NCBI RefSeq assembly: GCF_029948125.1
Contig: NZ_JASAMB010000005.1
Coordinates: forward strand, 186,001-250,000
Source of the DNA: Catellatospora sp. KI3
GTDB lineage: Bacteria; Actinomycetota; Actinomycetes; Mycobacteriales; Micromonosporaceae
DNA: 64,000 nucleotides
Direction: 5' to 3'
Shown: positions 1 through 64,000 of the stretch, piece by piece
How the letters are laid out: each line of letters opens with the position of its first letter
Numbering within the stretch: the first letter of the stretch is position 1
Made by a program: the position numbers and the translations under genes
The notes under the pieces: generated by a model
Told to the model about the DNA's origin: nothing
The model's database searches: none
Seen by the model: only the letters and a program-made list of their open reading frames with translations

Positions 1-543
1 CTCAAGCCGGGCACCGGCCCGGTCAGCACGTTGCTGAGCCACCTCGGCGTCAGCGATCCGCCGCTGTGGTTCAACGATCCGGACTGGTCCAAGCCGTCGC
101 TGGTGCTGCTCGCGCTGTGGGGCGTCGGCGACCTGATGATGATCTTCGTCGCGGCGCTGCTGGACGTCCCGGTCGAGCTGCACGAGGCGGCCGCGCTGGA
201 CGGCGCGGGCACCTGGCAGCGCTTCCGGTACGTCACCCTGCCCGGCATCTCGCCGGTGCTGCTGTTCGCCGCGATCACCGGGATCATCGGCACCCTGCAG
301 TACTTCACCCAGGCGGCCGTGGCCGCCAGCGTCGCCTCCGGCGCGGTCACCGGCGGTGGCGGCATCTCCGACACGTTCGGCTACCCCAACGGGTCCACCT
401 TCACCTACCCGCTCTGGCTGTACGTCGTCGGCTTCCGCTACCACGTGCTCGGCTACGCCAACGTGCTGGCAGTGGTGCTGTTCGCGGTCTCCATCACGGG
501 CACCCTGATCCTGCTGCGCCGATTCCGGGAGTATGCGAAGTGA
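1..543 (+). CDS. Sugar ABC transporter permease, MalF-like (5' truncated)
   Basis: This is the C-terminal 180 residues of an inner-membrane permease; the reading frame is open to the first base, so the gene starts outside the window. It carries the EAA loop that contacts the ATPase (EAAALDGAGTWQRFRYVTLP, about residues 61-80 of the visible part), followed by hydrophobic segments, as in MalF/UgpA-type carbohydrate importers. The next permease starts at 540 inside the last codons of this gene, so the two are translationally coupled. The substrate cannot be read from the permease. The solute-binding protein is expected upstream of the window. Confidence 0.93.
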   Translation, partial: LKPGTGPVSTLLSHLGVSDPPLWFNDPDWSKPSLVLLALWGVGDLMMIFVAALLDVPVELHEAAALDGAGTWQRFRYVTLPGISPVLLFAAITGIIGTLQYFTQAAVAASVASGAVTGGGGISDTFGYPNGSTFTYPLWLYVVGFRYHVLGYANVLAVVLFAVSITGTLILLRRFREYAK

Positions 544-1373
544 ACGCCAAGAAGCAGCCGTTCCTGCTGCTGGTCGCCCGGCACAGCGTGATGATCGCGC
601 TGGCGGTCATGTTCGTCGCCCCGGTGCTGTTCCTGGCGCTGACCTCGTTCATGACCAGCGACCAGGCGCTGACCTCGCAGCTGTGGCCGACGACGTGGCA
701 CCCGGAGAACTACGCCGACGCGTTCAGCCGGGCCCCGCTGCTGCGCTACCTGCTCAACACGGTGCTCTACGCGGGGCTGGCCACGGTGTTCATGCTGCTG
801 GCCAGCGTCCCCGCCGCGTACGGGCTGGCCAAGCTGCGCTGGCGCGGGCGGCAGACCACCATGATCGCGATCATCTGCATGATGATGCTGCCGCCGCAGG
901 TCACCACGGTGCCGCTGTACCTGTTCTGGGCCGATGCGGGCCTGACCGGCTCGCTGTGGCCGCTGATCCTGCCGATGCTGGCCGGGGACGCGTTCTCCAT
1001 CTTCCTGCTGCGCCAGTTCATGCTCACCATCCCGGACGAGTACCTCGACGCGGCCCGGGTGGACGGTGCGGGGGAGTGGCGCACGCTCTGGCAGGTCATC
1101 GTGCCGATGGCCCGCCCCGGCATCGCGGCGGCGGCCATGTTCCAGTTCTTCTACGCCTGGAACGACTACTACGGCCCCCTGCTGTACGCCAGCGAGAACG
1201 AGCAGGCCTGGACCGTCTCGCTCGGGCTGGCCGGCTTCCGCAGCCTGCACCACGTCGAATGGCACCTGGTCAGCGCGGCCACCATGCTGACCATCCTGCC
1301 CGTCCTGGTCGTCTTCTTCTTCGCCCAGAAAGCCTTCGTCCAGGGCGTCACCCTGACCGGCGTCAAGGGCTGA
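540..1373 (+). CDS. Sugar ABC transporter permease, MalG-like
   Basis: A 277-residue integral membrane protein with about six membrane segments, the usual size for the second permease of a carbohydrate ABC importer. The EAA loop is clear (DEYLDAARVDGAGEWRTLWQ, about residues 168-187). The GTG start at 540 overlaps the stop of the upstream permease (GTGA), which is why this start is preferred over any upstream in-frame codon. Together the two form the heteromeric translocation pore. No ATPase follows; many actinobacterial sugar importers share a distant MsiK-type ATPase, which would fit. The gene is followed by a GC-rich heptamer repeat and a long palindrome. Confidence 0.95.
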   Translation: MNAKKQPFLLLVARHSVMIALAVMFVAPVLFLALTSFMTSDQALTSQLWPTTWHPENYADAFSRAPLLRYLLNTVLYAGLATVFMLLASVPAAYGLAKLRWRGRQTTMIAIICMMMLPPQVTTVPLYLFWADAGLTGSLWPLILPMLAGDAFSIFLLRQFMLTIPDEYLDAARVDGAGEWRTLWQVIVPMARPGIAAAAMFQFFYAWNDYYGPLLYASENEQAWTVSLGLAGFRSLHHVEWHLVSAATMLTILPVLVVFFFAQKAFVQGVTLTGVKG

Positions 1374-1410
1374 CCGCCGCCCGCCGCCCGCCGCCCGCCG
1401 CCCGCCCGCG
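1374..1410. repeat. GC-rich heptamer microsatellite
   Basis: About four tandem copies of the heptamer CCGCCGC lie directly behind the permease stop codon. This is simple-sequence DNA with no visible coding role. Confidence 0.6.
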
Positions 1411-1422
1411 CGAACGGGCGGC

Positions 1423-1486
1423 GTGCAGTTTCGGGGAAAGTGCAGGAATCTCGGCCGGGATTCCAGCACTTTCCCCGAAACTGCAC
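1423..1486. repeat. 64-bp palindromic intergenic repeat, family 1, copy 1
   Basis: The outer 21 bases of each end (GTGCAGTTTCGGGGAAAGTGC and its complement, here quoted only as GTGCAGTTTCGGGG) are perfect inverted repeats. An inner 6-bp pair (GGAATC/GATTCC) continues the stem around a short centre. Related copies lie at 17510-17569 and 24654-24716. It sits between the ABC permeases and the RNA-processing gene and could act as a terminator, but the repetition suggests a dispersed element. Confidence 0.9.
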
Positions 1487-1534
1487 CTAAATGCGGTGAG
1501 GGGAGGGACACGGTGGGGCGATACTGGGCGCGCC

Positions 1535-4500
1535 ATGCGTACCAGTGAGGACATCTACCACCGGGTCCGGTGGGACCCCCGGTTCGACCCCGCCCGCTTC
1601 GTGCTCGGGGTCTCGCAGCGCACCGCGGCTCCCAAGCGGGTCGCGCTGCCCGCCTTCGTGCCCGGCGGCGACATCCCGTGGCACCGCGTGCTCTACATCG
1701 AGGCCGACGGGGAGATCGTCTGGGACCGCGCCGCGGGCGTGGACCGCCTCGACTCCAGCACCGCCGGCCGGGTCCGGGACGAGCAGGCGCTGCGGGCGCC
1801 GTTCTTCACCGCGGGTACGGCGTACACCTGGCGCGACGGCTGGCAGCCGACGGTGGCCGCCGCCGCTGTGCCGGGCCCGCCCCGGCTGCGGGTGCTGACC
1901 TGGAACACGCTCTGGGACCGCTACGACGGCGAGCTGATCGACACCGCGCTGCGGCGGCCGCTGCTGCTGGCGGCGCTGCGGGCCGCCGACGCCGACGTGA
2001 TCGCGCTGCAGGAGGTCGAGCCGGCGCTGCTGGACCTGCTGCTGGCCCAGCCGTGGGTACGCGAGCGGTACACCGTCTGCGCCGACGTGCGCGAGGTCGA
2101 GCAGTGCGGACTGGTGCTGCTCAGCAGGCTGCCGGTGCGCGAGGTCGGCTGGCACCGGCTGGGGCCGTACAAGGCGCTGACGGCCGTCGCCGTCGACGGC
2201 GCGACCGGCCCGCTGGTCGTCGCGGCGACCCACCTGACCAGCGACCACGCCGAGGGCGGCCCGCAGCGGCGGCAGGCCGAGCTGACCCGGCTCGCTGAGG
2301 GCCTGGGGGGTGTCCCGGGCGACCTGGTGCTGGTCGGGGACTTCAACGACGGCTCCGACGGGCTCGCGGGCACCCTCGGACTGGGCGACGCCTGGACGCT
2401 CGTACACGGTCCCGAGGACCGGACCCCGACCTTCGACCCGGTCGCCAACCCGCTCGCGGCGGTGTCGTCGCTGTCCGGCCGGGCCTCGCGGCTGGACCGG
2501 ATCATGCTGCGCGGCACGGCGCGCCCGGCCGCCGCACTGCTGCTGGGCGACCGGCCGCAGCCCCATCCGGCCGGTGCGGCCGACCGGGTCCTGTTCCCGT
2601 CCGACCACTACGGCGTGCTCGCCGAGCTGGACTTCGGCGACGCCGCCGGCGCGGTGCTCGACGCGGCGCCCACGGCCCGGACCGCGCTGGCCTGGCTGCC
2701 GCCCGAGCGGCTGTGGCCGGCGCTCCAGCAGCTGCGGGCCGAGCACGACCCGAGCTTCGACCGCTGGCCGCCGCACGTGAACATCCTGTTCGGATTCGTG
2801 CCCGAGGCCGCGTTCGAGCAGGCGGCGCCGCTGCTGTCGGCGGCCGCGGCGGAGCTGGCCCCGTTCACCGCGACGCTGGCCGGGGTGCACACGTTCGGCC
2901 ACCGCGACGACGCCACGGTATGGCTCGACCCGGCCGCGGCCGGCGAGCAGCCGTGGGCACGGCTGCACCGGGTCTTCGCCGACCGGTTCCCGCGCTGCCG
3001 GGGGCGGGCCGAGGGCTACACCCCGCACCTGACGCTGGGCCGCAGCCGCGACCCGCAGCAGACCGCCGCCGCCTGCGCCGCCCGGCTGGACCCGGCCGCC
3101 GCGCGGGTCGGGGAGCTGGTGCTGCTGTCGCGGCGCGGCGACGAGCCCATGCGCCCCCGGGCCGTGCTCACCCTGGGCACCGGCGAGCTGCGCTGGCTGA
3201 CCGACCCGCCCGCGCCCCAGGCGCTGCCGTCGGCCGCCGACACGTCCAACGCAGCCGGACCGTCGGCCGCCGACACGTCCACGGCCGCCGGACCGTCGGC
3301 CGCCGGATCGTCCATCGCGGCAGCTGGTCCTCGGTCGGGGCCGCCGGCCGCCGGGTCGGCACCGGCCGCCACCAGCCGATCGGACGCCGCCGCCGCGGCG
3401 CGGATCGTGGCGGCGGTGCGGGCCGCGCTACCGGAGGCGGTCGTGCACGTGGTCGGTTCGCGGGCGCTGGGCTGCGAACTGCCGGGCGGCGATCTCGACC
3501 TGGTGGCGGCCCTGCCGGGCGAGGTGCCCCCGGGCGGCATCCGGCCCCGGGTGGTCGCGGCCCTGCCCGACGCGGTACGGGTCCGGCAGGTCACCGGCGC
3601 CCGCGTGCCCGGCCTGCGCCTGTCCGCGTACGGGCTCGACGTGGACCTGGTGCTGGTCGGCACCGGTGCGCTCGACCCGGACACGGCGGTGGCGCGGCGC
3701 GACGAGCTGGGTGAGGCGGCCGCGATCGCGCTCAGCGCGGTCTCCGACGCGGCCGCGGTCGAGGCCGCCGTCGCCTCCGACCGGGCGGCGTTCGTCCAGC
3801 TCGCCCGCGAGGCCAAGGCGTGGGCCAAGGCACGCGGTCTGGACGCCGCGCCCTTCGGCGGCCTGCCGGGTCTGGCGTGGACGGTGCTGGCGGCCCGCAC
3901 CGTGCGCGCCGCGGGCCCGGCCGAGCCCGAGCAGCTGCTGCGCCGCTTCTTCGGCGACTGGGCGGCCTGGGACTGGCGCGACCCGATCGCCCTCGATCCG
4001 ACCGGCGGCGCCGCGGCGGTGTCTGCTCCGACCGGGCCCGGCGGAGGCTCGGACGTGGGCCCGGACCGCCCTGCCGCGCCGCCGTGCACCGTGCTGACGC
4101 CGACCGCGCCGGTGCGCTCGTGCACCGAGCAGGTGGGCTCCGGGCTGGCGGACCTGCTCACCCAGGAGCTCTACCAGGCGTGGGAGCTGCTGGAGGAGGC
4201 GGCCGGGACCGGCGCCGACGCCCGGCACCTGCTGTCGGCGCCACCGCCGCTGCACCGCCGCCACGCCGCGTGGGCGGTGGTCTCCGTCCGGGCCGAGCAC
4301 CCGGACGCGCTGGCGGAGCTGCTGGGCCGGGTCCGGGGCCGGATGCGGGCGCTGCTCGCGGCGCTGGAGGCGGCCGGTGCCACCGACGCGCACGGCTGGC
4401 CGCGCCCGCTCGGGCAGGGGCCGGTGGTCCGGTTCGCGATCGGGTTGGGCGCACGGCCGCCGGACGCCGCGGGGCTGGCCGCCGTCGCCGACCGCTGGGC

Positions 4501-4564
4501 GGGCGACCTGCCCGGCGTGGAGATCGCCCTCGCGGACGGCGGTGGCGTCCCCACGCTGCGCTGA
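1535..4564 (+). CDS. Four-domain RNA repair/processing polyprotein: MJ1316 (DUF504) - EEP - 2H - poly(A)-polymerase-like
   Basis: A 1009-residue cytoplasmic protein joining four RNA-end enzymes or readers. Residues 1-75 match the MJ1316/DUF504 domain proposed to recognise RNA cyclic ends (PWHRVLYIEADGEIVWDR). Residues 118-367 are an endonuclease/exonuclease/phosphatase domain with WNT at 123-125, LQE at 158-160, GDFND at 268-272, DR at 321-322 and SDH at 356-358. Residues 385-555 are a 2H (LigT-like) domain with HVN at 414-416, where T or S replaces N in most relatives, and HLT at 498-500. A low-complexity linker (565-615, repeated SAADTS units) leads to a nucleotidyltransferase of the eukaryotic poly(A) polymerase type (GSRALG at 641-646, DLDLV at 653-657, DVDLVLV at 702-708). 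The ATG at 1535 gives an intact MJ1316 domain. It stands alone, with a strong hairpin downstream. Domain identities are seen in the sequence; a role in RNA repair is inference from published descriptions of this fusion type. Confidence 0.88.
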   Translation: MRTSEDIYHRVRWDPRFDPARFVLGVSQRTAAPKRVALPAFVPGGDIPWHRVLYIEADGEIVWDRAAGVDRLDSSTAGRVRDEQALRAPFFTAGTAYTWRDGWQPTVAAAAVPGPPRLRVLTWNTLWDRYDGELIDTALRRPLLLAALRAADADVIALQEVEPALLDLLLAQPWVRERYTVCADVREVEQCGLVLLSRLPVREVGWHRLGPYKALTAVAVDGATGPLVVAATHLTSDHAEGGPQRRQAELTRLAEGLGGVPGDLVLVGDFNDGSDGLAGTLGLGDAWTLVHGPEDRTPTFDPVANPLAAVSSLSGRASRLDRIMLRGTARPAAALLLGDRPQPHPAGAADRVLFPSDHYGVLAELDFGDAAGAVLDAAPTARTALAWLPPERLWPALQQLRAEHDPSFDRWPPHVNILFGFVPEAAFEQAAPLLSAAAAELAPFTATLAGVHTFGHRDDATVWLDPAAAGEQPWARLHRVFADRFPRCRGRAEGYTPHLTLGRSRDPQQTAAACAARLDPAAARVGELVLLSRRGDEPMRPRAVLTLGTGELRWLTDPPAPQALPSAADTSNAAGPSAADTSTAAGPSAAGSSIAAAGPRSGPPAAGSAPAATSRSDAAAAARIVAAVRAALPEAVVHVVGSRALGCELPGGDLDLVAALPGEVPPGGIRPRVVAALPDAVRVRQVTGARVPGLRLSAYGLDVDLVLVGTGALDPDTAVARRDELGEAAAIALSAVSDAAAVEAAVASDRAAFVQLAREAKAWAKARGLDAAPFGGLPGLAWTVLAARTVRAAGPAEPEQLLRRFFGDWAAWDWRDPIALDPTGGAAAVSAPTGPGGGSDVGPDRPAAPPCTVLTPTAPVRSCTEQVGSGLADLLTQELYQAWELLEEAAGTGADARHLLSAPPPLHRRHAAWAVVSVRAEHPDALAELLGRVRGRMRALLAALEAAGATDAHGWPRPLGQGPVVRFAIGLGARPPDAAGLAAVADRWAGDLPGVEIALADGGGVPTLR

Positions 4565-4575
4565 CACCTGTGGGC

Positions 4576-4612
4576 GGTGCGGGTCCCATCGGCGACCGAT
4601 GGGACCCGCACC
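4576..4612. terminator. Bidirectional hairpin terminator
   Basis: A perfect 17-bp stem (arms 4576-4592 and 4596-4612) with a 3-base loop lies between the convergent RNA-processing gene and the lipoprotein gene. There is no long T tract, as usual for actinomycete terminators. Confidence 0.8.
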
Positions 4613-4680
4613 CGAGTTCTCTCACGTGTATGGCCGGTGCAGAGTCCTGTCCCGGTTGCGCCGACCGCCCGCCGGCAGCC

Positions 4681-5601
4681 TCAGGGGGTGACCGTCAGCG
4701 GCACCGGCAGGCCCTGCACGACCTCCAGTACGGCGCGCTCGCCGAGCGGGCGGCTCAACCGGACCGGGGCCTGCCGGGCGGCGCCGATGGAGGCGCAGGT
4801 CTCGTCGGCCGCGTGCGGTCGGCTGAGCACGATGACCACCACCGCGGTGTCGGACTCGACCGCCTCGGTGCTGTAGTCCACCCCGCACGGCTGGCTGGCC
4901 GGGCCGGGACTGCCGGTGAAGTGCGCGACCAGCTGCGAGCGGTCGGACGAGACGGCTGCCCACTCGACCGCCAGCCCGCCGGGGGCGTGGTACGGGTCCC
5001 ACGACGGCGGGACCACCGTCACCGTCGCCCCGGCGCCGACGGCGACGCGGACGATCCGGACCGCGCTGCCCTTGACGGTGAACTCCCACCGGGGCACGGT
5101 CGCCGTGCCCTGGGTCGTCTCGATCGGGCCGGCGGTGAGCACGGCACCGGTGACCTCTATCGGAGCACAGCCGCCGCAGTCGTTGCCGCGGCCGTCCACC
5201 GCTATCGCGGCGATCGCCTGCGCGGGCGTCAGCAGGGTGTACTCCCTGGTGACGCCGTCGGACCAGACCACCTTGCCGCGTGCGTCCCCCGGCGGCAGCG
5301 CCTTCACCGCGACGATCTGCCCGGACGCGAGGGCGAGCTTGTGGTCGCCGTTGTCGGGCTCCCAGTCGCCGAGCTGGTCGGTGAGCGGGCGTACCGGCAC
5401 GAACAACCGCCCGCCGCCCGCGGACCTGACCGCGGCTTCATACCGGGCCAGCGCGTCCTGTGCCTGCTGGCGCAGCCGGGGCAGGCCGTCGCCGTCGGTG
5501 CTGCCGCCGCCGCCCGGTGCGGCCTCGCCGCCGCGTCCGGCGCAGCCGCCGAGGGCGATCACCGCGGCCAGCAGCAGCGGTGCCCAGTGTCGTCGAGCCA
5601 T
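4681..5601 (-). CDS. Putative secreted lipoprotein of unknown function
   Basis: A 306-residue protein with a classic lipoprotein signal peptide: Arg-Arg near the N-terminus, a hydrophobic core and the lipobox LGGC, so it should be anchored on the outer face of the membrane. A Gly-rich spacer follows. The remainder has no recognised catalytic motif; it contains four Cys residues (a CGGC pair around residue 145, plus CGV and TCAS later) that could form disulfides. The ATG at 5601 is chosen because GGAGG lies 8 bases upstream; a GTG at 5610 would directly abut that ribosome site. It is convergent with the RNA-processing gene and has no obvious operon partner. Confidence 0.8.
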   Translation of the reverse strand: MARRHWAPLLLAAVIALGGCAGRGGEAAPGGGGSTDGDGLPRLRQQAQDALARYEAAVRSAGGGRLFVPVRPLTDQLGDWEPDNGDHKLALASGQIVAVKALPPGDARGKVVWSDGVTREYTLLTPAQAIAAIAVDGRGNDCGGCAPIEVTGAVLTAGPIETTQGTATVPRWEFTVKGSAVRIVRVAVGAGATVTVVPPSWDPYHAPGGLAVEWAAVSSDRSQLVAHFTGSPGPASQPCGVDYSTEAVESDTAVVVIVLSRPHAADETCASIGAARQAPVRLSRPLGERAVLEVVQGLPVPLTVTP

Positions 5602-5753
5602 CACGCTCACCTCCGCCGACCTTCGACGCGCGCCGGCCCGTCCCCGCTCCCGGGCGGCGCGATCCGGCGCGTTCAGTCCGTCAGGCGCAGCCGGGCCAGG
5701 GCCGCCGCCTGCGCTCTTCGTGCGGTGCGGGTGCGCCGGTTAGGGTCGGTCCG

Positions 5754-6197
5754 GTGAGCGCGACCTGGGATCCGTCCGCGACCGGGGTGCTCCGGCTGCC
5801 GTCGGGGCGGCTGGTGCGCGGCCGCGCGCTGCGCCGACCGCTGCCCGACGGCCCGCGCCCCGACTTCGGCCTGTACCTGCTCGGCTACGAACCGCCCGCG
5901 GTCGGCTGGCCGGCGCGCTGGCTGCACTGGCGGGACTTCCGGCTGCCCACCGACCGCGCGGCGGCTGTCGGCGCGCTGCGGGAGGCATGGGCGCGGGCGG
6001 CGTACGAGCGGGTCGAGGTCGCCTGCGCGGGCGGCCGCGGCCGCACCGGCACCGCCCTGGCCTGCCTGGCGGTGCTGGACGGCGTCCCCGCCGCCGAGGC
6101 CGTCGCCTACGTGCGCGCGCACTACTCCCGACACGCCGTGGAGACCCCGTGGCAGAAGCGTTTCGTGGCCCGCCTGGACGTCGCCGCCCAGCCCTGA
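5754..6197 (+). CDS. Protein tyrosine phosphatase family protein
   Basis: A 147-residue protein with the CX5R signature of the tyrosine/dual-specificity phosphatase fold (CAGGRGRTGT, about residues 90-99), where Cys is the nucleophile and Arg binds phosphate. The His that usually precedes the Cys is Ala here. A candidate general-acid Asp is present upstream (HWRDFRLP). Size matches compact actinobacterial phosphatases of this family. The GTG start is chosen by the position of the fold, and the ribosome site is weak. It is likely monocistronic. The physiological substrate is unknown and could be a protein or a small phosphoester. Confidence 0.78.
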   Translation: MSATWDPSATGVLRLPSGRLVRGRALRRPLPDGPRPDFGLYLLGYEPPAVGWPARWLHWRDFRLPTDRAAAVGALREAWARAAYERVEVACAGGRGRTGTALACLAVLDGVPAAEAVAYVRAHYSRHAVETPWQKRFVARLDVAAQP

Positions 6198-6198
6198 G

Positions 6199-6260
6199 AC
6201 CGCCGTCCGCGGTCATTTCGCGGCCTCGCAGCGCGGCGCCCGACCGCAGACGGCGATCAT
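6199..6260. repeat. Intergenic inverted repeat, family 5, copy 1
   Basis: Inverted arms (GCCGTCCGCGGTC and GACCGCAGACGGC, one mismatch) enclose about 30 bases and end in GATCA. A second copy with the same arms and a different centre lies at 15343-15405. Here it directly follows the phosphatase gene. Confidence 0.65.
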
Positions 6261-6335
6261 GGCGGCAGCGGCCGACGGTCCTGCCGGACCGGCCTCACCG
6301 GCGCCGCGGGTGGGCGACGTGGCATCATCTCGGCC

Positions 6336-6764
6336 ATGTTCGAGCTCGACGAAGACCCCGACCGGATCGCGCTCGCCTTCCAGGAGGAGGACGGGCAGGT
6401 GCTGCGCGAGATCGTGGCGGTCCGGCGCCTGGGCGGCGGCCTGATCGAGCTGCGGTCCAGCCCTGGCCTGGTGATGGGCTGCGCCGAAGGTGACGTGATC
6501 ATCCTGGAGGGCATGGGCTTCCAGGTGGTACGCCGCGGGCCGAACCTGTGCGTGCAGGCCTACGCCGAGCAGCTCACCGACGAGGTGGGTGCGCGGTTCG
6601 CGGCGGCCTTCGCCGGGCTCGGCGGCCGCGTGGACGTGCCCGCGCACCGGCAGTTCATCGTGGTCACGGTGGCCGCCGACGCGGGCGCCGACGCTGTCGA
6701 GGCGATCATGGAGGAGCTGGCGGCGACCGTGCCCGGCCTGGAGTGGCAGTTCGGCAACGCCTGA
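6336..6764 (+). CDS. DUF4265-like small protein
   Basis: A 142-residue soluble protein. The first half has the pattern of DUF4265 (a VAVRRLGGGLIELRSSPGL-type strand pair followed by AEGDVIILEG), which is a small beta-rich domain of unknown function. The second half is alpha/beta (AHRQFIVVTVAAD). It has no signal peptide or membrane segment. It stands alone between the family 5 repeat and the flavin oxidoreductase gene on the same strand. The family assignment is from memory of its sequence pattern and is moderate. Confidence 0.6.
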   Translation: MFELDEDPDRIALAFQEEDGQVLREIVAVRRLGGGLIELRSSPGLVMGCAEGDVIILEGMGFQVVRRGPNLCVQAYAEQLTDEVGARFAAAFAGLGGRVDVPAHRQFIVVTVAADAGADAVEAIMEELAATVPGLEWQFGNA

Positions 6765-6849
6765 CCGCGACCGGGTCCCAGCTGTGGGAATAGCCGCCGG
6801 GGCGGGGCGGTTGCGCTCGACTGTCGCATCGCAGGGGAGAAGGTTGGGC

Positions 6850-7887
6850 ATGTCCGCACCGCTGGAGTTCGCGCTCGACACGTTCGGTGACGTCACCGTG
6901 GACGCCGACGGCGCCGCGGTGCCGTACCCGCAGGTCATCCGCAACGTGGTGGAGCAGGCCGTGCTGGCCGACCGCCTGGGCGTGGACGCGTTCGGCATCG
7001 GCGAGCACCACCGCGCCGACTTCGCGGTCACCGCGCCGGAGATCGTGCTCGCGGCCATCGCCGCCCGCACCGAGCGCATCCGGCTGGGCACGGCCGTCAC
7101 CGTGCTGAGCTCCGACGACCCGGTCCGGGTGTACGAGCGCTTCGCCACCCTTGACGCCGTCTCCGACGGCCGCGCCGAGATCATCCTCGGGCGCGGCTCG
7201 TTCACCGAGTCGTTCCCGCTGTTCGGCTACGACCTCGGCCAGTACCAGGAGCTGTTCGAGGAGAAGCTCGACCTGCTCGACCGGCTGCTCGACGAGGGGC
7301 CGGTCACCTGGCAGGGCGAGCTGCGCGCCGGGCTGACCGACCAGCACGTCTACCCGAAGACCGCGTCCGGCCGCATCCGCACCTGGATCGGCGTCGGCGG
7401 CAGCCCCGAGTCGGTGGTCCGCGCCGCGCGGTACGAGATGCCGCTGATGCTGGCCGTCATCGGCGGCCAGCCGGAGCGCTTCGCGCCCTACGTGGACCTG
7501 TACCACCGCGCGCTCGCCGAGTTCGGCGTGGCGGAGCTGCCGGTCGGACTGCACTCGCCCGGCCACGTCGCCGACACCGACGCCCGGGCCCGGGAGCAGC
7601 TGTGGCCCCACTACCGGGTGCTGCACGACCGGATCGGCCGCGAGCGCGGCTGGGGGCCGACCACCCGGGCCCGGTTCGAGGCCGAGGCCGACGCCGGTTC
7701 GCTCTACGTCGGCTCGCCCGAGACGGTGGCGGCGAAGGTCGCCAGGACGGTGCGCGCGCTGGGCCTGTCCCGGTTCGAGCTGAAGTACAGCTCGGGCACG
7801 CTGCCGCACGAGGCGATGATGACCTCCGTCGGCCTGTACGCCGAACAGGTCGTCCCGCGCGTACGCGAGCTGCTGTCCGCGTCGTAG
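6850..7887 (+). CDS. LLM-class flavin-dependent oxidoreductase
   Basis: A 345-residue protein of the bacterial luciferase-like monooxygenase fold (TIM barrel binding FMN or F420). Typical features are the N-terminal FALDTFGDV strand, GIGEHH near residue 54 (conserved catalytic or cofactor-proximal His pair), the RIRLGTAVTVLSSDDPVRVYE segment, and GRGSFTESF. The C-terminal part has the usual YVGSPETVAAKV segment. The ATG at 6850 follows a GGGAGAAGG-rich stretch. The substrate is unknown. It converges on the methyltransferase gene. Confidence 0.88.
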   Translation: MSAPLEFALDTFGDVTVDADGAAVPYPQVIRNVVEQAVLADRLGVDAFGIGEHHRADFAVTAPEIVLAAIAARTERIRLGTAVTVLSSDDPVRVYERFATLDAVSDGRAEIILGRGSFTESFPLFGYDLGQYQELFEEKLDLLDRLLDEGPVTWQGELRAGLTDQHVYPKTASGRIRTWIGVGGSPESVVRAARYEMPLMLAVIGGQPERFAPYVDLYHRALAEFGVAELPVGLHSPGHVADTDARAREQLWPHYRVLHDRIGRERGWGPTTRARFEAEADAGSLYVGSPETVAAKVARTVRALGLSRFELKYSSGTLPHEAMMTSVGLYAEQVVPRVRELLSAS

Positions 7888-7948
7888 CCCCGGGCGTGGC
7901 GCAGCTGCGGAGCGGGTGCCTGACCGGGCGCGCCCGGCCACGCCGAGG

Positions 7949-8620
7949 TCAGCCCACGTGCTTGACGGCCAGGAAGCCGAACAGGTCCGGTACGCCACCC
8001 GGCCCGGCCTCGGCGGTGCGTACCAGCCGCAGTCCCGCCTCGCTGACCGTGTTGAGCAGGTCGGCGAGCGGGATCTGCCAGCCGCCGACCCGCGCCCGTA
8101 CGCCGCGCGGGTTCCACGTCTCGAATGTGTGCCCGCGTTCGGCGTAGCGCTGATCGACCACGACCCTGGGCGCGTCGGCCCAGTCCGCGAACGCGCCCAC
8201 GAAGCACGGGTGCACCCCCAGGTGCGCGAACCGCCCGCCCGGCCGCAGCACGCGCGCGATCTCCGCGACGACCTTCCCGTACTCGGGCACGTCGGTGCTG
8301 GCCAGCACGCACACCGCCGCGTCCACGCCGCCGTCGGCGATCGGCAGCGCCGTGGCGTCGGCCACCGCGACCGGTAGCCGGGCGGCCGCGTGGCGCAGCT
8401 GCCCCCGGGACAGGTCCACCCCGATCGCGGTCCAGCCGAGCGCGGCGACGGCCGTTGCGTGCGCCCCGGTGCCGCAGCAGACGTCCAGGCAGACGCCCTG
8501 GCCGGGGCCGAGCAGGTCGGCGAGGGTGCGGTGCACCCGCCCCAGGTAGTCACCGGCGGCCGGGGACATGAAGTCGTGGTACCAGTCCGCGTGGGCGTCG
8601 TACGCCGCCGAAACTCCCAT
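7949..8620 (-). CDS. Class I SAM-dependent methyltransferase
   Basis: A 223-residue Rossmann-fold methyltransferase. Motif I is VCLDVCCGTGAH (about residues 42-53), motif II has an acidic residue in IGVDLS, and motif IV includes DAAVCVL followed by the LRPGGRFAHLG post-motif (methyltransferase type 11 pattern). The start is the ATG at 8620, giving MGVSAAYD and a normal N-terminus. It lies 10 bases behind the thymidylate-kinase-like gene and is probably co-transcribed with it. The methyl acceptor cannot be inferred. Confidence 0.85.
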   Translation of the reverse strand: MGVSAAYDAHADWYHDFMSPAAGDYLGRVHRTLADLLGPGQGVCLDVCCGTGAHATAVAALGWTAIGVDLSRGQLRHAAARLPVAVADATALPIADGGVDAAVCVLASTDVPEYGKVVAEIARVLRPGGRFAHLGVHPCFVGAFADWADAPRVVVDQRYAERGHTFETWNPRGVRARVGGWQIPLADLLNTVSEAGLRLVRTAEAGPGGVPDLFGFLAVKHVG

Positions 8621-8630
8621 GTGGACGACG

Positions 8631-9263
8631 CTAGCCGCGTCGCGGCAGGGTGACCGTCCTGTTCGCTCTGAGCGTCGGCAGGGCCGCGCCCCGCACCGCC
8701 GCGCGGACCTCGTCGGGTGAACCGTGCGCGTCCACGACCGTGAACCCGGCGAACTCCGGCAGGCCGCGGTAGGCGGCGTCGGCGGCGCAGAGGTAGGCCA
8801 GCTCCTCGCGGTCGATGCCGCGCAGCTCCACCCGGCGCTGCGCCTCGGCCGGGTCGACGGCCAGGTAGCAGACGACATCCGGGCGCGGGAACAGGCGGTA
8901 CGCGAGGCGGGCGAGCCGTTCGCCGCGCTGCCCCCGGGTGCGGATGGCGGCGTACTGGCAGTACGCGTACCGGTCCATCACGGCGACGCGGCCGCCCAGC
9001 CGGGCGCCGAGCACGGTCCGCGCGATGGCCAGCCAGCGGATGGTCGCCTCGGCCAGCAGGTTGCCGCCCCGGCCGAGCAGCGCGGGGCCGTCGGCGCGGC
9101 CGAACGCGCGCGCGATCCGGCTGATCACGGGCCGCCCGCCCGCGTTCTCGTAGTACGCGGCGGGCACGCCCGCCTCGGCCAGGTCGCGGGCCAGCTGCCG
9201 GGCGAGGGTGGTCTTGCCCGCGCCGTCGATGCCGACGATCGCGATGAGCACGGGTCGGGGCAC
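8631..9263 (-). CDS. Thymidylate kinase-like P-loop protein
   Basis: A 210-residue P-loop kinase with Walker A GIDGAGKTT (residues 11-19) and the MDRYAY motif (about 96-101) resembling the DR(Y/F) of dTMP kinases. It ends normally but lacks an obvious canonical LID signature, so it is likely a dTMP-kinase paralogue rather than the housekeeping Tmk. It is the first gene of a two-gene operon with the methyltransferase and diverges from the DUF1876 gene. A nucleotide or nucleoside-like substrate is expected from the family. Confidence 0.75.
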   Translation of the reverse strand: MPRPVLIAIVGIDGAGKTTLARQLARDLAEAGVPAAYYENAGGRPVISRIARAFGRADGPALLGRGGNLLAEATIRWLAIARTVLGARLGGRVAVMDRYAYCQYAAIRTRGQRGERLARLAYRLFPRPDVVCYLAVDPAEAQRRVELRGIDREELAYLCAADAAYRGLPEFAGFTVVDAHGSPDEVRAAVRGAALPTLRANRTVTLPRRG

Positions 9264-9383
9264 CGCACGATGCTAGCCGCCGCGCCCAAGCATTCGGATT
9301 CGGGCAGGTCAGGGCCGCCGCCTGGGGTTTGCGGGACAATGGCGGGGTGCGGGCCATGCGAGCCCGCGTGGAGGTCTGGGCCG

Positions 9384-9632
9384 ATGACGCACTGGAGTGT
9401 CGACGTCAGCATCGCCGAACCGGACGCGGAGGGGCACACCCGCGCGGTCGCCCGGCTGGTCTCCGGACCGGACGCCCCGCCACTGGACGGCGCCGGGGAG
9501 GCCGTACGGACCAGGTTCGACGAAGACGTGCCGGAGATCGGCGCCGAGCTGGCCGCGGGCCGGGCGCTCATCGCGCTGGGGCGGCGGCTGCTCGCCCAGG
9601 CGGACGCCGATCTGGAACGGGCCCCCGCGTGA
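9384..9632 (+). CDS. DUF1876 domain protein
   Basis: An 82-residue single-domain protein with the DUF1876 pattern: W near the N-terminus (HWSVDVSIAE), an alternating strand region and the signature VPEIGAELAAGRALIAL. The family, common in actinobacteria, has a double-stranded-RNA-binding-like fold and no settled function. The ribosome site GGAGG lies 8 bases before the ATG. Its stop overlaps the GTG start of the flavodoxin gene by four bases (GTGA), so the two are coupled. A DUF1876 gene next to stress or redox genes is common in mycobacteria. Confidence 0.88.
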   Translation: MTHWSVDVSIAEPDAEGHTRAVARLVSGPDAPPLDGAGEAVRTRFDEDVPEIGAELAAGRALIALGRRLLAQADADLERAPA

Positions 9633-10285
9633 GTGTGACCGGCGGTGTCCCGGCCGTGGCGCCGCCCGTGCCGGACCTGGACCTCCGGCCGCTGCTGCTG
9701 GCCGAGTTCGAGCCGGTGCCCGAGCCGCTCGCCGACGCCGGTCCGGGCGTACGGCAGGTGCTGGTGGCCTCGGCGTCGAAGTACGAGTCGACCCGGGAGG
9801 TCGCCCAGGCGATCGCGGCGCAGCTGTCCGGGCGCGGGCTGGAGGTCACCGAGACCGACGTGGACGAGGACAGCAACCTGGTCATGACCTCGTTCGACGC
9901 GTTCGTGCTGGGCAGCGCGGTCTACGCGGGCCAGTGGCTGCAACCGGCCCGCTGGTTCGTGCAGCGGCACGAGCCGGTCCTGGCGGCCAGGCCGGTGTGG
10001 CTGTTCTCCAGCGGACCGCTGGGCCCGCCCTCGACGTGGGAGGAGCCGGTCGACGTGGCGGGCATCGCGGAGGCGACCAGGGCCCGCGAGCACCGTGTCT
10101 TCGCGGGCCGCCTCGACCCGGAACGGCTGACGGCGGCCGACCGGGCGGTGGCGGCCGCGCTGCGCGCCCCGGAGGGCGACTTCCGCGACTGGACCGCGAT
10201 CCGGTCCTGGGCCGGGCACATCGCCGACGCGCTCACCGGCGGCGGCCCGCAGACCATGGTCCAGACCGACACCGCCCCGAACTGA
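9629..10285 (+). CDS. Flavodoxin-domain protein (HemG/protoporphyrinogen oxidase-like)
   Basis: A 218-residue protein with an N-terminal leader of about 45 residues and a flavodoxin domain. The FMN phosphate loop is VLVASASKYESTREVA (about residues 47-62), and later VLGSAVYAGQW and WLFSSGPLG match the family of menaquinone-dependent protoporphyrinogen-oxidase-like flavodoxins. The GTG start overlaps the DUF1876 stop. It converges with the TerC gene across a family 3 palindrome. An electron-transfer or oxidoreductase role is inferred; the exact partner is unknown. Confidence 0.82.
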   Translation: MSVTGGVPAVAPPVPDLDLRPLLLAEFEPVPEPLADAGPGVRQVLVASASKYESTREVAQAIAAQLSGRGLEVTETDVDEDSNLVMTSFDAFVLGSAVYAGQWLQPARWFVQRHEPVLAARPVWLFSSGPLGPPSTWEEPVDVAGIAEATRAREHRVFAGRLDPERLTAADRAVAAALRAPEGDFRDWTAIRSWAGHIADALTGGGPQTMVQTDTAPN

Positions 10286-10303
10286 GCGCCGCGCCCGGGC
10301 GTG

Positions 10304-10352
10304 AAGAAGGGCCCCTTCCACCTCGCAAAGCGATAAGAAGGGGCCCTTCCTT
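10304..10352. terminator. 49-bp palindromic repeat, family 3, copy A (putative bidirectional terminator)
   Basis: The arms AAGGGCCCCTTC (10307-10318) and GAAGGGGCCCTT (10337-10348) form a perfect 12-bp stem around an 18-base loop that contains AAAGCGATAAG. The same element occurs at 41512-41560 (inverted) and 44261-44309. All three lie between convergent gene pairs, here flavodoxin and TerC. Confidence 0.85.
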
Positions 10353-10378
10353 GCCTCGACCGCGCGGGGCGGTGGGCG

Positions 10379-11434
10379 TCAGCGGCGGGCGGGCTCGGCG
10401 GGTGCGACGGCCTCCGCCTCCGCCTCCGCCTCGGCCAGGGCGCGGGCGTCGCGGCGGTTGGCGACCAGGCTCGCGACGGTGACGATCACCAGCACCGCGA
10501 TGATCACGCCGAGCGAGAGCAGCGTCGGCACCTCGGGCAGGGCGGGCCACACGCCGTGCGCCCAGTGCAGCACCAGCTTCACGCCGATGAAGGCCAGGAT
10601 GATCGCCAGGCCGTGGTTGAGGTAGCGCAGCTTGCCCAGGGCGTTGTGCAGTACGAAGTACAGCGCGCGCAGGCCCAGCAGGGCGAAGGCGTTGGTGGCG
10701 AAGACCAGGTACGGGTCCTCGGTGACGCCGTACACGGCGGGGACGGAGTCGACCGCGAAGACGATGTCGGTGAGGAACACCGCCGCCACCACCAGGGCCA
10801 TCGGGGTGAGCGCGCGGACGCCGTCACGGCGCACGGTCAGGCGCGAGCCGTGGTACTGCTCGGTGACCGGCATGAACCGGCGCAGCACCCGCACGCCGCG
10901 CATCCGGTCGATGTCGATCTCGTGCGGTCCGCCCCGGACCGCGTCGCGCATCACCTTCACGGCGGTGACCAGCAGTACGGCGCCGAACAGCACGAACGCC
11001 CAGGTGCCGGTCTTGAGCACGGCGGCACCGGCGGCGATGAACACGGCCCGCAGCACCAGCGCGCCGACGATGCCGTAGAGCAGCACCCGCTGCGCGAGCG
11101 CGGCGGGCACCGCGAACGCCGTCAGGAGCAGCATGAACACGAACAGGTTGTCCACGGACAGGGACTTCTCCACCACGTACCCGGTGAAGAACTCGACCGC
11201 GGGCGTGCCGCCGTAGCGCGACCAGACGAAGAAGCCGAAGGCGACCGGCAGGGCCAGGTAGAACACCGTCCAGCCGACCGCCTCGCGCATGCTGACCTCG
11301 TGCGGTCTGCGCGTGATGACGAAGTCGAGCGCGAGCAGGCCCAGCAGCACGACCACGGTGATCGCCCACAGCCACGGCGTGCCGATCGTGGCGGCAGCGG
11401 CGGTCGGGGCGGCGACGAGGGTGTCGACGGGCAT
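10379..11434 (-). CDS. TerC/Alx-family membrane protein, probable manganese exporter
   Basis: A 351-residue integral membrane protein with about nine hydrophobic segments. It contains both TerC signatures: EKSLSVDNLFVFMLLL (near residue 89) and FLTDIVFAVDSVPAVYGVTE (near residue 222), whose acidic residues sit in the membrane and bind metal. The C-terminus is Ala/Glu-rich. Family members export Mn2+ from the cytoplasm. The ATG at 11434 has TGGAG seven bases upstream. A yybP-ykoY manganese riboswitch lies directly in the leader at 11456-11560, which supports manganese export rather than tellurite resistance. Confidence 0.92.
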   Translation of the reverse strand: MPVDTLVAAPTAAAATIGTPWLWAITVVVLLGLLALDFVITRRPHEVSMREAVGWTVFYLALPVAFGFFVWSRYGGTPAVEFFTGYVVEKSLSVDNLFVFMLLLTAFAVPAALAQRVLLYGIVGALVLRAVFIAAGAAVLKTGTWAFVLFGAVLLVTAVKVMRDAVRGGPHEIDIDRMRGVRVLRRFMPVTEQYHGSRLTVRRDGVRALTPMALVVAAVFLTDIVFAVDSVPAVYGVTEDPYLVFATNAFALLGLRALYFVLHNALGKLRYLNHGLAIILAFIGVKLVLHWAHGVWPALPEVPTLLSLGVIIAVLVIVTVASLVANRRDARALAEAEAEAEAVAPAEPARR

Positions 11435-11455
11435 GACGAGACTCCAGACGTTGAT

Positions 11456-11560
11456 GTCTGAGGTCTCCCTCGCCTACCGCGTGCGGCAGGCGTCCGTCCG
11501 GGGCCGGCTGGGCCGGTCCGTGATGACCGGAACGGATCTGGTGAGGTACTCCCCTCGGAC
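11456..11560 (-). promoter_or_regulatory. yybP-ykoY manganese riboswitch (leader of the TerC gene)
   Basis: Read on the minus strand the leader starts GTCCGAGGGGAGTACCTC and ends GCGAGGGAGACCTCAGAC. The two conserved internal-loop strands of the yybP-ykoY aptamer (GGGGAGTA and GGGAGACCTC) are both present. The ends pair as P1 (GTC-GAGG with CCTC-GAC). Directly downstream GTCTG, abutting the GGAG ribosome site, can pair with CAGAC of P1, so P1 formation and ribosome-site occlusion are mutually exclusive. That predicts activation by Mn2+. Confidence 0.88.
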
Positions 11561-11627
11561 GCCGAGGATAACGGCCCTACCTGGGAACTTCCTGAATCCG
11601 ACCCCTCCCGCCCCACCCGGCCCGCGA

Positions 11628-11660
11628 GCCCCGGCCGAACCGAAGATCGCTGGCCGGGGC
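11628..11660 (-). terminator. Hairpin terminator of the DinB-family gene
   Basis: A 9-bp perfect stem (GCCCCGGCC, arms 11628-11636 and 11652-11660) with a 15-base loop lies just after the DinB-family stop codon and before the riboswitch leader of TerC. Confidence 0.5.
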
Positions 11661-11670
11661 GGGGGTCTGT

Positions 11671-12210
11671 TTACTCGGCCGGGGCGACGGCGTCGAGGGC
11701 GGGCATGTACCTGCGCCAGGGCCCCACGTCGGTGCGGTAGCGGCGGGCCAGGACCTCGCCGACCTGGCCGAGGTGGGTGAGGTCGTGGGCGACCCAGGCG
11801 GCCAGCAGCTGCCCGAGGCGGACCTCGCCGAGCTCGGGGTGGCTGCCGGGGCGGTCCAGGTCGGCGTCGGTGAGGCCCCGCGCGGCGAGCTGTTCCAGGC
11901 TGCGGCGGCGGGCGTCGGCGAACGCGGTGAGCAGCTCGTCGACGGGCTGCGGGGCCTCGCGTAGCATGGCGACCCGGTCGAAGGGCTCGAAGGCGCGGCC
12001 GGTGCCGTGTTCGATGATCATCTGGGCGCGGGGCAGCCAGTTCGTGGCGTCGCCGTGGCGCAGGTGGCCGAGGATGTCGTACGCGCTCCAGGTTTCGGGG
12101 CCGTCGTCTCGGTGCAGCCACTGCCGGGGTAGGCCGGACAGCAGTGTGCGCAGGGTGTCGGGGGTGCGGGCCAGCATCGCGGTGGCGTCGGCCAGTTCCA
12201 TGCGCGCCAT
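11671..12210 (-). CDS. DinB superfamily protein
   Basis: A 179-residue four-helix-bundle protein of the DinB/YfiT superfamily. The three metal-binding His positions are suggested by HLRHGD (about residue 50) and by HDLTHLGQVGEV near the C-terminus. The conserved WSAYDILGHLRH pattern is typical of actinobacterial DinB proteins annotated as thiol transferases or unknown. The ATG at 12210 is taken because upstream in-frame sequence is unlike the family; an ATG at 12201 is also possible. It stands alone, divergent from the large glycosidase-like gene. The substrate, possibly mycothiol, is inferred from family knowledge. Confidence 0.8.
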   Translation of the reverse strand: MARMELADATAMLARTPDTLRTLLSGLPRQWLHRDDGPETWSAYDILGHLRHGDATNWLPRAQMIIEHGTGRAFEPFDRVAMLREAPQPVDELLTAFADARRRSLEQLAARGLTDADLDRPGSHPELGEVRLGQLLAAWVAHDLTHLGQVGEVLARRYRTDVGPWRRYMPALDAVAPAE

Positions 12211-12273
12211 GCTACCGCCGCCGTGATCAACTCGTGACCTTCCGTCCCGGGTGGCCTGCCCTAATATGCGAGC

Positions 12274-15200
12274 GTGTTTCACAATCGCCGTCCCCCGCGT
12301 CCGTTGTCGCTGCTCGCCGCCGTGCTCGTCCTGCTACTGCTCGGCGCCGGAGTCGCGTACGGCGTCGGCGACGCGCTCGGGCTCAGCTGGGCCCCCGCCA
12401 CGGTGCCGCAGGAGCACCCGAGCGCCGCGCCGGTACGCCAGGCCGTCCCCGCTCCGGCCGTCGCGACCGTGGTCGTGCCCGACGAGCTGCGGCTGGCCAA
12501 GGCCGGTGCCGCCGTCGCCGACGCGATCGCCGCGCGCGGGCTGCCCCGCCCGGCCGTCGCCGCGCAGGCCGGGACCGGTCCGGCGGTGCGTACGCGGATC
12601 GAGGCCGCCCCGGATGCGGCGCCCGAGTCCTACGCGGTCGCCTCCGCCGGGGCCGACGTCACCGTCACGGCCGCCGACCAGGCCGGGCTCGCCGCCGGGC
12701 TGTACGCGGTCGCCGACCGGATCCGCTCCGGCAACGCGCCCGTCCCGCCCGGCGAGGACGGCAAGCTGATCACCCCGCGCCTGGGCCTGCGGCTCACCGA
12801 CGCGGGCTCGGTCGGCCGCGAACCGGACGCGGCGGCGTTCGCGGCGGGCACCGACTACTCGCTCAACACCGACATCGTCGGGCAGGCGCTGCTGCCCCGG
12901 GCGCCGTGGGTCGACGCCGCCGCGGTCGAGCGCATCGGCACCCAGTTCCGGCAGTACGTCGACCACGCCGCCGCCCAGGGCTACAACGGCGTCGTCCTGC
13001 CCGGCTTCCTGGAGTACGTCACCTTCGCCGGGGTCGGCGACGGCCGGGCCGTCTACCCGGCCGGGGACCCGCACGTGGACCGGGCCAAGGCACTGGTCGC
13101 CGCGTTCGGCCCCGTCTTCCGGTACGCCGACGACATGGGTCTGCGGGTCTTCCTGCTCACCGACATGCTGGCCGTGTCGCCGCCGCTGGAGCGCTACCTG
13201 CGCGCCACCACCGGCGGCCTGGACACCGCCGACCCGAGGCTCTGGGCCGTCTACCAGGCGGGCCTGTCCGAGCTGTTCCAGTCGCTGCCGTTCGTCGACG
13301 GCCTGATGGTGCGCATCGGCGAGGGCGGCGAGGTGTACGCCCAGAACGGCTGGGACTTCTCGTCGAAGATCGCCGTCACCACCGACGAGTCGGTCCGGGC
13401 CATGCTCCGGGCGCTGCTGGCCACGGCCGGGCAGGCGGGCAAGGACGTGATCTTCCGGACCTGGACCGTCGGCGTCGGGGCGGTCGGCGACCTGCACACC
13501 AACCCCGAGTCGTACCGGCAGGTGCTCGGCGGCCTCGACGACCCGCACCTGATCGTGTCCACCAAGTACACCCTCGGCGACTTCTACAGCCACCTGCCGC
13601 TCAACACCACCCTCGCGGAGGGGACGCAGCGGCGGATCGTGGAGTTCCAGGCCCGGCGTGAGTTCGAGGCGTTCGGCTCGCTACCCAACGACCTCGGCCC
13701 GCTGCACCAGCAGGCGCTGCGCGAGTTCCTGGCCGCCAACCCGCGCGTGGAGGGCGTGTGGAACTGGACCCAGGACGGCGGCCCGCTCCGGGCCGGACCG
13801 ATGTCGCTCTACCTGCGCACCGGCTTCTGGCAGCTGTACGACCTGAACACGTACACCACCGCCCGGCTGGCCTGGAACCCCGACGCCGACCCGGCGCAGC
13901 TCACCGCCGACTGGGCCTACCGCACCTTCTCCGCCGACCCGGCCACGGTCGCCGCGATCGGCCAGGCCATGGCGCTGTCCCGGGAGGCGGTCAGCAAGGG
14001 CCTCTACCTCGGCCCGTACGCGGACAACAGCGTCAAGGCGCTCGGCCTGGAGCCGCCGCCGATGATGTGGATCTTCGAGTGGGACATCCCCACCGGCGAC
14101 TCGGCCGCGCTGGACAGCATCTACGCCGTCAGCGCCGGACGCGTCGACGAGGCCGTCGCCGAGGGCGAGCAGGCGACCGGGCTGGCCCGGCGCATGCGCG
14201 ACCTGGTCGCCGCCACCGACCCGGCGGCCTGGCGCGACCCCGAGCTGCGCAAGCGGTTCACGCAGACGCTGGACTACCAGGTCAACCTGTTCGAGACCCT
14301 GGGCGCGTACCGGACCGCGGTGCTGCGGCACACCCAGTGGCTCGACACCGGCGACCAGGCCGCCTACGACGCGTGGCGGCAGGCCGAGACGACCTACCGG
14401 GCCGCCCGCGAGCTGCACAACGGGCGCTACCGCGGCAACGTGGACCTGCCCGCGTTCAACTTCACCGCCGCCGACCTCGGCGCAGTCCGGGCCGACCGCG
14501 ACCCGGCCATGGCCTGGGTCGCCCGCATCCTGCTCGTCCTCATCGCGCTGGTGGTGCTGTGGGGCTGGCGCGGGGGCCGCGCGGCGCGGGCGCTGTGGCT
14601 GGGCGCGACCCGGCCGTGGCGCCTGGCCGACCTGCCCACCCCGGACTCGCGGCTGGACCGCGTGCTGGTGTGGGCGATCCCGGCACTGGTGCTGGTCGCC
14701 AGCCGGGCCGCGCTGACCTGGTTCGCCGCCCCGGCGCACCTGCTGGTCACGCTGGGCGGGTGGCTGCTGTTCGCCCTGGTGGTGCGGCTGATCGTCGGCC
14801 GCCGCGACCCGTTCCACGCCTGGGCGGTCATCGGCGGCGTGGCCCTGCTGCGCAGCGTCCTCCTGCTGGCGGCGCTGGCCACCCGGGGCCCCGGCCGGTA
14901 CTGGTTCAACTTCTGGACCGACCCGACCCTGCGCTTCGCCTACATCACGGTCGCGTTCGCCGCCTTCGGCTGGCTGTTCGTCGCCACCGCCCTGGTCCTG
15001 CGCACCCGCTACGGCCTGCTGCGCCGCCGCGCCGTGGGCACGTCGCTGGCCGCGGCCGGCACGGCCCTGGCGGCGCTGTCCGGGCTGGTGGCCGCGATGG
15101 GGCTGGAGCGGGCGCTGACCATCTGGAACGACCAGATGGCGCTGCTGCCCTGGGGCCTGTCCCGGATCCTCGGCATCACCGTCTACCTGGGCATCCCGGC

Positions 15201-15297
15201 CGAGCTGCCGGTCGCGGCGATGATCGCCGGGCTGGTGCTGCTCGGCGCGGGCGCCGTGATCTCGGTCGGCCCGAGTCGCGTGCCCGCCCGCCCCTAG
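12274..15297 (+). CDS. Large membrane-anchored glycoside-hydrolase-like protein
   Basis: A 1007-residue protein. Residues 10-35 form a signal anchor, and residues 60-155 resemble the alpha/beta N-terminal domain that precedes catalytic barrels of GH20 and GH67 enzymes (VTAADQAGLAAGLYAVADRI). Residues 170-600 look like a TIM barrel with acidic residues in LMVRIGEGGEVY and an aromatic GVWNWTQDGG segment, also reminiscent of alpha-glucuronidases. A helical region follows, then about seven membrane segments from residue 745 to the end. This tail is unusual for a glycosidase. Catalytic residues cannot be assigned with confidence. The GTG start at 12274 places the signal anchor at the N-terminus. 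A 17-bp perfect hairpin ends the transcript. Confidence 0.7.
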   Translation: MFHNRRPPRPLSLLAAVLVLLLLGAGVAYGVGDALGLSWAPATVPQEHPSAAPVRQAVPAPAVATVVVPDELRLAKAGAAVADAIAARGLPRPAVAAQAGTGPAVRTRIEAAPDAAPESYAVASAGADVTVTAADQAGLAAGLYAVADRIRSGNAPVPPGEDGKLITPRLGLRLTDAGSVGREPDAAAFAAGTDYSLNTDIVGQALLPRAPWVDAAAVERIGTQFRQYVDHAAAQGYNGVVLPGFLEYVTFAGVGDGRAVYPAGDPHVDRAKALVAAFGPVFRYADDMGLRVFLLTDMLAVSPPLERYLRATTGGLDTADPRLWAVYQAGLSELFQSLPFVDGLMVRIGEGGEVYAQNGWDFSSKIAVTTDESVRAMLRALLATAGQAGKDVIFRTWTVGVGAVGDLHTNPESYRQVLGGLDDPHLIVSTKYTLGDFYSHLPLNTTLAEGTQRRIVEFQARREFEAFGSLPNDLGPLHQQALREFLAANPRVEGVWNWTQDGGPLRAGPMSLYLRTGFWQLYDLNTYTTARLAWNPDADPAQLTADWAYRTFSADPATVAAIGQAMALSREAVSKGLYLGPYADNSVKALGLEPPPMMWIFEWDIPTGDSAALDSIYAVSAGRVDEAVAEGEQATGLARRMRDLVAATDPAAWRDPELRKRFTQTLDYQVNLFETLGAYRTAVLRHTQWLDTGDQAAYDAWRQAETTYRAARELHNGRYRGNVDLPAFNFTAADLGAVRADRDPAMAWVARILLVLIALVVLWGWRGGRAARALWLGATRPWRLADLPTPDSRLDRVLVWAIPALVLVASRAALTWFAAPAHLLVTLGGWLLFALVVRLIVGRRDPFHAWAVIGGVALLRSVLLLAALATRGPGRYWFNFWTDPTLRFAYITVAFAAFGWLFVATALVLRTRYGLLRRRAVGTSLAAAGTALAALSGLVAAMGLERALTIWNDQMALLPWGLSRILGITVYLGIPAELPVAAMIAGLVLLGAGAVISVGPSRVPARP

Positions 15298-15301
15298 GCG
15301 T

Positions 15302-15344
15302 CGCCCGCCGCCGCGCCCCGCTCTGGTGGGCGCGGCGGCGGGCG
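15302..15344 (+). terminator. Strong hairpin terminator
   Basis: A perfect 17-bp GC stem (15302-15318 with 15328-15344) and a 9-base loop begin 5 bases after the stop codon of the glycosidase-like gene. Confidence 0.85.
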
Positions 15345-15405
15345 ATCACCGTCCGCGGTCATCTCGTGGCGTCCGGGCGGGCGGATGGACCGCAGGCGGC
15401 GATCA
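15343..15405. repeat. Intergenic inverted repeat, family 5, copy 2
   Basis: Second copy of the element at 6199-6260: GTCCGCGGTCAT at one end and GACCGCAGGCGGCGATCA at the other, with a divergent centre. It overlaps the tail of the terminator stem and runs into the end of the DUF2809 gene on the minus strand. Confidence 0.65.
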
Positions 15406-15813
15406 ACCCGCCGTCGCCGCCGTGTCGTCAGGGCGGGGCCTGGCCGGCAGCCAGAGCAGGAGGGCCAGGGGAATCACGCCGACCGGGTACCAGAGCAGGT
15501 CGACCGGGTCGAACTGGACGCCGAGCACCAGCCGGGCCAGCAGGCTGCGCTGGGACAGGTACGCCGGAACGCCGGTGAGCTGCGAGCACTCCACGGCCCA
15601 GCAGAACGCGACCGCGACCGCCCCGGCGACCAGCGGCCGGATCCGGGGCCACAGCAGGAAGACCCCGGCGTAGACCATCGACGCGTACAGCGCGGTGCCG
15701 GAGAACTGCTCGACCGGTCCGTCCCACAGCGCCCGGATCGCCAGCGCCACGGCCAGGAACCCGGCCGCCGCGACCAGGGACAGCACACGGATCACGCGGG
15801 GGTTCGACAGCAT
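15403..15813 (-). CDS. DUF2809 family membrane protein
   Basis: A 136-residue protein with four membrane segments. The pattern ALYASMVYAGVFLLWPRI, then FCWAVECSQL with an in-membrane Glu, then FDPVDLLWYPVGV matches DUF2809, a VanZ-like family of small membrane proteins without an established role. The ATG at 15813 gives the expected length. It follows the next minus-strand gene (15844-16551) by 30 bases and may be co-transcribed with it. Confidence 0.8.
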   Translation of the reverse strand: MLSNPRVIRVLSLVAAAGFLAVALAIRALWDGPVEQFSGTALYASMVYAGVFLLWPRIRPLVAGAVAVAFCWAVECSQLTGVPAYLSQRSLLARLVLGVQFDPVDLLWYPVGVIPLALLLWLPARPRPDDTAATAG

Positions 15814-15843
15814 CCGGGCATGGTAGCCGCCGCCCCGGGCGCG

Positions 15844-16551
15844 TCAGGTCGTGGCGGGCCGGGGTGCGGCCGCGCGCAGCCGCGACCGCCGGTAGCACGG
15901 GAAGGCCAGCGCGATCAGCAGGGACAGCAGCGGGGCGGGGGAGCCGAACAGGGCCTTCCACACCACGAAGTCCAGCACCGGAACCGCCACCGCGGCCCAG
16001 TACAGCCAGGCGGGCAGGGCAGGGGCGCGCCAGCGCGGGTCGGTCCACGGGGTGTGCCGCCAGGGCTTGGCCACCGACAGCCAGGCCTGGAACGCGATCG
16101 TCGCGGCCATCAGCGCCGACGACGCGATCTGCACCCCTGCGTCGCCGCCCACCAGGGCGTCCAGCCGCGGGCTCAGCACGAACGCGCCGACGACCAGCTG
16201 CGTCAGCGTGAGCACGAACTTGACCAGTACCCACCAGTGCCGCAGGTAGCCCCACGCGGTCAGCCCGGACAGCATCAGGCCGGTGAACGCCGCCGAGGTG
16301 CCCAGGTGCGCCAGCAGCTGCTTGTCCAGCACCCGGGCGGAGTCGTAGCCGCCGGGTCCGCTGAGCAGCAGGACGCACAGGGCGAGCGCGAAGCTCATCC
16401 AGCCGATCGACGTCACCGCGTGCAGCCATACCAGCGACTGCCGCCCCCACTGCCCACTCCTGCGTGCCACGGCTGACAGCCTCGCCGCCGTACGGCCGCG
16501 GCGCATCCGGGCCGGACCCTGACCGGCCCCCGAGTGCCCGCTGGGTGACAT
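15844..16551 (-). CDS. Putative integral membrane protein
   Basis: A 235-residue protein with a basic N-terminal tail and about six membrane segments. The LVWLHAVTSIGWMSFALALCV segment (quoted in part: LHAVTSIGWMSFALAL) with a membrane-embedded His resembles DUF2269-type and other haem or copper-related membrane proteins, but no firm family can be given. The ATG at 16551 or an internal ATG at 16506 could be the start; the latter removes only the basic tail. It is likely in one transcript with the DUF2809 gene. No catalytic motif is seen. Confidence 0.65.
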   Translation of the reverse strand: MSPSGHSGAGQGPARMRRGRTAARLSAVARRSGQWGRQSLVWLHAVTSIGWMSFALALCVLLLSGPGGYDSARVLDKQLLAHLGTSAAFTGLMLSGLTAWGYLRHWWVLVKFVLTLTQLVVGAFVLSPRLDALVGGDAGVQIASSALMAATIAFQAWLSVAKPWRHTPWTDPRWRAPALPAWLYWAAVAVPVLDFVVWKALFGSPAPLLSLLIALAFPCYRRSRLRAAAPRPATT

Positions 16552-16588
16552 CCCTGGCCCGGGGGCGATCGGGCGCGCGGGCGACGGT

Positions 16589-17506
16589 TCAGGCCGCCGC
16601 CGACCGGTCCGCCCCGGCGAGCGCGCCCGCGACCGTCGCCAGAAACCGGTCCATGACGTCGGCGCAGCCCGCCGCGCGGGCGGGGTTGAGCTCGCCGATC
16701 GACAGCACCCGGAACCGGGGGTCGGCGCAGGCGGCGGCGAGGGCGACGCCCAGGCTGTCCAGGGACGGGCCGCTGTTGCGGCCGCCGGTGCTCTCCGCCA
16801 GCGGGGCGTCGGTGAAGTCGAGCACGTCGACGTCGAGGTGTACCGCCAGCGGGCCGGGCGGCAGCGCGGCCAGGGCCAGGGCGACCTGCCCGGCCGGGTC
16901 CTCGGCGAGCGCGGTGTGCGGCGCCCACCGCAGTCCCAGCCGGACCGCCTGCTCCTGTTCCCAGTCGGTGGCCGCGGCGAACTCGACGCCCAGGTGGTAG
17001 AGGTGCTCGGGGCGCAGCAGCGGCCGCCGGGCCAGCGCGGACACCAGCTGCTCGGCGGCGTCGGGCAGGTCCAGCGCGTGGGCGGTGCCCATCCAGTCCA
17101 GGGCGCCGTCGGTGGTGCTGCGCGGGGTGTTCAGGTCGAAGTGCCGGTCGACGTAGAGGAGACCGGCGCCGGGGTGGTACGCGGTGAGGGCGTTCATCAC
17201 GCCGAGGGCGATGGTGCAGTTGCCGCCGACGACCAGCGCGTCGGCGCCCTCGCGCAGGGCCGCGGCGACGCGGTCGGTCACGGCGGTGACGGACTCGACC
17301 ACCGCCGGGAGGTTCTGCGCCCGCGGCCGGCCCGGGTCCGGCGACCAGACCTGCAGCGGCCCGTCGCCCCCGTCGCGGACGTCGCGGCCGGTCGCCCGCA
17401 GCCGTTCGAGCAGGCCGAGCTCCCGCAGCACCCGTACCGCCGCCTCCTGCCCGGGCGCGTAGCTCCCCGCACTGGTCGGCGCCCCGATCACCACAAGATC
17501 CCGCAT
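16589..17506 (-). CDS. Arginase/agmatinase (ureohydrolase) family protein
   Basis: A 305-residue ureohydrolase-fold protein. Manganese-binding motifs are YVDRHFDLNTP (in place of DAHxD) and VHLDVDVLDFTDAP. The first metal motif, normally GGDHS, reads GGNCTIALG, so the usual His ligand is Cys and Asp is Asn. Actinobacterial relatives with GGDC exist, so this is a divergent subfamily and the substrate may be neither arginine nor agmatine. The ATG at 17506 lies 3 bases from a family 1 palindrome, leaving no recognisable ribosome site. It is divergent from the class V aminotransferase gene. Confidence 0.82.
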   Translation of the reverse strand: MRDLVVIGAPTSAGSYAPGQEAAVRVLRELGLLERLRATGRDVRDGGDGPLQVWSPDPGRPRAQNLPAVVESVTAVTDRVAAALREGADALVVGGNCTIALGVMNALTAYHPGAGLLYVDRHFDLNTPRSTTDGALDWMGTAHALDLPDAAEQLVSALARRPLLRPEHLYHLGVEFAAATDWEQEQAVRLGLRWAPHTALAEDPAGQVALALAALPPGPLAVHLDVDVLDFTDAPLAESTGGRNSGPSLDSLGVALAAACADPRFRVLSIGELNPARAAGCADVMDRFLATVAGALAGADRSAAA

Positions 17507-17509
17507 GGG

Positions 17510-17569
17510 TGCAGTTTCGGGGAGACTGCGGCAATCGCGCGCCGGATTCGTGCACTTTCCCCGAAACCG
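17510..17569. repeat. Palindromic intergenic repeat, family 1, copy 2
   Basis: A degenerate copy of the 64-bp palindrome: GTGCAGTTTCGGGG at one end and CCCCGAAAC at the other, with changes in the inner arm. It lies between divergent genes, directly against the arginase-family start codon. Confidence 0.85.
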
Positions 17570-17649
17570 CTGGGCGCCCCCGGCCTCGCGCCGGGCGGCG
17601 GCGTGGGTGCGGGTTCCGGGGGAACGCGCTGGTCGTTAGGGTGGCGGGC

Positions 17650-18852
17650 ATGGGGTTCGACATCGAGACCGTCCGCGCCGCGTACCCGGCGCTGGGCGAG
17701 GGGTTCCGGCACTTCGACGCCGCCGCGGGATCGCTGGTCGCCGAGCCGGTGGCGCGCGCCGTGCACGGCGTCTACACCAGCGCGGTCGCCAACCGCAGTG
17801 ACGCGTTCGAGCCCGGCCGCCGCGCCATCGGCATCGTCGGCGCGGCCCGCACCGCCGTGGCCGACCTGCTCGGCGCGGACCCGTCCGGGGTGGTGTTCGG
17901 CAGCAGCGCGACGTCGCTGACGTACCTGATGGCCCGTACCCTCGCCGCGACCTGGCGGCCCGGCGACGAGGTCGTCGTGTCCCGGCTCGACCACGACTCG
18001 AACGTGCGGCCGTGGGTGCAGGTCGCGGCCGAGGCGGGCGCGACGGTCCGCTGGGCCGAGTTCGACGCGGCCACCGGCGAGCTGCCCACCGGCCAGTACG
18101 CCGACCTGGTCAACGAGCGCACCCGGCTGGTCGCGGTGACCGCCGCCAGCAACGCCATCGGCACCCGCCCGGACGTGCCCGCCATCGCCGGGCTGGCCCA
18201 CGCCGCCGGTGCGCTGGTCTACGTCGACGGCGTGCACGCCACCCCGCACCAGCCGACCGACGTCGCGGCGCTGGGCGCCGACTTCTACGTGACCAGCGCG
18301 TACAAGTGGTCGGGCCCGCACCTGGCCGCCTGCGCCGCCGACCCGTCGCTGCTGTCGGGCCTGCGCCCGGCGAAGCTGCTGCCCTCCAGCGACGCCGTGC
18401 CGGAGCGGTTCGAGTTCGGGACGCCGAGCTTCGCCTCGCTGGCCGGCGTCACCGCGGCGGTGGACCACCTGGCCGGGCTCGACTCGGGCGCCGCCGGCAC
18501 GCGCCGCGAGCGCCTGCTGGCGTCCCTCTCGGCGGTACGCGACTACGAGGCGGGACTGTTCGCCAAGCTCGTCGACGGGCTGGCCGGGATCGACGGGGTG
18601 CGGCTGTGCCCGGCGCCGGAGGACCGCTGCCCGACGGTGTCGTTCCGCCTGCGCGACCAGCACCCGGCCGCGACCTCCGCGCTGCTGGGCGAGGCCGGGA
18701 TCTGCGCGTTCGCGGGCGACTACTACGCCTGGGAGTACTTCACCGCGACGGGCCTGCGCGACTCCGGCGGTGCGGTCCGCGCCGGGATCTACCACTACAC
18801 CACCGCCGAGGACGTCGACGTGCTGCTGGACGCGCTGCGCGCGGCGGCCTGA
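17650..18852 (+). CDS. Cysteine desulfurase-like class V aminotransferase
   Basis: A 400-residue PLP enzyme of fold type I. The PLP-binding Lys lies in TSAYKWSGPHL (about residue 218), preceded by YVDGVHATPH, where Asp contacts the pyridine nitrogen and His stacks on it. FGSSATSLTYL supplies the phosphate loop. The pattern corresponds to cysteine-desulfurase-like proteins of the VC1184 group rather than IscS/SufS, since a clear catalytic Cys loop is lacking. The ATG at 17650 is the only sensible start. The next gene begins 4 bases after its stop, forming an operon with the phosphotransferase. The substrate is not known. Confidence 0.85.
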   Translation: MGFDIETVRAAYPALGEGFRHFDAAAGSLVAEPVARAVHGVYTSAVANRSDAFEPGRRAIGIVGAARTAVADLLGADPSGVVFGSSATSLTYLMARTLAATWRPGDEVVVSRLDHDSNVRPWVQVAAEAGATVRWAEFDAATGELPTGQYADLVNERTRLVAVTAASNAIGTRPDVPAIAGLAHAAGALVYVDGVHATPHQPTDVAALGADFYVTSAYKWSGPHLAACAADPSLLSGLRPAKLLPSSDAVPERFEFGTPSFASLAGVTAAVDHLAGLDSGAAGTRRERLLASLSAVRDYEAGLFAKLVDGLAGIDGVRLCPAPEDRCPTVSFRLRDQHPAATSALLGEAGICAFAGDYYAWEYFTATGLRDSGGAVRAGIYHYTTAEDVDVLLDALRAAA

Positions 18853-18856
18853 CCCG

Positions 18857-19825
18857 ATGGTCGCCGACCTGGTCGAGCAGCTGCGCGACGTGTTCGGCTG
18901 GGTCGGCCCGGTCGACGTGGCGGCCGGTCCGCGCGGCGCGCTGGGCCAGATCTGGCAGGTCCGGGTGGGCGCCGACCGGTACGCGCTGAAGGAGGTCCTC
19001 GGCCCGCCGCCCCCGCCCGCCCGGATCGCGGGCGAGCTGGCGTTCGCCGCGACGACGGGGGTGCGCGTGCCGCGCAGCCACCCGGCCCGCGACGGCCGCT
19101 ACGCGGTGCCTGCCCCGAACGGCGCCCACCTGCGGCTCTACGACTGGATCGACCTGGCTCCCGCCACCGGCTCGACCCCGGCCGACCTCGGCGTCCTGCT
19201 CGCGGGCCTGCACCGCACCGCCCCGCCCCTCACCACCGAACTCGACGGCAGCCCACCGTCCTCCTGGTACGACCAGCCGCCCGCCGCGCACCGCTGGCCT
19301 GATGCGGCGGCCTCAGGCGCGCCGTGGGCGGACCGGCTCGCCGAGCGGCTGCGCGAGCTGCCGGAACTGTGCGCGGCCATCGGCCCGGCCGACCCCGCCC
19401 GGCTCGTGCTGTGCCACCGCGACCTGCACCCGGAGAACGTGCTGGCCGATCCGGACGGCACCCTGGTCGTGCTCGACTGGGACAACCTCGGCCCGGCCGA
19501 CCCGTCCCGCGAACTCGCCCGGATCATGTTCGACTGGTACCACGAGGGCACCTCCGACCTGGTCGCCATGGGCGAGCTCTACCGGGCGTACCTCGCCGGG
19601 GGCGGCCCCGGCCGGGTGACCGGTCCGGCCGACTGCTCGATGCTGCTCGCGGGCCACCTGAACTTCCTGCTGAAGCAGGCGCGAGTGGCACTGGACCCGG
19701 CCGCCGAACCGCGCCACCGGGCCTGGGCCGAACGGGAGATCGACGAGAGCCTGCGCCTGCTGCCGGACCCCGGCCAGCTGTCCGCCGCGCTGGCGTACCT
19801 GCGGGACGTGCCGGCGGGCCGTTAG
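18857..19825 (+). CDS. Aminoglycoside phosphotransferase-fold kinase
   Basis: A 322-residue small-molecule kinase of the APH/choline kinase family. The ATP-binding Lys is likely in YALKEVLG; the catalytic loop is [12 protein letters not shown] (about residues 186-197) and the metal-binding Asp is in [13 protein letters not shown]. It follows the class V aminotransferase by 4 bases and is surely co-transcribed. Its stop overlaps that of lexA on the other strand. A metabolic substrate is likelier than an antibiotic, judging by context, but this is inference. Confidence 0.85.
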
Positions 19826-20517
19826 CGCAGGCGGCGGATGACGGCGACGACCTTGCCGAGGACCACGGCGTCGTCGCCGGGGATCGGCTCGTACGCGGGG
19901 TTGCAGGGGACCAGCTCCACGTGGCCGCGGGTCACCCGCCACACCTTCACGGTGGCCTCGCCGTCGATCATCGCGGCGACGATCTCGCCGCTGTGGGCGG
20001 TCGGCTGCTGGCGTACCACCACCATGTCGCCGTCGCAGATGGCGGCCTCGACCATGGAGTCGCCGCGTACCCGCAGCGAGAACAGGGTGCCGTAGCCGAC
20101 CAGGTCGCGGGAGAGGGTCAGCTCCTCCTCCAGGTGCTCCTCGGCCAGGATCGGCCCGCCGGCCGCGATCGTGCCCAGCAGCGGAACCTTGACCGGTGGT
20201 TCGGTGGGCGCCTGCGGGACGCCGGACTCGTCGACGGGGACGCAGACGGTCAGCGCGCGGGGGCGGCCGCGGTCGCGCTGGAGCAGGCCTTTGCGTTCCA
20301 GCTCGCCGAGCTGGTGCGACACCGACGAGGTGGCGCTCAGGCCGACGGCGCGGCCGATCTCGCGCAGCGTGGGCGGGTAGCCGCGCTTGCCGATCCACTC
20401 CTGGATGACGGCGAGGATGCGCTGCTGGCGCAGGCTGATGTCCGTCCCGTCCGCCAAAGTCCTACTCTGCACCGAAAGCACCTTACCCTGACCCACTCCC
20501 GGCGCCGATCCCGACAC
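19822..20517 (-). CDS. lexA: LexA repressor
   Basis: A 231-residue SOS repressor. The winged-helix DNA-binding domain ([21 protein letters not shown]) occupies residues about 45-70 (quoted in part: [16 protein letters not shown]). The self-cleavage site is the Ala-Gly in GTIAAGGPI, and the Ser/Lys dyad lies in [10 protein letters not shown] and EATVKVW. It represses DNA damage genes until RecA-stimulated self-cleavage. The GTG at 20517 is used; a GTG at 20481 is equally plausible because the first 12 residues are not conserved. No GAAC-N4-GTTC SOS box was found in its own upstream region. Its stop overlaps the convergent kinase gene by 4 bases. Confidence 0.95.
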
Positions 20518-20548
20518 CCGAACCCGTCCCCGTCCGGTCCCGGTATAT

Positions 20549-20629
20549 CAAGATCGCGCAAGTCGCCCGGCAACCGGGCGTATCTTGGGCGCCCTTTCGC
20601 CCACCTGCCCGGCGACTCGCGCGATCTTG
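20549..20629. repeat. 80-bp inverted-repeat element, family 2, copy 1
   Basis: Ends are CAAGATCGCGCAAGTCGCC and the complement of CAAGATCGCGCGAGTCGCC, giving arms of about 20 bp or more with the inner segment CCGGCAACCGGGCG. Copies occur at 40192-40270 and 51695-51776. Here it lies between divergent lexA and the beta-lactamase-fold gene. Confidence 0.88.
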
Positions 20630-20708
20630 GGGGGTCGGTGGGCGACGGGATTGGTTCGGGGTTTCTAGGATCTGGGGACTGTCTCAACACGACGAACGGG
20701 GGAACCCC

Positions 20709-21734
20709 TTGTCCAGCAACCTTTCCCGACGGGCCGCACTAGGCGGCCTCGGGCTCGGTGTCGCCGCCGCCGTGGCCGCGGCCGCCCCGGCGTCGGCCGA
20801 AGGCGCCGACGACCAGACCCGGGGCACCGGCCCCGCGCACCTGCGCCGGGTCTACCAGCGCCAGAAGACCAAAGCCGGAGGCGTATGGCACTCGCACGTC
20901 GCCCTGCGCGGCGCCGACGGCACCCTGGAGACCGTCGTCGCCGACGACCCGGACGCGGTCGTCGACGCGTACAGCGTCCAGAAGCTCGCCGTCGCCGTGG
21001 CGGTGCTGGACAAGGTCGACCGCGGGCTGCTGCAGCTCGGCCAGAAGCTCGACCTGCCCGCCGACCTCATCCTCGGCGGCAGCGGCATCTACCACCTGCA
21101 GACCGTGTGGGGCGACGACCTCACCATCGCCAACTTCCTCACCGCGATGCTGCTGGTCTCCGACAACACCTCGGTGCGCATGTGCGGCCGGGTGGCGCCC
21201 GCGCTGGAGATCAACGAGATCCTCGCGGCGAAGGGGTTCGTCGACACCCGGGTGATCCCGGTGGCCAACCCCAACCGGTTCTACCTCGGCAAGACCACCC
21301 CCGCCGAGGTGCACGACCTGCTGTGGCGCCTGGCGAACAAGACGCTGCTGTCGGCGAAGTCGTGCGACTTCCTGCTCGGCGTCACGCGCTGGGTCAACGG
21401 CTACCACGACGGCGTACGGCGGAACATGTCGTCGAACGAGCGCAGCCGGGTCGCGATCAAGTACGGCGCGGACTTCAACACGCTCGGGGCGGGCCGCCAC
21501 GAGGTGGGCATCATGTTCGACAGCGCGGGCGCCCCCGCGGCCACGTTCGCGTTCTTCGCCGACTCGCTCGGCGGGCTGGACAATTACGGGGCCACCCACC
21601 CGGCGGTCGAGGCCCACGCCGTGCTCGGGCGGCAGCTGTTCGACTCCCTCCCGGCACCGGTGGCGGGCCTGGCGGCCCGCTCGGCCCAGCCGGCGATCGA
21701 CCTGACGCCGTTCCGCGAGGTGAACGGCGGCTGA
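20709..21734 (+). CDS. Secreted class A beta-lactamase-fold serine hydrolase
   Basis: A 341-residue exported protein. The N-terminus LSRRAALGGLGLG followed by an Ala-rich core and ASA cleavage site is a twin-arginine signal. Catalytic motifs of the class A fold are present: SVQK (Ser-x-x-Lys, about residue 92), SDN (about 152) and KYG in place of KTG (about 255). Class A beta-lactamases carry a Glu in the omega loop; none is obvious here, so it may be a penicillin-binding or esterase-like relative. The start is a TTG at 20709. A hairpin follows the stop. Confidence 0.82.
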   Translation: MSSNLSRRAALGGLGLGVAAAVAAAAPASAEGADDQTRGTGPAHLRRVYQRQKTKAGGVWHSHVALRGADGTLETVVADDPDAVVDAYSVQKLAVAVAVLDKVDRGLLQLGQKLDLPADLILGGSGIYHLQTVWGDDLTIANFLTAMLLVSDNTSVRMCGRVAPALEINEILAAKGFVDTRVIPVANPNRFYLGKTTPAEVHDLLWRLANKTLLSAKSCDFLLGVTRWVNGYHDGVRRNMSSNERSRVAIKYGADFNTLGAGRHEVGIMFDSAGAPAATFAFFADSLGGLDNYGATHPAVEAHAVLGRQLFDSLPAPVAGLAARSAQPAIDLTPFREVNGG

Positions 21735-21741
21735 CAGGCGA

Positions 21742-21771
21742 GCGTCCGCCCGGTCCCGGCCGGGCGGACGC
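21742..21771 (+). terminator. Hairpin terminator
   Basis: A perfect 12-bp stem (GCGTCCGCCCGG, arms 21742-21753 and 21760-21771) with a 6-base loop lies 7 bases after the serine hydrolase stop. Confidence 0.75.
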
Positions 21772-22004
21772 ACCGGTGACGGCGAGTGACGGTCGCCACT
21801 GGAAGAGTGTTCTTCTGGGCGAATGTCACCGGTTTGACCGGCTGGGAGTCGTCAGGGCAGCTCCGTCATGTGTGGCTGGATCGGGTCATCCGGTAGCCTG
21901 GGTAGAACCCGGTCGCCCGCCTGATCAGGCGCGACTGTGGTGCTTTCACATGGGGTAATCACGGCTCGGCGGCCGGAGGCCGTCGGCATGGCGGAAGGCG
22001 TGGC

Positions 22005-23501
22005 GTGGCCCAGGTTCTCAGCGAGGTGTCGCGAACGTTCAACGAATACCTGCTGCTGCCGAATCGGACGAGGACCGACTGCGCCCCGGGCAACGTCGAC
22101 CTGCGCGCTCCGCTCGCGCGCCACCGTGAGGGCACGGTGTCCCCGATCGAGCTGCGCATCCCGTTCACCTCGGCGATCATGCAGGCGGTCAGCTCGCCGG
22201 AGCTGGCGATCGCGCTGGCCCGCGAGGGCGGACTCAGCTTCCTGCACCACAACCAGGCGATCGACGACCAGGCGGCCGCGGTGCGCCGGGTGAAGAACTT
22301 CAAGGCCGGATACGTCGTCAGCGACACGAACGTGCGCCCCGACGACTCGCTGCGGCACCTGCTCGAGATGATGCAGCGCACCGGCCACTCCACCGCCGCC
22401 GTGACCGAGGACGGCACGGCCTGCGGCCGCCTGCTCGGCCTCGTCACCTCCCGCGACTTCCACCCGCAGCGGCACAACCTCGACGGTCCGGTCAGCGGCC
22501 GCATGGTGGCCATCGCCGACCTGCCGCACGCGGGCAGCGAGATCACCCTGTCCGAGGCGAACCTGCGGCTGTGGGAGGAGCGCCTGGACTGCCTGCCCGT
22601 CCTCGACGGCGCCGGCAACCTGCAGCACCTGATCTTCCGCTCGGACTACGCCGACAACAAGCGCTACCCCAACCAGCTGGTCGACGGCGGCAAGCGGCTG
22701 CGGGTCGGCGCGGGCATCAACACCCACGACTACCGCGACCGGGTGCCGGCGCTGCTGGAGGCGGGCGTCGACGCGCTGTGCTTCGACTCCTCCGACGGCT
22801 ACAGCGACTGGCAGGCCGAGGCGCTGACCTGGGTCAAGAAGAACTACCCGGACGTGCCGACCGGCGGCGGCAACGTCGTCGACGGCGACGCGTTCACATT
22901 CCTGGCCGAGGCCGGGGCCGACTTCATCAAGGTCGGCGTCGGCGGCGGCTCCATCTGCATCACCCGTGACCAGAAGGGCATCGGCCGCGGCCAGGCCAGC
23001 GCGGTGCTCGACGTGGCCGCCGCGCGCGACGCCTTCCTGGCCCGCACCGGGGAGTACGTCCCGGTCTGCTCCGACGGCGGCCTGGTGCACGACTACCACG
23101 TGTCGCTGGCGCTGGCGATGGGCGCCGACTTCGTGATGATGGGCCGCTACTTCGCCCGGTTCGACCAGGCGCCGGGTGCGAAGATCCCGACCCGCGAGGG
23201 CTTCGTCAAGGAGTACTGGGGCGAGGGCTCGCACCGGGCCCGCAACTGGCAGCGCTACGGCCAGGGCGGCAAGGGCCTGGTCTTCGAGGAGGGCGTGGAC
23301 GGCTTCGTGCCGTACGCGGGCGACCTGCACGAGGGGCTGGCCACCACCACCGCGAAGATCAAGTCGACCATGGTGTCGTGCGGTTCGATCTCGCTGGCCG
23401 AGTTCCAGTCCACGGCCCGGCTGACGCTCGTGTCCGAGCAGAGCTTCCAGGAGAGCCACGCCAACGTGACCGTCCGCGAGACCGCGGGCACCAGCATCTG
23501 A
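22005..23501 (+). CDS. guaB: IMP dehydrogenase, Tritrichomonas-like clade
   Basis: A 498-residue enzyme that oxidises IMP to XMP, the committed step of GMP synthesis. The active-site loop GVGGGSICITRDQKGIGRGQ carries the catalytic Cys (about residue 316), and the flap has RNWQRY with the Arg-Tyr pair. Two CBS domains lie at about 100-215. The N-terminus (TFNEYLLLP), the ITRDQKGIGRGQ loop and the KEYWGEGS.RARNWQRY segment follow the protozoan Tritrichomonas foetus enzyme closely and differ from the standard bacterial GPGSICTTR type and from GuaB1. The GTG start has GGAAGG seven bases upstream. It is monocistronic and probably a second IMPDH in this genome. Confidence 0.92.
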   Translation: MAQVLSEVSRTFNEYLLLPNRTRTDCAPGNVDLRAPLARHREGTVSPIELRIPFTSAIMQAVSSPELAIALAREGGLSFLHHNQAIDDQAAAVRRVKNFKAGYVVSDTNVRPDDSLRHLLEMMQRTGHSTAAVTEDGTACGRLLGLVTSRDFHPQRHNLDGPVSGRMVAIADLPHAGSEITLSEANLRLWEERLDCLPVLDGAGNLQHLIFRSDYADNKRYPNQLVDGGKRLRVGAGINTHDYRDRVPALLEAGVDALCFDSSDGYSDWQAEALTWVKKNYPDVPTGGGNVVDGDAFTFLAEAGADFIKVGVGGGSICITRDQKGIGRGQASAVLDVAAARDAFLARTGEYVPVCSDGGLVHDYHVSLALAMGADFVMMGRYFARFDQAPGAKIPTREGFVKEYWGEGSHRARNWQRYGQGGKGLVFEEGVDGFVPYAGDLHEGLATTTAKIKSTMVSCGSISLAEFQSTARLTLVSEQSFQESHANVTVRETAGTSI

Positions 23502-23517
23502 CCTGGTAGGACGGTGG

Positions 23518-23550
23518 ACGGCCGGGCACGCGGACCGCGTGCCCGGCCGT
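23518..23550. terminator. Bidirectional hairpin terminator
   Basis: A 16-bp perfect stem (ACGGCCGGGCACGCGG with its complement) around a single base, followed by TTTCGT, lies between the convergent IMPDH and VPS62-like genes. Confidence 0.85.
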
Positions 23551-23559
23551 TTCGTCTGC

Positions 23560-24567
23560 TCAGCCCGCGTAACCGTTGCTGGTGTAGGTGCGCGAGAACG
23601 TGCCCGGGATGGTGAAGTACTCCGCCGACAGCTTCGCCGGGTTGGTGGCCAGCTCGCCCCGGCCCGGCAGGTCGTTGCCGTCGTCCCAGCCCCACGGGGC
23701 GTTGGCCGAGTTGGTGCCGCACCCGAACGTGCCCGAGCCGCAGCCGCCGGTGGTGTCCCCGGCGAACGTGCCGTAGCTCGCGAACAGGGTGCTGTTGCCC
23801 CGCTGGGCCCACAGGCCGCCCGCGGCGAAGATGTCGATCAGCTGGTACCGCACGTCGCGGTCGTTGCCGCTGCTGGGCACCTCGGCCACGGTGGACGGGT
23901 AGTAGACGATGCCGTCACCGTCGATGTTGTACTGCGGGTAGGCCTTCAGGCCGTGGCCCTTGGCCTCCTGCGCGGTGACCGGGTGCTGGAACGAGTCGTG
24001 CGGCGAGGCCGCCAGCTGCAGCGTGCCGTCGATGCTCTCCCGGCCGCTGGTCCAGTTGCTGCCGCTGGGGGCGTACGAGAAGAAGTCGGTGTGCGCCACG
24101 GTGACCGCCGAGCGCAGCACCCCGTAGGTCGAGCCGTCCTTCTCGACGGCCAGCAGCACGCCCTCGCCGTCGTTCTCGTGCTCGGTCTCGAAGAACGGGT
24201 GGTCCACCCAGTCGCGCGGGTGGAAGAAGAGGTAGGTCAGGTACCAGTGGCTGCTGGTCTCCACGACCGAGTAGTAGGCGTACGCGGCGAAGTTCGCGTT
24301 CGCGGCGCCCGCGTTGTCCCAGTTGTTGCGGCCGTTGAGGTCGCCGTCGAAGTCCACCTTGGTCAGGTAGTCGGACTTGCCGCCCAGGGCGTGGTCGCCG
24401 GTGGCGTCGACGTCCTGGTAGTGGATCGGTGCCCAGCGCAGGGCGAGCTGCGCCGGGGTGGCGGCGGCGTGCGCCGGGGTGGGCGCGAGCAGCCCGCCGG
24501 TGACCAGCGCGGCGGCGAGGGTGGCCGCGACGACGGTCCTGCGGGCGGAGGCGAGGGTGTCGAGCAT
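23560..24567 (-). CDS. Secreted VPS62/NPP1-like protein
   Basis: A 335-residue exported protein with a Sec signal peptide (Arg-rich N-terminus, hydrophobic core, AHA-A cleavage near residue 35). The mature part has APIHYQDVD, DYLTKVDFDGD, SHWYLTYLFFHPRDW and EHENDGEGVLLAVEKDGS, an order resembling the VPS62 and NPP1-like beta-sandwich families, where the H..D.E motif binds metal. A Cys-Gly-rich loop (GGCGSGTFGCG) is near the C-terminus. The function is unknown; NPP1 proteins are secreted plant-active toxins, but that link is only by fold resemblance. The ATG has GGGAG six bases upstream. Confidence 0.6.
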   Translation of the reverse strand: MLDTLASARRTVVAATLAAALVTGGLLAPTPAHAAATPAQLALRWAPIHYQDVDATGDHALGGKSDYLTKVDFDGDLNGRNNWDNAGAANANFAAYAYYSVVETSSHWYLTYLFFHPRDWVDHPFFETEHENDGEGVLLAVEKDGSTYGVLRSAVTVAHTDFFSYAPSGSNWTSGRESIDGTLQLAASPHDSFQHPVTAQEAKGHGLKAYPQYNIDGDGIVYYPSTVAEVPSSGNDRDVRYQLIDIFAAGGLWAQRGNSTLFASYGTFAGDTTGGCGSGTFGCGTNSANAPWGWDDGNDLPGRGELATNPAKLSAEYFTIPGTFSRTYTSNGYAG

Positions 24568-24653
24568 CTACGCTCCCAGGTCGGTAGGAATAGACCGATG
24601 GGAATGCTAGGTGCTCGCGGCCGTTCGCAACATGACCGGACCCTGAAGATCGG

Positions 24654-24716
24654 GTGCAGTTTCGGGGAAAGTGCCGGGATCTCGGCTCGGATTCCAGCAC
24701 TTTCCCCGAAACTGCA
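24654..24716. repeat. Palindromic intergenic repeat, family 1, copy 3
   Basis: Nearly identical to copy 1 at 1423-1486 in both arms (GTGCAGTTTCGGGGAAAGTGC type) with small changes in the centre. It lies between two minus-strand genes, just behind the M23 peptidase stop. Confidence 0.9.
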
Positions 24717-24728
24717 AAGCGGGCGGCC

Positions 24729-26081
24729 TCAGCCCGCGAACACGACCGCCCGGCCCGCGACCGTGGTCGCGGTGACGGTCGTGGCGGGTGCGCCGGTGTC
24801 GACCGGGAGCATGGAGCCGTGCTCGCCCGCGACGTGCACGCGGCCGCCGATGACGGTGTAGACGTGCTGGAAGCCGCCGAGGTCGACCGCCGCGAGCGCG
24901 TCGGCGGCGCCGGAGATCCCCGTGTACCGGTTGACCCAGCCGGTGTCGCTGCCCGCCATGTAGACGTTGCCGTGGTCGGTGCTGTACAGCAGGGTCGTGG
25001 CGCCGGTCCGCAGCGCCGCGACGGCGGTGGCCGGGATGCGCAGGTCGGTGTCGGTCCAGCCGGTGGCGCCGCCGGTCGCCTGGTGCACCGATCCGTTCAC
25101 GACGGTGTACAGCACCGGGTCGCCGTCGACGGCCACGGCCGACAGGGCCGTCGGGCTGACGCCGAAGACGCCGGTGGGCACCGGCCGCCAGCCGTCGTCG
25201 CTGCGCGCCTCGTATACGGCGCCGTCGGCGACGACGTAGACGTGGCGGACGCCGCCGAGGTCCAGGGCGGCCAGGGCGGTGCCGGCGAACCCGGTCAGGC
25301 CGGTGTACGCGGGCAGCCAGCCGGCGGAGCGGGTGGACTCGTACACCTTGCCGTCGGCGACGGTGTAGAGGACCGTGTCGGCGCCGGAGCCGATCGCGGC
25401 CAGCGCGGTGCCGGTCACCGGGGCGGCCGCGCCGACCGGCTGGGCCTGCCAGCTCTTGTCGGCGCGCAGTTCCCGCACCGGATGCCCGCCCTTGCCGCAG
25501 TTTCCGCTGGTCAGGTGCTGATCGGGGGAGATCGGTCCGGCCACGTGCAGCGGGCCGGTGGCCACGCTGCCGTCGGAGGTGATGCCCGAGGCGACCCCGT
25601 CGAACCAGGCTTCGGTCTTGGTCCCGTCGAGCAGCTGCTCGTAGTGCAGGTGCGGGCCGCTGGAGTTGCCGGTGCTGCCGACCTTGCCCAGCTGCTGCCC
25701 GGCCGTCACGACCTGGCCCTTGGCGACCAGCGGCGACTCGACCATGTGCAGGTACATCGTCTCCCAGCCGCCACCGTGGTCGACGCGCACGTGCCAGCCG
25801 CCGCCGTTGCCCCAGCCCGCGAAGACGACCCTGCCCGGAGCGGAGGCCAGGATCGGGCGCCCGAGGCTGCCGCCCGGACCGTCGAAGGTGAAGTCGATGT
25901 CGTAGTCGTCGTGCCCGCTGTACGTCGACAGCTGCCACGACTCGCCGCAGGGGAACGGCAGCGCGAACAGCGGCCGAGGGGTCGACGCCTCGGCACCGGC
26001 GGAGGTGGCCACCCAGGTGCCCGCGGCGGCGAGGGTTACCGCGCAGGCGCCACCGAGGACGCGGACGAATTTCTTGTGCAA
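24729..26081 (-). CDS. Secreted M23 peptidase with C-terminal beta-propeller-like repeats
   Basis: A 450-residue exported protein. A Sec signal peptide (residues 1-32) is followed by a LytM/M23 domain (about 50-170): an early zinc-ligand region at SGHDDYDIDF, HVRVDHGGGWETMYLHM and the GPHLHYE motif. The zinc enzyme should cut peptide cross-links or glycine-containing peptides, acting on cell walls. Residues 215-450 hold five to six repeats of about 45 residues with an alternating LYTVADGKVYE / HVYVVADGAVYEA pattern, likely a propeller used for binding. The TTG start has GGAAGG upstream. It is separated from the next gene by an AT-richer leader with a small palindrome. Confidence 0.85.
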   Translation of the reverse strand: MHKKFVRVLGGACAVTLAAAGTWVATSAGAEASTPRPLFALPFPCGESWQLSTYSGHDDYDIDFTFDGPGGSLGRPILASAPGRVVFAGWGNGGGWHVRVDHGGGWETMYLHMVESPLVAKGQVVTAGQQLGKVGSTGNSSGPHLHYEQLLDGTKTEAWFDGVASGITSDGSVATGPLHVAGPISPDQHLTSGNCGKGGHPVRELRADKSWQAQPVGAAAPVTGTALAAIGSGADTVLYTVADGKVYESTRSAGWLPAYTGLTGFAGTALAALDLGGVRHVYVVADGAVYEARSDDGWRPVPTGVFGVSPTALSAVAVDGDPVLYTVVNGSVHQATGGATGWTDTDLRIPATAVAALRTGATTLLYSTDHGNVYMAGSDTGWVNRYTGISGAADALAAVDLGGFQHVYTVIGGRVHVAGEHGSMLPVDTGAPATTVTATTVAGRAVVFAG

Positions 26082-26172
26082 AAGGGAGCCTTCCGAGAGG
26101 GATGCCGCTCACGCGGCCACGGAGGATCCATGGTAGCCACTCACTTCAATATCGACATGTTCGACGATACGT

Positions 26173-26184
26173 ACACGATCGTGT
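26173..26184. promoter_or_regulatory. Small palindrome upstream of the M23 peptidase gene
   Basis: ACACGATCGTGT is a perfect 12-bp palindrome in the less GC-rich region about 95 bases before the M23 start. It may be an operator; no regulator is adjacent. Confidence 0.3.
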
Positions 26185-26199
26185 GCGGAACGCCCACGA

Positions 26200-26796
26200 T
26201 CAGGTCCACATGCGCAGCAGCCAGTAGCCGATCGCGCCCAGGCAGTAGAGCATCAGGACCAGCAGGCCGAGGATGAGGGCGTGGCCGACCAGGGCGGTCA
26301 CGACCGTCCCGAAGCCGCGATCGACGGCGCTGATGCTCTGGTCGCGAGGGTGGTAGCGGATCTCGATGCCGTTTCCGACCCGCGGCTCGCGGAAGCCGAC
26401 GTACACCTTCCGGTTGAACGAGTACCCCGAGAGGGTCCGGCCCGACACCCGGGCGCGGTAGGACCAGCCGGCGTCGGCGTCGTACTCGGGATAGACCTCC
26501 TCGACCACGGCCGTGACCACCTCGCCGCTGAGCCGCAGCCGCCAGTCCAGCCAGTACGTCCGCGCCAGCGCGTAGGACCCCCAGGCCAGCAGGACGACCG
26601 CCGCCACCGCGCCCGCGCCGAGCGCCACCGGCCCGACCTCCCGGCCGCCGTGGTCGGTCATGTTGCGCAGCGCGGTGGCGAGCCCGCCGCACAGGCACAC
26701 CGCCGCCAGCAGGGCGATCACCACGCAGCCGATCCGGCGGCTTCGGCTGGGCGGCTTGGGGATGTCCCCGTATCGGCGATCGTCGTCGACAGTCAC
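26200..26796 (-). CDS. DUF3592-like membrane protein
   Basis: A 198-residue protein with two N-terminal membrane segments (about 22-45 and 55-82), a beta-rich central part (about 90-160; VVTAVVEEVYPEYDADAGWS, FNRKVYVGFREP, GNGIEIRYHPRDQS) and a C-terminal membrane segment. This layout resembles DUF3592 proteins, in which a soluble domain sits between membrane helices. The start is a GTG at 26796 without a clear ribosome site. Its function is unknown. It lies between the two M23 genes on the same strand. Confidence 0.6.
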   Translation of the reverse strand: MTVDDDRRYGDIPKPPSRSRRIGCVVIALLAAVCLCGGLATALRNMTDHGGREVGPVALGAGAVAAVVLLAWGSYALARTYWLDWRLRLSGEVVTAVVEEVYPEYDADAGWSYRARVSGRTLSGYSFNRKVYVGFREPRVGNGIEIRYHPRDQSISAVDRGFGTVVTALVGHALILGLLVLMLYCLGAIGYWLLRMWT

Positions 26797-26840
26797 GGGT
26801 ACATGTTTCTATGCCGGGGCAACCGGTGCGGTGACCGGGC

Positions 26841-27539
26841 CTAGCGGGGGCAGCGGCCGGGCGTCGCCCCGAGCGGGCCGCTGACGTACCCGACGGTGTC
26901 GCCCCGGCGCAGCCGCGCGCCCGGGGTGCGGTCACGCCAGCAGGCGGCCCGCGTCTCGGCCCGCAGCTCCAGGTGTAGGTGCGGCCCGGTCCAGCAGTCC
27001 GGCCCGCCGGTGTCGGCGCCGCCCAGGTCGGCGACGGTGCCCAGGACGGCGCCGCCGGCGACCGGTGCGCCGACCCGCAGCTTCGGATCGCGGCGCAGGT
27101 GGGCGTAGGTGACCCGGCCCAGCAGGACCTGCTCGTGGTAGAGCCCGACGGTGACGAGGTCCCCGCCGCCCCCGGCCCGGCAGGCGTCACCGTCCACGAT
27201 CTGCGTGACCGCGGCGGTGACGGCGCTCGTGCCGACCCGGAACACGACCGGGGTACCGGCGCCGACCCGCAGGTCCACGGCCCACTGGTTCATCGGCTGC
27301 GCCTTGCCCAGCCGGTGGTGCCCGCCCGCCGGGGTGGAGCCGGGCTGGTCCGCGCCGCCCCACCGCCCGGTGACCGGGCTCCCGATCGCGACGGCCGGAT
27401 GCGCCGCTTCGGCGGCCGGGGCCGGGTTCGGTGCCTCGCCGGAGGCGGCCAGGTCGGTCACCGGCGGCGACGGCGCCTCGGTGCACCCCGCGGCCAGGAC
27501 GGCAACCAGGGCGGCGACCGCGAGGGGCCGAACGGGCAC
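26841..27539 (-). CDS. M23 (LytM) peptidase lipoprotein
   Basis: A 232-residue protein with a lipoprotein signal (LAAGC lipobox at about residue 19), a Pro/Ala-rich spacer and an M23-type domain. Zinc ligands are suggested by GGHHRLG...WAVDL, TYAHL and GPHLHLEL, in the usual order. A pair of Cys residues (DGDACR and PDCW) may form a disulfide. It should act on peptidoglycan peptides at the outer face of the membrane. The GTG start has AGGAGG eight bases upstream. A family 4 palindrome lies about 100 bases upstream. Confidence 0.82.
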   Translation of the reverse strand: MPVRPLAVAALVAVLAAGCTEAPSPPVTDLAASGEAPNPAPAAEAAHPAVAIGSPVTGRWGGADQPGSTPAGGHHRLGKAQPMNQWAVDLRVGAGTPVVFRVGTSAVTAAVTQIVDGDACRAGGGGDLVTVGLYHEQVLLGRVTYAHLRRDPKLRVGAPVAGGAVLGTVADLGGADTGGPDCWTGPHLHLELRAETRAACWRDRTPGARLRRGDTVGYVSGPLGATPGRCPR

Positions 27540-27637
27540 GGGTCGGTCCTCCTGCTCTCGGGGCTGGGCCGGACCTCACCGTAACGACCGCGCGCACGCC
27601 CGGTCCGGCGGCGTCTGCGGTGGGTGACGCTCGGGCC

Positions 27638-27679
27638 GTCACACCTCATGTGGTGTGGTCACACCGCATGAGGTGTGAC
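27638..27679. repeat. 42-bp palindrome, family 4, copy 1
   Basis: GTCACACCTCATGTGGTGTG and its complement with one mismatch (T to C) flank two central bases. The same sequence core occurs as a perfect palindrome at 51831-51888. It lies between the GNAT stop and the M23 lipoprotein start, both on the minus strand. Confidence 0.85.
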
Positions 27680-27705
27680 GCGTCGCGCGAGGGTCTCTCC
27701 CGGCG

Positions 27706-28230
27706 TCAGTCGGCCTGGGCCGGGTTGAACAGGTGGAACAGGATGTGGTCCTGCCAGCGGCCGGCGATGTTGAGGTAGCGGGGCGCGACGCCGAACGGCT
27801 CGAAGCCGTTGCGGGCCAGCACCCGGTGCGAGGCGGTGTTGTGCAGCAGCGTCTCGGCCTGGAGGCGGTGCAGGTCGAGCACGGTGAACGCGTGCGTGAC
27901 CGCCTCGGCCAGCGCCGTGCTGGCCAGGCCCTTGCCGGTGTGCGCCGCGCCGAGCCAGTATCCGATGTGGGCGAACTGGGCCGCGCCCCGGACCACGTCG
28001 TTGATGTTGATGCGCCCGGCGATGCGGCCCCCGTCGGTGATGACCAGGGGAACCATGCCGCCCCGGGCGTACGCCTCGAGGTTGTGCTCCAGGATGAAGC
28101 GCTGCCCGGCGGCGGTGTAGAAGCCCGCCTCGCGGATCGGCTCCCAGGGGGCGAGGAAGTCGCGGCTGGCGCGTACCAGCTCGGCCAGTTCTTCGGCGTC
28201 GTCGAGCGACGCGATCCTGGTGATCGTCAT
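27706..28230 (-). CDS. GNAT acetyltransferase, RimJ/RimL-like
   Basis: A 174-residue N-acetyltransferase. Motif A is seen at IGYWLGAAHTGKGLASTALAEAV, binding acetyl-CoA pyrophosphate through the HTGKGLA loop; motif B is LHRLQAETLLHNTASHRVLARNGFE. This is the pattern of RimJ/RimL-type N-terminal or small-molecule acetyltransferases. The ATG at 28230 follows the glyoxalase gene across a hairpin, so it probably has its own promoter. The substrate is unknown. Confidence 0.87.
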   Translation of the reverse strand: MTITRIASLDDAEELAELVRASRDFLAPWEPIREAGFYTAAGQRFILEHNLEAYARGGMVPLVITDGGRIAGRININDVVRGAAQFAHIGYWLGAAHTGKGLASTALAEAVTHAFTVLDLHRLQAETLLHNTASHRVLARNGFEPFGVAPRYLNIAGRWQDHILFHLFNPAQAD

Positions 28231-28243
28231 CGGGCTACCGTAA

Positions 28244-28276
28244 CCCCGGCCGCGGCGGCGCCCGCCGCGACCGGGG
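28244..28276 (-). terminator. Hairpin terminator after the ArsR-glyoxalase operon
   Basis: Arms CCCCGGCCGCGGCGG and CCGCCGCGACCGGGG (one mismatch) form a stem of about 15 bp with a 3-base loop, just after the glyoxalase stop on the minus strand. Confidence 0.65.
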
Positions 28277-28282
28277 CACCGA

Positions 28283-28666
28283 CTACATGTGCTGGATCTG
28301 GATCAGGTTGCCGCAGGTGTCGTCGAAGACGGCGGTGGTGACCGGGCCCATCTCGGTCGGCGGCTGGGTGAACACCACACCGAGCCTGGTCAGCCGCTCG
28401 TACTCGGTGTGCACGTTGTCGACGGCGAAGGCGGTGAACGGGATGCCGTCGTCGACCAGTGCCGCCTTGAACGGCTTGGCGGCCGGGTGGGCGTCGGGCT
28501 CCAGCACCAGCTCCACCCCGTCGGGGTCGGTGGGCGACACCACGGTGAGCCAGCTGTGCTCGCCCAGCGGGATGTCGTGCTTCTTCACGAAGCCGAGCAC
28601 GTCGGTGTAGAAGGCCAGTGCCTTGGCCTGGTCGTCGACCAGGACGCTGGTGAGGTGGATTCTCAC
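28283..28666 (-). CDS. VOC/glyoxalase-superfamily protein
   Basis: A 127-residue vicinal-oxygen-chelate protein: paired beta-alpha-beta modules with VLVDDQAKALAFYTDVLGF at the start and GNLIQIQH at the end. A His at the N-terminal strand (IHLTSVLV) and Glu/His late in the chain could bind metal. It is coupled to the upstream ArsR gene by a GTGA overlap, which fixes the GTG start at 28666. ArsR-VOC operons are often involved in detoxifying electrophiles or metalloids, but the substrate is not known here. Confidence 0.85.
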   Translation of the reverse strand: MRIHLTSVLVDDQAKALAFYTDVLGFVKKHDIPLGEHSWLTVVSPTDPDGVELVLEPDAHPAAKPFKAALVDDGIPFTAFAVDNVHTEYERLTRLGVVFTQPPTEMGPVTTAVFDDTCGNLIQIQHM

Positions 28667-28959
28667 GGGTTCTCCTGCGCGGTGGGGCGGATCCAGCGGG
28701 TGCGGATCTGCTCGAGCGGTTGCGTGTTCAGGTGGTGGAACTTGTAGCGGCCCTGCCGGCGCACCTCGACCAGCCCGGCGGCCTCGAGCAGGTCCAGATG
28801 CTGCGAGATCGCCTGCCGCGACGAGGTGAGCTGGTGCTTCATGGCCAGGCGGGCGCACAGCTCGAACAGGGTCTGGCCGTCGCGGTCGGTCAGCTCGTCG
28901 AGGATCTTCCGGCGCGTCGGGTCGGCCAGTGCCTTGAAGACGTCACCCACGCCAGCCAC
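28663..28959 (-). CDS. ArsR-family transcriptional regulator
   Basis: A 98-residue winged-helix repressor of the ArsR/SmtB fold (ALADPTRRKILDEL at the N-terminus, SRQAISQHLDLLEAAGLVEVR as recognition helix, then a beta hairpin RRQGRYKFHH). The metal-binding ELCVCDL box is replaced by FELCARLAM, so a metal effector is doubtful. A GTG at 28959 or 28950 is the likely start; the palindrome upstream excludes a longer N-terminus. It should repress its own operon with the glyoxalase by binding the perfect inverted repeat at 28961-28984. Confidence 0.87.
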   Translation of the reverse strand: MAGVGDVFKALADPTRRKILDELTDRDGQTLFELCARLAMKHQLTSSRQAISQHLDLLEAAGLVEVRRQGRYKFHHLNTQPLEQIRTRWIRPTAQENP

Positions 28960-28960
28960 T

Positions 28961-28984
28961 ATAGGCAAGCATCTGCTTGCCTAT
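28961..28984. promoter_or_regulatory. Perfect 24-bp inverted repeat: ArsR operator
   Basis: ATAGGCAAGCA and its exact complement flank two bases. It abuts the start of the ArsR gene, so binding would cover the transcription start. The size and position are those of an autoregulatory ArsR operator. Confidence 0.85.
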
Positions 28985-28999
28985 CAAGCCGCCCACCTG

Positions 29000-30001
29000 T
29001 CAGCTCGCGGGATCGACCGTGGTGGTCTCGTCGAACGACAGGCGCGGCGTGTGGCCCGGCAGCGGGTGGTCCGGGTCGGCCACCCCCAGGCGCAGCACCA
29101 CGTACGCGTAGCCGAGGTTGGACAGGATCCGGCGCATCATCGCCCGCGTCGCGTCGATCTCGATCACCTGGCTGTACGGCAGCACCGCCAGCCCCTGCAG
29201 CGTGGCGTGCAGCCATACCGCCGACAGGGCCTGGCCCGCGCGCAGCCAGGCGGCCCGGTCGTCCTCGGCGCCGAACAGCACCACGTACGTCGAGGCCTTG
29301 TCATGGCCGCCGCCGACCTCCAGCGTGCCGTGGCTGCCGAAGAAGCGCTCGCCGACGTCGGTCTCCGGCCGCTTGTCCGGGATCACCTCGGGCGGCAGGC
29401 CGGTGCCCTCGGCCCGGTCCGGGCCGGTCCAGCGGGCCGTCTCGGCCTGCCACGACGGCTCGCCCGCGGCCGCGTCCTCGGCGTGCGACACCGCCACGGC
29501 CAGCTCGGTGGCCTGGTCGGCGGTGAGCCGGTGCAGCTCCACCCCGACCGCGCCCGCGACGCGCCGCAGCTCCTCCAGCTGCTCGCCGGTGACCGGGACG
29601 TCGACGTTGGGGCGCCGGTCGGTGTGGCGCAGCTGGATCGCCTGCACCAGCCGGACCGCGTCGGCGGTGACCGGGGTGGTGCCGTCGACGGCCAGCGTCG
29701 CCAGGTGCTCGGGGTGCGCCGGGTCGGGCAGCGGGCGCACCGCGACCTCGTACCCCTGGGCGTGCAGCGCGACCTGCGCGTGGTGCAGCGCGGCACCGCA
29801 GCTGACCAGCAGCATCCGCTGGTCCGGGTCGGTGCCCGGCAGGCCGCGGGAGGTGTCGGCGAACAGGTCGAGGCGGTCGGGGTGCACCTGCCAGTGCCAC
29901 GGCTGGGTGTTGTGGATGGACGGGGCGCGCCCGGCCGCCTCGGCCGCCGCGGCGTACGCGGCGGCGGGGGCGCGGTGGTGCGCGTCGTCGGACGTCGTCA
30001 T
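29000..30001 (-). CDS. Acg-type FMN-binding oxidoreductase (nitroreductase fold)
   Basis: A 333-residue protein of the Acg/Rv2032-Rv3127 family: a doubled nitroreductase fold with RAPSIHNTQPWHW near residue 24 and the second half ending in QVIEIDATRAMMRRILSNLGYAY. Acg proteins are dormancy-induced in mycobacteria and bind FMN, with a lid over the active site; their reaction is unproven. The ATG at 30001 has AGGGAG six bases upstream. A DosR-like box at 30073-30092, about 70 bases upstream of the start codon, predicts induction by hypoxia or nitric oxide. Confidence 0.87.
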   Translation of the reverse strand: MTTSDDAHHRAPAAAYAAAAEAAGRAPSIHNTQPWHWQVHPDRLDLFADTSRGLPGTDPDQRMLLVSCGAALHHAQVALHAQGYEVAVRPLPDPAHPEHLATLAVDGTTPVTADAVRLVQAIQLRHTDRRPNVDVPVTGEQLEELRRVAGAVGVELHRLTADQATELAVAVSHAEDAAAGEPSWQAETARWTGPDRAEGTGLPPEVIPDKRPETDVGERFFGSHGTLEVGGGHDKASTYVVLFGAEDDRAAWLRAGQALSAVWLHATLQGLAVLPYSQVIEIDATRAMMRRILSNLGYAYVVLRLGVADPDHPLPGHTPRLSFDETTTVDPAS

Positions 30002-30072
30002 CGGGTCTCCCTTGAGTCGCCTCCAGTGCACGCCACCGCCGCCTCCGGCACCGGAGGCGAAGGTGCCGCCGG

Positions 30073-30092
30073 CCCGGGACCTTGGTCCCGAA
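30073..30092 (-). promoter_or_regulatory. DosR/DevR-like binding site
   Basis: On the minus strand the site reads TTCGGGACCAAGGTCCCGGG. The published DosR box is TTSGGGACTWWAGTCCCSAA; 16 of 20 positions agree, including both GGGAC and GTCCC-type cores. The placement upstream of an Acg homologue, a classical DosR target, raises confidence. Confidence 0.7.
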
Positions 30093-30166
30093 CCGGCGGC
30101 CGTGCCACTGACTCAACGGAGCGCGCACCGGGCGCGGTGCGGTCCTCGGGGGCGAAAGAGCGCAGC

Positions 30167-30640
30167 TCAGCCGCGCTTCACCCCGGGCGGCCAGACGACG
30201 GACACCGGCACCCCCAGCCGCCGGGCGTAGGCCACCACGTCGGCCGTGCCGCCGTGACCGCGCGCGGGCTCCCCGTCCCACACGGCGACCAGCAGGTCGG
30301 CACCGCGCACCATGAACTCGCTGGCCGCCTGGTATGCCTCGGAGTCGGCGGTCGCGGCGGCCAGCCGGTGCACCGCGGCGGCACCGGCCAGTAGCTCGTC
30401 GTAGGCCGCCAGCGCGGACGCGGGCACCCGATCGCGGTAGTCGGCGGCCGGGACGACCGCCTCGACCACCCCGCCGAGCTCGCGCACCACCCGCGCGAAC
30501 AGCTGGTCCGCGCCGTCGGCCAGGCAGGTCAGCCCGACCAGCGGCGCGTACGGCGGCAGCGCGGTCCGCAGCGTGTCCGCCACGAACCGCGCCACCTCGG
30601 GGGTCAGGTCCCGGTGGCCGGTGACCGCGACCCGGCTCAC
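30167..30640 (-). CDS. SLOG-superfamily (cpYpsA-like) protein
   Basis: A 157-residue Rossmann-like protein. It starts RVAVTGHRDLTPE, has a GADQLFARVV helix, and ends in FMVRGADLLVAVWDGEPARGHGGTADVVAYARRLG (quoted in part: GADLLVAVWDGEPARG), the nucleotide-binding pattern of the SLOG/LOG superfamily, close to YpsA-related proteins. These proteins bind or sense nucleotide-derived ligands, and some serve in conflict systems. The GTG start lies 1 base after the stop of the endonuclease I gene, so translation is coupled. No function is established. Confidence 0.75.
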   Translation of the reverse strand: MSRVAVTGHRDLTPEVARFVADTLRTALPPYAPLVGLTCLADGADQLFARVVRELGGVVEAVVPAADYRDRVPASALAAYDELLAGAAAVHRLAAATADSEAYQAASEFMVRGADLLVAVWDGEPARGHGGTADVVAYARRLGVPVSVVWPPGVKRG

Positions 30641-30641
30641 G

Positions 30642-31814
30642 TCAGCTGCCCCAGATCGCCGTGGCCCACTCGGGGTGGTCGATGAACGGGTTGCGGTTGC
30701 CCTGCCAGCTGTCGTAGATGACCTGGTTGCGGCGCTTCTCGAACGCGTCCGGCGGGTCCTGCAGGTTCCACTGCAGCAGCAGCGACAGCTTGCCGAAGTA
30801 GGGCGCCGAACCGTTGCCGACGACGTTGTTCAGCTCCAGGTTGGCGAAGCCGTCGTCGCCCTCGTACCGGATGGCCATGTACATCAGCATGCGCGCCACG
30901 TCGCCCTTGACCGCGTTGCGGGGTTCCCACGAGTCGGCGTCGGTGTAGTTGCCCGGCGCCTGGTTGGCCGCCGAACCGCCCAGGTCGAAGTCCTTGTTGC
31001 CGCGGTCGGCGTTGACGGAGGCGTCCTCGGGCCGCAGATGGTGCAGGTCGGTGCCCGGCCCGGTCGCGGTCCCGAAGTCGCCGTGCGACTTCGCCCAGAC
31101 GTGCTCGCGGTTCCAGTCGTCGACCCCGTCACCGTGCAGAGCCTTGCTCTGCGAGCGGCCGCTGTAGATCAGGATGACGTTGTTGGCGTTGTTCGGGTCC
31201 TGGTCGGTGGCGCTCAGCCCGTCCCACACCTGCGCGTACGTCAGCTTCGTCTGCACCTTGATGATGGCGTGCAGCGCGGTGCGCAGCGCGGAGCCGGACT
31301 TGCCGACCGCGGTGCGGTAGTAGGTGGTGTCGTACGGCCCGGATGAGGCGGTCGGCGCGGGCGTCGCCGTGGGGCTCGGCGCGGTCCCGGTGAGGCTCAT
31401 CGCGCTCGGGTCCTTGAGCCCGCCGTGCGGCGTGAAGTACGGCGTCAGCGTGCCGGTGACCGTCACCGACCGGCCCAGCAGGCCCGGGTTGGTCTGCAGC
31501 CCGAACGAGCCGCGCCACGCGGCGGTCACCTGGACGTACAGCATCTTCGCGGTGCCGGTCTCGGTGGCCGTGTCGGCGATCGCGATCGCGGTGTCGCCGG
31601 TGAAGTTCGACCTGATCACGGTGCTGGCGGACGTCGGCTGCCCGACGACGTAGCCGGCGACCGTCGCGACCCGGCCGTCCTGCGCGGCCAGCGCCGCGGC
31701 GACGGTCAGCGGGGGAGCGGCCGACGCCGACACCGGGATGACGGCGGTGACGACGGCTACGGCGACAACGAGGATCGCTCCGAGTCGCGCGGGGGTGAGA
31801 GTGGGGGGCCTCAT
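30642..31814 (-). CDS. Secreted endonuclease I family nuclease with N-terminal OB-like domain
   Basis: A 390-residue exported protein. A signal peptide (residues 1-33) is followed by an OB-fold domain (about 35-140) and a Pro/Thr/Ser linker (TAPSPTATPAPTASS). The catalytic domain is of the endonuclease I (Vvn/EndA) type: WNREHVWAKSHGDF contains the zinc/magnesium-finger His, DLHHLRPEDASVNADRGNKDFD the metal site, and NRNPFIDHPEW the signature end. It should degrade extracellular nucleic acid non-specifically. It forms a pair with the SLOG gene one base downstream and diverges from the second ArsR operon. Confidence 0.9.
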   Translation of the reverse strand: MRPPTLTPARLGAILVVAVAVVTAVIPVSASAAPPLTVAAALAAQDGRVATVAGYVVGQPTSASTVIRSNFTGDTAIAIADTATETGTAKMLYVQVTAAWRGSFGLQTNPGLLGRSVTVTGTLTPYFTPHGGLKDPSAMSLTGTAPSPTATPAPTASSGPYDTTYYRTAVGKSGSALRTALHAIIKVQTKLTYAQVWDGLSATDQDPNNANNVILIYSGRSQSKALHGDGVDDWNREHVWAKSHGDFGTATGPGTDLHHLRPEDASVNADRGNKDFDLGGSAANQAPGNYTDADSWEPRNAVKGDVARMLMYMAIRYEGDDGFANLELNNVVGNGSAPYFGKLSLLLQWNLQDPPDAFEKRRNQVIYDSWQGNRNPFIDHPEWATAIWGS

Positions 31815-32027
31815 GGCACGAGATGCTATGCGCTGGGCAGCGGTCGCAGAAGAGGCGTAACGCCGCGGTGGCAGCCCTCGGCCGCCGACGGCGGTCCACA
31901 GAGGAGGTTTACCTGTGTCGATGCGAAAAACGGCCCCCGGTTAATTCTCGGCGTCGGGGCCGCCGGGCTTCCCGAGTCCGCGGTTCGGATTGCCCGAGAC
32001 GGCCGCGAGGTGCATACTCAACTTGTT

Positions 32028-32039
32028 GGTTGAACAACC
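32028..32039. promoter_or_regulatory. Inverted repeat near the second ArsR gene (putative operator)
   Basis: GGTTG and CAACC separated by AA, in an AT-richer leader 25 bases before the ArsR start. ArsR operators without metal often have short arms like this. It is a candidate autoregulatory site. Confidence 0.5.
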
Positions 32040-32064
32040 GAATGGTTAAATAAGGAGGACGGGC

Positions 32065-32406
32065 GTGGACCAGCTCAGCGTGGTCTTCGCGGCACTGGCC
32101 GACCCCACCCGGCGGGCCATCCTGGCCCGGCTGGCCGAGGGGGAGGCGACTGTCAACCAGCTCGCCGAGCCGTTCCCGATCAGCCTGCAGGCGGTGTCCA
32201 AGCATCTGAAGGTGCTGGAGCAGGCCGGGCTGATCACCCGAGGCAGGGACGCCCAGTGGCGGCCCTGCCGCCTGGAAGCCGCCCCCCTGCGCGAGGTCGT
32301 GGACTGGGCGGACCAGTACCGGCGCTTCTGGGAAGCGCGTTATGACCGCTTGGACGACTACCTGCGGACCCTGGGCAAGGGTTCGCCGACACAGGAGGGC
32401 AACTGA
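32065..32406 (+). CDS. ArsR-family regulator (SRPBCC-associated type)
   Basis: A 113-residue winged-helix protein (FAALADPTRRAILARLAEGEAT at the N-terminus, helix-turn-helix with LQAVSKHLKVLEQAGLITRG). The C-terminal part, WADQYRRFWEARYDRLDDYL, is typical of ArsR regulators paired with AHSA1/SRPBCC proteins; no metal-binding Cys is present. The GTG has AAGGAGG upstream. The SRPBCC gene starts one base beyond its stop, so they are coupled. Confidence 0.9.
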   Translation: MDQLSVVFAALADPTRRAILARLAEGEATVNQLAEPFPISLQAVSKHLKVLEQAGLITRGRDAQWRPCRLEAAPLREVVDWADQYRRFWEARYDRLDDYLRTLGKGSPTQEGN

Positions 32407-32407
32407 G

Positions 32408-32869
32408 ATGAGCATGGACGTCAAGGTGCAGGGCGACCTGGAGATCGTGATGACGCGCTCCTTCGACGCGCCGCTGGAGCTGGTCTGGGCGGCGCACACC
32501 AGCGCCGAGCACCTCAGGCACTGGTGGGCGCGCGGGCACGAGTGCGACGTCGACCTCGACTTCCGGCCGGGCGGCAAGTGGCGCATCGTGGAGCACGGGC
32601 CGCAGGGCGAGCGCTGGGCGTTCCGCGGCGAGGTCCGCGAGATCGTGCCGATGGAGCTGATCGTGCAGACCTTCGAGTGGGAGGGGCTGCCGGGGCACAT
32701 CTCGGTGGAGCGGCTGGAGTTCGCGTACCGGGACGGCAGGACCGTGCTGACCGGCACCTCCACCTTCGCCAACCGGGAGGACCGCGACGGCATGGTGGCC
32801 TCCGGCATGGAGCACGGCGCCCGCGACTCCTACCGCGCGCTGGAGAACCACCTCAAGACCATGGCGTGA
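32408..32869 (+). CDS. SRPBCC (AHSA1-like) protein
   Basis: A 153-residue START/Bet v1-like protein binding a hydrophobic ligand in a deep pocket. The family's ITRSFDAPLELVWAAHTSAEHLRHWW start and the RPGGKWRIVE segment are present. The ATG at 32408 directly follows the ArsR stop. The pair is a common actinobacterial unit, perhaps responding to a hydrophobic stress compound; the ligand is unknown. Confidence 0.9.
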   Translation: MSMDVKVQGDLEIVMTRSFDAPLELVWAAHTSAEHLRHWWARGHECDVDLDFRPGGKWRIVEHGPQGERWAFRGEVREIVPMELIVQTFEWEGLPGHISVERLEFAYRDGRTVLTGTSTFANREDRDGMVASGMEHGARDSYRALENHLKTMA

Positions 32870-32874
32870 GCCGG

Positions 32875-32906
32875 CCGGGCCCCGCCGCGCCCGCGGCGGG
32901 GCCCGG
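32875..32906. terminator. Bidirectional hairpin terminator
   Basis: A perfect 14-bp stem (CCGGGCCCCGCCGC, 32875-32888, with 32893-32906) around GCCC, between the convergent SRPBCC and TauE/SafE genes. Confidence 0.85.
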
Positions 32907-33671
32907 TCACGCCAGCAGTTTCACCAGGGCGGCCAGGCCGATCACGACGATGGCCGCGCGCAGGGCGACGGGCGGCAGGCGGCGGCCCCAGCGGCCGCCG
33001 ACCAGGCCGCCGACGACCGAGCCGAGGGCCAGCAGCAGTGCGGGCGCCCAGGCGACCATGCCCAGGGCGATGAACAGCACCGCCGCGACGCCGTTGACCA
33101 GGGCGGCGAGCAGGTTCTTGATCCCGTTGACCCACTGCAGGTCGGTCGAGAGCAGCACGCCGAGCAGCCCGAGCAGCAGCACGCCCTGTGCGGCGCCGAA
33201 GTAGCCGCCGTAGACGCCCGCGCCGAAGACGCCGGCCAGCAGCAGCGGCCCGGCCTGGGGCCGGTCCTCGTGCTGGTGGGTGGCCAGCCGGCGGGCCAGC
33301 CACGGCTGCGCCACGACCAGCACCAGGGCCAGCGCGATCAGCACCGGGACGATGGCCCGGAACGCACCGGGCGGCAGTTCGAGCAGCAGGATGCCGCCGG
33401 TGAGCGCGCCGAGGACGCTGGCGGTGCCCAGGCGCAGCAGCAGCGCGCGGTGCCCGGCGAGGCCGTGGCGGTAGGCGTACGCGCCGGACAGGGAGCCGGG
33501 GACCAGCCCGACCGTGTTGGAGACGTTGGCGACCACGGGCGGGTAGCCCAGCGCGAGCAGCACCGGGAAGGTGACCAGCGTGCCGGAGCCGACCACCGCG
33601 TTGATCGCCCCGGCCGCGAAGCCCGCGACCAGGACGGTGAGTGCCTCGGCCAGGTTGAGGGTCACGCCCAT
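32907..33671 (-). CDS. TauE/SafE family membrane transporter
   Basis: A 254-residue integral membrane protein with about eight membrane segments, organised as two repeats. The conserved motif GFAAGAINAVVGSGTLVTFPVLLALG (here GFAAGAINAVVGSGTLVTF in the first repeat) and FGAGVYGGYFGAAQGVLLL in the second are those of the sulfite/organosulfonate exporter family (DUF81). The substrate is probably an inorganic or organic anion. The ATG at 33671 is the start; the upstream extension to 33728 is Gly-rich and unlike the family. Confidence 0.88.
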   Translation of the reverse strand: MGVTLNLAEALTVLVAGFAAGAINAVVGSGTLVTFPVLLALGYPPVVANVSNTVGLVPGSLSGAYAYRHGLAGHRALLLRLGTASVLGALTGGILLLELPPGAFRAIVPVLIALALVLVVAQPWLARRLATHQHEDRPQAGPLLLAGVFGAGVYGGYFGAAQGVLLLGLLGVLLSTDLQWVNGIKNLLAALVNGVAAVLFIALGMVAWAPALLLALGSVVGGLVGGRWGRRLPPVALRAAIVVIGLAALVKLLA

Positions 33672-33768
33672 GCGCTGCTTCCCGCCTCTCCGCCCGCCGC
33701 CGCCCGGCGATCCGACCTGGCGCAGCATAGATCGGGCGGGAGCCGGGACCGGGGTGGTGCGAAGAAGA

Positions 33769-34311
33769 TCACTGACGGGCCGCGGCCTTGCGGGCGCGGT
33801 ACGCGCTGACGGCGGCGCGGTTGCCGCAGCCCGCGTCGCAGAAGCGCTTCGACCGGTTCTTGGACAGGTCGACGACCACGTTGCCGCAGCCGGGGAACTC
33901 GCAGGCGCGCAACCGTCCCAGCTCGCCGCCGCGCACGACGTCGATGAAGGCCATCGCCGCCTCCACCGCCATCCGGGCGGCCAGCGGCGCGTTGGCGGGG
34001 GTCGCGTGCAGGTGGTACGGCCAGTCGCCGTGCCGGACCAGCTGGGGCAGCGCCTCGTACTCGCGCAGCAGGCCGTTGACGATCGCCACGACCTCGTCCT
34101 CGCCGCTGTCCCAGAGGCGGCGCAGCCGGGGCCGCAGCTGCCGCACCGCGCGCAGCTCGGCCTCGGTGCGCGTGCGGGAACCGGTGAAGCGGTGGGCGTC
34201 GAGGAACGCGTCCAGTGCGGCCAGGTCGGGTAGCCCCTCCTCGTCCCCGGCGGTGTTCACCAGGGCCGCCGCCGCGATCAGCGCCGCTTCGGTGTCATGG
34301 GCAAAAAGCAA
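33769..34311 (-). CDS. CGNR zinc-finger transcriptional regulator
   Basis: A 180-residue protein with a helical N-terminal ABATE-like sensor region and a C-terminal CGNR finger (CEFPGCGNVVVD, then RFCDAGCGNRAAV, about residues 140-172), which binds DNA. The start is uncertain: a TTG at 34311 has AGGAG five bases upstream, and a TTG at 34326 is also open. It is divergent from the EamA transporter gene with 86 bases between, a typical regulator-transporter arrangement. Confidence 0.85.
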   Translation of the reverse strand: MLFAHDTEAALIAAAALVNTAGDEEGLPDLAALDAFLDAHRFTGSRTRTEAELRAVRQLRPRLRRLWDSGEDEVVAIVNGLLREYEALPQLVRHGDWPYHLHATPANAPLAARMAVEAAMAFIDVVRGGELGRLRACEFPGCGNVVVDLSKNRSKRFCDAGCGNRAAVSAYRARKAAARQ

Positions 34312-34397
34312 CTTGACTCCTATCAAGTGCCGGGCGTACTGTCATCAGCATAGCCGTCTTTTGGTAATTACGTGCGGCTGGATCGAGGTACTTCACC

Positions 34398-35357
34398 ATG
34401 CTTACCCGACGTTCGACCGGGCTCGGCCTCGGCCTGGCCGTTGTCTCAGCGGCCACCTTCGCCACCTCGGGCGCCTTCGCCCGCTCGCTGCTGGACGCGG
34501 GCTGGTCCGCGACCGCCGCCGTGGCCGCCCGCATCGGGATCGCGGCCCTCGTGCTCGTGCCGCCGACGATCATCGCGCTGCGGGGGCGCTGGCACGTGCT
34601 GCGCCGCAGCGCCGGCCCCGTCGTGCTGTACGGGCTGCTCGCCGTCGGCGGTGCCCAGGTCGGCTTCTTCAACGCGGTGCGCTACCTGCCCGTCGGGGTC
34701 GCGCTGCTGCTGGAGTACCTCGGCATCATCCTGGTCGTGTTCTGGATGTGGGCCGCGCACGGCCAGCGTCCGGGGCGGCTGACCCTCGCCGGGGCGGTGG
34801 CCGCCGTCGTCGGCCTGGTCCTGGTCCTGGACCTGACCGGCGGCGAGTTCGAGCTGGTGGGCGTGGCGTGGGGCCTGTTCGCCGCGATCGGCCTGGCGGC
34901 GTACTTCGTGCTGTCCGCCCGGGTGGACAGCGAGCTGCCCTCGACCGCCATGGCCAGCGGCGGGATGGCGGCGGGGGCCGTGCTGCTGGTGGCGCTCGGC
35001 GCGACGGGCCTGCTGCCGATGCACGCCGTCTTCGGCGACGTCGACTTCGCGGGCCACCGCGTGAGCTGGCTGGTGCCGCTGCTGGGCCTGGCGCTGGTGG
35101 CGGCGGTGGTGTCGTACCTGTGCGGCATCGGCGCGGCCCGGATCCTGGGCGCCCGCATGTCCTCGTTCGTCGGGCTGACCGAGGTGCTGTTCGCGGTGCT
35201 GGTCGCCTGGCTGCTGCTGGACGAGCTGCCGACCTGGCTGCAGCTGCTCGGCGGGGTGCTGATCCTGGCCGGGGTCGTGCTGGTCCGGCTGGATGAGGCG
35301 CCCGCCGTGCCGGAGCCGGCCCCGGTCGCCGAGCCCGAGCTGGTCGGGCGCGCCTGA
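34398..35357 (+). CDS. EamA/DMT-family transporter
   Basis: A 319-residue inner-membrane protein with ten membrane helices in two EamA repeats (about 10-135 and 155-290). The second repeat ends in FVGLTEVLFAVLVAWLLLDE, the classic EamA pattern. It exports or imports small metabolites or drugs. The C-terminal tail is Pro/Glu-rich. It is divergent from the CGNR regulator gene, which is its likely controller. Confidence 0.9.
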   Translation: MLTRRSTGLGLGLAVVSAATFATSGAFARSLLDAGWSATAAVAARIGIAALVLVPPTIIALRGRWHVLRRSAGPVVLYGLLAVGGAQVGFFNAVRYLPVGVALLLEYLGIILVVFWMWAAHGQRPGRLTLAGAVAAVVGLVLVLDLTGGEFELVGVAWGLFAAIGLAAYFVLSARVDSELPSTAMASGGMAAGAVLLVALGATGLLPMHAVFGDVDFAGHRVSWLVPLLGLALVAAVVSYLCGIGAARILGARMSSFVGLTEVLFAVLVAWLLLDELPTWLQLLGGVLILAGVVLVRLDEAPAVPEPAPVAEPELVGRA

Positions 35358-35467
35358 CCTCGCGCGTAGGTAGGCACACTTCATGCCACTTCTCCGCATT
35401 TCCGGAGAACACGTAGTGTGATTGGAGCTCATACAATCAGCGACATTCCCGGCTGGAGGAGGCGGCG

Positions 35468-36316
35468 ATGTCGCAGCGGTGGATCCGAGTCAACGGCGGC
35501 ATCCTGTGCGCCCAGACGTTCGGCGCGCCGACCGATCCGGCCCTGCTGCTCATCGCGGCGACGGCCGCGCCGATGGCGGTATGGGAGGACGACTTCTGCC
35601 GCCAGCTGGCCTCCTCCGGATACCACGTGATCCGGTTCGACCACCGCGACACCGGTCGCTCGGGCGTCCGGCGCGGCTCCGCCACCATCGCCGACCTGGT
35701 CGGCGACGCGGTCGGCCTGCTCGACGCGCTGGGCCTGGCGCGGGCGCACATCGTCGGCGCGTCGACCGGGGGCATGGTCGCGCAGCTGCTGGCGCTCGAC
35801 CACCCCGACCGGGTGTCGTCGCTGGCCCTCATCGCCTCCAGCCCCGGCGCGCCCGGCTCCGAGGACGGCGATCTGCCGCCCCCGTCGCAGCGGCTGAGCG
35901 CGGAGATGGCGGCGCTGGGCCCGCCCGACTGGGAGGATCCGGACGCCGCCGTGTCGCGCCTGGTCGAGCTGGCCGCGATCCGGGCCGGGGTGGGGCGCCC
36001 GTTCGACCGGGCGGCGGCGCGGCAGGCGGCCGAGCGCATCGTCGCGTACAGCGCCGACCTGCCCGCGGCGATGCGGCGGTATGCCGAGCTCGATTACGGG
36101 ACGCCGTGGCGGACCAGGCTGGGCGAGGTCACGGTGCCGGTGCTGGTGGTGCACGGCGGCGCGGATCCGGTGCTGCCCGTCGCGCACGCGTGGGCGCTGG
36201 CCCGGGCGCTTCCGCAGGTCGAGGTGCTGGTCATGCCCCAGGCCGGACACGATCTGGACCGGGTCGACTGGCCGGTGGTCATCCCAGCGCTGCTGCGCCA
36301 TACCGCGGGCCGGTGA
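35468..36316 (+). CDS. Alpha/beta hydrolase
   Basis: A 282-residue alpha/beta hydrolase. The nucleophile is Ser in GASTGGM (GxSxG, about residue 99), the acid is Asp in GGADPVLPV (about 235), and the catalytic His is in PQAGHDLD (about 260). The HRDTGRS segment supports the RsbQ/DhaA-like group. The ATG has GGAGG upstream. A hairpin-like inverted repeat (TTCTCCG/CGGAGAA) in the AT-richer leader at about 35391-35411 may be an operator. The substrate is unknown; esterase, lactonase or haloperoxidase are possible. Confidence 0.85.
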   Translation: MSQRWIRVNGGILCAQTFGAPTDPALLLIAATAAPMAVWEDDFCRQLASSGYHVIRFDHRDTGRSGVRRGSATIADLVGDAVGLLDALGLARAHIVGASTGGMVAQLLALDHPDRVSSLALIASSPGAPGSEDGDLPPPSQRLSAEMAALGPPDWEDPDAAVSRLVELAAIRAGVGRPFDRAAARQAAERIVAYSADLPAAMRRYAELDYGTPWRTRLGEVTVPVLVVHGGADPVLPVAHAWALARALPQVEVLVMPQAGHDLDRVDWPVVIPALLRHTAGR

Positions 36317-36440
36317 CGCAGGCACCCGCCGACCGGTCGGACGCGGCCATCACCGCACGTCGGAAGTTGTACGGCCGACAGTCCACATGAGATGGTCCCC
36401 GGCGACGACGAAGATCGCCCCGGACCCGTCAGGAGTGGCT

Positions 36441-37748
36441 GTGCGACCCCGCCCGTGCGACTGCACCCCGATGTGCGTCCGCCGTGCCTCCGGCTGGGCC
36501 GGCATCAGGGCCGCGCGGGTCCCTGAGCCGAGCTTCGCCGAGGCCTCGGTGTACCGCGCGGCTGATCCTGACGGAGACGACCTGGCCAAGCGCCTGACCC
36601 GGTACGCCGTGCTGACCCACGACCCGGACGTGCGCGGGGCGGCGCCCGACTACCGGCGGCACAGCGAGCCCTACTACGCGGCGGTGCTGGCCGAGCTGGG
36701 CGCCATCGCGGCCGCCGACCCCGCCACCGGGGCCGCGCTGCGGCGGCTGGCGGACGAGCCCGGCGCCGCCGCCGAGCGCCGGCTGGAGGCGATGCTGACG
36801 CTGCTGCTGGGTGAGCGCCCCGAGCTGTTCGCCGTCGCGGCGGCCGCGCTGCGCGACGCCGACGCCAACGTGTACGTCAACTACCTGCGCGGCCCCGGTC
36901 ACCGGCTGGCCGCCGAGCCGGTCGGCGCCGACCGGCTGTGGGCGCGGGCCAGCGACGGTCCGCCCCCGCCCCCGCCCCCGGCCCCAGGCGACGCCGACGT
37001 GCTGGTCGTCATCCCCATCTCGGACCTCAGCGGTACCCGGCGGCTGCGCGACCTGCTCGCCTGTCTGATCGCCCTGCGGGACCAGGCGCCGGCCGCCGCC
37101 CGCCACCGGGTGACCGTGGTCGAGTTCGACACCGAGGCCCGCTGGCGGGAGCTGCTCGAGCCGCTGGTGGACCACTACTTCCACGTCGCCGGTCTGGGCG
37201 CGCCGGGCAGGTCGCGGGCGCTCAACGCCGGGGTCCGGCTGACGCCGGGCGACTTCCGGGCCCTCTGCCTGCTGGACGGGGACGTCCTGGCGGACCGGTG
37301 GTTCCTGGCCCGGAACCTGGCCCGGTTCGACGACCCGCTGCTGGACGCGCACCTGCCCCACGCCGAGTGCCTGTGGCTCGACGTGCCGTCCAGCGACCGG
37401 CTCATCCGGCAGCGCTGCCTGGCCGGGGCGGCCGTGCCGCCGCTGGAGCAGGCCAGGGGCGTGCTGCTGCGCGAGGCGCCGGGCGGGTGCCTGTGGATGC
37501 GGCCGGGGCTGTTCGACCGGATCGGGGGGTTCGACGAGACCGGCGTTCCGGCGGGCGGCGCGGACGAGGACCTGGTCACCCGGGCCGCGGCGGCGGGCAC
37601 CGTGGCGCGGTATGACGACGTGCTGCTCCGCCTGGCCCAGCCGGGGCCGTCGGGGCGCCGCGGTGTCCGCGACCGCGCCGCGTGCGGTGTCCTGGGCGGT
37701 GCCGACGGCCGCGGCGAGCTGATCGCACCAGCCTCACTACGACCGTAG
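36441..37748 (+). CDS. GT-A fold glycosyltransferase (family 2/galactosyltransferase-like)
   Basis: A 435-residue protein. An N-terminal helical part (about 1-170, without a signal peptide) is followed by a Pro-rich patch (eight Pro residues, near 175) and a GT-A domain: VLVVIPISDLSGTRR, ALNAGVRL, LLDGDVL (DxD-equivalent) and GGFDETGVPAGGADEDLVTR, the acceptor-site pattern of galactosyltransferase-like enzymes. The GTG at 36441 is preferred because AGGAG lies five bases upstream; an ATG at 36387 is in frame. The 5' end of the gene overlaps no other gene. Donor and acceptor sugars are unknown. Confidence 0.75.
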   Translation: MRPRPCDCTPMCVRRASGWAGIRAARVPEPSFAEASVYRAADPDGDDLAKRLTRYAVLTHDPDVRGAAPDYRRHSEPYYAAVLAELGAIAAADPATGAALRRLADEPGAAAERRLEAMLTLLLGERPELFAVAAAALRDADANVYVNYLRGPGHRLAAEPVGADRLWARASDGPPPPPPPAPGDADVLVVIPISDLSGTRRLRDLLACLIALRDQAPAAARHRVTVVEFDTEARWRELLEPLVDHYFHVAGLGAPGRSRALNAGVRLTPGDFRALCLLDGDVLADRWFLARNLARFDDPLLDAHLPHAECLWLDVPSSDRLIRQRCLAGAAVPPLEQARGVLLREAPGGCLWMRPGLFDRIGGFDETGVPAGGADEDLVTRAAAAGTVARYDDVLLRLAQPGPSGRRGVRDRAACGVLGGADGRGELIAPASLRP

Positions 37749-37800
37749 TTAAATTAATTTAGGTGAATGTTACGTTGACGGCGCCATAGGCTCACCTCAA

Positions 37801-37821
37801 TATTAGGAAAGTTTCCTAATA
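37801..37821. promoter_or_regulatory. Perfect 21-bp palindrome (chitinase operator)
   Basis: TATTAGGAAAGTTTCCTAATA is perfectly palindromic around a central G (quoted core ATTAGGAAAGTTTCCTAAT). It ends 2 bases before the AGGAGG of the chitinase gene, in an AT-rich leader otherwise unlike the window. It likely binds a repressor or activator of chitin use. Confidence 0.8.
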
Positions 37822-37833
37822 ACAGGAGGGCAC

Positions 37834-40107
37834 GTGCGCAGCAGGATCCGCTCCCTTGCCGCAAGCCTCACCGTCTGCCTGGCCGCGGCCATGGGGCTGC
37901 CCGGCGCCGCGGCCGCCGCCCCGAACGGGCTCACGGCGACCTTCACCAGCACGAACAACGGTTCGTGGTTCATGGACAAGTTCGTCGTCGCCAACCCCAC
38001 CCTGGCCTCGATCACCGGCTGGACGCTGGAGTTCGACCTGCCCGCCGGGGTGACGATGAGCAACTTCTACAACGGTGTCGCGAGCCAGTCCGGCTCGCAC
38101 GTGACCGTGGTCAACGCGCACTACAACGGCACCGTCGCCGCCGGGGCGAGCACCGAGCCGTACAGCCCGTGGTTCATCGCCTACGGCTCCGGCGCGACCC
38201 CGCTCAACTGCCGGATCAACGGCAACAAGTGCGACGGCACGCCGGACCGGGCGCCCGGCGCCCCGACCGGCGTGGCGGTGACCGGCCGCACCACCCGTAC
38301 CGTGTCGCTGTCCTGGACCGCCGCGGCCGCGACCGACTTCCCGATCGCGGGCTACGACGTGCTCAGCGGCACCACCGTCGTGGCGAGCAGCACCTCCGCC
38401 TCCGTGACGGTCACCGGGCTCACCCCGAACACCGCCTACGCCTTCACCGTGCGGGCCAGGGACACCCGGGGCAACCTGTCCGCGCTCAGCGGCGCGGCCA
38501 CCGCCACCACGCTCAACCCGGCCGACGACACCACGCCGCCGACCGTGCCGGGCGGCCTGCGCGCCACCGCCAAGTCGTCCACCTCGGTCACCCTGGCCTG
38601 GAACGCCGCCACCGACGCCAACGGCATCGCGGGGTACGACGTGTACACCGGCACCACCCTGCGCGCCAGCAGCACCGGGCTGAGCGCGGTCGTCAGCGGG
38701 CTGGCGCCGATGACGTCGTACACGTTCACGGTCAAGGCCCGCGACGCCTACGACAACGCCTCGGCGGCCAGCGGCGCCGTCACCGCGACCACCGACGACG
38801 TCATCGGCGCGGGCTACGCCAAGGTCGGCTACTTCGTCCAGTGGGGCATCTACGGGCGGCAGTACTTCGTCCGCAACCTCGACACCAGCGGCTCGGCCGC
38901 CAAGCTCACCCACCTCAACTACGCCTTCGCCAACATCGACCCGGTCAACCTGACCTGCCTGCAGGGCGTCACCCGGGGCACCACCGCCAACCCGCAGGAC
39001 CCCGACCAGGGCACCGGCGCCGGTGACGCCGACGCCGACTACGGCCGCCCGATGTCGGCGTCGCAGTCGGTCGACGGGGTCGCCGACACCGGCTGGGAGC
39101 CGCTGCGCGGCAACTTCAACCAGCTGCGCAAGCTCAAGGTGAAGTACCCGAACCTGAAGATCCTGATCTCGCTCGGCGGCTGGACGTACTCGAAGTACTT
39201 CTCCGACGTGGCCGCCACCGCCGCCTCGCGGCAGAAGTTCGTCACCTCCTGCCTGGACATCTACATCAAGGGCAACCTGCCGACCTACAACGGCGCGGGC
39301 GGGCCGGGCAGCGCGGCGGGCATCTTCGACGGCATCGACCTGGACTGGGAGTGGCCCGGCGCCGAGGGGCACCCGGGCAACCATGTCAGCGCCGCCGACA
39401 AGGCCAACAACACGCTGCTGCTGGCCGAGTTCCGCCGCCAGCTCGACGCGCTGGGCGCGCCCGCGGGCAAGCGCTACCTGCTGACCGCGTTCACCCCGGC
39501 CGACCCCGCCAAGGTCGCCGCCGGCTGGGACATCGGCCCGACCGGCGTCTTCAACTCCCTCGACTTCGCCAACGTGCAGGGCTACGACTTCCACGGGGCC
39601 GGCTCGGACAACTCGTGGGAGCCCGACCGCGCCGGCCACCAGGCCAACCTGTACCGCGACGCGCAGGACCCGTACCCGTTCGAGTTCAGCGTGGAGAAGG
39701 CGGTCAAGACGTACACCGACGCCGGGGTCAACCCGCGCCGGCTGACCATCGGCCTGGCCTTCTACGGCCGGGGCTGGCAGGGCGTGACCGCGGGCGGGGT
39801 CAGCGGCGAGTGGCAGAGCGCCACCGGCGCGGCCCCCGGCCAGTTCGCCGAGGAGGCGGGCACCCGCGGCTACGCCAACCTGATCGCGAGCGTGCCCGGC
39901 TGCACGGTCTACCACGACACGCAGTCGGTGTCGACGTACTGCTACACCGGCGCGGGCGGGCAGTGGTGGTCATTCGACGACACCTGGTCGATCGGCCAGA
40001 AGACCGCCTGGCTCAAGCAGAAGGGCCTGCTCGGCGGCATGATCTGGGAGATGTCGGGCGACACCGCCGCCGGCACTTTGATGACCGCCCTCCACTCCGG
40101 CCTGTGA
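37834..40107 (+). CDS. Secreted chitinase: CBM2 - FnIII - FnIII - GH18
   Basis: A 757-residue exported chitinase. After the signal peptide (residues 1-29) comes a CBM2 cellulose/chitin-binding module (about 31-132; two Cys near NCRINGNKC), two fibronectin III domains (about 142-232 and 240-330), and a GH18 barrel (about 335-757). The catalytic DxDxE is DGIDLDWEWPG, with E as acid and substrate-assisted cleavage by the N-acetyl group. SLGGWTYS and the FDDTWSIGQK aromatic loop are also typical. The GTG start has AGGAGG upstream. Regulation is probably through the palindrome at 37801-37821. Confidence 0.96.
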   Translation: MRSRIRSLAASLTVCLAAAMGLPGAAAAAPNGLTATFTSTNNGSWFMDKFVVANPTLASITGWTLEFDLPAGVTMSNFYNGVASQSGSHVTVVNAHYNGTVAAGASTEPYSPWFIAYGSGATPLNCRINGNKCDGTPDRAPGAPTGVAVTGRTTRTVSLSWTAAAATDFPIAGYDVLSGTTVVASSTSASVTVTGLTPNTAYAFTVRARDTRGNLSALSGAATATTLNPADDTTPPTVPGGLRATAKSSTSVTLAWNAATDANGIAGYDVYTGTTLRASSTGLSAVVSGLAPMTSYTFTVKARDAYDNASAASGAVTATTDDVIGAGYAKVGYFVQWGIYGRQYFVRNLDTSGSAAKLTHLNYAFANIDPVNLTCLQGVTRGTTANPQDPDQGTGAGDADADYGRPMSASQSVDGVADTGWEPLRGNFNQLRKLKVKYPNLKILISLGGWTYSKYFSDVAATAASRQKFVTSCLDIYIKGNLPTYNGAGGPGSAAGIFDGIDLDWEWPGAEGHPGNHVSAADKANNTLLLAEFRRQLDALGAPAGKRYLLTAFTPADPAKVAAGWDIGPTGVFNSLDFANVQGYDFHGAGSDNSWEPDRAGHQANLYRDAQDPYPFEFSVEKAVKTYTDAGVNPRRLTIGLAFYGRGWQGVTAGGVSGEWQSATGAAPGQFAEEAGTRGYANLIASVPGCTVYHDTQSVSTYCYTGAGGQWWSFDDTWSIGQKTAWLKQKGLLGGMIWEMSGDTAAGTLMTALHSGL

Positions 40108-40191
40108 TGACCGCGGCGCCCCGGCCCGCCCCCTGCCCGGGGCGTCCGCCGGGGCGCCGCCCCGCGCCGCCCCGCGCCGCGCCGCGCCGCG

Positions 40192-40270
40192 CAAGATCGT
40201 TCAAGTTGCCTGGCAATCGGGCGTATCTTGCGAGGTCATACCCCCTATTGCCGGGCAACTTAGATGATCA
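40192..40270. repeat. 80-bp inverted-repeat element, family 2, copy 2
   Basis: Arms GATCGTTCAAGTTGCCTGGCAAT and the near-complement ATTGCCGGGCAACTTAGATGATC give about 25 bp of imperfect pairing around a short centre (only shorter parts quoted elsewhere). It lies between the chitinase and ScyD-like genes, preceded by a GCCGC-type microsatellite. Confidence 0.88.
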
Positions 40271-40351
40271 GCGGCGGCGCGGGGGCGTGACAATCACATC
40301 AAAGCGGTCTTTTCTGGTACGCGACGATCATCTCGCTTACCGGAGGTCCGC

Positions 40352-41500
40352 GTGTCCACAACCGCCAGGAGACTGGCCGCCGCGGCGGCCGTGCTGCTCG
40401 CCGCGCTCGCCCAGGGCCCACCCGCAGCGGCCGCGGCCGCGCCCGCGGTGACCGTGCTCTACACCGGTCTGAGCAACCCGCGCGGCCTCGCCTTCGACCC
40501 CGACGGCGACCTGTACGTCGCCGAGGCCGGCCGCGGCGCCGACGGCAGCCCCGACCCGGTCTGCCTGCCCCGCCCGCAGGGCCAGGGCTGCTTCGGCGCC
40601 ACCGGCGCGGTCGGCCGCCTGAGCGTCGACGGCTACGAGCGGCTGCTGACCGGCCTGCCCTCACTGGCCGGACCGGACGGCACCGAGGCCATCGGCCCCA
40701 CCGACGTCGCGTTCAACCGGCACGGCCACAGCCTGCTCACCATCGGCCTGAGCGAGGACCCGAAGGTACGCGCCGAGCTGCCCGCCCCCGGGCAGCTGAT
40801 GGGCGGCCTGTACACCATGCGCCGCGACCCGGAGAGCTGGCAGGAGCTGCGCCTCTACCCGCAGCTGGTCACCGACCTGGGCGGGCACGAGGCGGGCACC
40901 AACCCAGACGGCGGCGAGCTGGACAGCAACCCGCAGTCGGTCGCGTACGACGCCGACGGCGCCGTCGTCTCCGACGCCGGTGCCAACTCGCTGCTCAGCG
41001 TGAACCCGGCCGGTGCCGTGTCGACCCTGGCGGTGTTTCCCAACCGGGAGGCGGTCGCCCCGCCGAGCTTCGGCCTGCCGCCGGGCACCACCGTGGCCAT
41101 GCAGTCGGTGCCGATGGGCGTGGCCGTACGCGACGGCGCCTACTACGTGGCCGAGCTGACCGGCGGTCCCTTCCCGATCGGCGGTGCCCGCGTCTGGCGG
41201 GTCGTGCCCGACCAGCCCCCGACCGTCTACGCGCAGGGCCTGACCACCGCGATCGACCTCGCCTTCGGCCCCGACGGCTCCCTGTACGTCCTGGAGTTCA
41301 CCCACACCTCGATGTACGGCCCCGAGCGGGGCGTCGGCGCCCTGATGCGCATCCGGCGCGAGGGTGCGACGCCCGAGCTGGTGCTCGGCGACATCAACTT
41401 CCCCGGCGGGCTGACGATCCGCAACGGCAACGCCTACCTGACCGACTGCTCCACCTGCGCCACCGCCGGCCGCGTCCTGCGCGTCCCGCTCCCTCGCTAG
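40352..41500 (+). CDS. ScyD/ScyE-family secreted protein (NHL-like)
   Basis: A 382-residue exported protein with a Sec signal peptide (residues 1-33) and a six-bladed beta-propeller pattern: LSNPRGLAFDPDGDLYVAEAG, VAFNRHGHSLLTIG, AIDLAFGPDGSLYVLEF, NGNAYLTDCSTC. The family name comes from scytonemin-cluster genes of cyanobacteria, but related proteins are widespread and not enzymes with assigned roles. The GTG has GGAGG upstream. The C-terminal Cys-x2-Cys may form a disulfide. Confidence 0.82.
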   Translation: MSTTARRLAAAAAVLLAALAQGPPAAAAAAPAVTVLYTGLSNPRGLAFDPDGDLYVAEAGRGADGSPDPVCLPRPQGQGCFGATGAVGRLSVDGYERLLTGLPSLAGPDGTEAIGPTDVAFNRHGHSLLTIGLSEDPKVRAELPAPGQLMGGLYTMRRDPESWQELRLYPQLVTDLGGHEAGTNPDGGELDSNPQSVAYDADGAVVSDAGANSLLSVNPAGAVSTLAVFPNREAVAPPSFGLPPGTTVAMQSVPMGVAVRDGAYYVAELTGGPFPIGGARVWRVVPDQPPTVYAQGLTTAIDLAFGPDGSLYVLEFTHTSMYGPERGVGALMRIRREGATPELVLGDINFPGGLTIRNGNAYLTDCSTCATAGRVLRVPLPR

Positions 41501-41511
41501 CGCCCGGATGC

Positions 41512-41560
41512 AAGGAAGGGCCCCTTCTTATCGCTTTACGCGGTGGAAGGGGCCCTTCTT
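41512..41560. terminator. 49-bp palindromic repeat, family 3, copy B (inverted)
   Basis: Same element as 10304-10352 in opposite orientation: AAGGGCCCCTTC (41516-41527) and GAAGGGGCCCTT (41546-41557). It lies between the convergent ScyD-like and FAD monooxygenase genes. Confidence 0.85.
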
Positions 41561-41574
41561 GACAGCCGTCCTGT

Positions 41575-42837
41575 TCAGGTGGTGGCGGCGGTGGTGTACA
41601 GGTCGGCGCGGACGCGGGCGGCGGGGTTGCCGAAGGCGACCATGCGGGTCAGGCGGGTGCCGATCGGGGTGTGGTGCACGATCGAGGCCATGGTCCGCTT
41701 GGCCGCGTCGGCGAAGCGGCTGCCGCTGCCCAGCGCCCCCTTCGCCTGCAGCTGCTGGAATTTGATCACCCGGCCGATGTCGGCGGTGCGCGGCCCGGTG
41801 TAGTCCGCCAGCGCCGCCGCCGTCACCACGGCCTCCGGACCGGACTCCGCGGCCTGCGCCAGCGCCCTGAGCAGCACCGGGTGGGCGAGCACCGCATCCT
41901 GCAGGGCCAGGTTGACCCCCTGGGCGCCCAGCGGGCTGTGCGTGTGCGCGGCGTCGCCGATGAACAGCAGCCCGTCGCGGGCCCACTCGCGGGCCGTGCC
42001 GCAGAACACGTCCAGCAGGCTCAGGTCCTTCAGCGCGCGCACGTGCTCGCGGATGCCGTCGGCGTACTCCGGGGCGGCCCGGCACAGGTCGTCGCGGAAC
42101 TGCCCGAACGGCTGCGCCGCCAGCTGCTTGTAGCCGCCGTGCGGCAGCGCCCAGCCGACCTGCACCCCCGGCGGGGCGCCGTAGTGGACCAGCATCCGGC
42201 CGCCGCCGCCCCGGATCGTCACCGCTCGCGGCGGATCGCCCTGGATCGGCACCTTGAACCAGAGCAGGTCGAAGTCGAAGACGTCGCGCCGGTCGTACGG
42301 CACGCCGCTGAGCTGCCGGGTCTTGGAGAACCGGCCGTCGGCACCGACCACGCAGCGGGCCCGGACGACCGTGCGCCCGCTCGGACCGGTGACCACCGCG
42401 CCGCGTACCGCACCGCCCTCAGTGACCAGCTCGGTGATCTTCGTACCGGCCAGGTAGCGGAAGCCCGGCAGCTGCTCGCACCGCGCCAGCAGCTCGGCCA
42501 GGATGTGCTGCTGCGGCAGCGCCAGCATGTAGTTGTACGCCCCCGGCAGGGCCTTGTAGTCGACCCACAGCACGGCCCGCCCGCCGCTGTAGAGCTGGAA
42601 CCGGTCATGCACGTGGCTGCCGCGCCCGCGCGCGGCGGCGAGCACGCCCAGCTGGTCCAGTACGGCCAGCCCGCCCGGCTGCAGGATCTCGCCCCGGTAC
42701 TCCCGGTCGAACGACGAGGATTTCTCCACCACGGTCACCGCCACACCCGAGCGGGCCAGCAGCAGCGCCAGCGTCAGCCCGGCCGGGCCGCCGCCGATGA
42801 CGCACACGTCGGTGGACCAGTTGTCGGTCTCGGTCAC
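41575..42837 (-). CDS. FAD-dependent monooxygenase (PHBH fold)
   Basis: A 420-residue class A flavoprotein hydroxylase. GxGxxG is VIGGGPAGLTLALLLARSG (residues 13-31 region), the DG motif is CVVGADGRFSKTR (about 167), and GD is LLFIGDAAHTHSPLGAQGVNLALQD (about 298; FAD ribityl, quoted in part: FIGDAAHTHSPLGAQG). These enzymes use NAD(P)H and oxygen to hydroxylate aromatic or unsaturated substrates, often in natural product or catabolic pathways. It diverges from the alpha/beta hydrolase gene over a shared 140-bp region holding a perfect palindrome, suggesting joint regulation. Confidence 0.88.
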   Translation of the reverse strand: MTETDNWSTDVCVIGGGPAGLTLALLLARSGVAVTVVEKSSSFDREYRGEILQPGGLAVLDQLGVLAAARGRGSHVHDRFQLYSGGRAVLWVDYKALPGAYNYMLALPQQHILAELLARCEQLPGFRYLAGTKITELVTEGGAVRGAVVTGPSGRTVVRARCVVGADGRFSKTRQLSGVPYDRRDVFDFDLLWFKVPIQGDPPRAVTIRGGGGRMLVHYGAPPGVQVGWALPHGGYKQLAAQPFGQFRDDLCRAAPEYADGIREHVRALKDLSLLDVFCGTAREWARDGLLFIGDAAHTHSPLGAQGVNLALQDAVLAHPVLLRALAQAAESGPEAVVTAAALADYTGPRTADIGRVIKFQQLQAKGALGSGSRFADAAKRTMASIVHHTPIGTRLTRMVAFGNPAARVRADLYTTAATT

Positions 42838-42935
42838 GATCGCCTCCTTTGTCCATACGGTCGCAAGCGGCGGCTCGAGCCGGGCTCAAGACGCGCTGGA
42901 GCGGTGCCCGGGTTGCTCCGAACAGGCCACTGAAC

Positions 42936-42951
42936 TGCCCTGGCCAGGGCA
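42936..42951. promoter_or_regulatory. Perfect 16-bp palindrome between divergent genes
   Basis: TGCCCTGGCCAGGGCA is fully self-complementary and lies in the 140-bp region shared by the FAD monooxygenase and hydrolase genes. It is placed near the start of both transcripts and is a good operator candidate; the regulator is not adjacent. Confidence 0.6.
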
Positions 42952-42977
42952 CATTGGTTACGGGAGAGGAGCCCGAC

Positions 42978-44252
42978 ATGGATCAGATGACACATGACAC
43001 CGCGGCCGCCGCAGCCGAACCGCAGGCCCGTTCCGGCCCGGTGACGGCACGCTGGAACGCCGAGCGCGACAAGCTCGACGCCGAGATCGCCGAGCGCGGC
43101 GTGGACTGGGACCAGCCCCGGTCCATCTACTGGAACGCCGCCTGCGGGCCGGAGGCGGGCGCGGACTTCGCCGCCGTACGCGCGCGGGTGCGCCGGTACG
43201 CCGACTTCGCCCCCACCTTCGAGGCGATCGCGCGCCGCCGCGAGGCCCGCGCCGCGGCCGCCGACGCCGCCGGTGACCTGGTCACCTCGCGCGACAACCA
43301 CTTCATGGCGGCGCTGCACTGGGGCGCGGCCCAGTGGCCGATCCACACCGACGACGACGTCAACCGCTTCTACCACCGGCGCAAGCGCGACTGCTACCGC
43401 CGCTACGCCGAACTGGCCGACCACCGGATGGAGCCGGTGACGATCCCGTTCGAAGGGCACCACCTGCCCGCCTGGTTCCACCTGCCGCCCGGCTACACCG
43501 GCGGCAGGATCCCGACGGTGATCGCGGTGCCGGGCATGGACAGCTTCAAGGAGGCGACGGTATCGCTGTACGGCGACCGCTTCCTCAGCCGCGGGTTCGC
43601 GGTGCTCGCGATGGAGGGCCCCGGCCAGTACGAGGCGCGGATGCTGGGCCTGCCGATGACCGTGGAGGGCTGGACCAGGGCGGGCACCGCCTGCGTGGAC
43701 TGGCTGCTGCAGCGGCCCGAGGTCGACCCGGACCAGATCGTGCTCAGCGGCATCAGCTTCGGCTCGTTCGCGGGGACGCTGGCCGCCGCGTACGAGCCGC
43801 GCCTGCGCGCCTGCGCGGTCATGAACGTCTGCCACCAGCCCGGCTGGAAGGCGGCGTTCGGCAAGGCGTCGCCGACCTACAAGATGCGCTTCATGTACAT
43901 GTCCGGCCATGAGGACGAGGCGGAGTTCGACCGGTTCGCCAAGACGCTGGACCTGTCCGCGCACGTGGACCGGCTGGCGATGCCGTACCTGGTGGCGGCG
44001 GGGGAGCGCGACGAGCTGAGCCCGATCGAGCACACCCGCAAGCTGCTGAAGTCGGTGCCGGGCCCGAAGCGGTTCGTCGTGTACCAGGACTCGCGCCACT
44101 CCATCGGCGGGGTGCCGTCGACCAACCTGGGCCCGTTCGCGCCCACGCTGGTCGCCGACTGGCTCGCCGCCCGCCTGCGCGGCGAGGAGTTCACCAGCGA
44201 GGAGTGGTTCATCGACACCTCCGGCAAGGTGACCGCCACGCCCCTGAACTGA
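42978..44252 (+). CDS. Alpha/beta hydrolase, FrsA/DUF1100-like with helical N-terminus
   Basis: A 424-residue protein. An N-terminal helical domain (about 1-140) is followed by an alpha/beta hydrolase core: VIAVPGMDSFKEAT, nucleophile GISFGSF (about 257), and late acid/base in VAAGERDELSPIEH (about 340) and DSRHSIGG (about 375). Related enzymes with this layout hydrolyse C-C bonds or esters (for example 2,6-dihydroxypseudooxynicotine hydrolase). The ATG has AGAGGAG upstream. The divergent FAD monooxygenase suggests an oxidative ring-opening route for an unknown compound. Confidence 0.82.
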   Translation: MDQMTHDTAAAAAEPQARSGPVTARWNAERDKLDAEIAERGVDWDQPRSIYWNAACGPEAGADFAAVRARVRRYADFAPTFEAIARRREARAAAADAAGDLVTSRDNHFMAALHWGAAQWPIHTDDDVNRFYHRRKRDCYRRYAELADHRMEPVTIPFEGHHLPAWFHLPPGYTGGRIPTVIAVPGMDSFKEATVSLYGDRFLSRGFAVLAMEGPGQYEARMLGLPMTVEGWTRAGTACVDWLLQRPEVDPDQIVLSGISFGSFAGTLAAAYEPRLRACAVMNVCHQPGWKAAFGKASPTYKMRFMYMSGHEDEAEFDRFAKTLDLSAHVDRLAMPYLVAAGERDELSPIEHTRKLLKSVPGPKRFVVYQDSRHSIGGVPSTNLGPFAPTLVADWLAARLRGEEFTSEEWFIDTSGKVTATPLN

Positions 44253-44260
44253 CCGATGTT

Positions 44261-44309
44261 GGGAAGGGTCCCTTCTACCTCGTAAAGCGATAAGAAGGGG
44301 CCCTTCCTT
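44261..44309. terminator. 49-bp palindromic repeat, family 3, copy C
   Basis: Same element as copies A and B, with one base change in one arm (GGGTCCC). It separates the convergent hydrolase and the 44319-45056 gene. Confidence 0.83.
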
Positions 44310-44318
44310 TCGGACGGG

Positions 44319-45056
44319 TCAGCGGAAGATGGCGATGGGGTTGAGGACCAGGTGGCCGGTGGCGGCGTCCCAGCCCTGCACCGTGCCCAGGCACCGGGCC
44401 CAGAACTGCTCCTCCGGCACCTCGTCGCGCAGCCCGCTGTTGACGCACCGCAGCCGGATCCGCGGCACGGCGCCGGTCGCCGAGCCGTCGCCGTAGTCGG
44501 CCAGCAGCGTAGTGTGCCGGTCCGAGCCGAGCGCCGGGTCGGGCCGGAACACCCCGCGCACCAGCACGTACGAGCCGCCGCCGAGCTGGCTGAGCTTGAC
44601 CCGGCCGCGGGACATCGGCACCTTGCGGCTCGGCGTGACCACGAGCCGGTCCAGGTCGACCTGCACCAGGTCGTCGGCGAGGACGTCCATGATGATGCCG
44701 ATGACCGTGATCGGGGCGGCGACCTCCAGGTACCTGCGGAACTCCTCGCGGTTGCGCTCGGTGCTCGCGCCGAACTTCACCATCGGCACGTCGCTGTCGG
44801 CGCCCACCCGGCTGCGGCGCCCGACCTTCGCCTGCACCTCCTGCTCCAGCGCGCCCTGGTACTTGTACTGGTAGAGATCCATGACGGACTTGTCGTGCAG
44901 GTAGAAGCTCAGGTACGGCGGCTGGCCGGTGCCGCGGCGCCGGCCGAGCACCTGCGTCACCAGGACGGCCAGCGCGCCCAGCAGCGCCAGTGCGGTGCCC
45001 GCCCAGACCAGCAGCCAGGGCCACCACACGCTCCACCACAGGCTGTCAGCAGCCAC
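44319..45056 (-). CDS. Membrane protein of unknown function, last gene of the SBP-VWA operon
   Basis: A 245-residue protein with one strong N-terminal membrane segment (about 10-37) and a soluble remainder. It includes PYLSFYLHDKSVMDLYQYKYQ, VDLDRLVVTPSRKVPM and a beta-rich end, and no recognised family. The GTG start at 45056 overlaps the last 11 bases of the VWA gene, and AAGGAG lies five bases upstream inside that gene, so translation is coupled. It presumably acts at the membrane with the two upstream proteins. Confidence 0.7.
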   Translation of the reverse strand: MAADSLWWSVWWPWLLVWAGTALALLGALAVLVTQVLGRRRGTGQPPYLSFYLHDKSVMDLYQYKYQGALEQEVQAKVGRRSRVGADSDVPMVKFGASTERNREEFRRYLEVAAPITVIGIIMDVLADDLVQVDLDRLVVTPSRKVPMSRGRVKLSQLGGGSYVLVRGVFRPDPALGSDRHTTLLADYGDGSATGAVPRIRLRCVNSGLRDEVPEEQFWARCLGTVQGWDAATGHLVLNPIAIFR

Positions 45057-46602
45057 GGATCTCCTTGAACGCGGTGAGTAGGGAGGAGGCGTCGGCGTCC
45101 ACGGCGAATCCGCCGCCGGCGCGGGCGACTCGGTCCAGGTCGGCGCGGTCCGCCTCGCCGTAGGCGATCGCGAAGGTGCGCACCGAGGCGGGCAGGTCGC
45201 GCAGGACCCGGTCGATGCCCAGCCCGGCGTTGTTCTCGCCGTCGGTCATCAGCACGATCGAGACCGCCTGCTGCGGGTGGTCGCGGCGCAGGGCGGCGGC
45301 GCGGTCGTACGCGTGCCGCAGCGCCGACCAGATCGCCGTCCCGTCGTCGAACCGGTCCACCCGCAGCCAGGAGCGCAGCGTGTCCAGGTCGCCCGGCTGG
45401 CGCATGACGAGGTCGTGCTCGTCCAGGACGCGCCCGCCGAAGCGGACCACGGTGAACTGCTCGCCGACGTAGAACCGGCCGAACTTGCCCTGCTCGGTAC
45501 GGTCGCCGCCGCCGAGGGCGGCGAAGGCGTCGCGCAGGGCGGCGATGCGCGGTCCCCGCATGGAGCCGGAGAAGTCGAGCACGAAGATCACCCGGGTGGG
45601 CTCGCGCAGCGACGGGTCGTCGTAGCGCTGCAGCAGCAGGTCGATGACCTCCTGCTGGTCCGGGAAGTACAGGGCGTTGCCGACGTCGACCGCGAGCCTC
45701 GGGTCGCGGGCCACGGTCGGGTCGACCGGACGGCGCAGCGTCCGCTCCATGATCTTGCGTTGCACCGCCGGGGTGCGCAGCCAGTTCACGGCGGTGTCGT
45801 ACGCCTCGCGCCGGGCCGGGTCGAGCAGCAGCAGCGGGTAGTCCGAGGCGATCATCCCGTCCTGAGGGTGGATGATCTCCAGCGGTTCGGGCAGGCGGCC
45901 GGAGGCGTTGAGGGCGAGCAGCGCCGACTCGTAGTCGACGATCCCGTCCAGGTCGGCCCGGTGCGTCACGAACTGCTCGACCAGCGCGGCGGAGTCGTCG
46001 GCGGCCTGCCGGTGGCCGGCGAAGAAGCCGCGCAGCCGGTCGCAGGTCACGTCCTCGGGCCGCAGCACGTCGCCGGTGCCGGCGGCGGCGGTGGCGACGC
46101 CCACCAACGCGGCCAGCCCGCTGTTGGCGTGGCGCGGATCGGCCATGGCGAATCGCAGCGTGCCGGCGGCCGCGCCGTCGGCCAGGTCGGCCCAGGACAC
46201 CTGGTGGTCGGGCGCGGTCTCGCGCAGGCTCCGCGCCACGGCCGGGGTCACCCCGACCGCGACCGGGGACGTCATGATGCTGGTGCGCAGCGGGGGCGCG
46301 CCGGTGGCGCCGGACCGGGCCAGCTTCAGCCGGAAGTAGCGGTCCGAGGACAGCCAGGCCAGGTCGTGGTGGTAGGCGCCGGGGGTCAGCGCGTTGGCGG
46401 CGTCGACCGTGCCGGTGAGGTCGAGCACCAGCTCGACGCCGGTCTGCTCGCGCAGTTCGGCCAGGATCGGCGCCATGTCGGCGAGTTCGGCGCTGGCCAG
46501 CACTCGCAGCACCCGGTGCGGCGGGTCGCCGCCGAAGCAGCCCGCCAGCGAAGCCGCCAGCAGGCAGGCGGCCAGCACGGACAGTCCGAGGCGCCGGGTC
46601 AT
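45046..46602 (-). CDS. Substrate-binding and VWA-domain lipoprotein
   Basis: A 518-residue lipoprotein (lipobox SLAGC near residue 21). Residues 35-310 form a periplasmic-binding fold (LRVLASAELADMAPILAEL, then SSDRYFRLKLARSG and ADLDGIVDYESALLAL). Residues 338-510 form a VWA domain with the MIDAS DFSGSM (about 343-348), a Thr in DDGTAIWSAL and an Asp in MTDGENN. Metal-dependent protein binding is expected. The start overlaps the upstream gene (ATGA). Proteins of this fusion type are widespread in actinobacteria but have no assigned role. Confidence 0.83.
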   Translation of the reverse strand: MTRRLGLSVLAACLLAASLAGCFGGDPPHRVLRVLASAELADMAPILAELREQTGVELVLDLTGTVDAANALTPGAYHHDLAWLSSDRYFRLKLARSGATGAPPLRTSIMTSPVAVGVTPAVARSLRETAPDHQVSWADLADGAAAGTLRFAMADPRHANSGLAALVGVATAAAGTGDVLRPEDVTCDRLRGFFAGHRQAADDSAALVEQFVTHRADLDGIVDYESALLALNASGRLPEPLEIIHPQDGMIASDYPLLLLDPARREAYDTAVNWLRTPAVQRKIMERTLRRPVDPTVARDPRLAVDVGNALYFPDQQEVIDLLLQRYDDPSLREPTRVIFVLDFSGSMRGPRIAALRDAFAALGGGDRTEQGKFGRFYVGEQFTVVRFGGRVLDEHDLVMRQPGDLDTLRSWLRVDRFDDGTAIWSALRHAYDRAAALRRDHPQQAVSIVLMTDGENNAGLGIDRVLRDLPASVRTFAIAYGEADRADLDRVARAGGGFAVDADASSLLTAFKEIRGC

Positions 46603-47822
46603 CGCCGGCAGCTTCCGGCGACGTCGATCATCTTTTCGAGGATCAGCGGGTCGGGCAGCGAACCTCTGGTCCTGCTGTCGAACTCGGGCACCTGCACCCC
46701 CTTGCTCTGGAGGTACCCCTCCAGCGGTTCGACCTTCGTCGCCGCGTCCGGGGCGAGCTGCCGGAAGCCCATCTCCAGGGCGCGGTTGCGCAGCGCCGGG
46801 TCGGTGGCGACCAGGCGGGCCAGCCCGTCGGCCTTCGAGTTCAGCGCGATGAGCTGCGGGTGCACCAGGAAGCTCGGATCGGGGTAGAGCAGCACCCGGC
46901 TGCGGTCGACCTCACCGGTGGTCTCCTTCTGGTGGAGCTGGTACGACAGGAACTGGTGCTCGTAGATGACGACCACCGGGGCGGAGCTCTTGCCCTCCAG
47001 CGTGAGGTAGGGCTGGAAGAGGTCGGCCGTGGGCAGGCCCTGCGACCGCACCAGCGGCTGGATCGTCCGGGCCAGCGCCTCGGCCCCGTCGGCGGTCACC
47101 ACCTCGCGGCCGTTCTTCATGTAGGCGAGCATGCCGAGGTAGGTGGCGGCCGAGTTGGCCGAGCAGATGTTCGGGGTGTGGGCCACCACCCGGTTGCCGT
47201 TGGAGAGGCCGAATCTCCCCAACCCCAGGTCGTTCCACGTGTTGTCCGGCGCTTCCAGGGCGGGCAGGAACTTGTCCAGGTGCAGCGTGTAGTAGAGCGA
47301 GCCGTCCGCGCCGCCCTGCGGCGTGGCGATGCCCCTGCTGCTCAGCGTCTCGGCGTACTCCCGGTAGGTGGCCAGCACGACGAAGCTGGTGAACGGGTAG
47401 TAGGCCTTCGCGAACTGCGGCGGCTGCGCCTGCTGCCGCCGGTCGATGAGCTGGTTGCCGGAGGCTTCGCCGGAGGTGAAGACCAGGTCGGCGTCGGCGG
47501 TGTCGAGCACGGCCGCGTCGTGCGAGCCCATCCGGGTGACGTTCACCTGTAAGTGGTGCCCCATCAGCAGCCGCTTGACCTCCGGGTCCTCGAAGTAGTC
47601 GCCCTTGGACGCCATCCGGCCCTGCAGGACCTCGGTGGGCTGGAAGGGCAGCAGCAGGTGGCCGGCCGGGGCCAGCGCGGCCAGGCCCGCGACGACGCAG
47701 GCCAGCGCGGCCGCGAACGGCCACAGGAACCGGCCGCGCCGGAAGAAGGGGGTGGCCGCGCTGCGTACCGCGAGCGTGGGCTCCACCGCGATGGTGCTGC
47801 CGTTCGGCACGACTGTCTCCAT
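46599..47822 (-). CDS. Membrane-anchored solute-binding protein, first gene of the operon
   Basis: A 407-residue protein with a short N-terminal tail and one membrane segment (about 28-57) and a large extracellular periplasmic-binding-fold region: VFTSGEASGNQL, YYPFTSFVVLATYREYAETL, HTPNICSANSAATYLGMLAYMKNG. It resembles molybdate/phosphate-type binding proteins but ligand residues are not assignable. The ATG at 47822 is used; an ATG at 47903 is in frame but has no better ribosome site. It overlaps the VWA gene by four bases. The membrane anchor, rather than a lipid anchor, is unusual for a binding protein. Confidence 0.72.
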   Translation of the reverse strand: METVVPNGSTIAVEPTLAVRSAATPFFRRGRFLWPFAAALACVVAGLAALAPAGHLLLPFQPTEVLQGRMASKGDYFEDPEVKRLLMGHHLQVNVTRMGSHDAAVLDTADADLVFTSGEASGNQLIDRRQQAQPPQFAKAYYPFTSFVVLATYREYAETLSSRGIATPQGGADGSLYYTLHLDKFLPALEAPDNTWNDLGLGRFGLSNGNRVVAHTPNICSANSAATYLGMLAYMKNGREVVTADGAEALARTIQPLVRSQGLPTADLFQPYLTLEGKSSAPVVVIYEHQFLSYQLHQKETTGEVDRSRVLLYPDPSFLVHPQLIALNSKADGLARLVATDPALRNRALEMGFRQLAPDAATKVEPLEGYLQSKGVQVPEFDSRTRGSLPDPLILEKMIDVAGSCRR

Positions 47823-48142
47823 AGGACGGGTTGATGCGCGGCCTTCGATGCTAGTGCACCGGCGCCAGGCCGCCAGGATGATCTTCGGCAATCGCTCTCC
47901 CATGAGCGGCCGACTTTCTTTGGGCCCGGTACGGCACCACGAATGCTGCCCCGGGCAACAAATAGCCTGGCCAGCGCCCTTACGTGAGAAGTCGTCACCC
48001 CGCCGCGCCGTCACACGAGCGAAACATGGCCTTGACAGACATTGAACGAGGGACAACTCTCTCTTGCAGAGAGCGCTCTCTATCGCCCCACCGGCTCGTC
48101 CCCTCGCGCCGGCAAAGCCCGGACCCCGATTTGGGAGAAGAG
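47823..48142. other. Intergenic region with promoter and operator for the CBM32 protein
   Basis: This 320-bp region separates divergent operons. It is less GC-rich near 48000-48085. A possible promoter has TTGACA at 48032-48037, 17 bases before AACTCT. The operator palindrome at 48068-48081 lies just beyond. No protein-coding signal was seen. Confidence 0.55.
48068..48081. promoter_or_regulatory. LacI-type operator palindrome
   Basis: AGAGAGCGCTCTCT is a perfect 14-bp palindrome with the central CG dinucleotide typical of LacI/GalR family operators and resembling the actinobacterial CebR site TGGGAGCGCTCCCA. It sits about 60 bases before the CBM32 gene and just after the promoter candidate. 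Confidence 0.65.
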
Positions 48143-50773
48143 ATGCAACCTGCCCCGCGTCTCGCCGCCTCCCGCGGCAGACTGCTGTACGCCCTCGTGC
48201 TCGCCGCCGTGGCGACGCTGCTCATCGCATACACCGTCGTCATCGCGACCAACCCGGCCAACGCCGCGGTCACCCTGCTGTCACAGGGCCAGCCCGCGAC
48301 CGCGTCCTCCACCGAGAACGCGGGCACCCCGGCCTCGGCCGGCGTCGACGGCAACACCGGCACCCGCTGGTCCAGCGCCGCCGCCGACCCGCAGTGGCTC
48401 CAGGTCGACCTGGGCGCCACCGCCAACATCAGCCAGGTGGTCCTGCGCTGGGAGGCGGCGTACGCGACCGCGTTCCAGGTGCAGACCTCGGCCAACGGCA
48501 GCACCTGGACCAGCATCTACAGCACCACCACCGGCACCGGCGGCGTGCAGACGCTGAACATCACCGGCACCGGCCGCTACGTGCGGGTCTACGGCACCGC
48601 CCGCGCCACCCAGTACGGCTACTCGCTGTGGGAGTTCCAGGTCTACGGCGAGCTCGCCGGGGGCGGCGGCTGCGGCACGGCCAACGCGGCCCAGGGCAAG
48701 CCCGCCACCGCGTCCTCGGTCGAGAACGCGGGCACCCCGGCCACGGCGGCCGTCGACGGCAGCGGCACCACCCGCTGGTCCAGCGCCGCTGCCGACCCGC
48801 AGTGGCTGCAGATCGACCTCGGCTCGACCCAGTCGATCTGCCAGATCATCCTGACCTGGGAGGCGGCGTACGCCACGGCGTACCAGATCCAGCTGTCGGA
48901 CAACGCGTCGGCCTGGACCACCGTCTACAGCACCACCACCAGCACCGGCGGCACGCAGACCCTGAACGTGGCCGGCAGCGGCCGCTACGTGCGGATCTAC
49001 GGCACCGCGCGGGCCACCGGCTACGGCTACTCGCTGTGGGAGGTCGCAGTGCGCACCGGCACGCCCACCTCGCCCAGCCCGAGCCCGTCGCCGACCCCCA
49101 GCCCGAGCGGCGGCACCATCCCCGGCGGCGGCTCGCTCGGCAGCAACGTGAAGGTCTTCGACCCGAGCATGTCCGGCGCCACCATCCAGGCGCAGGTCGA
49201 CGCCATCTTCAACGAGATGGAGTCCAACCAGTTCGGCACCCAGCGCTACGTGCTGGCCTTCAAGCCGGGCACCTACAGCGGGTTCAACGCCCAGATCGGC
49301 TTCTACACCTCGATCATCGGTCTCGGCCAGAACCCCGGCGACGTGCGCATCAACGGCGACGTCACCGTGGACGCGGGCTGGTTCCAGGGCAACGCCACGC
49401 AGAACTTCTGGCGCTCGGCGGAGAACCTGTCGGTCTACCCGTCGGCCGGGTTCACCCGGTGGGCGGTGTCGCAGGCGGCCCCGTTCCGGCGCATGGACAT
49501 CCACGGCGACCTGAACCTGGCCCCGAACGGCTACGGCTGGGCCTCCGGCGGCTACATCGCCGACAGCCGGGTCTCCGGCTCGGTCGGGCCGTACTCGCAG
49601 CAGCAGTGGTACACCCGGGACAGCCAGATCGGCGGCTGGGTCAACGGCGTGTGGAACATGGTGTTCTCCGGCGTGCAGGGCGCTCCGGCCACCGGCTTCC
49701 CCAACCCCGTGTACACGACCCTGGCCACCACCCCGCTCAGCCGGGAGAAGCCGTACCTGTACCTGGACTCGGGCGGCAACTACCGGGTGTTCGTGCCGTC
49801 GCTGCGCACCAACGCCTCGGGCACCAGCTGGGCGGCCGGCTCCACACCGGGCTCCTCGCTGCCGCTGAGCTCGTTCTACGTCGCCAAGCCCGGCGACAGC
49901 GCGGCGCGGATCAACCAGGCGCTGGCCCAGGGCCTGCACCTGCTGTTCACGCCGGGCATCTACCACGTCAACCAGACGATCAACGTCAACCGGGCCGACA
50001 CCGTCGTGCTGGGCCTCGGCTACGCGACGATCATCCCGGACAACGGCGTCACCGCCATGCAGGTGGCCGACGTCGACGGCGTGAAGGTCGCCGGCATCCT
50101 GTTCGACGCCGGTGCCACCAACTCGCCGAACCTGCTGGTGATGGGCGCCTCGACCTCGGGCGTCTCGCACGCGGCCAACCCGTCGTCGATCTCGGACGTG
50201 TTCTTCCGGATCGGCGGTGCCGGCCCCGGCAAGGCCACCAACAGCCTGCTGGTCAACAGCAACAACGTGATCATCGACCACATCTGGGCGTGGCGCGGCG
50301 ACCACGGCGCGGGCATCGGCTGGACGGTCAACACCGCCGACACCGGCCTGATCGTCAACGGCAACAACGTGCTGGCGACCGGCCTGTTCGTCGAGCACTA
50401 CCAGAAGTACAACGTCATCTGGAACGGCCAGGGCGGCCGTACGATCTTCTTCCAGAACGAGCTGCCCTACGACCCGCCGAACCAGGCGGCGTACATGAAC
50501 GGCACGACCAAGGGCTACGCCGCGTACAAGGTGGCCAACTCGGTCACCACGCACGAGGCGTGGGGCATGGGCAGCTACTGCTACTTCAACGTCGACCCGA
50601 CGATCCACGCGGCGCGCGGATTCGAGGCGCCCAACAGCGCCGGCGTGAAGTTCCACAGCCTGCTCACGGTGTCGCTCGGCGGCAACGGTGTGATCGACAA
50701 CGTCATCAACACCACCGGCGGCCCGGCCCAGGGCACGGCCACCGTGCCCAGCAACGTCGTCAGCTACCCGTAA
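48143..50773 (+). CDS. Secreted CBM32-CBM32-beta-helix carbohydrate-active protein
   Basis: An 876-residue exported protein. A signal/anchor segment (residues 14-39) precedes two tandem F5/8 type C (CBM32-like) domains (about 45-175 and 180-305) with nearly parallel sequence (TASSTENAGTPAS and TASSVENAGTPAT; RWSSAAADPQWLQ in both), a PSPSPSP linker, and a C-terminal right-handed beta-helix (about 330-876; IPDNGVTAMQVADVDGVKVAGILF, NNVIIDHIWAWRGDHG). Similar actinobacterial proteins are often called adenylyl cyclases by transfer, without basis. A role as glucanase-like hydrolase or lyase is inferred. It has GGGAGAAG upstream and a 14-bp hairpin after the stop. Confidence 0.78.
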   Translation: MQPAPRLAASRGRLLYALVLAAVATLLIAYTVVIATNPANAAVTLLSQGQPATASSTENAGTPASAGVDGNTGTRWSSAAADPQWLQVDLGATANISQVVLRWEAAYATAFQVQTSANGSTWTSIYSTTTGTGGVQTLNITGTGRYVRVYGTARATQYGYSLWEFQVYGELAGGGGCGTANAAQGKPATASSVENAGTPATAAVDGSGTTRWSSAAADPQWLQIDLGSTQSICQIILTWEAAYATAYQIQLSDNASAWTTVYSTTTSTGGTQTLNVAGSGRYVRIYGTARATGYGYSLWEVAVRTGTPTSPSPSPSPTPSPSGGTIPGGGSLGSNVKVFDPSMSGATIQAQVDAIFNEMESNQFGTQRYVLAFKPGTYSGFNAQIGFYTSIIGLGQNPGDVRINGDVTVDAGWFQGNATQNFWRSAENLSVYPSAGFTRWAVSQAAPFRRMDIHGDLNLAPNGYGWASGGYIADSRVSGSVGPYSQQQWYTRDSQIGGWVNGVWNMVFSGVQGAPATGFPNPVYTTLATTPLSREKPYLYLDSGGNYRVFVPSLRTNASGTSWAAGSTPGSSLPLSSFYVAKPGDSAARINQALAQGLHLLFTPGIYHVNQTINVNRADTVVLGLGYATIIPDNGVTAMQVADVDGVKVAGILFDAGATNSPNLLVMGASTSGVSHAANPSSISDVFFRIGGAGPGKATNSLLVNSNNVIIDHIWAWRGDHGAGIGWTVNTADTGLIVNGNNVLATGLFVEHYQKYNVIWNGQGGRTIFFQNELPYDPPNQAAYMNGTTKGYAAYKVANSVTTHEAWGMGSYCYFNVDPTIHAARGFEAPNSAGVKFHSLLTVSLGGNGVIDNVINTTGGPAQGTATVPSNVVSYP

Positions 50774-50786
50774 CCAGCGGTGGGCG

Positions 50787-50818
50787 CGGGTCGGCCGGTG
50801 CTGCCACCGGCCGACCCG
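50787..50818 (+). terminator. Hairpin terminator
   Basis: A perfect 14-bp stem (CGGGTCGGCCGGTG, 50787-50800, with 50805-50818) around CTGC follows the CBM32 gene. Confidence 0.8.
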
Positions 50819-50897
50819 TGACGACGACCCGATCGGGTACGTGAACGTGATCACCCTCGGGTGACCGGGACCGCGCGGCAGGGCTAGGATCGACCAC

Positions 50898-50999
50898 GCG
50901 AAGGGGAGTAGCTCCCTAATGCGGTGATCGACACAATGGCCCGCCCGTGCGGACCCGGTCACCCGACCTCGTCTGCGACGGGGTGAGCGAGACCTTCGA
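50898..50999 (+). promoter_or_regulatory. yybP-ykoY manganese riboswitch (leader of the UPF0016 gene)
   Basis: The leader begins GCGAAGGGGAGTAGCTCCC and ends GAGCGAGACCTTCGAC. The two conserved loop strands of the aptamer (GGGGAGTAGC and GAGACC) and P1 (GCGAAGG with CCTTCG) are present. Downstream, GTCGAGGTC (51017-51025) can pair with GACCTTCGAC of P1 with one bulge, giving a competing hairpin; no run of T is seen, so translational or mixed control is likely. The gene it leads encodes a predicted Mn2+ exporter. Confidence 0.92.
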
Positions 51000-51073
51000 C
51001 TTGGCTGAAACGCCGGGTCGAGGTCGTCGCGTACGCCCAGCCCGGTGTGTGTTCCCGGGAGGCGAGAAAGTAC

Positions 51074-51661
51074 ATGGACGGATTCCTGGCCGCGCTGCTC
51101 ATCAGCTTCGGCGTCATCTTCGTGGCCGAGCTGGGCGACAAGTCCCAGCTGATGGCGATGACCTTCGCGACCCGCTACCGCACCTCGACGGTGCTGATCG
51201 GCATCACCCTGGCCACGGCGGTGGTGCACCTGGTCTCGGTCGCCGTCGGCGCCGGGCTCGGCGCGACCCTGCCCACCGGCCCGATCAACCTGCTGGCCGG
51301 GCTGGCCTTCCTCGGCTTCGCCGCATGGACGCTGCGCGGTGACAAGCTCACCGAATCCGACGAGGCCCGCGCCGCCAAGAAGCACCGGTCCGCCCTCTGG
51401 GCCGTCGCGGGCACCTTCTTCCTGGCCGAACTGGGCGACAAGACCATGCTGGCCACGATCACCCTGGCCACCAGCCACGGCTGGTTCGGCACCTGGCTCG
51501 GCTCGACCGTCGGCATGGTCGCCGCCGACGCCCTGGCCATCCTGGTCGGCCGCCTGCTCGGCAAGCACCTGCCCGAACGCGCCATCAAGTTCGGCGCCGC
51601 CGCCCTCTTCGCGATCTTCGGCGTATGGCTGGTCGCCGAAGCCGTCACCCAACTGACCTGA
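51074..51661 (+). CDS. UPF0016/GDT1 family manganese exporter (MneA-like)
   Basis: A 195-residue membrane protein with six membrane helices and the two signature motifs of the family: ELGDKSQ (about residue 19) and ELGDKTM (about 121), whose acidic residues bind Mn2+ or Ca2+ in the pore. A cytoplasmic charged loop (LTESDEARAAKKHRS) joins the halves. The ATG at 51074 follows a yybP-ykoY riboswitch leader of about 180 bases, so export is made when internal Mn2+ is high. Function as Mn2+ exporter follows from family studies in Vibrio and other bacteria. Confidence 0.95.
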   Translation: MDGFLAALLISFGVIFVAELGDKSQLMAMTFATRYRTSTVLIGITLATAVVHLVSVAVGAGLGATLPTGPINLLAGLAFLGFAAWTLRGDKLTESDEARAAKKHRSALWAVAGTFFLAELGDKTMLATITLATSHGWFGTWLGSTVGMVAADALAILVGRLLGKHLPERAIKFGAAALFAIFGVWLVAEAVTQLT

Positions 51662-51694
51662 CCCACACCCCCCATCCTGGCCGTCCGCCGTCGC

Positions 51695-51776
51695 GCAAGA
51701 TCGCGGAAGTTGCCGGGCAACCGGGCGAATCCTGGGGCCCCGAACCCCTGATTGCCCGGCAACTCAAGTGATCTTG
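51695..51776. repeat. 80-bp inverted-repeat element, family 2, copy 3
   Basis: Ends CAAGATCGCGGAAGTTGCC and the complement of CAAGATCACTTGAGTTGCC form about 30 bp of imperfect stem (inner GGGCAACCGGGCG). It follows the UPF0016 gene by 34 bases. Confidence 0.88.
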
Positions 51777-51830
51777 TGTGGTGGCGCGGCCGAAGGCTCC
51801 TGCCGGGGTGGGCTCCGGCGGGCACGGGTG

Positions 51831-51888
51831 CTCGGCGGGTTACACCTCATATGGTGTGGCCACACCATATGAGGTGTAACCCGCCGAG
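51831..51888. repeat. Perfect 58-bp palindrome, family 4, copy 2
   Basis: The two 29-base halves, beginning CTCGGCGGGTTACACCTCAT, are exactly complementary with no spacer; the centre is GG|CC. The core of 42 bases is the family 4 element also present, with one mismatch, at 27638-27679. Such a long perfect palindrome could extrude a cruciform or act as a protein-binding site. Confidence 0.95.
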
Positions 51889-52031
51889 GATGGTGTGTCC
51901 GTCGGCGGGTCGGCCGTGCGGTGGCGCCGCGACGATCTCGGGCCTGGCCAGGATCGCGTGCTTTACTGGGCCGAGCCCGCCCCCGGCTTCCGCCGCGGCG
52001 GCGTGACCATCCGATCCGCGCAGGAGACCGT

Positions 52032-53495
52032 GTGAGCAGGCCGCACCACCACGCCGACGGGCCGCCGCACCGGCACGGCGCGGATCACCACCACACAGAC
52101 CCGGCGCCGCACTGGCACGGCATGGATCACCACCACGCCGACCCGGCGCCGTATCAACGGAGCGGGGACCTTGGGCGCGGGGATGCCGGGTCGGCCGGAC
52201 ACGGTCACAGCCACGCGCACGGGTCGCAGCCGGTGGCGGTGACCCGCCGCGCGACGCGGCTGACGCTGGCCGCACTCATTCCGGCCGCGCTGCTGACCCT
52301 GGTCGGGCTGGTGCTGCTGTGGCCCGGCTCGCTCAAGACCGAGCCGTGGACCGGACCGCCCCAGTTCGAGGGCGTGGTCCAGGCGGTGCACTCGGTCGAC
52401 TGCGGCACCGTGTCGGAGCCGCCCGCGCAGACCCCGGAGCAGACGGCGCCGCCGGTCTGCGGTGAGGTCACCGTCCGGCTCGCCGGCGGCCCGGAGTCGG
52501 GCGCCGAGGTGGCCACGGCGATACCGTCCGGGCCCGGTGCGCCCGGCGTGTCGCCGGGGGACAAGGTCTTGGTGATCAAGACGGACGACTCGGCCCAGGG
52601 CGGCGGGGTCACCTACGACATCCTGGACCACGACCGGGCTGACGGCATGTGGGCGCTGGTGCTGGCGTTCGTGCTGGCGGTGGTGGCGTTCGGGCGCTGG
52701 CGGGGCGTGGCCGCCCTGGGCGGGCTGGCGTTCACGTTCGCGGTGCTGCTGCTGTTCATCGTCCCGGCGATCCTGCAGGGCAGCTCACCGCTGCTGGTCG
52801 CGATCGTCGGCTCGGCGGCGATCATGCTGGTGGTGCTGTACCTGACCCACGGGATCAGCATCCCGACCTCGATGGCGGTGCTGGGCACCCTGGCCGCGCT
52901 GGCGCTGACCGGCGGGCTGTCCGCGCTGGCCGTCAGCCTGCTGCACCTCACCGGCATGTCCAGCGAGGAGTCGCTGTACGTCACCCTCGTCAACGGCGAC
53001 ATCAACATGCCCGGCCTGCTGCTGGCGGGCATCCTCATCGGCGCGCTGGGCGTGCTCGACGACGTGACCGTCACCCAGGCGTACACGGTGACCGAGCTGG
53101 CGCAGGCCAACCCGGCGCTGGGCTTCGCCAAGCTGTACGCCGCCGCGGCCCGGGTCGGCCGGGCGCACATCACCTCGGTCGTGAACACCATCGTGCTCGC
53201 GTACGCGGGCGCGTCGCTGCCGACGCTGCTGCTGCTCGTGGCCGGCGGCTCCCCGCTGGGGACCACGCTCACGTCGGAGTTCCTCGCCCAGGAGATCGTC
53301 CGCTCGATCATCGGCACGCTCGGGCTGATCACCGCGGTGCCGATCACCACCGCGCTGGCGGCCCTGGCCGCGTCGGGCGGCGTACGCCGGCGGCGCCGCG
53401 CGCCCTCGCCCCGCCCGCGCCGCGCCGACGCGCTCGAGGACGCCTGGGGCCTGCCGGCGGAGCAGCACGGCACCGCCCATCCCGGCCGTTCCTGA
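52032..53495 (+). CDS. YibE/F-family membrane protein with His-rich N-terminus
   Basis: A 487-residue membrane protein. The N-terminus (residues 3-62) is rich in His (RPHHHADGPPHRHGADHHH, then HWHGMDHHHADPAP and HGHSHAHG), implying metal binding. Membrane helices follow from about residue 73, with an extracytoplasmic region (about 95-195) and seven or more helices to the end, matching the YibE/F family (HYADGMW-type: DHDRADGMWALVLAFVLAVV). The GTG at 52032 has AGGAGA upstream. It follows the UPF0016 Mn exporter on the same strand across repeats. A role in metal transport is inference. Confidence 0.85.
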   Translation: MSRPHHHADGPPHRHGADHHHTDPAPHWHGMDHHHADPAPYQRSGDLGRGDAGSAGHGHSHAHGSQPVAVTRRATRLTLAALIPAALLTLVGLVLLWPGSLKTEPWTGPPQFEGVVQAVHSVDCGTVSEPPAQTPEQTAPPVCGEVTVRLAGGPESGAEVATAIPSGPGAPGVSPGDKVLVIKTDDSAQGGGVTYDILDHDRADGMWALVLAFVLAVVAFGRWRGVAALGGLAFTFAVLLLFIVPAILQGSSPLLVAIVGSAAIMLVVLYLTHGISIPTSMAVLGTLAALALTGGLSALAVSLLHLTGMSSEESLYVTLVNGDINMPGLLLAGILIGALGVLDDVTVTQAYTVTELAQANPALGFAKLYAAAARVGRAHITSVVNTIVLAYAGASLPTLLLLVAGGSPLGTTLTSEFLAQEIVRSIIGTLGLITAVPITTALAALAASGGVRRRRRAPSPRPRRADALEDAWGLPAEQHGTAHPGRS

Positions 53496-53616
53496 CGGTC
53501 GGCGGGCGTGCCGCTCGGCGGCCGCGCCGAATTGAGCACGATAGCGACAGTAAGCGGCGTCCGATTCCGATAGTTTCGATGGTTACGTGTTCGCTCGTGA
53601 CCGGAGGCTGCAACGT

Positions 53617-54180
53617 ATGACCATCGACAAGCTGATCACCAAGGCGGCGGGAACCGTCACGGGGGTGCTGACCGAGTCGGCGCTGTCAGGTCTGCGGGAG
53701 GCGCCGACGCCGTGCGCGGACTACGACGTGCACGGGCTGTGCCAGCACATGCTCGGCTCGATCTACCACAGCCGGGCCGCCGCGCTGCGCCAGCCCGGCC
53801 CGGAGCAGCAGCCGGTCATGGACGCCCCGCCGTGGGTGAAGTTCCCGCCCGAGCTGGTGTCGCTGAGTGAGGCGTGGTCGTCGCCGGGGGCGCTGGACGG
53901 CGAACTGGAGATCGTCGGTCGGCGGCTGCCGGCCGAGTTCGGGGCCGGCATCACGCTGATGGAGCTGGTGCTGCACGGGTGGGACCTGGCCCGCGCCAGT
54001 GGCCAGGAGATCCGGTTCGACGACGACGTGGTCGCCCGGGCGCTGGCCCAGGTGGAGCGGATGGCAGTCGGGATGCGCGCCAACGGCGGCTTCGGCCCGG
54101 AGGTGCCGGTGCCCGGCGACGCCGCGCCCATGGACCGGCTGCTGGGTGTCAGCGGCCGCGATCCGCACTGGAAGCCCTGA
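53617..54180 (+). CDS. TIGR03086-family DinB-like protein (mycothiol isomerase fold)
   Basis: A 187-residue DinB-fold protein of the TIGR03086 group, related to mycothiol-dependent maleylpyruvate isomerase. Typical features are TPCADYDVHGLCQHMLGSIY (with a His metal ligand), GITLMELVLHGWDLARASGQ and a short C-terminus. Members bind Zn and transfer mycothiol or act on small substrates; none is known for this one. The ATG has GGAGG upstream. It stands alone before a strong terminator. Confidence 0.88.
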   Translation: MTIDKLITKAAGTVTGVLTESALSGLREAPTPCADYDVHGLCQHMLGSIYHSRAAALRQPGPEQQPVMDAPPWVKFPPELVSLSEAWSSPGALDGELEIVGRRLPAEFGAGITLMELVLHGWDLARASGQEIRFDDDVVARALAQVERMAVGMRANGGFGPEVPVPGDAAPMDRLLGVSGRDPHWKP

Positions 54181-54194
54181 TCCTTCGCGTCGAC

Positions 54195-54228
54195 CGAGGG
54201 CGGCCGCCGGTGGAGGCGGCCGCCCTCG
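54195..54228 (+). terminator. Strong hairpin terminator with T tract
   Basis: A perfect 14-bp stem (CGAGGGCGGCCGCC, 54195-54208, with 54215-54228), six-base loop, then TCCTTTT, directly after the TIGR03086 stop. Confidence 0.88.
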
Positions 54229-54293
54229 TCCTTTTACCGGGTACGGCGAAACGTCGCGTTTACATTTGCATGCGTCGAAGTTACCGTGGCTCT

Positions 54294-54315
54294 ATAACGT
54301 TATTGACAACGTTGT
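54294..54315. promoter_or_regulatory. Pair of LacI-type operators before GH127
   Basis: ATAACGTTAT (54294-54303) and ACAACGTTGT (54306-54315) are perfect 10-bp palindromes whose centres (AACGTT) are 12 bp apart. TTGACAACGTTGTACA is typical of LacI-family sites for arabinose or other sugar regulons in actinomycetes. It lies 21 bases before the start codon. Confidence 0.75.
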
Positions 54316-54335
54316 ACAGACGCCAGGGAGGCGCT

Positions 54336-57212
54336 ATGCACCGTCGCACCGTCCTACGTGGCGGCGCCGCCGTCGCGGGCGGGCTCGCCCTCGCCGGCCA
54401 GGCCGTCACCGCATCCTGGGCCGGCGGCACCGGCACCCCGGTCACCCTCGTCGGCGACACCTCGTCCGGCGGGATCTACTCCCCGTACGGCGCGGGGCTC
54501 ACCCGCACCCCGTTCCTCAAGCTCCCGGCCGGGTCCACCCGCGCCACGGGCTGGCTGTCCCAGCAGCTGTCGCTGGACGCCTCCGGCATCGCGGGCAGCT
54601 ACGACCAGGTCTCGCACTTCCTCGTCTACGCCGACAACGGCTGGGTCAACCCGGCCAGGACCGGCTGGGAGGAGCTGCCGTACTGGCTGCGCGGCCTGAC
54701 CGCGCTGGCCGCCGTCACCGGCGACGCGGCCCTGCGCGGCAAGGTCTCCACCTGGGTCAACGGCATCGTCGCCACGGCCCAGCCGGACGGCTTCTTCGGC
54801 CCGACCGCGCTGCGCACCTCGCTCGGCGGCGGCCCGGACTTCTGGCCGTTCATGCCGCTGCTCCAGGCGCTGCGCACGTATCAGGAGTACTCCGGCGACA
54901 CCCGGATCATCCCGATGCTGACGAAGTTCCTGCAGTACCAGAACCAGTTCGGCGCCTCGGCGTTCAACCAGAGCTGGGGCTCGGTGCGCTGGGCGACCAA
55001 CCTCGACACGGTGTTCTGGCTGTTCGCCCGGACGGGCCAGAGCTTCCTGCTGTCGCTGGCCGACAAGATCCACCAGTACAGCAAGAACTACGTGAACAAC
55101 CTGCCCACCATGCACAACGTCGACCTGGCGCAGGGCTTCACCGAGCCCGCGCTGATGGCGCTGCGCGGCAACACCTCGCTGACGCAGGCGACGTACAACA
55201 ACTACGCGAACATCCAGTCGCAGTGGGGGCAGTTCCCCGGCGGCGGGTTCGCCGGCGACGAGAACATCCGCGCCGACCAGCGCGACCCGCGGCAGGGCTT
55301 CGAGACGTGCGGCATCGTCGAGTACATGCAGAGCTTCCAGACGTTGACCCGGCTCACCGGCGACCCGAGCTGGGCCGACGGCTGCGAGAACCTGGCCTTC
55401 AACTCGCTACCCGCCTCGCTGTCGACCGACCACCGCTCGCTGCACTACGTCACCAGCGCCAACAGCGTGCAGCTGGACAACCGGGCCAAGACCCAGGGCC
55501 AGTACCAGAACGGGTTCGCCATGCAGGCGTACCTGCTGGGCGTGGACCAGTACCGGTGCTGCCCGCACAACTACGGGCAGGGCTGGTCGTACTTCACCGA
55601 CAACCTGGTGCAGGCCACCGCCGACCGGGGCCTGGCGGTCACCATGTACGCCCCGAGCACCACCACCGCGAAGGTCGGCGCGGGCGCGGCCACGGTCACG
55701 CTGACCCAGGACACGGCGTACCCGTTCGGCGGGACGGTGACGCTGCGGCTGGCCACCTCGGGCCCGGTCGCGTTCCCGCTGTACGTGCGCGTCCCGAGCT
55801 GGTGCCCCAACCCGTCGCTGACCGTCAACGGCGCCGCCCAGCCCGTGGTGGCTGGCCCGGCGTACGTCGCGGTCAACCGCACCTGGAGCAACGGCGACAC
55901 CGTCGTGCTCACCCTGCCGATGTCGCCGAAGACCACCACCTGGACCGCGAACCAGAACGCGGTCTCGGTCAGCAACGGCCCGCTGACCTACTCGCTGGAG
56001 ATCGGCCAGAACTTCCTGCGCTACAACGACCCGGCCAGCGCCTGGCCGGAGTGGCAGGTGTTCCCGACCTCAGCCTGGAACTACGGACTGATCCCGAACA
56101 CCTTCACGGCCGTGGCGGGCGGCGGCTCGGGCAACCCGTTCACCCCGGCGGGCACCCCGGTGGCGCTGACCGCGCAGGTCCGGGCCATCCCCAACTGGCA
56201 GGCCGACAGCGAGAACGTGGTCACCCGGCTCCAGCCGAGTCCGGTCGCCTCCGGCGAGCCGATCAAGACGGTACGGCTCATCCCGATGGGCGCGGCCAGC
56301 CTGCGGATCACCTCGTTCCCGGTGATCGGCGGCGCGCGGCAGTGGCAGCTGCCGGCCGTGCCGTCGGCGTCGTGGACCTTCTCCGGCGACACCGTCACCG
56401 CGCTGAACAGCTACTACGACCCGACCAGCTCGTACGACCAGTCGCACCGCCGCCACACCTGGTGGGACCACACCGGCACCAGCGAGTGGGTGCAGTACAC
56501 CTACGCCGCGCCGGTCAGCGCGACCTCGGTCAGCGTCTACTGGTACGACGACACCGGCCACGGCCAGTGCCGGGTGCCCGCCTCGTGGCGGCTGGAGTAC
56601 CTGAACGGCTCCGGCGCCTGGCAGGCCGTGCCGGGGGCCTCGGGGTACGGGACGGCGCTCAACACGTACAACACGACGGCCTTCACCGCCGTGACCACGA
56701 CGGCGCTGCGGATCGTCGCGCAGCTCAAGGCCGGGTTCTCCGGCGGCGTCCTGCAGTGGAACGTCACCGCGACCCCGGCGGCCGTCCGCGCCGGCACCTG
56801 GTACCGGGTCCAGAACGCCAACAGCGGCAAGGTGCTCGGGGTGGCCGGGATGTCGACGGCCGACAGCGCCAACGTGGTGCAGTTCGCCGACAACGGCAGC
56901 ACCGACCACAACTGGCGGTTCGACCACGTCGGCAACGGCTGGTACCTGATCGTCAACCAGAACAGCGGCAAGGTGCTCGCGGTCAACAGCATGTCGCGGG
57001 CCAACAGCGCGCTGGTGCAGCAGTTCGCCGACAACGGCAGCGCCGACCACTACTGGCAGCTGATCGGCGACGGCGGCGGCTGGGTGCGCATCCGCAACCT
57101 CAACAGCGGCCTGGTGCTGGGCGTGTCGGGCATGTCGGCGGCCGACAGCGCCCAGGTGGTGCAGTTCGAGGACAACGGCACCGCCGACCACCGGTGGCGC
57201 CTGCTCGGCTGA
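54336..57212 (+). CDS. Secreted GH127 beta-L-arabinofuranosidase with C-terminal ricin-type lectin
   Basis: A 958-residue exported protein with a twin-arginine signal (HRRTVLRGG). Residues 40-620 match GH127: the cysteine-metal active site has QGFETCGIVEYM (Glu and Cys) and YRCCPHNYGQGW (paired Cys; one is the nucleophile in this family), and DNLVQATAD continues the barrel. An accessory domain (about 630-800) precedes a C-terminal ricin B-type module (about 815-958) with repeated NSGKVLGVAGM / NSGKVLAVNSM / NSGLVLGVSGM and QFADNG units. It should release arabinofuranose from arabinan. The ATG has AGGGAGG upstream. Operators at 54294-54315 control it. Confidence 0.93.
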   Translation: MHRRTVLRGGAAVAGGLALAGQAVTASWAGGTGTPVTLVGDTSSGGIYSPYGAGLTRTPFLKLPAGSTRATGWLSQQLSLDASGIAGSYDQVSHFLVYADNGWVNPARTGWEELPYWLRGLTALAAVTGDAALRGKVSTWVNGIVATAQPDGFFGPTALRTSLGGGPDFWPFMPLLQALRTYQEYSGDTRIIPMLTKFLQYQNQFGASAFNQSWGSVRWATNLDTVFWLFARTGQSFLLSLADKIHQYSKNYVNNLPTMHNVDLAQGFTEPALMALRGNTSLTQATYNNYANIQSQWGQFPGGGFAGDENIRADQRDPRQGFETCGIVEYMQSFQTLTRLTGDPSWADGCENLAFNSLPASLSTDHRSLHYVTSANSVQLDNRAKTQGQYQNGFAMQAYLLGVDQYRCCPHNYGQGWSYFTDNLVQATADRGLAVTMYAPSTTTAKVGAGAATVTLTQDTAYPFGGTVTLRLATSGPVAFPLYVRVPSWCPNPSLTVNGAAQPVVAGPAYVAVNRTWSNGDTVVLTLPMSPKTTTWTANQNAVSVSNGPLTYSLEIGQNFLRYNDPASAWPEWQVFPTSAWNYGLIPNTFTAVAGGGSGNPFTPAGTPVALTAQVRAIPNWQADSENVVTRLQPSPVASGEPIKTVRLIPMGAASLRITSFPVIGGARQWQLPAVPSASWTFSGDTVTALNSYYDPTSSYDQSHRRHTWWDHTGTSEWVQYTYAAPVSATSVSVYWYDDTGHGQCRVPASWRLEYLNGSGAWQAVPGASGYGTALNTYNTTAFTAVTTTALRIVAQLKAGFSGGVLQWNVTATPAAVRAGTWYRVQNANSGKVLGVAGMSTADSANVVQFADNGSTDHNWRFDHVGNGWYLIVNQNSGKVLAVNSMSRANSALVQQFADNGSADHYWQLIGDGGGWVRIRNLNSGLVLGVSGMSAADSAQVVQFEDNGTADHRWRLLG

Positions 57213-57275
57213 CCTGTCCGCGTGCCCCGGCCGCCTAGACTGGACCGGGCTGTCCGCTACGCGGCCGGTCCGTAC

Positions 57276-57316
57276 GGTGAGAGCCCCTCGTCCGGGTAAC
57301 GAGGGGCCCTCACTCG
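57276..57316 (+). terminator. Hairpin terminator of GH127
   Basis: GTGAGAGCCCCTCG pairs with CGAGGGGCCCTCAC with one mismatch, around a 9-base loop. It lies about 60 bases after the GH127 stop. Confidence 0.7.
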
Positions 57317-57446
57317 CCGGTCGCCGGGGCGGTAGGGCCGTTCCGGCGTCCACAGACACCATCGCTGCCGAAAACCTTTTCGGCAAGATGGCAACGGCGT
57401 TACGGCCAGATTGACTGTGTCATTGTTTCGGCGTGATAGGACATGC

Positions 57447-57480
57447 TCACACCCGGTCGAAATCTTTCGACCGGGTGTGA
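57447..57480. terminator. Bidirectional hairpin terminator
   Basis: TCACACCCGGTCGAAA and its perfect complement (16 bp) flank TC, giving a 34-base palindrome 8 bases before the ricin-metalloprotease gene stop (minus strand). It could terminate both that gene and GH127. Confidence 0.85.
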
Positions 57481-57487
57481 ACTCCTT

Positions 57488-58846
57488 TCAGCTGCGGGTC
57501 CAGCGCTGGTACGGCTGGCCGTTGCAGTCGGCGAGCACCAGCAGGGTGCCGTTGGCGGTGCCGCCGTTGACGGGCGAGATGCACCGCCCGCTCTGCACCC
57601 CCGCGATCGAGCCGTCCGAGCGCAGCGTCCACTGCTGGTTGGTGCCGCTGTTGCAGGTCCACAGAATGACCTTGGTGCCGTTGGCGGTGCCCGCGCCGTA
57701 CGCGTCGACGCACTTGCCCAGGATCTGCAGGGTCGCACCGGACTGGGTCACCGTCTGCCCGGCACTGCCGTTGCAGGTCGACAGGTCGAGCTGGACCCCG
57801 TTGGTCGTGCTGGAGTTCGGGTCGTCCAGACACGTGCCTGAGGCGCCGTTGACCAGCTTGAACGTCGTGGGCTGCGGCGGGGTGGTGCCGGACTTGATCA
57901 GGAACAGGTTGTCGGCGACGTTGTAGTACGTGGCCAGGTAGCTGCCCGCCGCCGGGTTCGTGTGGTAGTAGTCGTCGTGGTTGCAGTCCAGGCGGTCGTC
58001 GTGCGCCCGGTCGGTGCAGCGGTAGACCAGGGTCACGCCGTCGCTGTCCTTGTAGCACATGACGTCGTACTCGTCGACGCAGTGCGCGGCGCCGGAGGCG
58101 TTGGGGGCGTTGTTGTTGACCGCGCCGAGGGTGTGGCCGAGCTCGTGCGCGGCGACCCCGGCGGTCCAGCAGCCGTTGTCGGCGCGGGCGTACTCCGGCC
58201 CCACGTTGGAGCGGTTGCTGTCGCCCTTGCGGGTGTCCCCGGCGAACCCGCCGATGCCGCAGTACACGTTGGCGTCGACGAACTGCAGGTACTTGCGGTC
58301 GGTACGGGTGTAGCCGGCCGCCTGCACGGCGTTGAGCAGCGGCGCCCAGTCGTTGGCGTTGAGCGCCGCGTCGGGGATCTGCACGTCGCGGACGACCGCC
58401 CGGCAGGCACCGTTGACGTTCTCGGTCACGTAGCGCACGTGCCGGGTGCCGCCCGTCTCGGCCGCGCTGGCGTTGAAGATGTTGTCGACACCCTCGGCCA
58501 GCGTCCGGAACGTCTCCAGGTACTGCGCGTAGCGGCTGGTGCTGCCGTGGATGTACAGCACCTCGACCCGCTTGCCGGAGGTGCCGTCGCCCTCGCAGAC
58601 CGGCAGGGCACCGGCCGCGACCGCCGCGACCAGCGGCTTGATCTCCCGTTTCACGTCGAGGCCGGCGGGCGCGGCGTCGGGCCCGTGCGTACACACGACG
58701 TGGTGCTTGGTGACGACCCGCTGCATCCCGGCGCAGAGGTCCGCGCCGGGCCGGGCCTGCGCGGCCGCGGACGGCAGCGCGAAGGACAGCAGTAGGAGTG
58801 AGGCCGCGGCGGCCAGGACACGGCCGCCAGGCAGGTGCAGGTTCAT
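57488..58846 (-). CDS. Secreted zinc metalloprotease with ricin-type lectin
   Basis: A 452-residue exported protein. The signal peptide (residues 1-32) precedes a metalloprotease domain with AAHELGHTLGAV (HEXXH plus Gly, about residue 234) and DVMCYKD (Met-turn-like, about 265). In the metzincin HEXXHxxGxxH the third His is Asn here (GAVNNNAP), as in other actinobacterial proteins of this type that have a later Cys/His-rich segment (SGAAHC). A ricin B (CBM13) domain fills 325-452, with three QxW-type repeats (NQQWTLR, YQRWTRS). It may target glycoproteins or wall polymers. The ATG has GGAAGG upstream. Confidence 0.83.
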   Translation of the reverse strand: MNLHLPGGRVLAAAASLLLLSFALPSAAAQARPGADLCAGMQRVVTKHHVVCTHGPDAAPAGLDVKREIKPLVAAVAAGALPVCEGDGTSGKRVEVLYIHGSTSRYAQYLETFRTLAEGVDNIFNASAAETGGTRHVRYVTENVNGACRAVVRDVQIPDAALNANDWAPLLNAVQAAGYTRTDRKYLQFVDANVYCGIGGFAGDTRKGDSNRSNVGPEYARADNGCWTAGVAAHELGHTLGAVNNNAPNASGAAHCVDEYDVMCYKDSDGVTLVYRCTDRAHDDRLDCNHDDYYHTNPAAGSYLATYYNVADNLFLIKSGTTPPQPTTFKLVNGASGTCLDDPNSSTTNGVQLDLSTCNGSAGQTVTQSGATLQILGKCVDAYGAGTANGTKVILWTCNSGTNQQWTLRSDGSIAGVQSGRCISPVNGGTANGTLLVLADCNGQPYQRWTRS

Positions 58847-58899
58847 TGCGGTTCCTTCCCGTGGGGGTTGGGGGGCCGCTGTGTACCCGGCACAGCGTT

Positions 58900-58933
58900 G
58901 ACCGGTGCCGGGGCGGACGCCCCGGCACCGGTC
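58900..58933 (-). terminator. Hairpin terminator of the GH43 gene
   Basis: A perfect 15-bp stem (GACCGGTGCCGGGGC, 58900-58914, with 58919-58933) around GGAC lies after the GH43 stop on the minus strand. Confidence 0.82.
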
Positions 58934-58939
58934 GACGGA

Positions 58940-60712
58940 TCAGGAGGCGGGCTCGCCCGAGGGCGAGGTCAGGGTGGTGCCGGTCGCGACGGGCGTGCCG
59001 AAGTTCGGCGTGCCGTCGGCGTTCCAGGTGAACTTCTGCACCCGGGTCGACCGGTTCATGTCGCAGCCGCCGCTCGACGAGCTGTTGGCGTGGTACACGA
59101 TCCAGTCCTCGGTGCCGTCGGGCGACTTGAAGAACCCGTTGTGGCCGGGCCCGTAGACGCCGTTGGCGTTGGAGCGCTGGAAGACCGGGTTCGGCGACTT
59201 CGTCCAGGACGACGAGAGCAGCGGGTCGCCGGTGCCGTTGTAGGTCAGCATGCCCAGCTTGTAGTCCGGGGTGGAGCAGTGGCTGGTCGAGTAGATGATG
59301 AAGGTCTTGCCGTTGCGCTGCAGGACCTCACCGCCCTCGGCCACCGCGCCGCCGACCGTCTCCCAGCTCAGCGTCGGCGTGGTCAGGATGCGGCGGGTGC
59401 CGCTGGCCGTCCACGGGTTGCTCAGCGGGCGGATGAACATCGGCTGCGAGCCGTTGTAGAACGTGCCCAGCAGGTACAGGTTGCCGTTGAGCTGCAGGAT
59501 GCCCGGGTCGAGCTCCCACGTGTTGTCCGAGGTCGGGTCCAGCAGGTCGGCCTTGAACGTATACGGCCCCATCGGGTCCAGCCCGGCGCTCTCCAGCACG
59601 TGGATGCGCTGGGTGCCCAGGTCGTACGGCTCGCGACCGGCGGTGTAGTAGAAGTACCAGCGCTGGCCGTTCGGGCCGCTGAGCAGGTGGAACTCCGGCG
59701 CCCACATGGTGCCGGCCCCGTTGGGGTTGGTCAGGTTGAACAGCACCTGGTCGGTGGCCGTGGCCAGGCCGCGCATGGTGGTCGCCTTGCGCATGGTGAT
59801 GGTGCGGTTCCAGGTGGTCGTGGCCAGGTAGTAGTACCCGTTGTAGTAGGTCAGCCACGGGTCCGGGCCCTGCGCCTTGATCGGGTTGGTGAAGGTGTTG
59901 CCGGTGCCGCCGCCGGACGTGATGGTCCAGGTGAAGGTCGCCGACCCGCTGACACCGCCGCTGGTCGCGGTCACCGTGACGGTGTACGTGGCGACCGTGC
60001 TCGGCGTGCCGCTGACGACCCCGGTCGAGGTGTTGAGGCTAAGCCCGGCGGGCAGGCCGCTCGCCGACCAGGTGTAGCTGCCGGTGCCGCCGCTGGCGGC
60101 CAGGGTCAGGCTGGCCGAGGTGTTGACCGTGTTCGACCGGTTGCCCGGGTTGGTGACGGTCACCGAACCGCTGGTCGCGGTGTAGCTCGGCAGGCGCCAC
60201 ACCCGGCTGGCGGCGGTGCTGCACGGCAGCTGGACCAGCCCCGTGTTGCCGGTGGCCACGCCCCCGGCGGGCACGATGCACTTGCCGGAGCCGACCGACA
60301 CCAGGTTGAACGTCTTGTCGGTGCCGCTGACCGCGACCGGGACCAGGCGCCACTGCTGGTTGGCGTTGGTGTGGCAGGTCCACTGGATGATCGTGGCGTT
60401 ATCGGCGGTCGACGCGCCGTTGACGTCGACGCACTTGCCCGCCGTCAGCGTGGCGACGGTGTAGACGTCGCTGGTCCCGGAGACGGGGTTGAAGGTGAAG
60501 CGCTGGTTGGCGGCGGAGTTGCAGCCGTACTGCACCAGCTGGGTGCCGTTGGTGGCGCTGCTGTTGGGCACGTCCGCGCAGTTGCCGCCGTTCTGGTTCA
60601 CGGCGGTGCTGCTGAAGCTGACGGCCGCCGAGGCGGACTGCGGCACGAGCAGCAGCGCGGCCACCAGCAGCGGCACGCTGAGCAGGGTGATACGACGAGG
60701 CGAACCTCTCAC
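58940..60712 (-). CDS. Secreted GH43 hydrolase with N-terminal ricin-type domain
   Basis: A 590-residue exported protein. Signal peptide (residues 1-30) is followed by a CBM13/ricin B domain (about 35-165; NSAANQRFTF, NANQQWRLV), a putative Ig/He_PIG-like domain (about 185-270; ASGLPAGLSLNTSTGVVSGTP), and a five-bladed GH43 propeller (about 275-590). Catalytic acids are expected in AQGPDPWLTYYNGYYYL (Asp base), SAGLDPMGPY, and AVAEGGEVLQ (Glu acid). It may cut arabinan or xylan side chains. The GTG at 60712 has AAGGA eight bases upstream; the ATG at 60721 is also open. It fits with the neighbouring GH127 as hemicellulose or arabinan degradation. Confidence 0.88.
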   Translation of the reverse strand: MRGSPRRITLLSVPLLVAALLLVPQSASAAVSFSSTAVNQNGGNCADVPNSSATNGTQLVQYGCNSAANQRFTFNPVSGTSDVYTVATLTAGKCVDVNGASTADNATIIQWTCHTNANQQWRLVPVAVSGTDKTFNLVSVGSGKCIVPAGGVATGNTGLVQLPCSTAASRVWRLPSYTATSGSVTVTNPGNRSNTVNTSASLTLAASGGTGSYTWSASGLPAGLSLNTSTGVVSGTPSTVATYTVTVTATSGGVSGSATFTWTITSGGGTGNTFTNPIKAQGPDPWLTYYNGYYYLATTTWNRTITMRKATTMRGLATATDQVLFNLTNPNGAGTMWAPEFHLLSGPNGQRWYFYYTAGREPYDLGTQRIHVLESAGLDPMGPYTFKADLLDPTSDNTWELDPGILQLNGNLYLLGTFYNGSQPMFIRPLSNPWTASGTRRILTTPTLSWETVGGAVAEGGEVLQRNGKTFIIYSTSHCSTPDYKLGMLTYNGTGDPLLSSSWTKSPNPVFQRSNANGVYGPGHNGFFKSPDGTEDWIVYHANSSSSGGCDMNRSTRVQKFTWNADGTPNFGTPVATGTTLTSPSGEPAS

Positions 60713-60940
60713 GGGGCACATCCTTTTGCGGGTAGGCGAATGCGATACACCGCTGGGATGGAAAGCGCCCCACGAGCCCGCAGCGCTGTGCTGCGCGGCC
60801 CGACCGCACGCCTACCCGGTCACCCCAGTGGCTTAGGCAGTATTGCCGACATCCACATCGGTGGACAAGCCTCCGCGACGATTCGGGTTTATCCGCACGA
60901 AGGCGGGGGTAACCCGCGCCCGTACGGAAAGGGGTTCACC

Positions 60941-61396
60941 ATGGACGGGGCGACACCGCCGCACGGCGAGCCGCCCGCCTCGGCGGGCGGCGGCCTCATC
61001 GAGGAGGTCGCCGGGTTGCGCAGCAGAGGCCGCCAGCTGGTCGAGGAGCTGATCCGGCTCTCGCGCCAGCTGGCGGAGCTGCACCGTGCCGTCAGGGCGG
61101 ACTCTGCTGCCGGCGCCCGCCTCCGCGCACGCGGCACGCCCGAGGGCGCAGCCGGCACCCGCCTCCGCGGGCGCGGCACGCTCGACGGTACTGCCGGCGC
61201 CCGCCTCCGCGGGCGCGGCACGCTCGACGGTACTGCCGGCGCCCGCCTCCGCGGGCGCGGCACGCTCGCCTCTCAGGCGGCGTCTTCCCTCGTCGCTGCC
61301 GAGCCTGCGGCTCGGTCACGCTCCTCAGTCCAGACGCCGCCGGCGAGCGTGCCGGTCGGTGCGGGCGACGATGGTGGAGAGGCTACGGACAGCTGA
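60941..61396 (+). CDS. Small protein with coiled coil and tandem 14-residue repeats
   Basis: A 151-residue protein. Residues 18-52 look like a coiled coil (GLIEEVAGLRSRGRQLVEEL), then 3.8 copies of a 14-residue unit (AGARLRGRGTLDGT) occupy 57-110, and the end is Ala/Ser-rich. A ribosome site (GGAAAGGGG) precedes the ATG. Third-position G+C of the first half supports coding on this strand. The repeat is so regular that the opposite strand also has an open frame (60889-61263) with Arg/Pro repeats. Its last 14 bases overlap the 3' end of the RTX-like gene on the other strand. The function is unknown. Confidence 0.6.
   Translation: MDGATPPHGEPPASAGGGLIEEVAGLRSRGRQLVEELIRLSRQLAELHRAVRADSAAGARLRARGTPEGAAGTRLRGRGTLDGTAGARLRGRGTLDGTAGARLRGRGTLASQAASSLVAAEPAARSRSSVQTPPASVPVGAGDDGGEATDS
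61109..61267. repeat. Tandem 42-bp repeat, 3.8 copies
   Basis: Units start at 61109, 61151, 61193 and 61235 (last one incomplete); units 2 and 3 differ in a single base. Each unit encodes 14 residues in the small coiled-coil protein, and such repeats expand or contract by slippage. Confidence 0.9.
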
Positions 61397-62219
61397 TCCG
61401 GGTGTCGCCGGTGTCGATGGTGCAGACGTCGAAGCCGGGTCCGCCGTCGGCGGTGTCGTTTCCGCGTACGCTGTCGCGGACGTTGATGACGTCGTTGCCG
61501 TCCTCGCCGTAGACGGTGTCGCTGCCGCTGCCGGCGTTGATGATGTCGACGCCGGGGCCGCCGTAGACGATGTCGTCGCCCGCGCCGCTGCTGATGATGT
61601 CGTTGCCGCCGAGCCCACAGATCACGTCCGGGCCGACCGTGCCGACCAGGACGTCGCTGTCGGCGGTGCCCACGATCGTGCAGGCCGGTGGTGCGCCCGT
61701 GGTCACGGTGAGGCTCGCCGCGGCTCCCGGCCCGGGTCCGCTCTCGGTGGAGGTGACCGCGCCGGTGGTGTTGTTCTTGACGCCGGTGGTCTGGGCCAGG
61801 ACGTTGACCGTGACGATGCACGCGTTCAGCGGGGTGAGCACGGCATCGGTGAGGATGATCAGCGGACCGCCCTGGTTGGCCACGACCGAGCCGGGGCAGG
61901 AACTGGCCACGCCCGAGGGCGTCGCCACGACCAGCCCGGCCGGCAGGACGTCGCTGAAGGCGACGCCGGTCAGCGTGTCCACGGTGTTGGGGTTGCCGAC
62001 CGTGAAGGTCAGCGAGGTGGTGCCGCCGACCGGCACCGTCGCGACGCCGAAGGCCTTGGCCAGGGTCGGGGGCAGGGGCGCGGCCACCGCGGGGGGTGCG
62101 GCGGCGGCGACGAGGCCTACCGTGGTCACCGCCACCGCGGCGGCTCTGCGCAGCAGGCGGCTCGCGCCGTGCCGGTGCTGCCGGGCGGTGGCCTCGCGGC
62201 CGTGCTCTGCACTCCTCAT
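61383..62219 (-). CDS. Secreted RTX-like calcium-binding repeat protein
   Basis: A 278-residue exported protein with a signal peptide (residues 20-47). Residues 50-165 form a beta-rich DUF11-like domain (TVGNPNTVDTLTGVAFSD, ACIVTVNVLAQ). Residues 180-260 hold hemolysin-type calcium-binding nonapeptides (GLGGNDIISSGAGDDIVYGGPGVDIINAG region; core GGxGxDxxx), closed by a Cys pair. Short RTX proteins like this are common in actinobacteria and have no enzyme domain. The ATG has GGGAGAA upstream. Confidence 0.82.
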   Translation of the reverse strand: MRSAEHGREATARQHRHGASRLLRRAAAVAVTTVGLVAAAAPPAVAAPLPPTLAKAFGVATVPVGGTTSLTFTVGNPNTVDTLTGVAFSDVLPAGLVVATPSGVASSCPGSVVANQGGPLIILTDAVLTPLNACIVTVNVLAQTTGVKNNTTGAVTSTESGPGPGAAASLTVTTGAPPACTIVGTADSDVLVGTVGPDVICGLGGNDIISSGAGDDIVYGGPGVDIINAGSGSDTVYGEDGNDVINVRDSVRGNDTADGGPGFDVCTIDTGDTRISCP

Positions 62220-62519
62220 GCCAGTTCTCCCGGGTCAGTCGTGAAACGGATCGACTACCGAATACTAGGCAGCACAAAGGATATTTCGGGCGCTGATGGC
62301 GAATCAGCTCGAATCATCATGAAGTATGCGAAAAGCCCTCGTGTTTCAGTGGCCTCACCTGCGGTCAATCCTCCATTCCGGAGGGATCACAGCGATGAGG
62401 GTGGAATTGTGTGTCGGTGGTAACGCCGGTGTCCATGATCGTGTGATGACGGCGTAACGCATCGTTCCTACCCTGGAAACCGCCGGTCGGGTCCGACCGG
62501 TCGGCGGGAAGGGGTGGGT
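62220..62519. other. Intergenic region before the nitrate reductase gene
   Basis: A 300-bp region, less GC-rich at 62250-62350, between divergent RTX-like and nitrate reductase genes. Half-sites GTAAC (62420 and 62454) and GAAAC (62476) have spacing of 22 between the last two, suggesting a GlnR-type nitrogen operator, but the middle half-site is degenerate. No ORF or hairpin was convincing. Confidence 0.4.
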
Positions 62520-64000
62520 GTGGCGGCGACCGCGGCCCGTGACGGTGTGACCCAGGTCAGGACGGTGTGCTCGTACTGCGGTGTGGGTTGCGGGATGGTG
62601 CTCGACGTGGCCGCCGGTCCCGACGGGCGCCGCCGCGTGCTCAAGTCCGCCGGCGACCGCGAGCACCCGGCCAACCGCGGCCGCCTGTGCACCAAGGGCG
62701 CCACCAGCGCGGATATGCTCGCCGCGCCCGGCCGGCTGGCCACGGCCCGGCTGCGCGCCGAGCGCGGCGCGCCCCCGGCCGAGACCGATCTGGACACCGC
62801 GATCGGCTACGTCGCCGCGCGGCTGCGCGGCATCGTCGACGAGCACGGACCCGACGCGGTCGCGTTCTACGTCTCGGGGCAGATGACCCTGGAGGCGCAG
62901 TACCTGTCGAACAAGCTGGCCAAGGGTTTCGTCGGCACCAACCAGATCGAGTCGAACTCGCGGCTGTGCATGGCCAGCGCCGGCAGCGGCTACAAGCTGT
63001 CGCTGGGCTCGGACGGCCCGCCGGGGTCGTACCAGGACTTCGACCACGCCGACGTGTTCTTCGTGATCGGCGCCAACATGGCCGACTGCCACCCGATCCT
63101 GTTCCTGCGCATGATGGACCGGGTCAAGGCGGGCGCGAAGCTGATCGTGGTCGACCCGCGGCGCACCGCCACCGCCGAGCGGGCCGACCTGTTCCTGCAG
63201 ATCCGCCCCGGCACCGACCTGGCCCTGCTCAACGGCCTGCTGCACCTGCTGGTCGAGGCCAAGCAGGTCGACGAGGCGTTCATCGCCGAGCACACCGAGG
63301 GCTGGGACGCGCTGGAGGCGCTGCTGGCGGACTACCCGCCCGCGACCGTCGCCGAGCTCACCGGCCTGGCCGAGGCGGACCTGCGCCAGGCCGCGGCCTG
63401 GATCGGCGCGGCCGGTGAGTGGATGAGCTGCTGGACCATGGGCCTCAACCAGAGCACCCACGGCACCTGGAACACCAACGCGCTGTGCAACCTGCACCTG
63501 GCCACCGGCGCGATCGGGCGGCCGGGCAGCGGGCCGTTCTCGCTCACCGGGCAGCCCAACGCCATGGGCGGTCGCGAGATGGGCTACATGGGCCCGGGGC
63601 TGCCGGGGCAGCGCTCGGTGCTGGCCGCGGCCGACCGCGAGTTCACCGAGGGGGTATGGCAGCTGCCCGCGGGCACCCTGCGCGCCGACGTCGGCCAGGG
63701 CACGGTCGACATGTTCGAGCGGATGGCCGCCGGGCAGATCAAGGCGTGCTGGATCGTGTGCACCAACCCGGTGGCCTCGGTCGGCAACCGCGGCACCGTG
63801 ATCGCCGGGCTGGAGGCCGCCGAGCTGGTCATCGCGCAGGACGCGTACGCCGACACCGAGACCAACGCGTACGCCGACGTGCTGCTGCCCGCCGCGATGT
63901 GGGCCGAGACCGACGGCGTGATGATCAACTCGGAGCGCAACCTCACCCTGGCCCGCCAGGTCGTCGACGCGCCCGGCGACGCGGTGCCGGACTGGCAGCT
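62520..64000 (+). CDS. Assimilatory nitrate reductase, catalytic subunit (3' truncated)
   Basis: The first 493 codons of a molybdopterin oxidoreductase; the frame runs off the window. The N-terminal 4Fe-4S site is CSYCGVGC (about residues 17-24) with a later Cys in GRLCTKG (about 57). The molybdenum domain includes SNSRLCMASAGSGYK (Cys as likely Mo ligand), DVFFVIGANMADCHPILF, VDPRRTATAERADLFLQIRPGTD (quoted in part: VDPRRTATAERAD) and TNPVASVGNR. This is the pattern of NasA/NarB-type soluble reductases that make nitrite from nitrate. The GTG start has GGGAAGGGG upstream. Expression is likely under nitrogen control. Confidence 0.93.
   Translation, partial: MAATAARDGVTQVRTVCSYCGVGCGMVLDVAAGPDGRRRVLKSAGDREHPANRGRLCTKGATSADMLAAPGRLATARLRAERGAPPAETDLDTAIGYVAARLRGIVDEHGPDAVAFYVSGQMTLEAQYLSNKLAKGFVGTNQIESNSRLCMASAGSGYKLSLGSDGPPGSYQDFDHADVFFVIGANMADCHPILFLRMMDRVKAGAKLIVVDPRRTATAERADLFLQIRPGTDLALLNGLLHLLVEAKQVDEAFIAEHTEGWDALEALLADYPPATVAELTGLAEADLRQAAAWIGAAGEWMSCWTMGLNQSTHGTWNTNALCNLHLATGAIGRPGSGPFSLTGQPNAMGGREMGYMGPGLPGQRSVLAAADREFTEGVWQLPAGTLRADVGQGTVDMFERMAAGQIKACWIVCTNPVASVGNRGTVIAGLEAAELVIAQDAYADTETNAYADVLLPAAMWAETDGVMINSERNLTLARQVVDAPGDAVPDWQ

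Follow-up and report, generated by a model that had tools for sequence, protein, structure and literature searches.

The window is a 64,000-nucleotide stretch of the Catellatospora sp. KI3 genome (contig NZ_JASAMB010000005.1, positions 186,001 to 250,000). It contains a gene for a protein with an MJ1316 domain, an EEP phosphoesterase, a 2H phosphoesterase, and a poly(A) polymerase (PAP)-type nucleotidyltransferase (NTase). A sequence-only reading had proposed this gene and its four domains, and the coordinates, frame, and Pfam matches agree with that assignment. The product had been called a polyprotein, for which the proper term is multidomain protein. Its features are as follows.

1535..4564, + strand: gene for the four-domain protein (1009 aa; ATG at 1535, stop codon included; 47 four-domain rows aligned)
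1535..1729, + strand: MJ1316 domain, aa 1-65 (Pfam PF04457, E 5e-19, 69.2 bits against a cut-off of 26.3)
1895..2608, + strand: EEP phosphoesterase domain, aa 121-358 (Exo_endo_phos PF03372, E 1e-17, 65.1 bits against a cut-off of 24.5)
2699..3145, + strand: 2H (2'-5' RNA ligase superfamily) phosphoesterase domain, aa 389-537 (2_5_RNA_ligase2 PF13563, E 1.3e-34, 119.9 bits against a cut-off of 27)
2774..2782, + strand: first 2H motif, H414-V-N416 (HxN; residues conserved in the family)
3026..3034, + strand: second 2H motif, H498-L-T500 (residues conserved in the family)
3194..3394, + strand: Ala/Pro/Ser low-complexity linker, aa about 554-620 (sequence and length comparison)
3395..3649, + strand: palm of the PAP-type nucleotidyltransferase, roughly aa 621-705 (matched to nuclear PAPs by the family profile; approximate borders)
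3491..3499, + strand: NTase catalytic D653-L-D655 (third carboxylate, D704, at 3644-3646)
3791..4210, + strand: PAP central domain, aa 753-892 (PAP_central PF04928, E 1e-9, 38.8 bits against a cut-off of 27.1)
4211..4561, + strand: C-terminal region, aa 893-1009 (alignment to eukaryotic PAPs limited to its first part)

This gene is the sole MJ1316 match in a search of the window's genome. The Pfam match to the NTase palm is weak and falls under the cut-off (NTP_transf_2, E 0.012). Many homologues, whose starts were set by alignment, share an (M/V)RTSE-like beginning. The linker is highly variable, with lengths from 7 to 145 residues across the 47 four-domain rows (measured over the region of window residues 551-623).

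We counted catalytic residues in these 47 rows, the window's protein included. Nine rows without all four domains were left out, five same-genome duplicates were dropped (L003, L006, L007, L010, and L020, equivalent to L063, L068, L062, L087, and L060), and L097, in which the gene is split over two frames, was removed before counting. Identity to the window's protein ranges from 30 to 84%. Because the four-domain order recurs in 47 rows, we consider the open reading frame genuine and reject a chance or mis-joined frame. The MJ1316 motifs PWHR (48-51) and WDR (63-65) are found in all 47 rows, as are EEP residues N124, E160, H233, D269, N271, D321, and S356-D357-H358; the full EEP superfamily catalytic set (N, E, DxN, SDH) is present. 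NTase residues G641, S642, D653, and D704 are likewise invariant, and D655 is kept in 45 of 47 rows. We looked for loss of catalytic motifs in homologues and found these residues to be near-invariant. Selection was measured against the nearest relative found (L002), with dN/dS values of 0.30 for the whole protein and 0.05 for the MJ1316 domain.

The sequence-only reading had judged every catalytic motif intact apart from a damaged first 2H motif. The first part of this claim holds across the 47 rows, but the supposed damage is the family form: N416 is present in 44/47 rows, and HVN also occurs in 5/5 short MJ1316-2H proteins. We therefore reject a damaged motif. H414 and H498 are found in every row, and position 500 is T or S in 46/47. 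HxS/T in both motifs is described as defining 2H phosphoesterases (PMC5283653); here the two catalytic histidines are retained and the first motif is HxN. Judged by these motifs, the domain is a homologous side branch and not a textbook 2H. Searched with the family profile, it matches 2d4g (BSU11850) at E 3.1e-7. The same kind of search places the EEP domain nearest to TDP2 among solved structures (4fpv, E 3e-14), closer than to the CCR4 type, and no ANGEL2-named entry appears among the best 60 of 66 matches.

Profile comparison confirmed that the C-terminal third is truly related to nuclear poly(A) polymerases, as the sequence-only reading had held in describing a eukaryote-type PAP-like domain. 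The family profile spans the palm and central domain of solved PAPs, with human PAP gamma (4lt6) matched at E 1.8e-52, and the window's segment alone matches PAP gamma at E 1.1e-17. The NTase palm, three carboxylates, and PAP central domain of a nuclear-type PAP are all present. We take K215, Y224, and N226 to be the nucleotide-pocket positions of yeast Pap1, with Y224 and N226 facing the nucleotide. The K215 position is K in 42 of the 47 rows and R in 5. In the actinobacterial members, the Y224 position is D (45/47 rows) and the N226 position is A (45/47), a departure from the pocket of a nuclear-type PAP; a cyanobacterial protein retains Y and N. These substitutions put nucleotide choice, and even polymerase activity, in question.

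The four-domain order is kept in other Micromonosporaceae, a possibility that the sequence-only reading had raised, and also in Streptosporangiaceae, Streptomycetaceae, and one protein on a conjugative cyanobacterial plasmid. MJ1316 occurs in 20/101 family genomes and 19/394 class genomes, with the window's own genome counted. PAP_central (E <= 0.001) was found in 16 of the 394 sampled class genomes, each time at the gene for this RNA-end protein. RtcB is encoded in 19/19 MJ1316 class genomes and in 158/375 others, a comparison confounded by differing lineages, which neither singles out nor discounts RtcB as a specific partner. Phage records contained no match to the four-domain protein, and no relative of it emerged when viral contigs were scanned twice by sequence pattern, the second time with just two MJ1316 patterns. 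On these searches we reject a phage origin of the whole protein.

A gene for a fused RNA ligase and polynucleotide-kinase-like protein lies directly upstream in 34 of the 49 EEP/PAP-bearing loci (34/55 of all loci compared, L099 being outside the neighbour comparison). The figure for loci with all four domains is 31/46, and in half of the paired loci (17/34) the ligase-kinase stop overlaps the start of the downstream gene by one base. The 2H domain is absent from three of the 34 proteins adjoining the fused gene. Among the neighbour matches listed, no other widely recurring neighbour appears. In the class scan, for which three candidates were scored per genome, the fused ligase-kinase (E <= 1e-30) was present in 16/394 genomes. 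All 16 belong to the 19 MJ1316 genomes, against 0/375 others (hypergeometric 8e-26, ignoring shared ancestry).

The upstream protein contains RNA_ligase (PF09414, E 1.2e-34) and AAA_33 kinase (E 2.2e-20) domains. The nearest solved match of its kinase part is 4gp6 (E 3.1e-10), deposited as 'Metallophosphoesterase', which we take to be the Pnkp kinase domain. L-seryl-tRNA(Sec) kinase (3e-6), T4 polynucleotide kinase (9e-6), and Pnkp1 (4xrp, 2e-5) follow. The kinase part also matches TIGR04075 at E 3.7e-10, with 38.7 bits against a cut-off of 750. The ligase part has relatives of 36-54% identity in 18 viral contigs and matches 32 phage records, with sizes of 311-735 kb among the 15 matches listed. 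Phage ligases of this kind are described as mending cleaved tRNA (PMC7824862).

The window's genome is among those without the fused ligase-kinase. We did not find this gene in the window's genus (8 genomes), in two Streptomyces, or in five further EEP/PAP-bearing family genomes (G029, G037, G044, G081, and G095); it lies beside the gene in 8/20 MJ1316 genomes of the family sample. A standalone location, as claimed by the sequence-only reading, is accurate for the window's genus but is not a family trait. Loci without the fused gene held no remnants of it in 22 sequences at E <= 1e-3. In the tree, the 8 rows of the window's genus, none with a ligase-kinase, fall inside a 46-row clade in which 34 rows have it. 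Four changes of the ligase-kinase label are needed, strongly supported branches alone force one, and the root is uncertain; long branches lead to the cyanobacterial row and to one outlying group. Because the genus nests in a mostly ligase-kinase-bearing clade, the gene was likely lost there. Lineages without it indicate that the four-domain protein can persist without this partner.

The window's genome does encode a separate RNA ligase and kinase pair (contig C6), RtcB, and KptA. A ligase, a kinase, and a cyclic phosphodiesterase are not encoded together there, as they would be in a yeast-type heal-and-seal system. The separate pair's ligase is present in 10/12 MJ1316 family genomes without an adjacent fused ligase-kinase versus 0/8 with one (Fisher 0.0007), the 10 genomes representing two genera only and including one weak partial match (G064). 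Its neighbouring kinase was seen in the 9 loci inspected. This ligase is also found in 18/81 MJ1316-negative family genomes (Fisher against these, 7e-5) and is not specific to MJ1316 genomes. The pair may be considered a tentative candidate for a replacement partner.

The two-gene operon is not described among the literature matches listed, judged by titles and the starts of abstracts; the RNA repair survey of Burroughs & Aravind 2016 and the 2H survey of Mazumder 2002 lie outside that literature. These surveys are said to propose that MJ1316 recognises cyclic ends and that its fusions act in RNA repair, and they may already list the four-domain architecture. Recognition of RNA 2'-3' cyclic ends is also attributed to MJ1316 in PMC6514570, which describes eukaryotic fusions to RNA repair domains.

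We propose that the four-domain protein probably heals and tails RNA ends as part of a system for 5'-3' RNA repair. Membership in an RNA repair kit is most likely because the gene directly follows the ligase-kinase gene in many relatives. The sequence comparisons show what the domains are, that their catalytic residues are intact, that selection acts on the protein, and that the two genes pair and co-occur; the substrates, the sequence of steps, and the part played by the NTase we infer. The sequence-only reading had taken the domain order to imply recognition, trimming, opening, and addition in turn, which is likewise a prediction. MJ1316 would hold the 2',3'-cyclic phosphate 3' end left by an endoribonuclease, 2H would open the cyclic phosphate, and EEP would then take off the phosphate to leave a 3'-OH. 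EEP alone may make the 3'-OH, an option suggested by the paired proteins that are missing 2H. The PAP-type domain would add one or more nucleotides to the 3'-OH, replacing lost residues. The upstream partner would phosphorylate the other fragment's 5'-OH before sealing. In the window's genome, sealing might fall to the separate ligase and kinase pair or to RtcB, or the protein may act without sealing; KptA could be useful if a 2'-phosphate remains. The sequence-only reading had favoured general, housekeeping RNA repair. The ligase-kinase pairing supports repair, but the low frequency of MJ1316 in the family and class lends a housekeeping role no support.

We weighed three other explanations. 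The protein might serve RNA quality control, stripping blocking end phosphates and polyadenylating fragments for destruction by 3' exonucleases. The true PAP kinship, the lineages that retain the protein without a fused ligase-kinase, and the description of ANGEL2 as clearing 3' phosphates that block mitochondrial polyadenylation (PMC9525292) are consistent with this role. It is nonetheless unlikely, as the ligase-kinase pairing in 34/49 loci and 16/19 class genomes points to sealing and the altered pocket disfavours ordinary poly(A) synthesis. Somewhat less likely still is a defence-side kit for self-repair, as opposed to general maintenance, that would undo the damage done to tRNA or rRNA by ribonucleases of competitors or ones triggered by phage. 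Patchy distribution, phage relatives of the ligase part, and the copy on a conjugative plasmid suggest such a tie to conflict. Against it stand the lack of matches to the four-domain protein in phage records and in the two viral-contig pattern scans, and of another widely recurring neighbour among the matches listed, although a toxin gene may be among those neighbours.

A role in DNA end processing, with adducts removed by a TDP2-like EEP, gaps filled by the NTase, and DNA sealed by the kinase and ligase, appears very improbable. TDP2 is indeed the nearest relative of the EEP domain, and the NTase is weakly similar to DNA polymerase mu (family profile, E 0.04-0.33), but MJ1316, 2H, nuclear-PAP kinship, and the PF09414 RNA ligase all point to RNA.

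We compared the proposed RNA repair system to known ones. Yeast and plant tRNA ligases are described as combining ligase, kinase, and 2H cyclic phosphodiesterase activities (PMC3400036), and the gene pair is expected to supply the same set. Here, however, the activities would be split between two polypeptides that also carry MJ1316, EEP, and PAP-type NTase domains, 2H is sometimes missing, and the window's genome lacks the fused ligase-kinase. For phage T4 Pnk + Rnl1 and jumbo-phage repair with RlaP, the prediction is that a nucleotidyltransferase puts missing nucleotides back ahead of sealing (PMC2610378, PMC7824862). Kin of the ligase and kinase and a nucleotidyltransferase recur here, but EEP/2H would replace the HAD phosphatase for 3' healing, and the NTase here belongs with the nuclear PAPs. 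Bacterial Pnkp/Pnkp1-Rnl-Hen1 (PMC4411300) has a related kinase but a different domain set, and the kinase part here is far under the TIGR04075 cut-off. ANGEL2, described as an EEP-type 2',3'-cyclic phosphatase (PMC12265940, PMC9525292), offers a precedent for an EEP enzyme clearing cyclic ends and so permitting polyadenylation; the EEP here is closer to TDP2, and its cyclic phosphatase activity is predicted. Nuclear PAPs (human PAP gamma, yeast Pap1) share the NTase and central domains and catalytic carboxylates, whereas the present proteins are fused to RNA-end domains, have two changed pocket residues in actinobacteria, and match the C-terminal RNA-binding part only partly.

More tentatively, the ligase-kinase and the MJ1316-EEP-2H-PAP protein might together form one complete machine for healing, refilling, and sealing, in which a captured nuclear PAP relative would restore excised nucleotides and make no tails. 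Removal of the wobble nucleotide by an RloC-type nuclease has been proposed as damage that plain healing and sealing could not mend. If the refill reading is true, this would be an example case, with the nucleotide restored before the partner seals. Nucleotide restoration in jumbo-phage RNA repair is described as a prediction (PMC7824862); restoration of lost nucleotides in RNA repair would become testable. With PAP_central confined to an RNA-end protein in the class sample, a eukaryotic PAP relative is met in a context that differs from the one its nuclear relatives occupy. Through the gene pairing, the predicted MJ1316 fusions gain a definite partner in the ligase-kinase, and the activity set could be rebuilt from two proteins in vitro.

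The four-domain gene (window 1535-4564, + strand) is an intact reading frame, and its 1009-aa translation contains MJ1316, EEP, 2H and PAP_central domains by Pfam. It is the sole MJ1316 match in the window's genome. A 55-row profile searched against solved structures matched the C-terminal third to human PAP gamma (1.8e-52), bovine PAP alpha, yeast Pap1 and Pla1, the EEP domain to TDP2 (3e-14), and the 2H domain to 2d4g (BSU11850, 3.1e-7). Single sequences gave the same relation: the window's C-terminal segment alone matched PAP gamma at 1.1e-17, and a distant cyanobacterial four-domain protein alone matched yeast Pap1 at 7.7e-38. The PAP relation thus does not depend on one row. These results bear out the four domains and the eukaryote-type PAP-like domain proposed in the sequence-only reading.

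Relatives were found at 19 loci in Catellatospora, Nonomuraea, Streptomyces, Kitasatospora, Dactylosporangium and others; among these, the Goodfellowiella protein lacks 2H. Additional genomes also carry relatives. The catalytic residues are kept in the 47 aligned four-domain proteins; for the window's protein, the sequence-only reading had called every motif intact except the first 2H motif, where HVN was taken as a departure. That exception falls away. HxN occurs in 44 of the 47 rows and HVN in 5/5 short MJ1316-2H proteins, which makes the absence of Thr/Ser a feature of the subfamily. Compared with the nearest relative found (L002), dN/dS is 0.30 over the whole gene, with a minimum of 0.05 in MJ1316 and a maximum of 0.45 in the C-terminal region. 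Its sequence features indicate a real, conserved, functional-looking protein.

The four-domain protein is modular. Some loci encode MJ1316-EEP-PAP without 2H (L017, L073, L096), and others MJ1316-2H only (L084, L088, L095, L098, L100). One genome (G461) has both halves as separate genes, each with its own MJ1316, and another (G314) has a full-length protein plus an MJ1316-2H copy. The presence of MJ1316 on both split halves and on short copies is consistent with a role as the common end-recogniser. In the cyanobacterium Calothrix brevissima, a conjugative plasmid (AP018209.1) carries a four-domain relative (L099 5995-12290), with a dynamin-family GTPase gene nearby on the opposite strand. The MJ1316-2H gene at L100 4001-4861 (Streptomyces exfoliatus plasmid NZ_CP108239.1) begins roughly 4.3 kb into this linear plasmid and has no feature in the collection's annotation table. 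Decayed four-domain copies occur at L097 (G476) and L074 (G064); in G476 the ligase-kinase described below is also decayed, with an internal gap.

Comparing neighbouring ORFs identified one recurrent gene directly upstream, at 34 of 55 loci: a fused ligase-kinase of 551-683 aa, in which an RNA_ligase domain (PF09414) is followed by an AAA_33 kinase at the C terminus. All 34 adjoin EEP- and PAP-containing proteins (34/49 such loci; 31/46 with all four domains). Spacing ranges from a 14-base overlap to a 7-base gap, depending on the start codons chosen, and at 17 of the 34 loci the stop of one gene and the start of the other share one base. All 34 rows keep EKLDGEN, EG.VVR, KWVR and both the lysine and the serine of the P-loop without change. 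In a profile search of solved structures, the kinase part proved akin to Pnkp1, T4 polynucleotide kinase and L-seryl-tRNA(Sec) kinase, and no solved RNA ligase was matched. Relatives of the ligase part are present in phages.

MJ1316 was found in 19 of 394 class genomes, and we judge that the four-domain gene is not the housekeeping gene that had been proposed. PAP_central occurs in 16 of the 394, each time at the MJ1316 gene. The ligase-kinase also occurs in 16, all inside the 19 with MJ1316; the three without it are the window's genome and two with MJ1316-2H only. These co-occurrence statistics are inflated by the shared ancestry of the genomes, and the association is weaker in the family sample, where the ligase-kinase lies beside the gene in 8 of 20 MJ1316 genomes. 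That the two genes adjoin in four named families, by the labels of the tree, is independent of these statistics.

The fused ligase-kinase is absent from 8/8 genomes of the window's genus, where the search gave only weak hits, at E 1e-10 to 5e-5, on other genes for ligases or kinases. The genus nests within ligase-kinase carriers in the tree, which agrees with a loss and does not force one. Elsewhere in the window's genome, contig C6 (L145 6851-8768) encodes an overlapping RNA ligase (PF09414, 3.5e-33) and kinase (AAA_33, 6e-24). By eye, the N-terminal half of this kinase protein looks HD-like, with no Pfam match there, and may be of the HD-Pnk type. RtcB and KptA are also encoded, and these two and the C6 pair are candidate partners of the window protein. 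Another genome (G029), which has the four-domain protein without the fused ligase-kinase, contains an RNA ligase gene that overlaps one for a kinase bearing a HAD_PNKP phosphatase domain (L152 6175-7696).

The window also contains a 64-base palindrome, with 32-nt arms that are 94% complementary, and two further copies of it:

1423-1486, palindrome copy just upstream of the four-domain gene
17509-17572, palindrome copy with a few mismatches
24654-24717, palindrome copy with a few mismatches

Allowing ≤1 mismatch, the genome holds 336 occurrences of the half-site, against 0 for a backwards control. Among 186 loci compared, the exact core was found only in the window's own and L002. The palindrome is a dispersed repeat.

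According to PMC7824862 and PMC3400036, the RNA ends produced by metal-independent endoribonucleases are unsuitable for ATP-dependent ligases; before sealing, 5' ends need phosphorylation by a kinase and 3' ends need clearing by a phosphoesterase. The partner's kinase would phosphorylate the 5' end and its ligase would seal, while the 2H and EEP domains would clear the 3' end. Together these predicted activities would supply exactly the required healing and sealing steps. Either EEP or 2H may clear the cyclic phosphate. Three 2H-less proteins adjoin a ligase-kinase, which suggests that EEP can dispense with 2H or that a separate 2H enzyme helps.

The NTase is the odd component of the set, and two uses are consistent with it. 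It may restore lost nucleotides ahead of sealing, much as RlaP is predicted to do once an RloC-type nuclease has excised them (PMC2610378, PMC7824862). Tailing of RNA for decay also fits a PAP-like enzyme, but altered PAP pocket residues in actinobacteria speak against ordinary poly(A) synthesis. We predict from its domains and neighbours that the four-domain protein is an RNA repair component of a generally known kind, in a combination that would be new, though it may have been described earlier.
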